The notes under the pieces: generated by a model | What the model saw: the letters and a program-made list of their open reading frames with translations, nothing else | The model's database searches: none | What the model was told of the DNA's origin: nothing | NCBI RefSeq assembly: GCF_007120195.1 | Contig: NZ_SKOG01000279.1 | Span: 1-37,973 of the forward strand | From: Aquisalimonas sp. | GTDB taxonomy: Bacteria > Pseudomonadota > Gammaproteobacteria > Nitrococcales > Aquisalimonadaceae | Direction: 5' to 3' | Length of the DNA stretch: 37,973 bases | Shown here: positions 1 through 37,973 of the stretch, in pieces | How the letters are laid out: every line of letters starts with the position of its first letter | Numbering within the stretch: position 1 is the stretch's first letter | Program-made: the position numbers and the translations under genes

Positions 1-39
1 GTTACTTGATGTTGCTTGGATGCGATGGTTTTCTTTCAT
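1..39 (-). CDS. Start of an unidentified gene, cut off by the window edge
   Basis: An ATG on the minus strand at 39 is preceded at 8 nt by an AAAGGA ribosome-binding sequence and opens a frame reading MKENHRIQATSSN up to the window edge. It lies just downstream of the tetR-like gene on the same strand. A copy of the palindrome also found upstream of tetR sits between the two, which suggests a target gene of that regulator. Only 13 codons are visible, so no product can be named. TetR neighbours of this kind often control a reductase or detoxification enzyme, but that is family knowledge and not seen here. Confidence 0.4.
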   Translation of the reverse strand, partial: MKENHRIQATSSN

Positions 40-132
40 GGGCTGCGTCCTTTGTGTTGCCGTTGGTGAAAGCCGCGGTCGCGTGAGCGTCCGAGGCACG
101 CACATGAAGTGGTTCCATTGCGCGGGCTCGCA

Positions 133-148
133 TAGACTGGTCGGTTTA
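133..148. promoter_or_regulatory. TetR-type operator, copy 1
   Basis: The 16-bp sequence TAGACTGGTCGGTTTA is an imperfect palindrome (TAGAC facing GTTTA, where GTCTA would be perfect). The same motif, 14 of 16 positions identical, lies upstream of the tetR-like gene at 797-812. This copy covers the stop codon of tetR and precedes the gene beginning at 39. Paired palindromes on both sides of a tetR gene are the usual layout for autoregulation plus control of a neighbour. Confidence 0.55.
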
Positions 149-761
149 ATTCACGGTAAAAATAACGCAGGCTTCGGCGCGCGCCGAGTTGAAATAGAAT
201 TCGAGCATCACCTCCAGCGGTGCCGGATCCCGCCACACGCAACTGCGAAGCGCGGCACCTACCCAGCAGCGGTTCAGCAGCAGGTTGGCCATCTCCTTGG
301 AGTCGGCGCGTACGGGAATCCGGTCCTGCTCGCGGGCGAGGTCTAGGCAGGCGCCGATGCGGTTGGTGATGGCCGAGAAATACTGCTCGACCCCGCGTCG
401 AAACTCCTCGTTCACAGCGGAGATTTCCTGAAGCCTGGCCGACACCGCCCAGCAGACAGCCCAAATAGCCTTCGTGGCCGTATGTGTCACCCGAGAGTTC
501 GAAGAATCGGCGTACCCGCAGCGGCGCCGGGAGGCTCGGATCCTCCAGGCACAGATCCAGCCCCCAGTAAATCTCCGCCATGTGCAGATCGATGATCTGC
601 GGCGCGAAGAAGTCTTCCTTGCTGTTGAGATGATGGGAGAAAGGGGCCTTGGGGGTGGCCACTTTTTCGAGCAGGGCCTGAACGCCGAGATCGCTGTAGC
701 CGTGCTCCGGCAGCATGGCCAGCCCGACATTCAACAAGCGTTGTTTGGTGCTGTGTGCCAT
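146..761 (-). pseudogene. TetR/AcrR-family repressor, frameshifted
   Basis: Residues 1-109 of the first frame form a TetR DNA-binding domain: a helix-turn-helix around ALLEKVATPKAPFSHHLNSK followed by KEDFF, then a ligand domain reaching GCLLGGVGQ. The protein then continues in a second frame as EISAVNEEFRRGVEQYF and ends at a stop at 146. The switch lies near 428-440. Here CAGGCTTCAGG looks like a 7-base duplication, and removing seven bases gives the family-like join GQEISAVNEEF. The layout resembles NemR/AcuR-type repressors (GCLLGN-GQE motif). The break separates the DNA-binding half from most of the effector half, so the regulator is probably inactive or altered unless the sequence is wrong. 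Start at 761 was chosen for the conserved N-terminus. Confidence 0.75.
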
Positions 762-796
762 CTTTTTGACCCGGCATCCTGGTCAGCGAAGTCATT

Positions 797-812
797 TCGA
801 CCGACCAGTCTA
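797..812. promoter_or_regulatory. TetR-type operator, copy 2
   Basis: TCGACCGACCAGTCTA, 36 bp upstream of the tetR start, matches the reverse complement of copy 1 (TAAACCGACCAGTCTA) at 14 of 16 positions. Its position fits an autoregulatory operator of the tetR-like gene. Confidence 0.55.
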
Positions 813-948
813 CTGCTGCCGGAAGTATAGCCGTCGAGAACATCGGGTCAACCCATCATCGAAGCTCCTCGCGGGCCGCTATCCTGTCGAGTTGCGATAC
901 CACGGAGCGCCCGGGGCTGCATGAATCAACTCTCGATCACCATGTTCA

Positions 949-1647
949 CTAAGCCGTCAACGCCTCCTCCCGCGCGTTCTTCTTCGGCCCACCCGGCACC
1001 TGGATATCTGGCACCGTCTGCGCATCCAGGGCGGGCAAATCGCCCTCCCGCTCCCGCTTGTCCCGGCTTGCCAGGCACACGCCCTTCACATCGTGCAACC
1101 CGCCGTGCGCGTCCTCGCCCACCAGCTTTAGCTGGTGGAATGTGTTGCGCGCCTTGCTGGTCGGGAAGCGGACGCATCGGTCCGGCACATCCCGGGCCTC
1201 GAACGCCACACGCCGCACCGAGTTCAGGTCGTTCTCCCACACGGCGTCCAGGTAATCCGGGTTGAACAGCTCATCATTCGGATCAATGATCCGGTCGGGC
1301 CAGGCCTTCCAGCCGACGATCACGTGGTAGCGCACGAACGCGGTATTTTGCGGCTCCCACGATAGGTAAAGATCCTTGCGCTCCGTCGCCTGCTCGCTCT
1401 GTTCGTTAATCACGACCCGGCCATCGCCGCGGTCATGGTATGGGGTGCCCTGAGTCCCTTTCATTTGCAGGCGGGAGAGGGCCCGCGCCGCCTTTGACGC
1501 GCTCACCGCGTTGATGCCTTTGTTGAGCGTCTCCGTGAGGGATTGCCCCGCGCCTGACTGCGCCACTTTGTCCGCATGCCGCGCCACTTGGCGCGCGACC
1601 CCGAAGTTGCGCACGAAGAGCCTGATGAGTTGACTGACAACGGACAT
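949..1647 (-). CDS. Conserved-looking protein of unknown function
   Basis: A 232-residue protein that I do not recognise. Start at 1647 follows a strong GGAGGGTGTT ribosome-binding sequence. The first 30 residues are basic and partly hydrophobic (QLIRLFVRNFGVARQVARHA) without a clear signal peptide. The middle is rich in Trp and acidic residues (WKAWPDRIIDPNDELFNPDY). The C-terminus is charged and probably disordered. No catalytic motif or transmembrane helix is evident. It stands alone between tetR and the cupin gene, which are on the same strand. Codon use is like its neighbours, so a real gene is likely. Confidence 0.7.
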   Translation of the reverse strand: MSVVSQLIRLFVRNFGVARQVARHADKVAQSGAGQSLTETLNKGINAVSASKAARALSRLQMKGTQGTPYHDRGDGRVVINEQSEQATERKDLYLSWEPQNTAFVRYHVIVGWKAWPDRIIDPNDELFNPDYLDAVWENDLNSVRRVAFEARDVPDRCVRFPTSKARNTFHQLKLVGEDAHGGLHDVKGVCLASRDKREREGDLPALDAQTVPDIQVPGGPKKNAREEALTA

Positions 1648-1731
1648 AACACCCTCCGCATTTTGAGCAAGACGGCTGCGAACGGATCTTGCACGCGGAT
1701 GACGCTAGCACGGCCCCAGCCGGGCGCGGCT

Positions 1732-2211
1732 TCAGCCTATACGGGTCGACTCCGGAACGGGTACGAGTTCTTCCAGATGGGGCAGAAGCACGACACTCTC
1801 CTGCTCGTGTGGATCGGTGCGGGCGATCACCGCCGTGCAGGGCTCTACGCCAAGGTTGGCCGGGACATGCGGCGTGCCCGCCGGGATGTAGACCATATCG
1901 CCGGCCCGCGCGATGAAGTGCTGCTCCAGCTTCTCGCCGTACCAGGTAGAGGCCTCGCCGCTTAGCACATACACGGCGGTCTCGTGGTTCTCGTGCATGT
2001 GGACCCTGGCGCGGGCACCCGGCGGGAGTGTCAGCAGATGCATGCAGATCCCGGTCGATCCCACGGTTTCCCGGGAAATCCCTTCGAAGTAGTCCAGTCC
2101 CTGCTTTCCGGTATAGCTGCCGCTTGCGCGAACAAGGCGACAGGCGGCGGGCGCGCTGGTATCTACTACCGCGTTTGCTGCAACGCGATTGACTTCGTCT
2201 CCGGTTTTCAT
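1732..2211 (-). CDS. Single-domain cupin protein
   Basis: A 159-residue cupin with both metal-binding motifs intact. Motif 1 is around residues 65-85 (GARARVHMHENHETAVYVLS, with the HxH and the later Glu). Motif 2 follows around 105-120 (GDMVYIPAGTPHVPAN). These three His and one Glu normally bind Fe, Mn or Zn. Single cupins of this size include isomerases, small dioxygenases and sensors, so the substrate is open. Start at 2211 follows AGGAGG. The C-terminal extension (EELVPVPEST) lies outside the barrel. Confidence 0.85.
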   Translation of the reverse strand: MKTGDEVNRVAANAVVDTSAPAACRLVRASGSYTGKQGLDYFEGISRETVGSTGICMHLLTLPPGARARVHMHENHETAVYVLSGEASTWYGEKLEQHFIARAGDMVYIPAGTPHVPANLGVEPCTAVIARTDPHEQESVVLLPHLEELVPVPESTRIG

Positions 2212-2697
2212 TGCGTCAGCCTCCTGTAGGGTCTCACGCTCTATCTGGTCCTGTGGCTCCGAGGGTTGGAGAGCCCTGCCTGACCAAAACCATTGGAATG
2301 GTCAGTGCCCAAGCCCCAATGCAACGCGACGGTTCAGCGCTTTGGACGTCCAAGTCCTTGCCAAGCCGCCTTGAAGGGCTTCGGACTGAATCGCGCCTGA
2401 GCCGAACTTTCAAATCGCCAGCCGCATTTGGCCTTGGGAAACTGCGATTTCTCTCGCCATGGTACTCCCTCAGCCAAACGAAAGGCGAACGGCTGGCGAG
2501 GCGTCCAACGGCGCTCAGACATGTGGCCTCGTCGCCTACCGCGGAAGTGGGGTCAGGGACGCGGCCGCGCCGCGGTCGTCAGCCGGCCGGGGAGAGGAGG
2601 CGGGATCAGGAGGCTATGGCTGGCAAGCGCGTGTGGCAAATTCGTTGTCTCCGTCTAAGCTCGTGGATACAGTGGCCGCGCAACCGGGGGAAGAGCA
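2212..2697. other. Intergenic region without a supported gene
   Basis: This stretch of about 490 bases lies between the divergent cupin and symporter genes and must hold both promoters. Open frames exist on both strands, but none has a ribosome-binding site, a recognisable protein or a sensible start. No clear sigma-70 hexamer pair or palindrome stands out. Confidence 0.5.
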
Positions 2698-4320
2698 ATG
2701 GCCGGTCAACCGCGTCAGCAGGGGGAGTACGAGGATTTTACTGGGGGTCAAGGCTCCGGTGGGCGATCGGCAAGTATGATCTGGGGCCTGCGCGCCGCCG
2801 GGTTGATCGCGGCGCTGTTGGTCTGGATCGCCATGGGGTTCGCCGAAGACCTGTCTCCGGACGCGCGCTGGGTCGCGGCGATCGCCACCTTGATGGCGAT
2901 CTGGTGGATGACGGAGGCGATCCCCCTCTCGGCCACGTCCCTGCTGCCGATTGTGGTGATCCCGGCGCTGACGGAGCGCACCCTCGCGGAAGCCACGGCG
3001 CCCTACGCCAGCCCCATCGTCTTTCTTTTCCTCGGCGGCTTTTTGATCGCCATAGCGATGGAGAAGTGGAACCTACATCGCCGCATCGCGCTCCTGACGC
3101 TTGCCCGGGTCGGGGTTGAGCCGCAACGGATCGTGCTCGGCATGATGCTCGCCACGGGCTTTCTGTCGATGTGGGTCTCGAACACCGCGACAACGCTAAT
3201 GATGCTGCCGATCGGGCTCTCCGTGCTCGCCCTGGTCGCGGAGCGCAGCGGCGAGTCGCTTGAGACGGTCCCGCCGGGGCACGACCCCGCAGGCCACGCG
3301 CACGATCACCACCGGCCCGGTCACGTTGACTTCATTTTCGACGACAATATCCGGCGGTTCGGCCTCTGCCTGCTCCTCGCGATCGCGTGGTCGGCGAGCA
3401 TGGGCGGCCTCGGCACCCTGCTCGGCAGCCCGCCGAACGCCATCGTCGCCGGCTACGCCGCCGACGAGTTGGGTCGCAACATCGGCTTCCTCGAGTGGAT
3501 GATGCTCGGCGTGCCGTTGGGCTTTACCTTCATCTTATTGGGCTGGGTGCTGATGACCCGCCTGCTCTACAAGTTCAACGTCAAGGAGATTCCCGGCGGG
3601 AAGCAGATGATCGACGACGAGATCCACAAGCTCGGCCCGCTCAGCCAGGGCGAGAAGATGGTGATGATCGTCTTCGGCTCGGCGGCGTTCCTTTGGGTCG
3701 TGCCCGGGTTGCTCGCCAACCTCCCGTGGATAGGCGAGCGGCTGGGGCCGCTCGGCGAGCTCGACGACACGGCCATCGCTATCGCCGCCGGCATCGCGTT
3801 GTTCATCCTGCCGGGAGAGGGCCGGAGTGACATGGTGCTGACCTGGCAGGATGCCGAGGACGGGCTGCCCTGGGGCGTGTTGCTTCTGTTCGGCGGCGGC
3901 CTGAGTCTCGCCGGCGCGGTCGCAGGCACCGGCCTCGATGGTTGGTTCGGCGAGCAGATTACCGGGCTGGAGGTGCTCCCGATCGTGCTGCTGGTTGCCG
4001 CCGTTTGCGCGATTATCCTATTCCTCACGGAGGTCACCAGCAACACCGCGACGGCCGCAACCTTCATCCCCGTGCTCGGGGGTGTGGCGGTCGGCATTGG
4101 CGCCGACGCGATGACGCTGCTGATCCCGGCGGCTTTCGCCGCGACTTGCGCCTTCATGCTGCCGGTCGGTACGCCGCCGAACGCCATCGTCTTCGGGACG
4201 GGTGCGGTCACCATCGGTCAGATGGCAAGAGGCGGCTTTGTCCTCAACCTCGTCGGGATCGCCCTGATCACCGGGTTCTGCTATATGCTCGGCGGCTTAG
4301 CCCTCGGGCTGCAGTTCTGA
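2698..4320 (+). CDS. SLC13/DASS-family sodium:anion symporter
   Basis: A 540-residue inner-membrane carrier of the divalent anion:Na+ symporter family, which moves dicarboxylates, sulfate or phosphate with sodium. Both inverted repeats carry the diagnostic pair of motifs: SNTATTLMMLP near 161-171 with GSPPNAIVAG, then TSNTATAATFIPV with VGTPPNAIVFG near the end. About a dozen hydrophobic helices are visible. An unusual loop between the first SNT motif and the first PPNA motif is His-rich, with six His between residues 195 and 209 (GHDPAGHAHDHHRPGH). Start at 2698 follows GGGGGAAGAGC. The first 26 residues are polar, so the ATG at residue 27 (2776) is an alternative start. The anion cannot be told from sequence alone. 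Confidence 0.88.
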   Translation: MAGQPRQQGEYEDFTGGQGSGGRSASMIWGLRAAGLIAALLVWIAMGFAEDLSPDARWVAAIATLMAIWWMTEAIPLSATSLLPIVVIPALTERTLAEATAPYASPIVFLFLGGFLIAIAMEKWNLHRRIALLTLARVGVEPQRIVLGMMLATGFLSMWVSNTATTLMMLPIGLSVLALVAERSGESLETVPPGHDPAGHAHDHHRPGHVDFIFDDNIRRFGLCLLLAIAWSASMGGLGTLLGSPPNAIVAGYAADELGRNIGFLEWMMLGVPLGFTFILLGWVLMTRLLYKFNVKEIPGGKQMIDDEIHKLGPLSQGEKMVMIVFGSAAFLWVVPGLLANLPWIGERLGPLGELDDTAIAIAAGIALFILPGEGRSDMVLTWQDAEDGLPWGVLLLFGGGLSLAGAVAGTGLDGWFGEQITGLEVLPIVLLVAAVCAIILFLTEVTSNTATAATFIPVLGGVAVGIGADAMTLLIPAAFAATCAFMLPVGTPPNAIVFGTGAVTIGQMARGGFVLNLVGIALITGFCYMLGGLALGLQF

Positions 4321-4340
4321 GCCCGCGGCACCGGAGGATC

Positions 4341-4366
4341 GACGGTGGGCGGTTCCGCCCATCGTC
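4341..4366. terminator. Strong hairpin after the symporter gene
   Basis: GACGGTGGGCGG and CCGCCCATCGTC form a nearly perfect 12-bp stem (one G-T pair) with a minimal loop, 20 bp after the symporter stop and between two convergent genes. No clear T-run follows on the plus strand, so it may be a weak or bidirectional terminator. Confidence 0.45.
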
Positions 4367-4415
4367 GCTTCCGCCCTGGAGCGAGTCGATGGGGTTACCT
4401 AGGTTAGTGGCGTGA

Positions 4416-5123
4416 TCATACAGAGCCCCGCCCTCCGCCTGCCCGGTGCCGCCCGGTTCGGGGCACCAGGTAGGTCAGGAACCAGTCGCGGGCCAGCCGC
4501 GCCACTTCTTCCAGTTTGCCAGGCTCTTCGAACAGGTGCGTGGCGCCGGGAATAATCTCGATACGGTGCTCGCAGCGCAGGTCTCGAGCGGCGTCTCGGT
4601 TCATCCCGATCACCGGACTGTCGTCTCCGCCGACGATCAGCAGGGTTGGCGCCCGGACCCGTTCAAGGCGTGGTCCCGTCAGATCCGGCCTGCCGCCCCG
4701 GGAGACCACCGCTGCAACGGTGCCGGGGCGCTCGGCAGCGGCAATGAGTGCCGCTGCCGAACCGGTGCTGGCGCCGAAGAGACCAACGGGCAGATTCTCG
4801 ATTCCCGGTTGCTCCTTGAGCCAATCCACGGTCCGGGTCAGTCGTTGTCCCAGCATGGGAATGTCGAAACGCAGCTCCCGGGTACGCTGGTCAACCTCGT
4901 GCTCGTCGGCGGTGAGCAGATCGAACAGCAAGGTGGCGAGTCCGCCGCCGTTGAGAGAGTCCGCGACCAGGCGGTTTCTCGCACTGAATCGGCTGCTGCC
5001 GCTGCCATGGGCAAACACCACAATACCCGTGGCGTCGGCGGGGAGGGCGAGATCGCCGGGCAGTGCCGGCTCTCCCTTTCGGATGGTTGCCTCCCGGCGT
5101 TCCACCTGTTGCGATGGGTTCAT
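4416..5123 (-). CDS. Alpha/beta hydrolase of the dienelactone hydrolase type
   Basis: A 235-residue cytosolic alpha/beta hydrolase. The oxyanion region is VFAHGSGSSRFSARN, the nucleophile elbow is GLFGASTGSAAAL (GxSxG), the acid is in VGGDDSPVI and the histidine in GATHLFEEPG. The full Ser-Asp-His triad is therefore present. Start is placed at 5123, where AGGAG precedes MNPSQQVERRE. An upstream in-frame ATG at 5228 would add a low-complexity Ala/Pro tail and lacks a ribosome-binding site. The true substrate is unknown. Proteins of this subfamily are often annotated as dienelactone hydrolase without proof. Confidence 0.82.
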   Translation of the reverse strand: MNPSQQVERREATIRKGEPALPGDLALPADATGIVVFAHGSGSSRFSARNRLVADSLNGGGLATLLFDLLTADEHEVDQRTRELRFDIPMLGQRLTRTVDWLKEQPGIENLPVGLFGASTGSAAALIAAAERPGTVAAVVSRGGRPDLTGPRLERVRAPTLLIVGGDDSPVIGMNRDAARDLRCEHRIEIIPGATHLFEEPGKLEEVARLARDWFLTYLVPRTGRHRAGGGRGSV

Positions 5124-5385
5124 AAGTTGCTCCTGCGGCACATGTGCCTGCCACGCGGACCCGGGTCGCTCAGCTGGGGGCGCGGAAAACCGGGATGGAC
5201 GCGCGCTGGGCTGAGCCGCGGCGGCCACGCGCGGAAGCGTCTATGGGTCGCCCAGGTTACACCTCCCGGCAGGAGGGGCCGAGGTCAACCTCAAGTCGCT
5301 TAGGGATTTCCCATCTCGAATCGGCTGTGTCAGCTTATGGCGCAGCGCGGGGCATGTCCCGCAGTCGTCGGCTGGCGCTGGCAGG

Positions 5386-6220
5386 GTGATGGTGAAGGAT
5401 TCGCACTGCGTCGGTTTTCTCCAGTGGGCTCTGCCGCGAATGGGCATGCGCTGGCCGGGCTTTTGCCGCGTTCGCACCCAGGTATGCAAGCGTATCCGGC
5501 GCAGGATGACGGAGCTGTCCTGTCCGAATGTGGGCGCATACCGGCTCTACCTGGAAGCACACCCGGAGGAGTGGGCCAATCTGGATGCGATGTGTCGCAT
5601 CACCGTGACACGCTTCTATCGTGACCGTCCGGTCTTCCAGGTGCTCATGCAGGAGGTGTTCCCGGATCTGGCCCGCGCGGCGCTTGCACGCGGGGCGCAG
5701 AGCCTTCGCTTTTGGTCGGCCGGCTGTGGCTCTGGTGAAGAGCCCTATACCTTGAGCATCGGCTGGCAACTGGAGCTGGCTGAGCGCTTCCCGGGACTCA
5801 CCTTGGATATCCTCGCCACCGATGCCGACTCCGGCCTGCTGACCCGGGCGAGCGAGGCCTTTTACCCGTGGAGCGCTGTCAGCAGCGTGGCGAGCACAGG
5901 CGTTTCAGGCGTACGACGCACGGTTCCGCCTGCGGCGTGCATTGCGACGGCCGGTCCGCTTCCTTTGCCACGACGTGCGTACCCCACTACCGGAGAGCGG
6001 CTTTGATCTGATTCTCTGCCGCAATCTGGTCTTCACCTATTTCGATCCGGGCCTGCAAAGGCGACTGGCCTGGCACTTACATGGCCACTTGCTCCCGGGC
6101 GGCATACTTGTTCTGGGCATGCGCGAGCGGTTGCCGCAGGAGTGTCCACGGTCTCAGACCGTGTCGCAGCGCCTTTCCCTGTATCGCAGGGCGCCGCCCG
6201 GTGAGCGGGCAGCGCGTTGA
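5386..6220 (+). pseudogene. CheR-type SAM methyltransferase, frameshifted
   Basis: The first frame gives the alpha-helical CheR N-terminal domain (QVCKRIRRRM, then CRITVTRFYRDR) and SAM motif I, FWSAGCGSGEEPYTLSI. After FYPWS at about 5872 the protein jumps frame and continues as SAAWRAQAFQAYDARFRLRR, then FDLILCRNLVFTYFD and GGILVLGMRE, to the stop at 6220. A two-base loss in an AGCGCGCTG-like repeat would explain the break. CheR enzymes methylate glutamates of chemoreceptors, but no chemotaxis gene is nearby. Orphan CheR-like enzymes of this subtype have no fixed role. Start may be 5386 or 5389. Confidence 0.75.
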
Positions 6221-6269
6221 CCGCCCACCCGGCCGCTGGGCAGGCGGGACGGCCGGCGGGTCAGCCCTT

Positions 6270-7223
6270 TCAGTGGACCACGGTCACTGGGCAATGGGCG
6301 GCGTGCAGGACTCGCTGACTGACGCTGCCCAACAGAAACTCCCGAATCCGACCGTGCCCATGACGCGCCATGATGACTTCTGCGTTTGCAGTTGCCCGGG
6401 CATGGTTGATGATTGCGGCCGCCGGCTGCCCGGGGCGCCTGACGTCTTCAACGGCTACCGTGTCGAGATCAAACTGTTCCCGGGCCTGGGCGAACGTTGC
6501 CGCGGCGCTCTCCTGCGCGATCTTGCGGAAGTTCTCCTCCTCGAACGCGTCGGTCGCCGAGATCTCCACCATGGTGGTCCCGATGGTGCTGTGGATCTCC
6601 CGCGGTGATGCGGGGAATACATGCAACAGATGAACGACGGCACCGGTCGCCGTCGCGACGGTGTTGGCATAGCGTGTGGCGTTCAGGGACTGCTCGGATT
6701 CGTCCACGGGAACGATCAGCACGGAACCGCCGGCGGAATACTCCGGATGCGCCGGGTCGTGCGTAATGACCGTCACCGGACAGTTCGCCTGGTGAATCAC
6801 TCCTTCACTCACGCTGCCCATCAGCAGCTCACGAATCTGACCGGCGCCCCGGCGGCCCATGACGATGACGGCGTTGTCCATCCCGGCGGCGTAGTGGGAC
6901 ACCGCGTCAGCCGGGTCGCCGCTGAGAATGCGATCGGTAACGTCTGCATCCTCCGGAAGGCTCGCTCGAGTCTTCTCGAACGCACGCCGTGCACTGGCCT
7001 GCCTCATTTGGTCGAAGGCCTCGGCCGAGACCCGTGATTCCACCGCCTGTCCTGCCGTGTACCCCATGCGTTGCATAAGGATACCTGGCGTGTCCTCGAA
7101 CACGTGGAGCAACTCCATACGGGCGCCGGCGGCCCGCGCTAGCCTGTCGCCATAATGGGCCGCGGTGTTGGCATGGTCCGAGCCGTCCACCGGTACGAGT
7201 ACCGTTTCGATCGTGTCCAACAT
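6270..7223 (-). CDS. Tandem universal stress protein (two UspA domains)
   Basis: A 317-residue cytosolic protein of two fused UspA domains. Each starts with the beta strand and acidic residue of the fold (VLVPVDGSDHANTAA; VLIVPVDESEQS). Each ends with an ATP-binding glycine motif: GRRGAGQIRELLMGS in the first and the variant RHGHGRIREFLLGS in the second. UspA tandem proteins bind ATP and support survival under stress, and their exact targets are usually unknown. Start 7223 was chosen because GGAG lies 9 nt upstream of MLDTIETVLVPV. Longer in-frame starts at 7253 and 7331 lack such a site. It converges with the cheR-like gene. Confidence 0.9.
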   Translation of the reverse strand: MLDTIETVLVPVDGSDHANTAAHYGDRLARAAGARMELLHVFEDTPGILMQRMGYTAGQAVESRVSAEAFDQMRQASARRAFEKTRASLPEDADVTDRILSGDPADAVSHYAAGMDNAVIVMGRRGAGQIRELLMGSVSEGVIHQANCPVTVITHDPAHPEYSAGGSVLIVPVDESEQSLNATRYANTVATATGAVVHLLHVFPASPREIHSTIGTTMVEISATDAFEEENFRKIAQESAAATFAQAREQFDLDTVAVEDVRRPGQPAAAIINHARATANAEVIMARHGHGRIREFLLGSVSQRVLHAAHCPVTVVH

Positions 7224-7648
7224 TTCTTGAATCTCCGGAATAAGCGGTTGCATTGCATCATAGCAAGTATCGGGCAAGAGACCGCCCGTGTGAACGGCGT
7301 CCGCCAGCGAGGCGCTTGCTACGTGGTACACGGAAAGGTACTGCCTCTCGCCGGCGTTTCAGTGGGCATGCGGGAAATTGCGGGGGGGCAGGGAAGGGTG
7401 GCAAGATGCCAGCAAACGGTGATCTGTTGGACTCCATCGCAGCCCGAGCTGTTTCCGACCGGACTTTCGGTGCTGGAGATAGGCGGCAAACATCCGCGTT
7501 TAAACACGGCGAAGTTCCGTCTAGTAACTGTCGTTGGGCCGTAAGTTGGGGTTCCTTGGGGCCTACAGGCGGTCTGGTACGCTTGGTTGCGCTGAGAAGT
7601 AGCTAATGCGAGCGGCCGCCAGGTGCCAATCGGTGATTGGAGGTAACC
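7224..7648. other. Intergenic region between divergent genes
   Basis: About 425 bases separating the tandem usp gene and the NTF2-like gene, which point away from each other. It should contain both promoters. I see no convincing coding frame, RNA gene or strong palindrome. Confidence 0.5.
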
Positions 7649-8026
7649 ATGACGGATAACACTACGCACGACGAGGTCACGATTGACTTTCTTGAGAGGT
7701 TTCTCGAAGGTTGGAATCGCCACGATCTCGACGGGATCCTGCAGATGCTGAACAGGGACTGTCTTTACATCACCGGTTCAGGGGATCGCTTCCAGGGGCA
7801 TGACGAGATACGGGAGGGGCTTGCCGGATTCCTGGAGACGTTTCCGGATGCCCACTGGTACGAGGCAAGGCATTTCGTCTCCAGCGATCGCGGCGCTTCG
7901 GAGTGGATCTTTACTGCGACAGGATCTGATGGTACCCGCTTCGAGTTGGACTCGTGCGACCTTTTCACGTTCAGGAATGGCAGGATCTCGGTGGTGAGCG
8001 CCTACCGACGAGAGCGGCGGGTGTGA
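7649..8026 (+). CDS. NTF2-like (SnoaL-type) small protein
   Basis: A 125-residue protein with the cone-shaped NTF2/SnoaL fold pattern: an N-terminal helix (FLERFLEGWNRHDLDGILQM), the core CLYITGSGDRFQGHDEIREG, and late strands ending FTFRNGRISVVSAYR. Such proteins are either small hydrolases/isomerases or ligand-binding modules, so no reaction can be given. ATG 7649 follows GGAGGT, and the upstream in-frame TTG is not needed. It begins a plus-strand run of three small catabolic-type genes with lower GC than the surroundings. Confidence 0.8.
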   Translation: MTDNTTHDEVTIDFLERFLEGWNRHDLDGILQMLNRDCLYITGSGDRFQGHDEIREGLAGFLETFPDAHWYEARHFVSSDRGASEWIFTATGSDGTRFELDSCDLFTFRNGRISVVSAYRRERRV

Positions 8027-8279
8027 GTCCTTGACGGATCGTATGGCAGACAATCGGCGGTAGTGTGGTGGGGCGTGCACACTGGAATCCACGCCGCCTG
8101 ACGCGAGGCCCGCCCAACGAGGCCATTCAGCCGACGCTCGTGCCTCGCGCGGCTGATGGCGCGCGTTGGCTGTTTGCTCACCCATATCCGGTGGCCCGGC
8201 CTATGCGTTCGACCGCGCGCCGTCTCTCGTGCACGATTGGGCTTTCCGTCCAAAGTGGCTCATTAACAGGAGATAACTG

Positions 8280-8600
8280 ATGATCAAGGTGAGCGTGATG
8301 TACGCGAACGAGCCGGGCGCTCGGTTCGACCATACGTACTACCGAGACAAACACATGCCGCTCGTGAAGGCCTTGATGGGGGATAGCTGCAAGTTTTACA
8401 CGGTGGACAAAGGGTTAGCTGGTATGGGTCCAGGCGAGCCCGCTACCTACGTCGGCATGTCCCACATCTTCTGTGACTCTGTAGAGGCCTTTCAAAACGG
8501 CTTTGGTCCTCACGCTCAGGAAATCATGGCCGACATCCCGAACTACACGGACCTCGCGCCAATCGTTCAGATTAGCGAAGTTGTTGTTGGCCAACCCTGA
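8280..8600 (+). CDS. EthD-domain protein
   Basis: A 106-residue ferredoxin-like protein of the EthD family. The family signature is clear near residues 15-32 (FDHTYYRDKHMPLVKALM). EthD proteins are small homodimeric partners in degradation pathways such as ethyl tert-butyl ether oxidation, and their chemistry is poorly known. AGGAGATAACTG precedes the ATG at 8280. The 250 bases before it hold no supported gene. It sits between the NTF2-like and GST-like genes on the same strand. Confidence 0.85.
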   Translation: MIKVSVMYANEPGARFDHTYYRDKHMPLVKALMGDSCKFYTVDKGLAGMGPGEPATYVGMSHIFCDSVEAFQNGFGPHAQEIMADIPNYTDLAPIVQISEVVVGQP

Positions 8601-8708
8601 GCTCTCTTGAGAAAGGAGTCGGTCAGAGGGCATTCTCAGGCGTAAAACTGAGGCGTTGGAGTGGGTACATTCCAAAGGCCCGCGTTACATGAAGGAAGCA
8701 CGATAACG

Positions 8709-9506
8709 ATGACTAAGACGACCGTCTATCACATCCCGGTATGCCCTTTCTGTCAGCGGCTTGAAATTCTGTTGTCTCTGAAAGGAAGGCGAAACGCAGT
8801 TAACTTTCATGTGATAGATATGACCCAGCCGCGCCCTGATTGGTTGCTTGCGAAGACACAAGGCACGACTGCGCTTCCAATCCTGGAGACGGAGGATGGG
8901 AGAATTCTCAAGGAAAGTATGGTTCTTCTGGAGTATCTGGAAGACATCTACCCGGGTCGGAGGGTTGCGCAGCATGACCCGTATCGACATGCCGTTGAAA
9001 ATATGTTGTCGAGAATGGAAGGGGACTTTTGCACCCAAGGTTATCTGTATCTCCTGAATCAGGACACCACAAGGCGCGATTCTCTTAGGAAAGGCGTGCT
9101 GGAACAGTATAGTCGGATTAACAGGTTCTTGAATGAGCACTCCCCATCCGGCCCGTTTCTTTTCGAAGAGTTCGGGTTGGCTGAAACCGTTTTTACGCCA
9201 CTTTTCATGCGCTTTTGGTTTCTGGAGTACTACGAAGGATTTGAACTGCCCGATGAGGAGAAGTTCGCGCGTGTACGTCGTTGGCGCGATGCCTGTCTCT
9301 TACATCCCGCAGCACGACAGGTTACAAAGGAAGAAATCATTAAGATTTACTACGATTACTCCAAGGGTGCAGGAAATGGTGCATTGCTTCCAGGTCGTAG
9401 GAGATCATCTTTTGCGTTTGAGCCAGATTGGCGCATGAGGCCTTGGCCGCCGCAGAACAAATATGAAGAGAGTGCGACAGACGAAGCGCTGGGCTTGATT
9501 ACATGA
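8709..9506 (+). CDS. Glutathione S-transferase-like protein
   Basis: A 265-residue GST-fold protein. The N-terminal thioredoxin-like domain begins TVYHIPVCPFCQRLEILLSL, with a CPFC pair more like glutaredoxins and omega or dehalogenase-type GSTs than Ser/Tyr GSTs. The cis-Pro segment TTALPILETEDG and the glutathione-binding ESMVLLEYLED follow. The rest is the helical C-terminal domain, with a longer basic tail (GRRRSSF). Start at 8709 follows AAGGAAGC; an in-frame upstream ATG-like start at 8661 has no such site. Base composition is low in GC: 26 of 60 bases at 9181-9240 are G or C. This suggests transfer. Confidence 0.85.
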   Translation: MTKTTVYHIPVCPFCQRLEILLSLKGRRNAVNFHVIDMTQPRPDWLLAKTQGTTALPILETEDGRILKESMVLLEYLEDIYPGRRVAQHDPYRHAVENMLSRMEGDFCTQGYLYLLNQDTTRRDSLRKGVLEQYSRINRFLNEHSPSGPFLFEEFGLAETVFTPLFMRFWFLEYYEGFELPDEEKFARVRRWRDACLLHPAARQVTKEEIIKIYYDYSKGAGNGALLPGRRRSSFAFEPDWRMRPWPPQNKYEESATDEALGLIT

Positions 9507-9685
9507 CATGCTGCATGGGCGGGCCCAACAAACTGCTGTAACCGAGATGCGAACCGGCAGCAAGACGCGCGCCCCGCTCGCGGAACGGCGTCCAGCACAG
9601 GCGCACGCCACGCCGCACGACGTTGAGGCGCTGACGGTGCTGGCAGGCTCGACCTGTGCGGCGACGCCGAGATCGGTCTTGGCTT

Positions 9686-9710
9686 TCCCCCTCACCGAAG
9701 GGGAGGGGGA
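9686..9710. terminator. Candidate bidirectional terminator hairpin
   Basis: TCCCCCT and AGGGGGA form a 7-bp perfect stem with an 11-base loop, midway between two convergent genes (GST-like and persulfide dioxygenase). The plus-strand side lacks a good T-tract. The rest of 9507-9745 shows no gene. Confidence 0.4.
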
Positions 9711-9745
9711 GTATGTAGCGCGCCTTTGCAGGTGAGAGGAGCCGC

Positions 9746-10606
9746 CTACAGCCGATCCACCGGGATCTTGAAGTAGACGGTGCCGTTATCCTCCGGCGGC
9801 GGCATCTCACCGGCGCGGATGTTCACCTGAATGGACGGCAGGATCAGCCGCGGCATGTCCAGGGTGGCATCGCGCTTCTCACGCATCTCCACGAACTCGT
9901 CCTCGCTCACGCCTTCGCGCACATGGATGTTGTGCCGCTTTTGCTCCCCGACCGAGGTCTCGTACTCGTGGGACCGACGGTCGCCGGGGTAGTCGTGGCA
10001 CATGAACATGCGCGTCTCCTCCGGAAACGCCAGCAGCTTCTGGATCGAGCGATAGAGGGTGGAGGCATCCCCGCCGGGGAAGTCGCAGCGCGCGGTGCCC
10101 ACATCCGGCATGAACAGCGTATCGCCCACGAACAGAGCGTCACCGAGCTGCCAGGACATGTCCGCCGGCGTGTGACCGGGCGTATAGATCACCCGCCCTT
10201 CCAGCTCGCCGATCCGGATGGTCTCGCCGTCGGCGAACAGGTGGTTGAACTGGCTGCCGTCCGGCAGGAATTCCTTCTCGAGGTTGAAGACCTCGCGGAA
10301 GATCTTCTGCACCTGGGGAATCTGGTCACCGATGGCGATCCTGCCGCCCACCTGGTCACGCACAAAGGGTGCGGCGGAGAGGTGGTCGGCGTGGGCATGG
10401 GTCTCCAGGATCCAGTCCACGGTGAGATCGTGCTCGCGGACATAGTCCACCAGCCGCTGCGCCCCCTTCGTGGAGGTGCGCCCGGACCTGGGATCGTAAT
10501 CCAGCACGGCATCGATCACCGCGGCATTGCCGCCTTCACGGTCGTAGACCACATAGCTGAAGGTCTCCGTGTCGGTGTCGAGAAAGGCCTTTATGTTGGC
10601 GTTCAT
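9746..10606 (-). CDS. blh: Persulfide dioxygenase-like metallo-beta-lactamase-fold hydrolase (Blh)
   Basis: A 286-residue metallo-beta-lactamase-fold enzyme. Metal ligands are visible in order: H70, H72, D74 and H75 in THAHADHL, H145 in GHTP, D162 in GDTLF and H204 in CHDY. This pattern and length match the Blh/ETHE1 sulfur dioxygenases, which oxidise glutathione persulfide to sulfite with Fe(II) and O2. No rhodanese domain is fused. Start is at 10606, with AGGAG at 7 nt; an ATG at 10612 is too close to that site. It is divergent from bigR, the known partner of blh in plant-associated bacteria, which supports the assignment over a plain glyoxalase II. Confidence 0.88.
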   Translation of the reverse strand: MNANIKAFLDTDTETFSYVVYDREGGNAAVIDAVLDYDPRSGRTSTKGAQRLVDYVREHDLTVDWILETHAHADHLSAAPFVRDQVGGRIAIGDQIPQVQKIFREVFNLEKEFLPDGSQFNHLFADGETIRIGELEGRVIYTPGHTPADMSWQLGDALFVGDTLFMPDVGTARCDFPGGDASTLYRSIQKLLAFPEETRMFMCHDYPGDRRSHEYETSVGEQKRHNIHVREGVSEDEFVEMREKRDATLDMPRLILPSIQVNIRAGEMPPPEDNGTVYFKIPVDRL

Positions 10607-10634
10607 GGGCATACTCCTCTGTGCTGTCGCGTAC

Positions 10635-10669
10635 AGTTTAGTTGCAAACATAACAATTTGCAATATAAT
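10635..10669. promoter_or_regulatory. Divergent promoters with overlapping BigR-type operator
   Basis: A perfect inverted repeat TTGCAAA (10642-10648), 8 bases, TTTGCAA (10657-10663) lies between blh and bigR. For bigR, TTGCAA at 10642 is a plausible -35 with a perfect TATAAT at 10664-10669, spacing 16. For blh on the minus strand, TTGCAA at 10663-10658 is followed after 17 bases by TAAACT (10640-10635). Each operator arm is thus the -35 of one promoter, so repressor binding would shut both. A further direct repeat CAAACATAAC occurs at 10645-10654 and 10675-10684, the second copy over the bigR leader. Confidence 0.65.
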
Positions 10670-10696
10670 GTGTCCAAACATAACGAGGAGGATGAC

Positions 10697-11011
10697 ATGC
10701 CGGACACGAAGGCACTGGACCTTGAACAGATGCGCCGCAGCGCCGACGAAGCCACGTCGGTGCTCCACGTGCTGGCGCACAAGGACCGCCTGCTGCTTCT
10801 TTGCCAGCTCAGCCAGGGCGAGATGTCGGTGGGCGAGCTCGAGGAATGTCTTGAGATCCGCCAGCCGGGCCTGTCCCAGCATCTCGGGGTGCTGCGGCGG
10901 GAAGGTCTGGTTCAGACCCGGCGGGAGGGCAAGTACATCCATTACCGGGTCGCTGATGAACGGGTGCTGGCGGTGCTGCAGACACTCTACGAACAGTACT
11001 GTGACACCTGA
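10697..11011 (+). CDS. bigR: ArsR-family persulfide-sensing repressor BigR/SqrR type
   Basis: A 104-residue ArsR/SmtB winged-helix repressor. The recognition helix is around residues 53-70 (EIRQPGLSQHLGVLRREG) and the wing around TRREGKYIHYRV. Cysteines are at 36, 51 and 102. The 36-102 spacing of 66 residues equals the spacing of the persulfide-sensing pairs in BigR (42/108) and SqrR (41/107), so a tetrasulfide or disulfide switch is expected. Metal-binding CxC motifs of arsenic or zinc sensors are absent. GAGGAGGATGAC precedes ATG 10697. It heads the pmpAB-sulP operon and faces blh, as in known bigR loci. Confidence 0.9.
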   Translation: MPDTKALDLEQMRRSADEATSVLHVLAHKDRLLLLCQLSQGEMSVGELEECLEIRQPGLSQHLGVLRREGLVQTRREGKYIHYRVADERVLAVLQTLYEQYCDT

Positions 11012-11032
11012 AACCACAAACAATGGAGAAAG

Positions 11033-11470
11033 ATGATGACCATAGACTGGGCTTCCTTTACCCCCTGGTCGGCGCTCGCCGGAGGCGTGCTCATTGGCTT
11101 GGCCGCCGCGGTGTTCGTGCTGGTCAACGGCCGCATTGCCGGGATATCCGGCATCCTCGGCGGGCTGCTGCGACCGCAGTCCGGAGACCTTTCCTGGCGG
11201 GTGGCCTTCGTGGCGGGCATGATCGCAGCACCCCTGCTGTGGGCGGCGATGACCACCTTGCCCGAAATTCTGATCGAGGCGAGCGTGCCCATGCTGGTGG
11301 CCGCGGGGCTACTGGTGGGAGTGAGCACCCGCTATGCGGGCGGGTGCACCAGTGGCCACGGCGTCTGCGGCATCTCCCGGCTGTCGCCGCGCTCGCTGCT
11401 GGCCACGGTAAGCTTCATGGCCACCGGCTTCATCACCGTCTATATCGTGCGTCACGCCATCGGAGGCTGA
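11033..11470 (+). CDS. pmpA: YeeE/YedE-family membrane protein, first half (PmpA-like)
   Basis: A 145-residue inner-membrane protein with about four hydrophobic helices and the family signature [19 protein letters not shown] near residues 105-125. The two cysteines in that motif correspond to those that handle thiosulfate in YeeE/TsuA-type transporters. Split-gene members (PmpA with PmpB) pair to make one full unit. It starts 21 bp after bigR and ends 3 bp before the second half. In bigR operons these proteins are thought to move sulfur compounds such as thiosulfate or sulfite. The direction is not resolved from sequence. ATG 11036 is an alternative start. Confidence 0.85.
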
Positions 11471-11473
11471 ACC

Positions 11474-11908
11474 ATGAACAGGCCCAATCTATTCGCATTT
11501 ATCGTCGGCTTGGTCTTCGGCCTCGGGTTGCTGATCTCCGGTATGGCGAATCCGGACAAGGTGCTCTCCTTCCTGGATCTCGCCGGCGCCTGGGATCCCT
11601 CCCTGGCCCTGGTCATGGGCGGTGCCATCGCGGTCGGCAGCATCGCCTTCACCATCGCCGGCAAGCGTGAGCGCTCACTGATTGCAGAGCCCATGCGCAT
11701 CCCCACCCGCCGGGACCTGGACAAGCCCCTGGTGCTGGGCAGCCTCGGCTTCGGCGTGGGCTGGGGGCTGGCGGGCTTCTGCCCCGGTCCGGCGCTGGTG
11801 GCGCTGGGAGCCGGTGAAACGGGCGCGGTGGTCTTTGTGGTTTCCATGCTGGTGGGCATGGCGATCTACGAGCTCATCGAACAGAGCCGCAAAACCGCGG
11901 AGGCATAG
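11474..11908 (+). CDS. pmpB: YeeE/YedE-family membrane protein, second half (PmpB-like)
   Basis: A 144-residue partner of the preceding protein, with about four membrane helices. It has the second-half signature GWGLAGFCPGPALVALG around residues 93-110, containing the conserved Cys, and GLLISGMANPDKVLSFLD near the N-terminus, which is also typical of the family. The 3-bp gap to pmpA indicates translational coupling. Together they make a pseudo-symmetric sulfur-compound transporter in the inner membrane under BigR control. Confidence 0.85.
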   Translation: MNRPNLFAFIVGLVFGLGLLISGMANPDKVLSFLDLAGAWDPSLALVMGGAIAVGSIAFTIAGKRERSLIAEPMRIPTRRDLDKPLVLGSLGFGVGWGLAGFCPGPALVALGAGETGAVVFVVSMLVGMAIYELIEQSRKTAEA

Positions 11909-11963
11909 GCGCGGACGTTTGCCCGCAAACAGCCACCGGCACCGGCAGGGTAGAAGCACCAGC

Positions 11964-13700
11964 ATGACAGCGGCAATGGGGAAGCTGCGGGCGATGATCC
12001 CGCGATGGGCCCGGGACTATCACCGGGGAAAGGTGCCCGGCGACCTTACCGCCGGGCTGGTGGTGGCCATGCTGCTGGTGCCCCAGTCCATGGCCTACGC
12101 GGCCCTGGCCGGGTTGCCGCCGCACATCGGGCTCTATGCCAGTGTGCTCCCGCTTGTGGCCTATGCCCTGGCAGGCTCCAGCGCCGTGCTGGCGGTGGGG
12201 CCGGTGGCAGTGGTGGCGCTGATGACCGGCTCGGCCCTGGAGCAGATCGCCGAACCGGGCAGCGTCGAATACATTGCCGCCGCCGCCACCCTGGCGCTGA
12301 TTTCCGGGGCCATGCTGCTCGCCGCCGGCCTGGTGCGCCTGGGGGCACTGGCCAATTTTCTCAGCCATCCGGTCATCAGCGGGTTCACCTCCGGCGCCGC
12401 CGTGGTGATCATCGTCAGCCAGCTCGGCCCACTGCTAGGCCTGCAGGTGGACAAGGGTCCGGCGGCGGCCATGCTGGTCTCCATCGGCCGCGGCATCACC
12501 GACGTCGACTCACGCACCGCCGCCATGGCCCTCAGTGCACTGATGCTGCTCTGGCTGGCACGGCCGACGGTGCCGGCGCTGCTGCGGAGGCTGGGGCTGC
12601 CCGGCCATGCGGCTTCCTTGCTAGCGAAACTCACGCCCATGGTGATCGTGCTGGCCGGCACCGCACTGGTGGCGAGCACCGGCTGGCACCAGCAGGGCCT
12701 GGCGGTGGCCGGCGAACTGCCCGACGGGCTGCCGGCGGCGGCTCTGCCCACCCTGGAGTGGCCGCTGGTCACGGCACTGCTGCTGCCGGCATTGCTGATC
12801 AGCATTCTGGGCTTTATGGAAAGCGTCTCGGTGGCCTCGGCCCTGGCACGCAAGCGCCGCGAACACGTGGAGGCCGATGCCGAACTGCGCGGGCTGGGCC
12901 TGGCCAACCTGGGCGGCGGCATCACCGGCGCCATGCCGGTCACCGGCGGCTTTTCCCGCACCGCAGTCAATGCCGACGCGGGCGCCGGCAGCCCCCTCGC
13001 GGGCGTCATCACGGCGGGGATCATCGCCCTGGTGCTGCTCTTCGCCACCGACCTGTTCGCCACCCTGCCCATGGCGGTGCTGGCAGCCATCATTATCGTG
13101 GCGGTGACTCCCCTGATCGATATCCAGGGCCTGCGCCGGCTCTGGTCTTATGACCGCGCCGACGCCCTGGCCATGGGGGCCACCGCCGCCGGCGTGATCC
13201 TGCTGGGCGTGGAAGCGGGCATCGCCACCGGGGTGGTCTTTTCCCTGGGCGTGGTGGTGTGGCGGGCCAGCCACCCGCACATCGCCGAAGTGGGCCAAGT
13301 CCCCGGCACGGAACATTTCCGCAACATATGCCGCCATCGGGTCAACACCCGTGACGGGCTGCTGATGCTGCGGGTGGACGAGAACCTCTTCTTTGGCAAT
13401 GCCGAGGCCGTGGCCAGCAGCATCCAGCAGAGCCTGCGCGGGCGCCAGCCGTCGGTAAGTGACCTGGTGCTGATCATGTCCTCGGTTAGCCACATCGACG
13501 CCACGGCCCTGGAGACCCTGGAGGCGCTGCAGCGCACGCTCGCCGACAATGCCGTGCGCCTGCATCTTGCGGAAGTAAAGGGCCCGGTGATGGACCGGCT
13601 CGAGGGCACCCACTTCCTGAGGGAGCTGGACGGCCAGGTATGGCTCTCCTCCCAGGCCGCCTTCGCTGGGCTGCCCGGCCACCTGCAACCGCAATCCTGA
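11964..13700 (+). CDS. SulP-family anion transporter with STAS domain
   Basis: A 578-residue SulP (SLC26) transporter. The membrane domain opens with the family hallmark PGDLTAGLVVAMLLVPQSMAYAALAGLPP (residues about 25-53) and contains GFMESVSVASALARKR and the sulfate-transporter motif GAMPVTGGFSRTAVN. The cytoplasmic STAS domain occupies about residues 440-560 (LMLRVDENLFFGNAEAV; IDATALETLEALQ). SulP proteins carry sulfate, bicarbonate or other anions. Being 55 bp behind pmpB in a persulfide-stress operon, export of sulfite or sulfate made by the dioxygenase is a reasonable inference. No carbonic anhydrase gene is next to it, which argues against a bicarbonate role. Confidence 0.87.
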   Translation: MTAAMGKLRAMIPRWARDYHRGKVPGDLTAGLVVAMLLVPQSMAYAALAGLPPHIGLYASVLPLVAYALAGSSAVLAVGPVAVVALMTGSALEQIAEPGSVEYIAAAATLALISGAMLLAAGLVRLGALANFLSHPVISGFTSGAAVVIIVSQLGPLLGLQVDKGPAAAMLVSIGRGITDVDSRTAAMALSALMLLWLARPTVPALLRRLGLPGHAASLLAKLTPMVIVLAGTALVASTGWHQQGLAVAGELPDGLPAAALPTLEWPLVTALLLPALLISILGFMESVSVASALARKRREHVEADAELRGLGLANLGGGITGAMPVTGGFSRTAVNADAGAGSPLAGVITAGIIALVLLFATDLFATLPMAVLAAIIIVAVTPLIDIQGLRRLWSYDRADALAMGATAAGVILLGVEAGIATGVVFSLGVVVWRASHPHIAEVGQVPGTEHFRNICRHRVNTRDGLLMLRVDENLFFGNAEAVASSIQQSLRGRQPSVSDLVLIMSSVSHIDATALETLEALQRTLADNAVRLHLAEVKGPVMDRLEGTHFLRELDGQVWLSSQAAFAGLPGHLQPQS

Positions 13701-13873
13701 CCGGGCAGACCACAGCCTTGCGCTTCGCCGGCCGCACGGAACGCCACGACAGCGTTACCGCCAGCTGCTGAGCACAAGCAGCGAAAAACAGCTCCTGGAC
13801 CGCTATCGAGCGAAGCTCCTGGTGGATCATCGCTCCGAGGCTGGGGCGCCGGTGGCTTAGGCCGCGCGCTGTG

Positions 13874-14341
13874 TCACCGGAGAACCAGCACCGGGCATTT
13901 GGCGTGGTGAAGGACCCTCTGAGTTGTACTGCCCATCATGAGCTCCTTGAACTGGGAAAGACCGCGGCGGCCCATGACGATCATGACGTCCTTTATCCCT
14001 GCGGCATGCTCGATAATGGCCTGGCTGGACTCGCCGGGGATGAGCTGTTCGTCCAGCGCGACGCTCGTCTCCCCGATCGCCTCTCGCGCAGCCCGAAATG
14101 CCACGGTGGCAGACTCCTGGCGCAGGGCCTCGAACGCTTCCGGAGAAAAATACTTCACGATCTCTTGATTGGGGTATTCAGTGGGAACGCCGAAGAGTTC
14201 CGTAGGCGTCTCCGCGAACGCGTGCAACAGGCGGACATTGGCGCCCAGTTTCTCCGCGATTCGAACGGCATAAGCCGCCGCCGTATTGGAGTTTTTGGAC
14301 CCATCGACGGGGACCAGCAATGTCTGGGGCAAGTCTGACAT
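13874..14341 (-). CDS. Universal stress protein, single UspA domain
   Basis: A 155-residue UspA protein. It begins TLLVPVDGSKNSNTAAAYA and ends with the ATP-binding motif GRRGLSQFKELMMGSTTQRV. An insertion between the first strand pair (LFGVPTEYPNQEIVKYF) is typical of the longer subgroup. Start 14341 was chosen because AGAGAGG lies just upstream of MSDLPQ; a start at 14419 would add an unconserved tail. It is unrelated in position to the other usp gene at 6.3 kb and converges with sulP. The 170 bases between them hold no gene. Confidence 0.9.
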   Translation of the reverse strand: MSDLPQTLLVPVDGSKNSNTAAAYAVRIAEKLGANVRLLHAFAETPTELFGVPTEYPNQEIVKYFSPEAFEALRQESATVAFRAAREAIGETSVALDEQLIPGESSQAIIEHAAGIKDVMIVMGRRGLSQFKELMMGSTTQRVLHHAKCPVLVLR

Positions 14342-14528
14342 GACCTCTCTCCACAAGTTGACGAACGCGATAGCCCTCGGGAGGGGGCATAGGACAACGC
14401 TACAGCGGGCTGTGCTCATGGCGCATTGATCCAGATCACTCTCGCATCACTCCTGGCGGGGATTGCGACTTTTCCCCAGAGTCATCCGTGAGCGGTCGTC
14501 AAGGCGCCAGCGGCGAGCGACCGGGACG

Positions 14529-14660
14529 TTCCAGCGCATGATCGAGCGCGAGGGGTGCGATCGCTCGCACGGGTATCTGCAGGTCGCCGCGCGGCTTGGA
14601 TTCCGACGGCCGAGTGTCGCTGGGGGTGGTTCGATTGCGAGCGCCGAAACCCGCCAGGCC
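14529..14660 (+). repeat. Degenerate gene fragment, left copy of a direct repeat
   Basis: About 130 bases here match 29014-29141 in the same orientation at roughly 85% by eye, from TTCCAGCG to the GAGCGCC/CCAGG end. Shared blocks include GAGCGCGAGGGGTG, ATCGCTCGCACGGG and TTCCGACGGCCGAGTGTC. This copy has lost one base (CTTGGATTCC against CTTGGGATTCC), which breaks the frame that is open in the right copy. It ends 20 bp before the tRNA-Sec gene. Confidence 0.7.
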
Positions 14661-14680
14661 TGATACCGTATAAACGCAAG

Positions 14681-14774
14681 GGAAGGGAATCGCATCCCGG
14701 TGGAGCGCCCGGACTTCAAATCCGGTGAGACGTGAAACGCGTCTGGTGGGTTCGACTCCCACTCCCTTCCGCCA
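14681..14774 (+). tRNA. selC: tRNA-Sec (anticodon TCA)
   Basis: A 94-base gene with the features of bacterial selenocysteine tRNA. The acceptor stem is 8 bp (GGAAGGGA with TCCCTTCC at 14763-14770) and the T stem 5 bp (GTGGG/CCCAC around TTCGACT), giving the 13-bp stack read by SelB. The anticodon loop CTTCAAA places TCA at 14716-14718, reading UGA. A long extra arm (AGACG/CGTCT) follows, and G plus an encoded CCA ends the gene. The cell therefore makes selenoproteins, although no selenoprotein or selAB gene is in the window. tRNA-Sec genes are known integration sites for genomic islands. Confidence 0.96.
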
Positions 14775-14822
14775 CCTTCCGCGGGCTCACTCCCGGCTCC
14801 GGCGCCCCGGCTGTCATCGCCG

Positions 14823-15473
14823 TCAGCCGGTGCCGCGGCCGTCACCGAAGACGGTCACGGCCAGGAAGCGGATGGGCACCTCCACCAGCCGCTCCGGACC
14901 GTGGGGCACCTGGGCGTCGAAGGTGAACGAGTCCCCCTCTTCCAGCCGGTAGATCTGCTTGCCGTGGCGGTACTCGAGCACCCCCTTGAGCATGTGGATG
15001 AACTGTGTGCCCTCGTGCTGGAAGGTGGGGAACGCCTCGCTCTCGTCGTCCATGGAAATGAGGAACGGCTCGAAGTTGCGGGGTTGGCCACGGTGGAAGG
15101 CGAGCATGTGGTAGGTATGCCCCTTGCGGGTGCCGCGCCGGACCACTTCCAGGCCCTCGCCGCGCTTGACGTGCTGGGCGCCGCCCTCAGGCGAGTCGTA
15201 GTCCCGGAAGAGCTGGGACAGGGTCAGCCCCAGCGCCACCGTCAGCCGCTCCAGCGAGTCCAGACTGGTACCCACCTGGCCGTTCTCGATTTTGCTGACC
15301 ATGCCGCGGCTGAGGTCGGCGAGATCGGCCACATCTGCAATGGTGAGTCCCTGCGCCAGGCGTTTTTGACGCAGCATCGCGCCGATGTAGCGCTCCAGCC
15401 CCATGCGGTCACCACTGTGGGTGTGCCGCGTTGCCAGGGTCTTTGGAACGAAGGTGGCGTCGCTGTCCGTCAT
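14823..15473 (-). CDS. XRE-family regulator with C-terminal cupin domain
   Basis: A 216-residue transcription factor. The helix-turn-helix lies at about residues 28-85 (LTIADVADLADLSRGMVSKI; ENGQVGTSLDSL), with a cupin sensor domain at about 120-205 (FQHEGTQFIHMLKGVLEY; GDSFTFDAQVPHGPERL). This architecture is found in PuuR-like regulators of amine and amino acid catabolism, where the cupin senses the substrate. It is the last gene of the N-methylglutamate operon, 13 bp after mgsC, so it most likely regulates that operon and itself. Start may instead be the ATG at 15404, just before the HTH. Whether it represses or activates is unknown. Confidence 0.87.
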   Translation of the reverse strand: MTDSDATFVPKTLATRHTHSGDRMGLERYIGAMLRQKRLAQGLTIADVADLADLSRGMVSKIENGQVGTSLDSLERLTVALGLTLSQLFRDYDSPEGGAQHVKRGEGLEVVRRGTRKGHTYHMLAFHRGQPRNFEPFLISMDDESEAFPTFQHEGTQFIHMLKGVLEYRHGKQIYRLEEGDSFTFDAQVPHGPERLVEVPIRFLAVTVFGDGRGTG

Positions 15474-15486
15474 GGTGCTTTCGCCG

Positions 15487-16806
15487 TTACTGACCCGGGA
15501 TCCAGGCAGTGCCCGCCAGCGGCACCCGGGCCATGGCGGCGGCTTCCATATTGATGGCCACGAGATCCTCCGGTTCCAGGTTGTGCAGGTGGGACTTGCC
15601 GCACGCCCGGGCGATAGTCTGCGCTTCCAGGGTAATCACCCGCAGGAAGTTGGCCAGACGGCGGCCCGCCAACTCGGGATCAAGCCGACTGGAGAGTTCT
15701 GGATCCTGGGTGGAGATCCCGGCGGGATCCTGACCGGCGTGGTAGTCATCGTAGAAGCCGGCGGCCGAGCCGATCTTTTCGTAGTCGGCCTCCCAGCGGG
15801 GATGGTTGCAGCCGAGGGCGATGAGGGCGGCAGTACCGATGCTCACGGCGTCGGCGCCCAGCGCCATGGCCTTGGCCACGTCGGCGCCGTTGCGGATACC
15901 ACCGGAGACGATCAGCTGCACCTTGCGGTGCATGCCCATCTCCTGGAGCGCCTGCACCGCCTGGGGGATGGCCGCCAGGGTGGGAATGCCCACGTGCTCG
16001 ATGAACACCTCCTGGGTGGCGGCGGTACCGCCCTGCATGCCGTCCAGCACCACCGCGTCGGCACCGGCCTTTACCGCCAGCTTGACGTCGTAGTAGGGGC
16101 GGCTGGCGCCGATCTTGATGAACACCGGTTTTTCCCAGTCGGTGATCTCGCGCAGTTCCTCGATCTTGATGGCGAGGTCATCCGGACCGGTCCAGTCCGG
16201 GTGCCGGCAGGCGCTGCGCTGGTCGATCCCCTTGGGCAGGGTGCGCATGTGGGCCACGCGGTCGCTGATCTTCTGGCCCATGAGCATGCCGCCGCCGCCG
16301 GGCTTGGCCCCCTGGCCGAGCACCACCTCGATGGCATCGGCCATGCGCAGGTGGACCGGGTTCATGCCGTAGCGCGACGGCAGGTACTGGTAAACCAGCG
16401 TGCGCGACTGGCCGCGCTCCTCGTCGGTCATGCCGCCGTCGCCGGTGGTGGTGCTGGTGCCCACGGCGGAGGCGCCGCGACCCAGGGCCTCCTTGGCGTT
16501 GGCCGAGAGTGAGCCGAAGCTCATGCCGGCAATGGTCACCGGGATATCCAGATGCAGCGGCTTGCTGGCGAAGCGGTCGCCGAGCACCACATCGGTGCCG
16601 CATTTCTCGCGGTAGCCTTCCAGGGGGTAGCGCGACACGCTCGCCCCCAGGAACAGCAGATCGTCGAAGTGCGGCACCTTGCGCTTGGCACCGAAACCGC
16701 GGATGTCATAGATGCCAGTGTCCGCGGCACGTTGAATTTCGTGGATGGTGAGGCGATCGAACGTCGCCGATTCGCGCAGGCCCCTTCGTTCTCTGTGATC
16801 GTCCAT
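15487..16806 (-). CDS. mgsC: N-methylglutamate synthase, FMN-binding large subunit (MgsC/GlxD-like)
   Basis: A 439-residue protein equivalent to the FMN-binding central region of glutamate synthase GltB. Flavin and substrate motifs include IAGMSFGSLSANAKEALGRG, GDGGMTDEE, the Gly-rich KPGGGGMLMG, and GGIRNGADVAKAMALGADAV near the phosphate site. In the N-methylglutamate pathway the MgsABC complex converts gamma-glutamylmethylamide plus a glutamate-derived acceptor to N-methylglutamate. The same three-gene set is called glxBCD in rhizobia. Start 16806 follows CTGAGGAGGGATCG. It ends 13 bp before the regulator. Identity as MgsC rather than another GltB-like enzyme rests on the complete neighbouring gene set. 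Confidence 0.88.
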   Translation of the reverse strand: MDDHRERRGLRESATFDRLTIHEIQRAADTGIYDIRGFGAKRKVPHFDDLLFLGASVSRYPLEGYREKCGTDVVLGDRFASKPLHLDIPVTIAGMSFGSLSANAKEALGRGASAVGTSTTTGDGGMTDEERGQSRTLVYQYLPSRYGMNPVHLRMADAIEVVLGQGAKPGGGGMLMGQKISDRVAHMRTLPKGIDQRSACRHPDWTGPDDLAIKIEELREITDWEKPVFIKIGASRPYYDVKLAVKAGADAVVLDGMQGGTAATQEVFIEHVGIPTLAAIPQAVQALQEMGMHRKVQLIVSGGIRNGADVAKAMALGADAVSIGTAALIALGCNHPRWEADYEKIGSAAGFYDDYHAGQDPAGISTQDPELSSRLDPELAGRRLANFLRVITLEAQTIARACGKSHLHNLEPEDLVAINMEAAAMARVPLAGTAWIPGQ

Positions 16807-16816
16807 CGATCCCTCC

Positions 16817-17500
16817 TCAGCCGCCATCGGCGTTGTCCACCTGGAAGTTGTAGAGCTGCCTTGCGGAGCCGTAGCGGCGGAACTCCGCCGGATTGGTCTC
16901 CATCCCGGCCTGCGCCAGCAACGCGCGCAGCTCGCTGATGTGCTCCTCGCGCATCTCTTTCTCGATGCAATCGGCGCCGAGAGACTCCACCGAGCCACGC
17001 ACATACAGGCGCGCCTCGTAGATGGAGTCGCCCAGCGCTCCGCCGGCGTCGCCACAGACCACCAGCCGCCCGGCCTGGGCCATGAAGGCACTCATGTGAC
17101 CGACGTTGCCGCCGACCACGATGTCCACGCCCTTCATGGAGATGCCGCAGCGCGCCGACGCGTTGCCGTCGATAACCAGCAAGCCGCCGTGGGCGGTGGC
17201 GCCGGCGGACTGCGAGGCATTGCCGTGGACGTGCACGCGGCCGGACATCATGTTTTCGGCCACGCCCACACCCACGGTGCCGTTCACTTCCACGGTGGCC
17301 TTCTGGTTCATGCCGGCGCAGTAGTAGCCGGCGTGGCCGTCGATGACCACGTGCAGCTCCTGATCCAGGCCGCAGGCGAGCGCGTGGCGACCATCGGGCT
17401 CGGTTATGCGCCATTGGCCCTCGGTGAGCTCGCGCGCCTGATCGTGCAGCAGCTGGTTCACTTCCCGCACGGAGTGTTCCGCGAGGCTGATCGACTTCAT
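16817..17500 (-). CDS. mgsB: N-methylglutamate synthase GXGXG subunit (MgsB/GlxC-like)
   Basis: A 227-residue protein made largely of the GXGXG right-handed beta-helix found at the C-terminus of GltB. Repeats are easily seen: VEVNGTVGVGVAENMMSG, VHVHGNASQSAGATAHGG, IDGNASARCGISMKGVD, VVGGNVGHMSAFMAQAG. In glutamate synthases this domain is structural and positions the ammonia channel between the amidotransferase and FMN domains. Here it is a separate polypeptide, as in MgsABC. Its ATG overlaps the mgsA stop by 4 bp, and it ends 10 bp before mgsC, so all three are translationally coupled. Confidence 0.88.
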   Translation of the reverse strand: MKSISLAEHSVREVNQLLHDQARELTEGQWRITEPDGRHALACGLDQELHVVIDGHAGYYCAGMNQKATVEVNGTVGVGVAENMMSGRVHVHGNASQSAGATAHGGLLVIDGNASARCGISMKGVDIVVGGNVGHMSAFMAQAGRLVVCGDAGGALGDSIYEARLYVRGSVESLGADCIEKEMREEHISELRALLAQAGMETNPAEFRRYGSARQLYNFQVDNADGG

Positions 17501-18423
17501 GTACCGGTCTCCTGGCTGCGCTGCGGGCTCCCCTCCCAGACGTAGACGCGGGTCGGCTCCGGCTCCCACACGCGGGCGGTGCTGATGCCGGGCAACCCCG
17601 CCAGGGCACGGTATTCGGAGGCCATGGCCACGTAGTCGGCGGTCTCGGCCAGCACGGCCGGCTTGCAGGCGATGGGGTCACGCAACACGGCGAAGCCATC
17701 CCGCGTGCCCACGGTGAAGGTGTAGAAACCGTCCAGATCACCCACCGCCCGCTCCAGCGCGCCGGTGAGGCCGTCGCCCTCGGCCAGGCGCCAGGTGAGA
17801 TAGGCCGCCGCCACCTCGGTGTCGTTATCGGTGTCGAACTCCAGGCCTTCCCGCTCCAGCTGTAGCCGCAGCCGGTTGTGGTTGGACAGGGAGCCGTTGT
17901 GCACCAGGCACAGGTCGTGCCCGGTGGAGAAGGGGTGGCTGCCTTGCATGGTCACCGCGCTCTCGGTGGCCATGCGGGTATGGCCGATGATGTGGGTGCC
18001 CTGCATGCGGGCGAGCCCGAAGCGCTCCGCCACCAGCCTCGGATGGCCCACTCCCTTGAGGATCTCGATGCTGTGGCCGACGCTCATCAGCCGCACCTGC
18101 GGCGCCCGCTCCCTCAGCCAGGCGCGCACCTGCCCGGGATCGGCGCCGGTCTTGAACACCGCAGCGGTGGCATTGCGGAACCACTCCACCGCAGCACCCA
18201 GGTCGGCTTCCAGGCCATCGGCCAGCGCCTGCCAGTCGGTGGCCGGATCCTCGGCCTGCAGGGTGTACTTGAGGCGGTCCTGCCCCACGTCATCGCCGTA
18301 GATGGCAAAGCCGGCGCTGTCCGGGCCGCGATCGCCCATGGCCAGCAGCATGGGCTGGAACAGCTCGCCCAGCCGGGGCTGCAATGCCTCGTTCTTCAGG
18401 TAAAGGCCTACGATGCCGCACAT
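17497..18423 (-). CDS. mgsA: N-methylglutamate synthase glutamine-amidotransferase subunit (MgsA/GlxB-like)
   Basis: A 308-residue class II glutamine amidotransferase. The catalytic Cys is residue 2 (MCGIVGLY) and becomes N-terminal once Met is removed. Other landmarks are GDRGPDSAGFAIYG, HIIGHTRMATESAVT and the substrate-binding LVHNGSLSNHNRLR and DTDNDTEVAAAYL. This is the PurF/GltB-type amidotransferase fold as a stand-alone subunit. In the N-methylglutamate route it acts on gamma-glutamylmethylamide, releasing methylamine into the synthase channel. It lies 33 bp after gmaS and overlaps mgsB. Confidence 0.9.
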   Translation of the reverse strand: MCGIVGLYLKNEALQPRLGELFQPMLLAMGDRGPDSAGFAIYGDDVGQDRLKYTLQAEDPATDWQALADGLEADLGAAVEWFRNATAAVFKTGADPGQVRAWLRERAPQVRLMSVGHSIEILKGVGHPRLVAERFGLARMQGTHIIGHTRMATESAVTMQGSHPFSTGHDLCLVHNGSLSNHNRLRLQLEREGLEFDTDNDTEVAAAYLTWRLAEGDGLTGALERAVGDLDGFYTFTVGTRDGFAVLRDPIACKPAVLAETADYVAMASEYRALAGLPGISTARVWEPEPTRVYVWEGSPQRSQETGT

Positions 18424-18456
18424 GATGCTACTCCTTCGTTCCGGTAACGCGACGCC

Positions 18457-19791
18457 TCAGAAGAACTGCGCATAGCGCTCGATTTCCCATTCCGAGACGT
18501 GGCGGTTGTACTCGATCCACTCGGCGCGCTTTAAGCGAATGAACTCCTCGACAATGCCGTGCCCGAGCGTCTCGGCGAACAGACCGTCTTCCTCGAGGCA
18601 ATCCAGGGCCTGATTGAGGGTTTGCGGCAGGATGCCGATCCCGAGTTCCTCGCACTGCGCGGCGGTGTAGTTGTAGAGATTGACGTTGTGGGGCTCGCCC
18701 GGTTCCAGTTCGCGGTCGATGCCGTCCAGGCCCGCGGCGATGAGCCCGGCGGTGACCAGGTACGGATTGCAGCCGGCATCCGGCAGCCGGTACTCCAGGC
18801 GACCGTAGGGAATGCGCACCATGGACGAGCGGTTGTTGTCGCCGTAGGTCACGTACACCGGCGCCCAGGTGGCGCCGGAGGCGGAACCACCCACCACCAG
18901 CCGCTTGTAGGAGTTGACCGTGGGTGCGGCCAGGGCGCACAGGCCGTGGGCGTGGTGCAGCAGCCCGGCCAGGAAGTGGTAGCCCATTTTCGACAGACCC
19001 ATCCCTCGACTGTCGCTGTCGTCGTGGAACAGGTTGGTGCCGGACGCATCCACGATGGACATGTGGTAGTGCATGCCGTTACCGGTGCGACTGGAAATGG
19101 GCTTGGGCATGAACGAGCAGATCATGCCCAGGTCATGGGCGATCTCGCCGGCGCCCATGCGCAGGAACACGAAGCGATCAGCAGAGGTCAGCGCATCGCT
19201 GTGGGTGTAGTTGATCTCGAACTGCGCGTTGGCGTCCTCGTGGTCGATCTGGTAGATGTCGAAGCCAACCTCCTGGAGGTTGGTCACCAGGGTTTCCAGA
19301 AACCTCCGCGAGCGGGAGAGGCCCTTGTAGTCGTAGCAGGGCTTGTCGAGGGTGTCGCTCTCGTCCACAGGCTCGAGGCGCCCATTGCGCTGGGACTGAA
19401 ACAGGCAGAACTCCGGCTCGAGTCCGGTATTCAGGGTCCAGCCGCGCTCCTTCAGACGCTCCAGTTGCCGCTGCAGCACATACCGGGAATCCAGCGGCCA
19501 GGGCTCGTCGTCCACGTACCCGGTGCAGGCGATGCGGGCGTAGCCGGGTTGCCAGGGCACCAGGGTCAGCGAGGCGAGATCCCCCCGGGCCATGAAATCG
19601 GACTCGTGGGGCTCCATGGCGAGTCCGGACACGGCGAAGCCGGCGAAACCCGCCCCGTCGGTGATCACGCTCTCCAGGCAGTGCGCCGGCACTGATTTGG
19701 TCTTCGCCACGCCGTGGATATCCACGAACTGGGCAAGAACGAAGCGGACATCGTTGTCCTTCAGCAGGCTCTGGACGTCAGTGGGCAACAT
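18457..19791 (-). CDS. gmaS: Gamma-glutamylmethylamide synthetase (GmaS, glutamine synthetase-like)
   Basis: A 444-residue glutamine synthetase-superfamily enzyme of the GlnT/GmaS group. It should ligate methylamine to glutamate with ATP to give gamma-glutamylmethylamide. Landmarks are [13 protein letters not shown] near 23-35, the catalytic GLEPEF (123-128), [12 protein letters not shown] (184-195), [12 protein letters not shown] (234-245) and the group-specific [11 protein letters not shown]. The last motif and the early Val-Asp-Xaa-His-Gly are strongly shared with characterised GmaS proteins. It sits between mgdD and mgsA, the expected place for gmaS rather than a nitrogen-assimilation glnA. 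No adenylylation-type context is present. Confidence 0.9.
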
Positions 19792-19810
19792 GGCTCATCT
19801 CCATGGGTCA

Positions 19811-20290
19811 TCAAGACGGATTGATTCTTGAGGGATCGCGGACAACGGACTGCAGCATGGACTCGAGATATGCCCCGTAGGACGGGTCAAAGCCCAGCAG
19901 CAGACTGTCAGGCACTGATGCTGGCCGGTACAGCCAGGCGTTGACGCCGGCCACGGCGGCCATGAACCAGCCCCCGGGCGGTAGCCTGCCGAGATCGTGC
20001 GGGCAGAGCTCTGTGAGGGCGTCACTCCAGCGGGCACCCGACAGGCGCATGACCCAGTCGCTGCGCTGCAGCAGCCAGGGGGGTGTCTGCGGCGACTGCT
20101 GCCACTCCTCCTCGCCGGCGATCAGATAGCCATTGCGGCCGGTACAGGCCACGAACCCCGGGCCGTGCTCAACGGCGGTAAGCTCGGCCTCGGGAATCGG
20201 CAGCCCTTCAGCGCGCAGGGCATCGACAGCGCCACTGCCCACCAGTTCCCACAGGCGCAGGTCCACGTGTGTCTCCAGGGTCAACGTCAT
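19811..20290 (-). CDS. mgdD: N-methylglutamate dehydrogenase gamma-type subunit (MgdD, SoxG-like)
   Basis: A 159-residue homologue of sarcosine oxidase gamma subunit. This subunit family is poorly conserved and resembles a fragment of the GcvT/TrmE folate-binding fold. Visible parts are an N-terminal strand-rich segment (DLRLWELVGSGAVDALR), the Trp-rich middle WLLQRSDWVMRLSGARW and a late PPGGWFMAAVAGVNAWLYRP. Its ATG overlaps the stop of the alpha-type subunit by 4 bp, and gmaS follows 19 bp later. It needs the other three subunits for function. Assignment is mainly by position and size. Confidence 0.8.
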   Translation of the reverse strand: MTLTLETHVDLRLWELVGSGAVDALRAEGLPIPEAELTAVEHGPGFVACTGRNGYLIAGEEEWQQSPQTPPWLLQRSDWVMRLSGARWSDALTELCPHDLGRLPPGGWFMAAVAGVNAWLYRPASVPDSLLLGFDPSYGAYLESMLQSVVRDPSRINPS

Positions 20291-23196
20291 GGCGTTACCT
20301 CCGGTGCATCGGCGTTTTGCCGCAGACCGTCCGGGTCATAGAAGGTCTCCGTGACTACCTCGGCGGCGAGCATCCGCCCGCCGTCGCCGCGGATGGCCAG
20401 CGCCTGGCCCGCCTCCGCCAGGTCCCGGTCCACCATGGCCAGGCCGATGGGCCGCCCCAGCGTCGGGCTGCGGGCGATGCTGGTGACCCTTCCGGCAATG
20501 GTGCCGTCACGGATGACCAGATGGGATTCCCGGGGCAGGGGAGCGCTGGAATCGGCCGCCATGACAAAGCGCACCAGTTTCCGCTGCTCCGCGCCCTTGA
20601 GATGGGCCAGAGCCGGACGGCCGACGAACCAGGGTTTTTTCAGGTGCACGGCCCACGGCATGGCCGCCTCGAAGGGGTTGGTGAGGCCGTCGGTGTCCTG
20701 GCCGACGATGATGTGCCCCTTCTCCAGCCGCAGCACCCGCTGGGTGTCAACACCGAAGGGGCGGATACCCAGGGGCGCGCCTGCGTCCATGAGGGCATCC
20801 CAGATGCGGGCCATGGTGCCCGCCGGGGCGTGAATCTCGTAGCCCAGCTCGCCCACGAAACCCACCCGCAGCAGACGGGCCCATTCACCGCAGACGCGGG
20901 CATCCGTCATGCCCAGCCGCGGCAGTGCCGCCTCGCTGAGATCCACATCCACGAGGGGTTCCAGCACCCGGCGACTCAACGGTCCGGTCAGATTCAGGGC
21001 ACCGAGCTGACCGGTGCGGTTGACCACGTGCACGTCCAGCCCCCACTCGAGGGCGTGTCGGGTCAGGGTCTGGTACGTGCCCTCGGCGTGGCTGGAGGTG
21101 GCGGTGAGGTAATAGTGATCCTCCGCCAGCCGCCCCACCACACCGTCGTCGACGATCACGCCGGTGTCGTCGGTGCGCAGGGCATACCGGGTCAGGCCCG
21201 CGCGCAGGTTGCCCTGGCGCATGGTGTAGCTGCCATCCAGCAGGGTTGCGGCATCCGGGCCCAGCACTTCGATCTTGCCCAGGGTGGAGACGTCGATGAT
21301 GCCGACGCCAGTGCGCACGGCAGTCACTTCGCTGGCGATCACCTGCTGGGCGTCGGCCTCCTCGCCGTAGAACGACGGGCGCTCCCACTCGCCCGACTCC
21401 ATGAGGAACCCACCGTGCTCGCCGTGCCAGGCCTGCACCGGTGTCTCCCGCCAGGGACGCATGCGCCGCCCGGCCAGGTCCTCCAGGCGTACCGGGTGGT
21501 ACATGGGCCGGGCAGTGGTTGTGCCTGTTTCGTCCATGCCCTGGCCCAGATAACGGGCCAGGATGCGGAAGGCGTTGAGGTTCGAGTGCTTGCCCTGACT
21601 GGGCCCCATGCCCACGGTGGTGAAACGCTTGAGCAGCTCGACGTTGTCGAACCCTTCCCGGGCGCCCTGGATCAGGTCCTTGTACTGCAGATCCTCATCG
21701 AGATCGACGAAATCCCGGCCTTTCGGGTGCGGCACCACCGGCCACGGCGTTGCGTGAGCCCTGGTGTCGCGGTTGGACATGGGGTCCGACACCGGTCCAC
21801 CGGCGAGCGCGGCGGCAAGCCGGCCTGCGGCGTCACGGCCGTCGTCGCGCTGGCTGGCCAGGGAGAATACCCCGTTCATGCGCCCGGCCGGCACCACGGT
21901 GTCGGGCCAGGCGACCGGCACCGGCATCTCCAGGGTGTCGTCGTAACTGAACCGCCCCCCTGCCTGATAGAGCAGGTGCCCGGCGGGCCCCCACCCCGCG
22001 CTGCTCACCACGCCGTCGCAGTCGATCCGACGCGCATGCGTCTGATCGGGGACACCGCCGGCGTCCACCGGTGCGATGGTGGCCGCGGCCACCGCACCGT
22101 CGCCGTGCGCCTCGACGATGGCCCAGCCGAAGTGTACCGGCACGCCGGCATCCACCAGAGCAGCAGCGTCGGCCTTCTGTACTCCGGGGCCGGAGGCGAC
22201 CACCGCCTGCAGCTCGACACCACCGCGGCGCAGATCCTCCGCTGCGGCGAAGCCCTCGGGATTGTTCACCTGCAGTACCGCCCGCTCGCACGCCTGCACA
22301 CCAAAGCGGTGCAGCAGACGCTGCGCGGCGGAGGCCATCAGCACCCCCGGCAAGTCGTTGTTGCGGAACACCGCCGGTTGCTCGATCACGCCGGTGGCCA
22401 GCACCACGCCCCGGGCACGCACCTTGATGATGCCCTCGGGCGTGGACACCGGCACCCAGTGGTCGGTGTAAAAGCCCAGGGCCACGGCGGAGGTCAGCAC
22501 GCGGATGGCCGGGCTGGCAGCGACCGCCTCCATTAGCTCGTCCCGCTGCGCGGGCGCCGCCGGGTCGGTGACCCATTCGTAGTCGAGACTGCCGCCCAGG
22601 TGCGGATTTTCGTCCACCAACAGCACATCCAGGCTCGCTTCGGCGGCGCCAAGCGCAGCCTGCAGGCCGGCGGGGCCACCGCCCACCACCAGCACGTCGC
22701 AGTAGCCGTAGCGCTTGGGCCGGCGCCGCGGCGTCCACGCCGAGTCCACGGTACCGAGGCCGGCGCGCCGGCGGATCAGCCGTTCCCAGTACGGGAACAG
22801 CCAGCGCGGCTTGTGGAAGGCCTTGTAGTAGAAGCCGGCGGGCAGGAAGCGGCCAAGGCGGTCCAGGTGGCGGTGGGCGTCCCGGGCCAGGCTGCCGCTG
22901 ACATTCACCGGCCGCACATCCAGTGCGTCGGTGACCGGAGTCACGTCACCACGGACATTGGTGTCGTCGGCGGTGGTGAAAAGGGCGTTGACGTCGTGAT
23001 TCGCCATGGACAGGGCGCCGCGCGGCCGGTGGTACTTGAAGCTGCGCCCCAGCAACTGAACCCCGTTGGCCTGCAGGGCCGAGGTGATGGTGTCACCGGC
23101 GAAGGCCACGTAGCGGGTGCCCTCGAAGGTGAAGTGCACGGTCCGGTGGCGGTCGATCCACTCCCGCGGTCCCGCTTCAGAGCGTCGGAATGGCAT
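20287..23196 (-). CDS. mgdC: N-methylglutamate dehydrogenase alpha-type subunit (MgdC, SoxA-like)
   Basis: A 969-residue homologue of heterotetrameric sarcosine oxidase alpha. Order of parts: a ferredoxin-like N-terminal domain without cluster cysteines (about 18-95, with SFKYHRPRGA); an NAD-binding flavoprotein-type domain with VVGGGPAGLQAAL (171-183); and a C-terminal aminomethyltransferase (GcvT-like) folate domain from about 570 on (ATLLDGSYTMRQGNLRAGL; GELGYEIHAPAG; RVLRLEKGHIIVGQDTD). The last domain transfers the released C1 unit to tetrahydrofolate as methylene-THF. It overlaps the delta-type gene by 20 bp. The neighbouring gmaS and mgsABC make N-methylglutamate a likelier substrate than sarcosine. 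Confidence 0.88.
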   Translation of the reverse strand: MPFRRSEAGPREWIDRHRTVHFTFEGTRYVAFAGDTITSALQANGVQLLGRSFKYHRPRGALSMANHDVNALFTTADDTNVRGDVTPVTDALDVRPVNVSGSLARDAHRHLDRLGRFLPAGFYYKAFHKPRWLFPYWERLIRRRAGLGTVDSAWTPRRRPKRYGYCDVLVVGGGPAGLQAALGAAEASLDVLLVDENPHLGGSLDYEWVTDPAAPAQRDELMEAVAASPAIRVLTSAVALGFYTDHWVPVSTPEGIIKVRARGVVLATGVIEQPAVFRNNDLPGVLMASAAQRLLHRFGVQACERAVLQVNNPEGFAAAEDLRRGGVELQAVVASGPGVQKADAAALVDAGVPVHFGWAIVEAHGDGAVAAATIAPVDAGGVPDQTHARRIDCDGVVSSAGWGPAGHLLYQAGGRFSYDDTLEMPVPVAWPDTVVPAGRMNGVFSLASQRDDGRDAAGRLAAALAGGPVSDPMSNRDTRAHATPWPVVPHPKGRDFVDLDEDLQYKDLIQGAREGFDNVELLKRFTTVGMGPSQGKHSNLNAFRILARYLGQGMDETGTTTARPMYHPVRLEDLAGRRMRPWRETPVQAWHGEHGGFLMESGEWERPSFYGEEADAQQVIASEVTAVRTGVGIIDVSTLGKIEVLGPDAATLLDGSYTMRQGNLRAGLTRYALRTDDTGVIVDDGVVGRLAEDHYYLTATSSHAEGTYQTLTRHALEWGLDVHVVNRTGQLGALNLTGPLSRRVLEPLVDVDLSEAALPRLGMTDARVCGEWARLLRVGFVGELGYEIHAPAGTMARIWDALMDAGAPLGIRPFGVDTQRVLRLEKGHIIVGQDTDGLTNPFEAAMPWAVHLKKPWFVGRPALAHLKGAEQRKLVRFVMAADSSAPLPRESHLVIRDGTIAGRVTSIARSPTLGRPIGLAMVDRDLAEAGQALAIRGDGGRMLAAEVVTETFYDPDGLRQNADAPEVTP

Positions 23197-23449
23197 AGGC
23201 CACCTCCTGCGGCGGAACGACGCGCTCCACCACGTTGCTCAGGGTGTTGCGCTCCAGCACGAACCAGCGCCCCGTGGGCCGGTGGAACCACCACTCCCGC
23301 AGCACCGTGGGCTGTCCGGTGCGGTTGAAGGCGTGATCCGCCACGTCGGCCAGCGGCGCGTCGCCCGGGGGCGGTCGGCGTACCTCGCCGCCGTAGACGA
23401 ATTCGCTGATGGGCCGGCGGCCAATGATCGGGCAGTCGAGCTGTTGCAT
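23177..23449 (-). CDS. mgdB: N-methylglutamate dehydrogenase delta-type subunit (MgdB, SoxD-like)
   Basis: A 90-residue homologue of sarcosine oxidase delta subunit. It keeps the N-terminal outline (LDCPIIGRRPISEFVYGGE) and the conserved EWWFHRPTGRWF segment. In classical SoxD four residues (two Cys in CxxC, a His and a Cys four further on) bind zinc. Here the matching positions are C6, I9, H56 and G60, so two of four ligands are missing and zinc is probably not bound. It starts 2 bp after the beta-type gene stop and overlaps the alpha-type gene. Confidence 0.85.
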   Translation of the reverse strand: MQQLDCPIIGRRPISEFVYGGEVRRPPPGDAPLADVADHAFNRTGQPTVLREWWFHRPTGRWFVLERNTLSNVVERVVPPQEVAYAIPTL

Positions 23450-23451
23450 GG

Positions 23452-24693
23452 TCAGTGCCCCACGGAAGCCGCGCCCTTCTCGCCCACCAACTGGAAGTCG
23501 GCAAAGCGGTCGAAGCGGAACGGCTCGATCAGTTCATGGTTGCGGTTGTTGGCGACAGTGTCCGCCATAGTGCTGCCGCTGATGGGTGTGGCCTTGAAAC
23601 CCCAGGTGCCCCAACCGGCATCCAGGTAGAAGCCGGACACCGGCGTGGTCCCCATGATGGGAGCGAAGTCCGGCGTCATGTCACTCATGCCCGCCCACTG
23701 CCGGTTAATGCGCAGCCGGGCGGTGAACGGGAACAGGTCGACGATGCGGTCGGCCAGTCCCTCGACGAACTCGAATGACGAGCGGGTGCTGTGGAGCACC
23801 GCCGGGTCCACCGAGGCCCCCATCACCAGCTCGCCCCGGGAGGACTGGCTCACGTACACGTGCAGGCTGCCCGAGACGACAATGGTGTCCAGGAAGGGCT
23901 TCACCGGCTCGGTGACACACGCCTGCAGCGGGAAGATCTCGATGGGTGTGGACAAACCCGCCATCTCGGTAATGCGGGGCGTGGAGCCGGCGACCATGGA
24001 TACCACCGCACCGCAGCGGATGTTGCCCCGGTCCGTGGCGACGCCGCAGACGCGCCCGTTCTCCACCTGCATGCCGGTCACCCGGGTCTTCTGATGCACT
24101 TCCACACCGTTGTTGGTGGCAGCCCGAGCGTAGCCCCAGGCCACGGCGTCATGCCGGACCACCGCACCCGGGGCGTGGTACAGCGCACCCATTACCGGCT
24201 GCGAGCCACCGCAGTCCAGGTCGAGGCCGGGAATGCCGCGCCCCACGGCGTCGCGGTCCACCACCTGGCTGTCCACGTCCAGGTGACGGTTCACCTCGGC
24301 GCGCCAGCGCATGGTGCGCATGGCCTCGTCGGAATGGGCCAGGGTGTAGTGGCCGCGCGTGGAGTAGAACAGGTTGATGTCCAGCTCCTGGGAGAGCCTC
24401 TGGAACATGCGCACGCTGGCGTCATAGAAGCGCACGCCATCCGGCGTCAGGTAGTTGGAGCGGACGATGGTGGTGTTGCGCCCGGTATTGCCGCCGCCGA
24501 TGTATCCCTGCTCCAGCACCGCCACGTTGCGGATGCCGTGGCGGGTGGCCAGGTAGTAGGCGCAGGCGAGCCCGTGGCCGCCACCACCGATGATCACCAC
24601 GTCGTAGCTGTCACGCAGGTCCGCCGGCTCCGGGAAGAACCGGGGCTCCTTGTGGGCACCGCGCAGACCGATTTTCAGAAGCCGCCAGGGCAT
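23452..24693 (-). CDS. mgdA: N-methylglutamate dehydrogenase beta-type subunit (MgdA, SoxB-like)
   Basis: A 413-residue DAO-family flavoprotein, the catalytic subunit that oxidises the N-methyl group. The FAD-binding Rossmann motif is VVIIGGGGHGLACAYYLA (32-49), followed by YIGGGNTGRNTTIVRSNYL. VRHDAVAWGYARAA has H181 at about the place where heterotetrameric sarcosine oxidases carry covalent FMN, so a bound FMN is likely. The C-terminal GFYLDAGWGTWGFKATPISG is the usual flavin-site segment. AGGTG precedes the ATG. It is 7 bp downstream of purU. In sarcosine utilisers the same four genes are soxBDAG; here the linked gmaS-mgsABC favour N-methylglutamate. Confidence 0.9.
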   Translation of the reverse strand: MPWRLLKIGLRGAHKEPRFFPEPADLRDSYDVVIIGGGGHGLACAYYLATRHGIRNVAVLEQGYIGGGNTGRNTTIVRSNYLTPDGVRFYDASVRMFQRLSQELDINLFYSTRGHYTLAHSDEAMRTMRWRAEVNRHLDVDSQVVDRDAVGRGIPGLDLDCGGSQPVMGALYHAPGAVVRHDAVAWGYARAATNNGVEVHQKTRVTGMQVENGRVCGVATDRGNIRCGAVVSMVAGSTPRITEMAGLSTPIEIFPLQACVTEPVKPFLDTIVVSGSLHVYVSQSSRGELVMGASVDPAVLHSTRSSFEFVEGLADRIVDLFPFTARLRINRQWAGMSDMTPDFAPIMGTTPVSGFYLDAGWGTWGFKATPISGSTMADTVANNRNHELIEPFRFDRFADFQLVGEKGAASVGH

Positions 24694-24700
24694 GAATCAC

Positions 24701-25558
24701 CTATCCGAAGACAATGGTCTTGTTGCCGTAAATGAACACCCGATCCTCCAGGTGACCGCGCAGCCCGCGGGCCAGCACCGATTTCTCGACGTCGCGCCCC
24801 AGCCGGACCATGTCGTCCGTGGTGTTGTGGTGATTTACCCGGATGACGTCCTGCTCGATGATGGGCCCCTGGTCGAGATCCGCCGTGGCGTAGTGGCACG
24901 TGGCACCGATGAGCTTCACACCGCGCTGCGCTGCCTGGTGGTAGGGGCGCGCGCCAACGAACGAGGGCAGAAAACTGTGGTGGATGTTGATGATCCGCCC
25001 GTGATAGCGATCGCACAGCGCCCCGGGCAGGACCTGCATGTAGCGGGCAAGCACCACCGTGTCGACCCGGTACTCCTCGATCACGGATTCCAGGGCAGCA
25101 AAGGCGGCCTCGCGACCATCCGCGGGCACCGGAATACAGAGGAAGGGAATGCCGTGCCATTCCACGAAGCTGCGCATCTCCTCGTGGTTGGAGACCACAC
25201 AGGGGATGTCCATGGCCAGCTCACCGCTGCGCCACCGGTACAGCAGATCCGACAGGCAATGGCTCTGGCGACTGACACACAGCATCACGCGCCGGGCAAA
25301 AGCGGTATCCGTCACCGACCAGGTCATGCCGAAGCGCTCGGCGAGGGTAGTGACGATGGCCTCAAGTCGCTGGATATCGCCGTTCAGGCTGTCTGCACGC
25401 ACTTCGTAGCGCATGAAGAACCAGCCGCTCTCGGGATCGGCGTACTGGTGGGCCTCTGTGATCCAGCCACCCTGACGGGCGATTCCCGCCGTCACCGCGG
25501 CAACAATGCCCACGGCGTCTGGACACGACAGCACCAGCCGGAAGCGACGCTCACTCAT
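24701..25558 (-). CDS. purU: Formyltetrahydrofolate deformylase
   Basis: A 285-residue enzyme that hydrolyses 10-formyl-THF to formate and THF. An N-terminal ACT domain (about 6-85, RLVLSCPDAVGIVAAVTAGI) is followed by a formyltransferase-fold domain. The latter has the catalytic stretch NIHHSFLPSF (191-200), then RPYHQAAQRGVKLIGATCHY and DQGPIIEQDVIRV, supplying the expected Asn, His and Asp. Start 25558 follows AAGGAAAC; an upstream in-frame ATG at 25591 adds an unconserved leader. As first gene of the operon it would dispose of C1 units from N-methylglutamate oxidation as formate, regenerating THF. The step from methylene- to formyl-THF (FolD) must be encoded elsewhere. Confidence 0.93.
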   Translation of the reverse strand: MSERRFRLVLSCPDAVGIVAAVTAGIARQGGWITEAHQYADPESGWFFMRYEVRADSLNGDIQRLEAIVTTLAERFGMTWSVTDTAFARRVMLCVSRQSHCLSDLLYRWRSGELAMDIPCVVSNHEEMRSFVEWHGIPFLCIPVPADGREAAFAALESVIEEYRVDTVVLARYMQVLPGALCDRYHGRIINIHHSFLPSFVGARPYHQAAQRGVKLIGATCHYATADLDQGPIIEQDVIRVNHHNTTDDMVRLGRDVEKSVLARGLRGHLEDRVFIYGNKTIVFG

Positions 25559-25580
25559 GCATGTTTCCTTCAACGAAAAA

Positions 25581-25605
25581 TTGTTTCTCATAGGGAATGC
25601 AACAA
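25581..25605. promoter_or_regulatory. Candidate operator upstream of purU
   Basis: TTGTT (25581-25585) and AACAA (25601-25605) face each other with CAT and ATG in the interior, forming an imperfect 25-bp palindrome 23 bp before the purU start. It is the clearest inverted repeat in the operon leader and could be the site of the XRE-cupin regulator encoded at the operon's end. No strong -35/-10 pair is evident around it. Confidence 0.3.
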
Positions 25606-26190
25606 GTCTGCCAGATCAAGCTCAATCCTGCCAGCGCGCGGACGGGCTGGCGGAAGACGCGTGAAATCAGGGTATTGCAGGAAAGCGCGAGCATTCATAC
25701 CCGGCGGGGAAGGCCGCCGACAGTGGCTCGTCAGAGGACGAAGCCCGACCCGGGTGCCCCATAATAGCGCACCCGGAGGCAACAACCGCCCCATTTCGGC
25801 GCAATCCCGTCACGGCGCTGGCAAGCAACGACAGCAACGCGCGGCAGGCGAGTCCGCGCATGCCTGGAATCAACAGCAGTCACGCCGCGGGTTGCGCCGG
25901 CACGGCGTCAGTCATCCCGGTGCAGCGCCGCACCACGACGGCGCAGATGGTCTTCGATAAACGTGGCGATGAAAAAGTAGGATATGGTCGTACCCGGGCT
26001 GGCAGCGCATTTCTACCACACGAAAACCCGAGCGATCCAGGCTGAACTCCACCACCTCACGATTGCTCTCTCATTAGCGCCGATCAGGATTGTCTTGTCG
26101 GCCGTTCATTATGCCGGCGCAGCCGAGTCACTGGCCGGTAATGAAGCAGTTAATACCATACGGCCATGGTGGTTATTTTGCCGTTTGATG
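25606..26190. other. Intergenic region between phnE and purU
   Basis: About 585 bases without a supported gene. Short open frames on both strands have no ribosome-binding site or recognisable product. A short hairpin ACCATACGGCCATGGT near 26157-26172 follows the phnE stop and could end that transcript weakly. The AT-rich part at 26080-26200 contrasts with its surroundings. The length suggests that the transporter and the N-methylglutamate operon are separate transcripts. Confidence 0.5.
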
Positions 26191-27000
26191 TCAGATCACA
26201 CGTTTCCGAATGGCCGAGGACACCTGCTTCACGGAGATCACCACAACCAGAATGACCAGAATGATGGTTAGTGCGGTATCGTAATTGAACAGCCGCATGG
26301 CCGTGGAAAGCTCAACACCGATCCCGCCGGCCCCCACCAGGCCGAGAATCACCGCTGAGCGAATCGCCTTTTCCACGCCGAACAGGCTGGTCGCGGTGAG
26401 TGACGCCATGGCCTCGGGAATGATGGCGCCGAAGATCACCGACAGCCGGCCGGCGCCCGTGGAGGTCAGCGCTTCCGAAGGGCCGGGGCGAATCTCTTCG
26501 ATGCGCTCGGAGAAGAAGCGGGCGCAGAACCCGATCGTATCCATAATGATGGCGAGAATCCCGGCAAGTGGCCCCAGGCCGACGGCCACGACAAAGATCA
26601 AGGCCCAGACCAGTTCCGGAATCGTGCGCAGGGTGGCGACCACCATGCGAGCGCACCACCGCACCACGTTGTTCGGCGTGGTGTTGGCGGAACACAGCAG
26701 GGCGAAGGGCAGGCTCAGGATGACGCCGAAGGCGACGCCGACGATGGCCATGTTCAGCGTCTGCCACATGGCGTGGGTGATGGGCCCGATACGGCCGAGA
26801 TCGGGCGGGAAGGCCTGGGCAAAAAACTGCCCCATGTTGCCGAAACCGGCAATGAGGCGATCCGGGGTGGCATCCACCGCCAGCACCCCCTGGATGAAGA
26901 AGGCGGCGAAGGCGACCATGACCACCCAGGCGAAGACGGATGGCATGCGCAGTCGCTGCGGCGCCGCCATGGCGGCGCGCTGATCGGCTGTCTCGGGCAT
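26191..27000 (-). CDS. phnE: PhnE-type ABC transporter permease
   Basis: A 269-residue inner-membrane permease with about six hydrophobic segments. The coupling-helix (EAA) region is SEALTSTGAGRLSVIFGAII followed by PEAMASL, and VVATLRTIPELVWALIF is typical of PhnE. It forms the channel of a phosphonate/phosphite-type importer with the ATPase and binding protein upstream. Start 27000 follows AGGGAAA; a longer in-frame reading to 27123 overlaps phnC and is a shadow. It begins 37 bp after phnC. The name reflects the family and does not prove phosphonate transport. Confidence 0.87.
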   Translation of the reverse strand: MPETADQRAAMAAPQRLRMPSVFAWVVMVAFAAFFIQGVLAVDATPDRLIAGFGNMGQFFAQAFPPDLGRIGPITHAMWQTLNMAIVGVAFGVILSLPFALLCSANTTPNNVVRWCARMVVATLRTIPELVWALIFVVAVGLGPLAGILAIIMDTIGFCARFFSERIEEIRPGPSEALTSTGAGRLSVIFGAIIPEAMASLTATSLFGVEKAIRSAVILGLVGAGGIGVELSTAMRLFNYDTALTIILVILVVVISVKQVSSAIRKRVI

Positions 27001-27037
27001 CGGTACGGGTTTCCCTGGGAGAAAGGTTCTGGGGGCG

Positions 27038-27834
27038 TCAGGCGGCGACCGCTTCCGCCGCGTCGGGGTGCTGCTGCGCGTCGACGCGCACATGGCCGGA
27101 GTACAGGGCGTCCAGGCTGGCACGATCCACCCGGTCCGCGCGCTGGTCGATCTCCAAATGGCCCGCCTTCATGCCGAGGATGCGGTCACCAAACTCCACC
27201 GCGATGTCCAGCTGGTGCAGGGTGCACAGCACGGTCAGGCCGCGCTCACGCACCACGTCCCACAGGAGTTCCATGACTTCCCGACCCGACTTCGGATCCA
27301 GGCTGGCGATAGGCTCGTCGGCCAGCACCACGGAGGGCTCCTGCATGAGCATGCGGGCGATGGCAACGCGCTGCTGCTGCCCGCCCGAGAGGTGTTCCGC
27401 CTTCTGGCCGGCCTTGTCCGCAGGCGCACGCGCTCCAGGCACGCCATGGCCCGCTCCCGCTCCTCGGCCGGGGCGAACGGCGCCAGTGTGCGCAACAGGC
27501 CGCCACGGTAACGGCCCATGGCTCCGTAGAGGACGTTCTGCAGCACGCCCAGATTGCTCACCAGATTGAAGCGCTGGAATACCACGCCCACCTCGCGTCG
27601 CGCGGCCCGCAACTGACCCCGGGACGCGCTCGCCAGCTCGGTCCCGCCGAGCTGAATCCGTCCCTCCGTGGGGCGCTCCAGACCGTTGAGACAACGCATC
27701 ATCGTAGACTTGCCGCAGCCGTTGGCGCCGAGAAGGATCGCGCCCTCTCCGGGCTGCAGCTCGAAACTGAGCCCGCGGAGCACGTGAATGTCGCCGAAGC
27801 GCTTGTGCAGGTTCTCGACCTTGATCGGGTTCAT
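27038..27834 (-). pseudogene. phnC: PhnC-type ABC ATPase, broken by a one-base deletion
   Basis: The frame from 27834 (ribosome-binding site GAGGAAAT) reads MNPIKVENLHKRFGD, Walker A GANGCGKSTM, the Q-loop VFQRFNLV, and goes to ACLERVRL. It then shifts at about 27419-27423 to ADKAGQKAEHLSGGQQQRVA, Walker B VVLADEP and the H-loop LHQ, to the stop at 27038. CTGCGGAC in place of an expected CTGGCGGAC (one G missing) explains the break and would give an exact 265-residue PhnC. All catalytic motifs are intact on either side, so this is either a very recent mutation or a sequencing error. It is the second gene of phnDCE. Confidence 0.85.
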
Positions 27835-27901
27835 GCTCTGATTTCCTCCATGCCAAACGGGGCCCGCCACGCGGGCGGACCCCGGACTATCGACACTTTG
27901 C

Positions 27902-28819
27902 TCAGTCCAGCGGGTTGCCGACGATGGCGTAGGCCTCACGGACCTGGTCGTACTCCTCATCGGTTGTATCGAAAACGAATTTCGCCTCCAGGTACTTGGA
28001 GCGCTCCTCGGCTTCGTCGCCGGCGCCCTCCAGCTCCGCGGGGGCGACAAAGGCCTCGAAGAGTTCCTCCTGGTTCGCCTCGACGACGTCACGCAGGGCG
28101 CTGATGCACTCTGAGCCCAGGCCGGCGCGGGCAATGAACGGATCGCGCGGCATGGTGCCGCTGTCGGCGACAATGCGGTAGTCGAAATCAGGGTCCATGC
28201 GCTGGATGATCTCCTCGTCCCGGTAACCGCCACCCAAGGCGTCCACGTCACCAGAGAGCAGGACCTGCACGCGGTTGTCCGCCGCCATGACGATATCCAG
28301 GTCGCGGTCGATATCGAGGCCGGCCTCGGTCAGCATCCACGCTGGCGTGATGTGCCCGGTGGTGGAGCCCACATCCTTCAGCGCGACGGTGCCGCCTTTC
28401 AGGTCCGCCAGTTCCTCGACTTCACTGTCGGCAGGCACGAAAAAGCGGGTCCCGTACTCGGCCCGCTCCAGCCCCCAGGCGATTTCCACGTCCTGGCGCG
28501 ATGCGATAATGGCGTACTCCGAGGGGCCGGCCAGGACCAGGTCCACCTGGTCGAATTGGAGCACATTGGCGGCAGCGGTGCGGTCACTGACGGCGAAGAA
28601 TTCGAATTCGATGCCGGCGGCATCGGCCATCGCCTCGGCGAAAGGCTCGAACGCGCGGGTCAGCTCCTCCATGCCTTCAATGCCGGTGTCGGCAACGCGA
28701 ATGGTGTCCGGGCAGTGCTCGGCAACGTCGTGAGCGGCGGCATTGTCGGCCCAGCCCAGGGAGGGCATCGCCATCAGTGCTGCGGTTGCGAGCGCGGAGA
28801 GCGGAAGCGAGCGTTTCAT
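27902..28819 (-). CDS. phnD: PhnD-type periplasmic substrate-binding protein
   Basis: A 305-residue periplasmic protein with a signal peptide (MKRSLPLSALATAALMAMPS, cleavage near GWADNA). It then has the phosphonate-binding-protein fold: IRVADTGIEGMEELTRAFEP, VDLVLAGPSEYAII, LADLKGGTVALKDVGSTTGH and VDALGGGYRDEEI. In PhnD the phosphonate group is held by a Ser-Thr-Thr cluster, and STTGH is present here (VGSTTGH). Asp and Glu are abundant, as in salt-adapted periplasmic proteins. AGGTTCCG-type sequence precedes the ATG. It leads the phnDCE operon just upstream of the methylamine genes; the real ligand is not shown. Confidence 0.88.
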   Translation of the reverse strand: MKRSLPLSALATAALMAMPSLGWADNAAAHDVAEHCPDTIRVADTGIEGMEELTRAFEPFAEAMADAAGIEFEFFAVSDRTAAANVLQFDQVDLVLAGPSEYAIIASRQDVEIAWGLERAEYGTRFFVPADSEVEELADLKGGTVALKDVGSTTGHITPAWMLTEAGLDIDRDLDIVMAADNRVQVLLSGDVDALGGGYRDEEIIQRMDPDFDYRIVADSGTMPRDPFIARAGLGSECISALRDVVEANQEELFEAFVAPAELEGAGDEAEERSKYLEAKFVFDTTDEEYDQVREAYAIVGNPLD

Positions 28820-29013
28820 CGGAACCTCCGATTGCGGGTTTAAATGTCCGCTCAGCGTGCCGTTGCCGCGTTACTTGATTGTTGCGTCGACGTGACTCTT
28901 TGATGACAAAACCCACTTGGGGACGCACTGACACTCCCGGATTGGGAGGTCTGGATGGCGATGCACTATCAGCTTGCCCGGGTTCAGGCAGGAACAGGTC
29001 CGCCGAGGCAAAG

Positions 29014-29141
29014 TTCCAGCGCACGCCTGAGCGCGAGGGGTGGTATCGCTCGCACGGGCATCTGTGGGTCGCCGCGGGGCTTGGGATTCCGACGGCCGAG
29101 TGTCACTGGGGGTGGTTCGATCGCGAGCGCCGCCGCCAGGC
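29014..29141 (+). repeat. Degenerate gene fragment, right copy of a direct repeat
   Basis: Matches 14529-14660 in the same orientation. In this copy a frame is open and reads REGWYRSHGHLWVAAGLG then IPTAECHWGWFDRERRRQ, continuing a little further as AENAWEERARA. The GIPxxxCHxGxFD pattern resembles the end of small zinc-finger proteins of the DUF3268 type. No start or zinc-finger part is seen, so it is a fragment. With the left copy it brackets 14.6-29.0 kb. Confidence 0.65.
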
Positions 29142-29183
29142 GGAGAATGCTTGGGAGGAACGGGCCCGCGCTGGACTGGTAAG

Positions 29184-29438
29184 TCAGTCCGCGAACGCGC
29201 CCTGGAGCTCCGCGCGCAGCGCATCGCGCTCCTGCGCCGGGGTGAGCCCCTGCTCATCGATGAAGCGCTCCCAGGCGGCTATGGAGTCGCGCACGTGCCG
29301 CGGGTCGTGGTCTTCGACGGGCTGCAGGACGAACTCCCGGCCATCCCCGTCCCCGTCCACGGGGGGCCCTGGCGGGCAACCACGGGTCGGTGACGGGGTG
29401 GCGGCTTGTTCGGCGCGGAGTTTAGCGAGCGTCCTCAC
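29184..29438 (-). CDS. Possible small protein overlapping the upstream gene
   Basis: A frame of 84 codons from a GTG at 29438 (or 29447), placed after a GGAGG that lies inside the end of the preceding periplasmic-protein gene. The two genes would overlap by about 17-26 bases. The C-terminus reads like a genuine folded protein (HDPRHVRDSIAAWERF; DEQGLTPAQERDALRAEL), while the middle is Pro/Gly-rich. I do not recognise a family. The non-ATG start and lack of homologue knowledge keep confidence low. It could also be the tail of a frameshifted longer protein. Confidence 0.4.
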   Translation of the reverse strand: MRTLAKLRAEQAATPSPTRGCPPGPPVDGDGDGREFVLQPVEDHDPRHVRDSIAAWERFIDEQGLTPAQERDALRAELQGAFAD

Positions 29439-29847
29439 TCGACTCACCCTCCAGGACCTGTTGTGCCTCGCTCTGCGTCTGTTCGGCACCTGGATCTTGC
29501 TCAACGAGCTGGCGTTGCAGTGCACGTTCGTTCTCACGCTCGATAGCGCGCCGCATGTCATGGGGAATAACCGTCCCGAGCCCCTCGAACCGCGTGTAAT
29601 CGCCGCTAGCTTCCGCGCTGTACCAGCTCGCCAGCTCAGTTTCATCGCGCTGATCGTCCCACTCGACGAGCCAAGGTTCGGTCTGGCTGCTGGCCCGCTG
29701 GACCCCGCTCGACATGACGCTGGAAGGCTCGACATGGGATGCTGCGACGTCGCAGTCCAGCACACGAGCATCAGTGGAATGGGCCGCCAGCGGCCCCGCG
29801 AATAGTCCGGTGACTGCAATGGCTGCGGCCATGTAATGAGTCTTCAT
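29422..29847 (-). CDS. Small exported protein of unknown function
   Basis: A 141-residue protein with a good signal peptide (MKTHYMAAAIAVTGLFAGPL, cleavage after AHS or nearby). The mature part is strongly acidic, rich in Glu, Gln and Ser, with no catalytic motif. Its end (QRQLVEQDPGAEQTQSEAQQ) looks helical or disordered. Ribosome-binding site AGAGGT precedes the ATG. Likely periplasmic. No family recognised. Confidence 0.65.
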   Translation of the reverse strand: MKTHYMAAAIAVTGLFAGPLAAHSTDARVLDCDVAASHVEPSSVMSSGVQRASSQTEPWLVEWDDQRDETELASWYSAEASGDYTRFEGLGTVIPHDMRRAIERENERALQRQLVEQDPGAEQTQSEAQQVLEGESSEDAR

Positions 29848-30366
29848 GGTGATGACCTCTTAGCGTGTCCGTGTCTATTTCGTCCGTGGCAGGTCGCGTT
29901 GCCCCCGTGCCCTTCACGGTTAACGCTAAGCTTCGTGGACTCACGGATCGCTCACGGATGGCGAATGATTGACTCGCTGCATTGCACGCGTTGACTGGAC
30001 AGGACGGCCCTGCACGGGCGAAATCGCTCATTTCGAGTCCTACCTCGCCAACCGCACAGAAGCGATCGAGTTACTGATTCGGACCAGTGGCCGGTTTGCG
30101 ATTCGGGCGCCATCAGCCGGTGGTGGTCGGCGGCGATGTTCCCGCTTGGGAGCATGAGATTGTTTAATGAGGGGTCGTGCCGGCTTCTGGCTTTCGGCGC
30201 CGAGCAGTTAAGTGAAGGCGTTCCGATTTGCCTCGAAAGGTCCGGTAAGGTGCGGGTGCAGGCAATGCAGGCGCCACGGCCCGGTTATTGGACCATTGCG
30301 GACGCAGGCTTTGAGGTGACGCGCCCTTTCTTGCCCACCACCCGGGAAACAGTGGCTTAGCAGGGA
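29848..30366. other. Intergenic region without a supported gene
   Basis: About 520 bases between the exported protein gene and the end of the large regulator, both on the minus strand. Only short frames without ribosome-binding sites are present. It must include the promoter of the exported-protein gene, but no clear hexamers or palindrome are visible. Confidence 0.5.
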
Positions 30367-33300
30367 TCAGGTCGCGCCAGGGTCGGTGCTTTGGCTCACG
30401 CGCAGCGCCTGCGCGATGGCTTCGGTTTTGGGGCTCGGCGCAATCCCGAGGATCAGATGCAACGTCTGGCGGCAGCGCTGGTAGACCGCGAGCGCCTCGG
30501 CCGGGCGGCCAAGGGCGCGGTAGCAAAGCATCAGGCGCTGATAGAATTCTTCCACGCGATTGTCTATCTCAAGGCCGCGTTGGTAGCCGTCCGCGGCTTG
30601 CTCCCAACGGCCGGCACGCTCCCAGGAAAGCCAGACCATGCGCAGCTGGCGCAGCAACCGCGTGCGCAGCCGTTCACGCAGGGTGATCGCCCAGGGCAAG
30701 TCGCTGTCCTGCGCCAGGAAAGCGCCCTGATAGAGTGCGGCCGCCTGCTCGGCGAGGTGTGTCGTGGAGGTCTCATTGCCGGTCCCGGCCCGCGAGATCG
30801 CCTCTAGCTTCTGCAACGCCTGTTCCAGTGTCCACACATCCACCCATACGTAGTGACCGTTAAGGCTGAGCGTCCTGCCTTGGGAGAGGACCGCTTTGGG
30901 ACTCCCGAGTAGTTTGCGCAAACGCGAGAGTGTCATCTCGAGCGCATGCTGGGCGTGGTCGCCTTCGGCGTCGGGCCAGAGGTGTTCGATCAGTTTGGTG
31001 TCGCTCACATCGCGGCTGCCCAGCGCGACCATGGCCTTGAGCAACTCCAGCGGTTTGCGTGGTGTCTTGCCGTTGCACCGCCATGGCTTGTCGCGCTTGT
31101 ACACGATGAAGCGTCCCAGCGTGTAGATCTTTATCTCGCGCGGCCAGTGCTCCATGCCGAGGTCGGCTTCATCGGGCGCCAGGCCGCGCCTGCGGATCAA
31201 ATCCTGCACGTACGCGGTCTCTATCCCGTGCTGGAGCGCCGTCGCGCACAGTTGCGCGAGCGCCTCGTGGCCAAGCCACATGTGATTGACAAAACCGTAT
31301 TCCCGCCCGAGTGCCAGCGCACCCTTCAACGCGACGACGATGGCGGCCTCATCGCCCTTAAGCCGCTCCAAACGCGCCTTGGCGAAGGCGCACAGGAACT
31401 CGGCATAGCTGCTTTTCATACGTCGACTGATGGCTGCGGCTTGCTCGAGCGTTACCGAGGCGGCCGCAAAATCGCCCGATTCCATCAGTGCACGGGCGGT
31501 GCTGATCCGAACCATGGCCTGGGCGAACGCCATGCCTGTCTTGTCCGCCAGCATCATGGCGATGCGGCCATGCTCCAAGGCGATCGGCACGTCGCCGCGC
31601 CGCAACGCCTCGGTTGAGGTCGTGTCATGATAAAGGGTGGCATTCATGGCTTGGCTCGGCCGGAACGAGGTCGCCATTCCGCGCAAATAGCCCGCAGCCC
31701 GCACCATATCGTTTCTCGTCAGGGAGCCCCACACGCCTTGTGCATTCAGCATGAAGTCCCACACGTGGATGGCGTTGTCCTCGGCTACCGCCAGCCCGTT
31801 CTCCACGGCTTGCACGCTGGCCTTCGCCGAGCCAGTCACCCAAAGGTAATTGGCCTCGACCGCGTACCAGACGATCTGCGTCAGCGGCGCCACGCTGCAC
31901 GACCCGACCTCGGGCCGCACGGCCTTGGAGACGACCGCCCCCTTCGCCAGGTCACCCGACCACCAGGAGTAGTAGAACAGCAACGTTTGGCCCACCATGA
32001 CCCTCACGGACGGGTCTTCGCTCTGGAGCATGATCGTACGCAGGCGTTCTTCCCACAGGCTGATCTGCGGGTGCCATGGTTGGCGGTACATCAGTGCGTT
32101 GAACATGCTGAAGGTCACACGCGTGGCGATCTCGGGCGAGGGGAATTCCGGATGTCGCGCCAGCAATGATTCGAGTGTGTCGATCCATTGATCCAGTGGA
32201 GTGAAGTTATCCCAGGCGTAAATGAACGTATCGACAACGCCCGACCAGGCTAGGAACGCTCCCGCCACGTCGTCTTGCGAGTGAAACTGAGCAAATGCGC
32301 GCGCGAGAGACTCGCGTGCCGCCACAGGATCAAATGGTGACCGCGCTATGCCGCGCCAATAGAGCAGCCAGGGCTCTGTGTGCACCCTCGCAGCAGGCAG
32401 TCTTGCGATTGCAGCGTTCAGCGTCGTGAGCCGGCCAGCGGTGACGAGTTGGCTCGCCCGCGAAATCAGCAAGCGAGTGGCCGCGTCCGTGTCGCCGGAG
32501 TCCATGTACAGCGCCAGCGCATGTTCGGGCTGATTGGCCTGCTCCAGCACGGCAGCCGCCCGGTGCCGATAGCGGGCGAGTTCCCCGGGCCCCCAGGTTG
32601 CGTGCGCCTGGTGCAGCAGAAACTCGCGAAATAGCGGATGGTATTGGTAGATGGCCGCGCCCTCGGCGCGCTTTTCTGTAAAGTAATGTTGGCGTACAAA
32701 ATCGGCGAGTATTGCACCCGCCTCGGGCTCACCGGCGAGACGTTCCGCCATGGCAACTGTGAAGCTCTGGAATAACGCTGTGCGCATTAGAAACGCTTTG
32801 ATCGCCGGATTGCGGCGGGTAAACACTTCGGCGGCGAAGTAATCGAACAGTGTCTGTGGACTCGTCTCATCAAAGCTCACCCCCTCGGTGGTTGTCTCCC
32901 CACACTCCAGCAGAAGTATCAGTCCCGCCACCCAGCCGTCCGTCTTCTGGTGGAGTTGCTTGATGGGTGTCGACGTGGCGTGAGCGCGTAGGGAGGCGAT
33001 ACCCTCAGCCTCCTCCTCGGTGAGGCGCAGCATGTCCCATTCGAGGCGCGCCAGCGTGCGGCTGGCACTCAGGCGTGCGTACGCGGGCGGTGGTGGGGTG
33101 CGGCTGATCAGCAGCACCCGCCGCCGGGGCGTCAGCCGTTCGATCCCCGCGCACAGGGTAATATGCAGCGGGTCGTCGGGGTCGAGCTCGTGGAGGCCAT
33201 CGAAGACGAGCGTAGTCGATGCCGGCAGGCGGCGGTCCAGTTCTTCGAAGTAACGTTGGGCGAATGTGCCCACCCCCGCCAGATGCTCCATCGTGAGCTG

Positions 33301-33669
33301 CGGCAGTGGATGCTTCGCACGGCCGGAGAGGGCGTCACCGGCGAGACCGAGGTAATAAAAAAAGGTTGCGAGGTCGGTATCGCCCGCATCGACTTGATAC
33401 CACAGGACCGGGTGCTTAGCCGCCCGCAGGTAAGCAGCTACCAAGGTTGTCTTGCCGGCACCGGCGGGCCCTTCGACCCAAACGAACTGCCGCTCAGGGG
33501 CCGCCTCGAGCCGATCATATAAGCGTCGGCGAGCATGGACCTGAATCAACTGCGGCATGGTGACTTTAGCCGGAAGGCTGGCAAGGCCATCCGGGGGCCG
33601 CGAGGGTGGGCTCGGTGCGGCATTCGGAGCGGCATCGGGCCTGTTGCTTTGGCCTTCTGTGGCGACCAT
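30367..33669 (-). CDS. Large MalT-like/SARP-type (BTAD) transcriptional regulator
   Basis: A 1100-residue cytosolic regulator. After a Pro/Ala-rich start (1-35) comes a STAND-type ATPase module like that of MalT, with Walker A EGPAGAGKTTLVAAYL (66-81), a Walker B-like TTLVFDGLHEL and the arm motif LLISRTPPP. A long helical repeat (TPR-like) region fills about 380-830. The C-terminus is an OmpR/SARP-type winged helix (IKIYTLGRFIVYKRDKPW; HALEMTLSRLRKLLGS) followed by a bacterial transcriptional activator domain (WERAGRWEQAADGYQRGLEI). Unlike MalT it lacks a LuxR-type HTH. Such hybrids act as nucleotide- and ligand-dependent activators. No divergent target is adjacent, so its regulon is unknown. 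Confidence 0.88.
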   Translation of the reverse strand: MVATEGQSNRPDAAPNAAPSPPSRPPDGLASLPAKVTMPQLIQVHARRRLYDRLEAAPERQFVWVEGPAGAGKTTLVAAYLRAAKHPVLWYQVDAGDTDLATFFYYLGLAGDALSGRAKHPLPQLTMEHLAGVGTFAQRYFEELDRRLPASTTLVFDGLHELDPDDPLHITLCAGIERLTPRRRVLLISRTPPPPAYARLSASRTLARLEWDMLRLTEEEAEGIASLRAHATSTPIKQLHQKTDGWVAGLILLLECGETTTEGVSFDETSPQTLFDYFAAEVFTRRNPAIKAFLMRTALFQSFTVAMAERLAGEPEAGAILADFVRQHYFTEKRAEGAAIYQYHPLFREFLLHQAHATWGPGELARYRHRAAAVLEQANQPEHALALYMDSGDTDAATRLLISRASQLVTAGRLTTLNAAIARLPAARVHTEPWLLYWRGIARSPFDPVAARESLARAFAQFHSQDDVAGAFLAWSGVVDTFIYAWDNFTPLDQWIDTLESLLARHPEFPSPEIATRVTFSMFNALMYRQPWHPQISLWEERLRTIMLQSEDPSVRVMVGQTLLFYYSWWSGDLAKGAVVSKAVRPEVGSCSVAPLTQIVWYAVEANYLWVTGSAKASVQAVENGLAVAEDNAIHVWDFMLNAQGVWGSLTRNDMVRAAGYLRGMATSFRPSQAMNATLYHDTTSTEALRRGDVPIALEHGRIAMMLADKTGMAFAQAMVRISTARALMESGDFAAASVTLEQAAAISRRMKSSYAEFLCAFAKARLERLKGDEAAIVVALKGALALGREYGFVNHMWLGHEALAQLCATALQHGIETAYVQDLIRRRGLAPDEADLGMEHWPREIKIYTLGRFIVYKRDKPWRCNGKTPRKPLELLKAMVALGSRDVSDTKLIEHLWPDAEGDHAQHALEMTLSRLRKLLGSPKAVLSQGRTLSLNGHYVWVDVWTLEQALQKLEAISRAGTGNETSTTHLAEQAAALYQGAFLAQDSDLPWAITLRERLRTRLLRQLRMVWLSWERAGRWEQAADGYQRGLEIDNRVEEFYQRLMLCYRALGRPAEALAVYQRCRQTLHLILGIAPSPKTEAIAQALRVSQSTDPGAT

Positions 33670-34005
33670 GTGGTGGTCTTCCCTGTTGTATCCCTACGCA
33701 GCCCGGCTTTGAGTATAGGTTGATCGTGGGTTAAATGCGCGCCGTCCAAGGGTGGGTTTATACCCTTTAGCGCGCCGGTACGGCACACGTCATGTTATTC
33801 TGGGCGTTCTGCGCTGCGCTCCTTGGCGTCAGCCTCCGGCTATTGAAAATTGCTTGGTGGTTTGCCCCGAATCCGGGGGCGGGGTTTGGGTGAAAATGAC
33901 TGGGAAGAGGTGAAAAGCGGGCCAGTCAATGCGCAGAAGATACGGACGAAATCGGAAAACACCGTTTATGTTGCCCATGCTCTGACGCGGAGTCATCCCG
34001 CGCAC
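33670..34005. other. Leader region of the large regulator
   Basis: About 335 bases between norF and the large regulator. It contains a palindrome GGGTTTATACCC near 33754-33765 and AT-rich patches likely to include the regulator promoter. A short plus-strand frame to 34044 has no ribosome-binding site and is not called. Confidence 0.45.
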
Positions 34006-34302
34006 TCAGAGCAACTGCGGCAGCAGATATCCGCCGAGAATTAGTGCCAGCGTAATGATCAGGAAAGCCCGTAGCATGCTCCGCCAGCCGCTGCTCGAGG
34101 CGTTGAGGTTCAGGTAGACCATGACGATCTGGCGCGCCTTGTAGTACGTCGCAGCCAGAATTACCGCTACCGCCCACCACGCCAGGGTATCGCCTGCGCC
34201 CGTGGCCGCGAACAGCCCGCCGGTCATGGAGGCCAGGGTCAGGCCCACCAGCACGGCCCAGGTGATCACCAGCTTGCGTCGTCCGGGCAGGGCATGACTC
34301 AT
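34006..34302 (-). CDS. norF: NorF-like small membrane protein
   Basis: A 98-residue inner-membrane protein with three hydrophobic segments (LVITWAVLVGLTLASMTGGL; LAWWAVAVILAATYYKARQI; MLRAFLIITLALILGGYLL). Size, topology and position match NorF and the cytochrome oxidase subunit IV-like proteins that accompany NorE. It starts 5 bp after the norE stop with no strong ribosome-binding site, so translation is probably coupled. NorEF help assembly or activity of nitric oxide reductase in denitrifiers. The catalytic norCB genes are not in the window. Confidence 0.78.
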   Translation of the reverse strand: MSHALPGRRKLVITWAVLVGLTLASMTGGLFAATGAGDTLAWWAVAVILAATYYKARQIVMVYLNLNASSSGWRSMLRAFLIITLALILGGYLLPQLL

Positions 34303-34307
34303 GGGCG

Positions 34308-34871
34308 TCACCGCAACAGGTACAGGAGTGGATAGAGGAGGATCCAGATCAGATCCACCATGTGCCAGAAGGCTGTGGCGGTCTCCACGTTGGCCATGGA
34401 CGTTCGCCATACCACCAGCCCCAAGAGTCCGAGTCCGAAGATGACGTGGGCGAAGTGGAAGCCGGTGAGCAAGTAGTAGAAGGTGAAGAAGGTGTTCGAT
34501 TCCAGAGTAAAACCCTGACTGACCTTGTCCCAGTACTCCGCGACCTTCACCACCCCGAACACCAGCCCGAGGCCCATGGCCATGAGCAGCCACCGACGGC
34601 ACCGCTGCACCCGCTCGCGCGCACACTCCTCGATGGCCAGCGCTGCGAACAGCCCGCTGGTTAGCAGCACCAGCGTGTTGAGACCACCCAGCAGCGGATC
34701 CAGGGCCTGCTGCGAGACTGCGAAAACCTCCGGCTCCTGCGCCCGGGCGACGCCGTAGAAGGCGAAAAACGCCGCGAACACCACCAATTCCCCGAGGATC
34801 AGCACCCAGATCAGCGGATTGCCGGGCAGATCGGACAGCGGCCCCCAGTCTGATTCCCCGTCCTGGTCCAT
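34308..34871 (-). CDS. norE: NorE-like cytochrome c oxidase subunit III-family protein
   Basis: A 187-residue membrane protein with five hydrophobic helices, shorter than a true oxidase subunit III (about 260) and equal to NorE. Family motifs are WVLILGELVVFAAFF near the N-terminus, LNTLVLLTSGLFAALAIE, FFTFYYLLTGFHFAHVIFG and the C-terminal AFWHMVDLIWILLYPLLYL. GAGGCGG precedes ATG 34871. With norF directly behind, NorE is the best assignment. An orphan subunit III of a heme-copper oxidase is the alternative, but no subunit I or II gene is near. Confidence 0.82.
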   Translation of the reverse strand: MDQDGESDWGPLSDLPGNPLIWVLILGELVVFAAFFAFYGVARAQEPEVFAVSQQALDPLLGGLNTLVLLTSGLFAALAIEECARERVQRCRRWLLMAMGLGLVFGVVKVAEYWDKVSQGFTLESNTFFTFYYLLTGFHFAHVIFGLGLLGLVVWRTSMANVETATAFWHMVDLIWILLYPLLYLLR

Positions 34872-34932
34872 GCACCGCCTCTTCGTGGTTGGAGAACCAC
34901 GGCCACATTACGCACCATTACAGGGGCGCTCA

Positions 34933-34946
34933 TTGCGCAAGATCAA
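34933..34946. promoter_or_regulatory. FNR/Dnr-like box upstream of norE
   Basis: TTGCGCAAGATCAA (minus strand TTGATCTTGCGCAA) matches 8 of 10 specified bases of the CRP/FNR-family box TTGATNNNNATCAA. Its centre is about 42 bp upstream of a start point expected from the minus-strand TAATGT at 34909-34904. That is the class II spacing used by FNR, Dnr and NnrR. It fits NO- or oxygen-responsive control of norEF. Confidence 0.5.
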
Positions 34947-35095
34947 GGCACGCCGACTGCGGCGGCGTTACCGCGCGGCAACGATGCACGCGGAGCCGCG
35001 GAGGTCGCCATGAATCGGTCGGGATAATGTGGGCTTTACCGTCACGACCAACAACGAGGACGGCGCCCCGGCCTACGAGCCAAGTGGTGGAACCG

Positions 35096-35395
35096 TCAAC
35101 TATAGTCGTCTTCACGTTGTGCGCGTATGGCGAGAACCACGATCCTCTCATCGCTTTCGACTTCGTAGAGCGCCACGAAACCGGTGTGGCCGAAGGAGAC
35201 TACGAGCTCGCGGAGGAAAGGGCTGCCGGAATCCACTTTGCGCCCTTGGAAAGGGGCATCTGAGAGGTAGGAGAGGGCGCGACGAATGCGCTCGATGGCT
35301 TTCTCAGCCGCGTTGAGATCCCGTTCAAGGAGGAAGCCGTAATGGCGCTCGAGATCGTCACGAGCCTGCCGGGTGAAAACGACTTTGGGCGTCAT
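35096..35395 (-). CDS. RelE/ParE-family toxin
   Basis: A 99-residue protein with the RelE/ParE fold: FTRQARDDLERHYGFLLERD near the N-terminus, helix AAEKAIERIRRALSYLSDAP, then RELVVSFGHTGFVALYEV and the final strand RIVVLAIRAQREDDY. This ending (I-R-x-Q-R) is typical of the ParE branch, whose members poison gyrase, rather than RelE mRNA cleavers. Its ATG overlaps the antitoxin stop by 4 bp, the usual antitoxin-first arrangement. Confidence 0.88.
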   Translation of the reverse strand: MTPKVVFTRQARDDLERHYGFLLERDLNAAEKAIERIRRALSYLSDAPFQGRKVDSGSPFLRELVVSFGHTGFVALYEVESDERIVVLAIRAQREDDYS

Positions 35396-35667
35396 GAACC
35401 GTTATGGCGCTGCCTGGCACTCTCGAGCATTGCCTCGAGGCCTTCGAGGACCGTTTCGCTATCGTAGTACTCACCGCTCTTCTGGGCATCCACTCGCGCG
35501 CCCAGGCCGCGTTCAATGAACGCCTTCTGATTTCGACGCCGAGCGATGTGTGCACGCAGCGATTCCTCGACAAAAGCCGACAGCGTCTCCCCCTCGTTCA
35601 GGACGCTCTCAACGTCAGCGCGGAGTCTCGGATCGACACGTAACGGCGGAATGGTGGCGGATTTCAT
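35392..35667 (-). CDS. Ribbon-helix-helix antitoxin (YlcI/YnfO type)
   Basis: A 91-residue protein. The N-terminal strand and two helices (ATIPPLRVDPRLRADVESVL; TLSAFVEESLRAHIARRR) form a ribbon-helix-helix DNA-binding domain. The C-terminal part (YYDSETVLEGLEAMLESARQ) should wrap the toxin. GGAGGTG precedes ATG 35667; a longer reading to 35736 lacks a site. The pair should autoregulate. Confidence 0.82.
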   Translation of the reverse strand: MKSATIPPLRVDPRLRADVESVLNEGETLSAFVEESLRAHIARRRNQKAFIERGLGARVDAQKSGEYYDSETVLEGLEAMLESARQRHNGS

Positions 35668-35695
35668 GGTGGCACCTCCAAGAGTGCATCGCAGA

Positions 35696-35706
35696 TGTGA
35701 TACACA
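35696..35706. promoter_or_regulatory. Possible antitoxin operator
   Basis: TGTGATACACA is a short palindrome (TGTG-ATA-CACA) 28 bp before the antitoxin start, where an autoregulatory site for the ribbon-helix-helix protein would be expected. Confidence 0.3.
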
Positions 35707-35789
35707 CAGTGTCGCCCGGGTGTCGACACGACTCAAGAGCGAACGAAAGGTCCCCTGTCGCAGCGTCCGTCTGGCTCTCTGGGTCGCAT

Positions 35790-36017
35790 GCAGTCAATGC
35801 GGGACCGAAGGTCTGGTATGTCCCCGGTTCCTACGCGTCTGGGCGTAACCTGTCTAAGTTGGGGTTGAGCTACCACCAGAGCGCCAAGCCGCGATTCATG
35901 GCCAACGACGTCACCGTGGACGTCAAGGACAGTGGCGCCGCTTCCGTCCAGACCAACGGCGCCACCAAGGACGACAGCCCACACTTCTTCGTGGCTCGGA
36001 TGCAGTGCAACTTCTGA
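35790..36017 (+). pseudogene. C-terminal remnant of an unidentified, possibly outer-membrane protein
   Basis: An open frame without its own start or ribosome-binding site reads AGPKVWYVPGSYASGRNLSK, then LGLSYHQSAKPRFMANDVTV, and ends HFFVARMQCNF before a TGA. It has natural amino acid composition and alternating polar/aromatic strands. A final Phe is typical of outer-membrane beta-barrels. The missing N-terminal part, replaced by the antitoxin promoter region, suggests that the toxin-antitoxin module or a rearrangement truncated an older gene. Family not recognised. Confidence 0.45.
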
Positions 36018-36040
36018 TTGACTCGTAAAGCTGCAATCAG
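36014..36040. terminator. Inverted repeat between convergent genes
   Basis: CTGATTG and CAATCAG form a perfect 7-bp stem around a 13-base loop, spanning the stop codons of the plus-strand remnant and the minus-strand ABC ATPase. It is a possible bidirectional terminator, without a T-tract. Confidence 0.3.
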
Positions 36041-37177
36041 GCGATGCGCGCCGTTTCCGATGCCCGTTCCGTGTCAACGTCCGGTTCCTCCGCCCGGTAG
36101 GCGTGCGTGGCCGCATTCTCGAACGTCCCCAGCATATCCGCACCGTGATAATACGGTCGGGTGTCGTGCACTTGCAGCGAGTGCGCACCGTGCAGGCAAT
36201 GGATGCGCCAGCCATGGCCCTCGAAGACCTGCTGCTCCACCTGCACCGGCAGGGCGTTGAGATTACCCGTCGCAGGTGTTTGCTGCCGGATAAGCTGGCA
36301 TCCCCGGGGCTGGAACATGACCTGTGCCGCATCGCCGACGGCCATGGCCCCGTCCCGGCACTGCGCCCACAGGCTGTTCTGGCCCGTCTGCACCAGCGCC
36401 CAATCGTCCTTCCGACGCAGCACGCGGCCGGTGAGCGTGTTGGCATAGCCCACCAGCTCGGCCACCCAGGTCGTGGCGGGCTTGCGGAATAACGCCTGGG
36501 TCTCGTCGATCTGCGCGACCTTCCCGTCCTGCATGACAACCACACGCTGCCCCAGGGACAGCGCCTCCTGCAGTCGTGGGTGACGTACAGCGCCGTGGTG
36601 CCCAGTTGCCGCAGCAGCCGGGCCAGGTCGTCGCGCATCTGCTGGCGCAACTGCGAATCGAGGTTGGACAGGGGCTCGTCGAACAGCAGCACGCGCGGCT
36701 CTGTGGCCAGGGCGCGGGCAATGGCGACCCGTTGCTGCTGGCCCCCAGAGAGTTCGCGGGGATAGCGTTTGTCCATGCCGCCGAGGTCCACCAGCTCCAG
36801 CAGCTCCCGCGTGCGTGAGTCGCGGCGACCGCGTGCGACGCCCCGATACTTCATGCGGTACTGGAGAATCTGCGTGACATTCATGTGGGGCCAAAGGGCG
36901 AAATCCTGGAACACCATGTTGACGGGGCGTCGCTCCGGCGGCACCGCAATGCCCCTGCCGTTGACCTGCTCGCCGGCCAGGTGAATCTCGCCTGCCGTTG
37001 GTGTGTCCAGACCCGCCAGGAGGCGCAGCAGTGTGGATTTGCCGCAGCCCGAGCGGCCCCAAGCACGGCGAGCGTCTCGCCGGCGGGGATGTCCAGGGTG
37101 ACGCCGTCCAGGGCGCGCACGTCACCGATATGGCGTTCGAGACCGCGGATCGAGACGTCGGCTTTCGCATGAGTCAT
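36037..37177 (-). pseudogene. ABC transporter ATPase of the iron/polyamine/AEP group, two frameshifts
   Basis: The protein starts at 37177 (MTHAKADVSIRGLERHIGDV, then LDGVTLDIPAGETLAVLG) and breaks at 37053-37057. It continues in another frame through SGCGKSTLLRLLAGLDTPTA, NMVFQDFALWPHM, ELSGGQQQRVAIARALATEP, LLFDEPLSNLD and ALYVTHD, and breaks again at about 36573. There GACTGCAG lacks one C of an expected GACCTGCAG. It then reads LQEALSLGQRVVVMQDGKVA and a C-terminal TOBE-like regulatory domain. The first break falls in Walker A itself. It overlaps the permease stop by 4 bp (ATGA). Substrate class cannot be fixed; Fe(III), spermidine and 2-aminoethylphosphonate importers share this layout. 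Confidence 0.8.
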
Positions 37178-37973
37178 TGGGAGCCTCCGGTGGTTGCGAA
37201 ATACTGGCGGAACAGCCGTTTCACCAGTAGTCGGATAATGACGATGATGCTCGCGGTGATCAGGCAGACGATCACCGTGGCAGCGGTGGCCCAGCCGTAT
37301 TCGACGGTCCGGAAATGCTCGTCGATGACCACCGGAATGGTGGGGAAGCCGGAGGGCTGGAGCATGGTGGTGATGGCCAGGTCGAAGACGCTGGTGGCGA
37401 ACACGGCCAGCCCCGCGGATGGCAGCCCGGCCAGTGTGAGTGGCATAAGGATGGTGCGCATCCGAGTCCAGAGCCCTGCTCCCTGCAGGGAGGCGCTGTA
37501 AAGAAATGATTTCGGAACCTGGGCGACATGGCCCAGCAGCACGCGTACGGCAATGGGGACAGACGCGGCGGCTGAGCACAGCACGATAGCCCAGGGAGAG
37601 CCGTACACCTGGATGCCCCAGTCCGCGAGCCAGCGCTGGTTCCACCAGAGGATGTAGCCCACTGCGAGCACGATGCCCGGGACCGCCAGGGTCACAGTGG
37701 AGGTGACATCGGTGAACCGTCGCACCCGCGATCCGCTGTAGGCGAGCAGATAGGCGGCAAGAAACCCCACCACCAGCGCAATCGCGGCGGCCCCGAAGGC
37801 AATGCCGAACGAGTTGGTCATGGCGGGTAGAAGCGCCGAACCCTCAGCCAGCACCGCCCGATAGTTGAGCAGCGTCAGATTGTCGAGCGTGAACCCGGCG
37901 CTGTAGCGCTGGAGGAACGAGACCGACAGGCTTGTCCCAAGCGGTGCAAAGATTGCCAGCCCGAGAAAGCTTA
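37174..37973 (-). CDS. ABC transporter permease of the FbpB/PotB-like type, 5' end outside the window
   Basis: The frame is open to the window edge (SFLGLAIFAPLGTSLSVSFL upstream of LLNYRAVLAEGSALLPAMTN). It contains six or more membrane helices and a coupling-helix region LYSASLQGAGLWTRMRTILM followed by PLTLAGL. This is the C-terminal half of a long two-module permease or the second of two permeases. It is coupled to the ATPase gene by an ATGA overlap. Start not visible. Confidence 0.85.
   Translation of the reverse strand, partial: SFLGLAIFAPLGTSLSVSFLQRYSAGFTLDNLTLLNYRAVLAEGSALLPAMTNSFGIAFGAAAIALVVGFLAAYLLAYSGSRVRRFTDVTSTVTLAVPGIVLAVGYILWWNQRWLADWGIQVYGSPWAIVLCSAAASVPIAVRVLLGHVAQVPKSFLYSASLQGAGLWTRMRTILMPLTLAGLPSAGLAVFATSVFDLAITTMLQPSGFPTIPVVIDEHFRTVEYGWATAATVIVCLITASIIVIIRLLVKRLFRQYFATTGGSQ

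Follow-up and report, generated by a model that had tools for sequence, protein, structure and literature searches.

The question raised by this locus is whether the inverted repeat TTGCAAA-N8-TTTGCAA, located between a blh-like and a bigR-like gene, is the operator of a BigR-type repressor, a pair of -35 promoter elements, or both at once. The window (the whole stretch of DNA that was analyzed, 37,973 nucleotides) is contig 22 of a 4.05-Mb genome. Here, a 90-bp gap separates the blh-like gene on the minus strand (9746-10606) from the bigR-like gene on the plus strand (10697-11011). A first-pass annotation had proposed that the repeat serves as the operator of a BigR-like dimer and that each of its arms is the -35 element of an outward-facing promoter.

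The blh-like gene encodes a stand-alone, MBL-fold persulfide dioxygenase-like protein of 286 aa, as judged from profile searches and its structural relatives. A Blh protein in the strict sense combines a sulfurtransferase and an ETHE1-type part; the Blh model NF040641 was matched here with 381 bits (cut-off 625), and the match is confined to the dioxygenase part (positions 141-423). The nearest solved relatives of the protein are 9g8t, 4ysk, and 4efz, with ETHE1 lower in the list. The bigR-like gene encodes an ArsR-family repressor of 104 aa with an ArsR-type winged-helix domain (PF01022 HTH_5, 46.4 bits vs. a cut-off of 22) and two sensor cysteines, Cys36 and Cys102. Since its score with the NCBI BigR equivalog model NF040642 is 108.3 bits at a cut-off of 155, the protein is assigned to a BigR-like subfamily and not to BigR in the sense of NCBIfam. 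Among its best solved relatives are the "biofilm growth-associated repressor" 3pqj and the ArsR protein of 6o8k-6o8o, which we take to be Xylella BigR and Rhodobacter SqrR, respectively. Downstream in the direction of bigR, profile matches identify two half transporters on the plus strand, one of the YeeE/YedE type (Sulf_transp, 11033-11470) and one of the DUF6691 / YeeE-YedE type (11474-11908).

Both sensor cysteines are conserved in all 91 aligned proteins, the window's included, although the conservation of the cysteines and of the recognition helix is partly a product of selection, as the loci were fetched in part with peptide words holding both. Residue 58 in the predicted recognition helix is Gly in the window's BigR only (1/91), with Thr in 78, Ser in 7, and other residues in 5 of the relatives. 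Ser at this position was observed in several relatives of the same order, and His62 of the window's protein is present in 7 of the 91 aligned proteins. Among five genomes of the genus (G000-G004), a BigR match (E 1e-20) was found in one, the window's own. A contig labelled Alcanivorax (L002) carries all four genes at 81-90% identity. The gene set is thus patchily present and has possibly moved from one lineage to another.

Direct reading and a repeat search locate the two arms of the palindrome, TTGCAAA at 10642-10648 and TTTGCAA at 10657-10663, on either side of an 8-nt gap. The other elements named by the first-pass annotation are likewise in place: TATAAT (10664-10669) starts after a 16-nt spacer from the left TTGCAA; AGTTTA (10635-10640), which is TAAACT on the minus strand, lies 17 nt beyond the right TTGCAA on that strand; and the direct repeat CAAACATAAC occurs at 10645-10654 and 10675-10684, with a spacing of 30 bp. 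To estimate how often such features arise by chance, the gap (10607-10696) was shuffled with its dinucleotides preserved. In 4.4% of the shuffles, 7-nt arms formed a perfect inverted repeat around a loop of 3-12 nt (8.6% for loops of 0-20), so that the palindrome, taken by itself, is no more than a mild departure from expectation. Two copies of TTGCAA were rarer (0.15%), as was an exact 10-nt direct repeat (0.24%). As TTGCAA is self-complementary, any two copies of it form an inverted repeat. A terminator-like hairpin with a 6-bp stem was also noted on the plus strand at 10619-10636; three such sites were counted in 3 kb, where 1.0 was expected.

The gap was then compared with those of relatives. 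A contig scan detected BigR relatives at 113 loci; the best 80 were retained, and searches up to the order level (54 genomes, 11 with a match including the window's own) added 10 loci. Within the family, a match was found in 8 of 14 genomes, again counting the window's own. Because the genus and family searches yielded few relatives, most of the comparison draws on other families. A blh lying divergently beside bigR was found in 71 loci, three of which are the window itself. Removal of two window copies (L082 and L093) and then of five near-duplicates among the remaining 69 (L051, L059, L063, L066, and L081) left 64 gaps, i.e., the window and 63 others. A palindromic motif search was trained on 62 divergent gaps (mostly Burkholderiales, by record titles), with both the window and its closest relative L002 left out. 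The promoter count described below covers 61 gaps, leaving out L019, L088, and L089, whose best site scores below 12 bits; the column and half-site counts cover 60, leaving out the window in addition. L088 and L089, which belong to the same family (genus g3), have divergent gaps scoring 7.7 and 1.9 bits, respectively, and each keeps one good half-site (ATATAATAT and TTATAATAT), while L086 of the same genus reaches 16.5 bits. The operator of L088 and L089 has perhaps been rebuilt.

The motif that emerged from the 62 gaps is an AT-rich palindrome of 24 bp, AtAtTATATttataaATATAaTaT, with 21.4 bits. The width of 24 was a choice; the likelihood kept rising to 36, the widest tried. When symmetry was not forced, the search also returned a self-complementary motif (correlation of 0.95 with its own reverse complement, best of nine shifts). 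Column symmetry is 0.62 at the motif centre compared with 0.34 at the centre of the TTGCAAA palindrome, a difference to which the procedure itself contributes, since the alignment of the regions used a motif constrained to be palindromic. More weight was given to the unforced search and to held-out loci. The held-out loci are 22 that lack a divergent blh; in 19 of these, the highest-scoring position of the entire locus is upstream of bigR. A score of 10 bits is reached in 18 and missed in four. In plasmid regions (eight, chosen among 60 listed matches), the motif is found at the expected promoter in five, with 17-24 bits. Two of these five are annotated blh-bigR operons, that of Sinorhizobium medicae with 20.1 bits at 21 bp before blh and that of Shinella with 23.6 bits. 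No site of at least 10 bits was found in three of the eight plasmid loci, namely those of Rhizobium leguminosarum (a stretch without the blh promoter), Paracoccus, and Azospirillum. The AT-rich motif is missing upstream of the BigR-like genes of L034, L074, and L075, and the fetched stretches of L034 and L075 also lack a blh match; these genes possibly belong to another regulon. The recurrent motif is a candidate for BigR's own site.

The comparison bears directly on the idea that BigR recognizes TTGCAAA-N8-TTTGCAA itself, which would make the repeat a new class of operator doubling as both -35 elements. A motif search in related bigR-blh gaps, suggested as a check on that idea, did not return the repeat: the palindrome is present in one of the 64 gaps, the window's, and in none of the 63 others, even when gaps of 6-10 are allowed, and AtAtTATATttataaATATAaTaT recurs in its stead. 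The closest sequence, TTGCAAA-N8-TTGTCAA of L002, has 2 mismatches in 14 positions; L085 also has two, at a gap of 6, and the rest have 3-7. Moreover, at the palindrome's centre (10652.5) the score of the family motif is -28 bits, none of nine motif widths places one of its top three matches there, and a comparable inverted repeat arises in 4-9% of shuffles. There is something to be said for the idea, since the 7-bp arms are perfect, the exact pattern occurs once in the 4.05-Mb genome, both arms stand at -35 distance, and the deduced SqrR site ATTC-N8-GAAT (cited in PMC9774250) likewise has a gap of eight. As Gly58 is private to the window's BigR, a changed preference is conceivable. On balance, we consider recognition of the TTGCAA repeat by BigR very unlikely. 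It is even harder to believe that some other regulator, for example, of the LacI or TetR type, uses the palindrome on top of BigR control: the perfect palindrome offers a site for it, but its single occurrence in the genome and its absence from the 63 other gaps make this extremely improbable.

When the 24-bp motif was run over all 37,973 bases of the window, the three best matches all fell in the gap. The first, O1 (ACATAACAATTTGCAATATAATGT, 10648-10671), scores 9.7 bits, a value reached by 0.2% of Markov copies of the gap; O2 (10663-10686) overlaps it 15 bp away with 9.3 bits, and O3 (10633-10656) is a weak third register 15 bp the other way with 3.9 bits. The next match elsewhere scores -4.5. 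At all nine widths (18-36), the three best matches are centred at 10644.5, 10659.5, and 10674.5, and only their order changes. O2 ranks first at widths 18-22, where O1 is second or third (9.0 vs. 1.9 bits at width 18), and O1 ranks first at widths 24-36 with a growing margin (16.2 vs. 7.1 bits at width 36, which includes the flanking -35 places). Because the ranking depends on the width, either O1 or O2 may be the preferred register, and our confidence is lowered accordingly.

The two halves of O1 differ markedly. Its right half, ATATAATGT (10663-10671), agrees with the family's commonest base throughout the nine outer positions. The left half is degenerate, with a C where all 60 other gaps have T and with two further rare bases (2/60 and 1/60), and these changes coincide with the usual place of the blh -10 element. 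O1 is therefore among the weakest sites, and only three of the 63 other gaps score lower. Three hand-written forms of the consensus were run over the genome. O1 is the only match to ACATTATATN6ATATAATGT with at most three mismatches and to AYATWATATN6ATATWATRT with at most two; the W of the latter lets in the A that the window has at position 5. For the strict form, ATATTATAT-N6-ATATAATAT (ATATTATATN6ATATAATAT), the genome contains no match at up to three mismatches. The window's operator is thus probably a worn, degenerate AT-rich BigR box and not one of the TTGCAA type. The first-pass annotation had spoken of a variant operator that differs from the AT-rich boxes; what survives of this is that one half of the usual site has decayed. 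An AT-rich site is already what that annotation knew as a BigR box, so no new operator class is needed.

The decay could also mean that the left half-site is too far gone for good BigR control, in which case the switch is eroding and the remaining symmetry is due to chance. The score of 9.7 bits, compared with 19-30 in L002, L083, L084, L087, and L090, and the loss of a T that 60 of 60 others keep are in line with such erosion. It is made rather improbable by the intact genes and sensor cysteines, by the presence of the second site O2, and by the right half of O1, which keeps the family's commonest bases as described above.

With the operator as a frame of reference, the promoters can be placed. 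They were scored with -35 and -10 frequencies of E. coli, which are not fitted to this clade. The predicted bigR promoter consists of the left palindrome arm as -35 (TTGCAA, 10642-10647) and of TATAAT (10664-10669) as -10 inside the right half of O1, both on the plus strand and found by the promoter scan and the operator alignment; it agrees with the consensus at 10 of 12 positions. Its -35 stands at a conserved place, as 50 of 61 gaps have their best bigR -35 starting 7 to 5 bases ahead of the operator, and the claim that the left arm is the bigR -35 is thereby supported. In 49 of the 61 gaps, the best blh -35 occupies the mirror-image position. The operator-aligned consensus reads tTCAaTcTATTgACa-operator-tgtcAA, and this mirror placement means that, typically, each -35 lies outside one end of the operator and each -10 inside the far half.

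For blh, two promoters on the minus strand come into question. The inner one, picked out by promoter scoring, probably uses the right palindrome arm as -35 (TTGCAA, 10658-10663), in the centre of O1, and TAAACT (10635-10640) as -10; it agrees with the consensus at 8 of 12 positions, below the scan's threshold of 9. The outer one combines TGGACA (10671-10676), near the family's usual place, with TATGTT (10647-10652), and it is this pair, TGGACA-18-TATGTT, that the sigma-70 scan listed in place of the inner promoter. Transcription of blh from the outer promoter, which would leave the right TTGCAA without a promoter function and is compatible with the proposed operator, is a real if somewhat unlikely possibility. 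In its favor, the outer promoter outscores the inner one in 56 of 61 gaps and is the sole minus-strand entry of the window's scan. In the window, however, the inner promoter scores higher (9.8 vs. 8.3 bits, poor either way), as it does in L002 (TTGACA-17-TATATT, 14.7 vs. 6.1 bits), and the usual outer blh -10, which falls in the left half-site, reads as a degenerate ATAACA. A blh -35 in the operator centre is best in five of the 61 gaps (the window, L002, L084, L021, and L026). As its score is higher by a small margin, the inner promoter is tentatively rated likelier. The first-pass assignment of the right arm to the blh -35 is thus probably right for the window, as a minority layout.

The 15-bp spacing shared by O1, O2, and O3 recurs beyond the window. 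Of 60 gaps, 65% have an extra half-site with a positive score exactly 15 bp before the operator. Neighboring offsets and flank shuffles were used to examine whether this ladder is an artefact of AT-richness: at neighboring, non-overlapping offsets in the same orientation, at most 5% of the 60 gaps score above zero, and in the opposite orientation the half-site, being nearly self-complementary, also appears at -16 (15%) and -13 (32%). Of 18 held-out loci, 8 have a positive score for the half-site at -15, compared with a mean of 0.56 and a maximum of 5 for shuffled flanks. By eye, additional AT-rich half-sites can be made out in L068 and L010 outside the 24-bp site, at a pitch of about 15 bp. 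The ladder is consistent with overlapping registers or with two dimers. Two shifted bands have been reported for a related protein, SoxR of Hyphomicrobium, at another promoter (PMC10451225).

The copies of CAAACATAAC, 30 bp apart, had been suggested as an extra site; this is supported in form, since the second copy falls in part within O2, which overlaps O1. A more far-reaching reading, which we consider speculative and unlikely, is that bigR gaps in general carry a half-site ladder of 15 bp, roughly one and a half turns of the helix, on which a dimer can sit in alternative, overlapping registers, each masking other opposed promoter elements, and that the ladder has shifted in the window. An otherwise invariant half-site base would then have changed together with the Gly58 helix, the blh promoter would have shifted to the middle of the operator, and CAAACATAAC would represent the altered half-site in two copies.

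The reading that we prefer, at a probability of about 0.72, is a self-regulated persulfide/sulfide switch in which BigR would act on O1 and/or O2, with the TTGCAA pair as opposed -35 elements and not as the recognition element. In this genome, reduced BigR dimers would bind the AT-rich O1 and/or the overlapping, nearly equal O2. O1 would span the bigR -10, the spacer, and the probable blh -35, and by covering both promoters, one bound dimer could shut off both transcripts. Persulfide would link Cys36 to Cys102, upon which BigR would leave the DNA and the dioxygenase as well as the bigR-transporter genes would be made. Loss of BigR-DNA binding after treatment with H2S or sulfur has been described (PMC5823870). 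The two TTGCAA hexamers would serve as -35 elements of overlapping, opposed promoters, and their palindromic look would follow from the self-complementarity of TTGCAA. Given their overlap, the two promoters should not be occupied by RNA polymerase at the same time; at five tested E. coli promoters, basal competition was found to be negligible (PMC12825309). Building on the observed gene families, sequence elements, and sensor cysteines, the recurrence of the O1-type motif, and the place of the bigR -35, we infer for this genome the binding, repression, and induction by BigR, the start sites, the preferred register, and the blh promoter used.

The same 2026 paper (PMC12825309) states that the control of overlapping divergent promoters has hardly been studied. 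The layout described here bears on that control and is common to many gaps: opposed -10 elements in the two operator halves, -35 elements flanking them, and a recurrent half-site 15 bp away. It is testable in many easily grown bacteria. For the window, the place to footprint moves from the TTGCAA palindrome to 10648-10686. Among the titles listed from the open-licence literature, none was on the divergent bigR-blh layout.

In the founding BigR work on Xylella fastidiosa and Agrobacterium, the AT-rich BigR box reportedly overlaps the promoter. The bigR-blh operons of these bacteria have the same gene content as found here, i.e., a two-cysteine ArsR-type repressor, a Blh-type dioxygenase, and transporter genes (PMC5823870 and PMC4018554). 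Unlike those operons, the window has a divergent blh with the dioxygenase part only, and its predicted site spans two opposed promoters. By sequence, the window's BigR belongs to the protein subfamily of Rhodobacter capsulatus SqrR and Escherichia coli YgaV. On its own promoter, YgaV covers the sites recognized by RNA polymerase (PMC9774250). The deduced SqrR site, ATTC-N8-GAAT, differs from the motif found here. In E. coli, the acrR/acrA region with its autorepressor AcrR resembles the window in having mutually exclusive, opposed promoters beside an autorepressor gene (PMC12825309). The bidirectional E. coli promoters of Warman et al. share a -10 element and have start sites 7-25 bp apart (PMC10268837). 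The window's predicted promoters each have their own -10, and their start sites, reckoned from the predicted -10 elements, would be about 33 or 48 bp apart. In the divergent tetR/tetA region of Tn10, palindromic operators overlap the divergent promoters of the repressor and the effector gene. That layout is like the window's, although the repressor family and the signal are unrelated. Our verdict is that the locus probably represents a sulfide-detoxification switch of a known kind, whose local layout is unusual.
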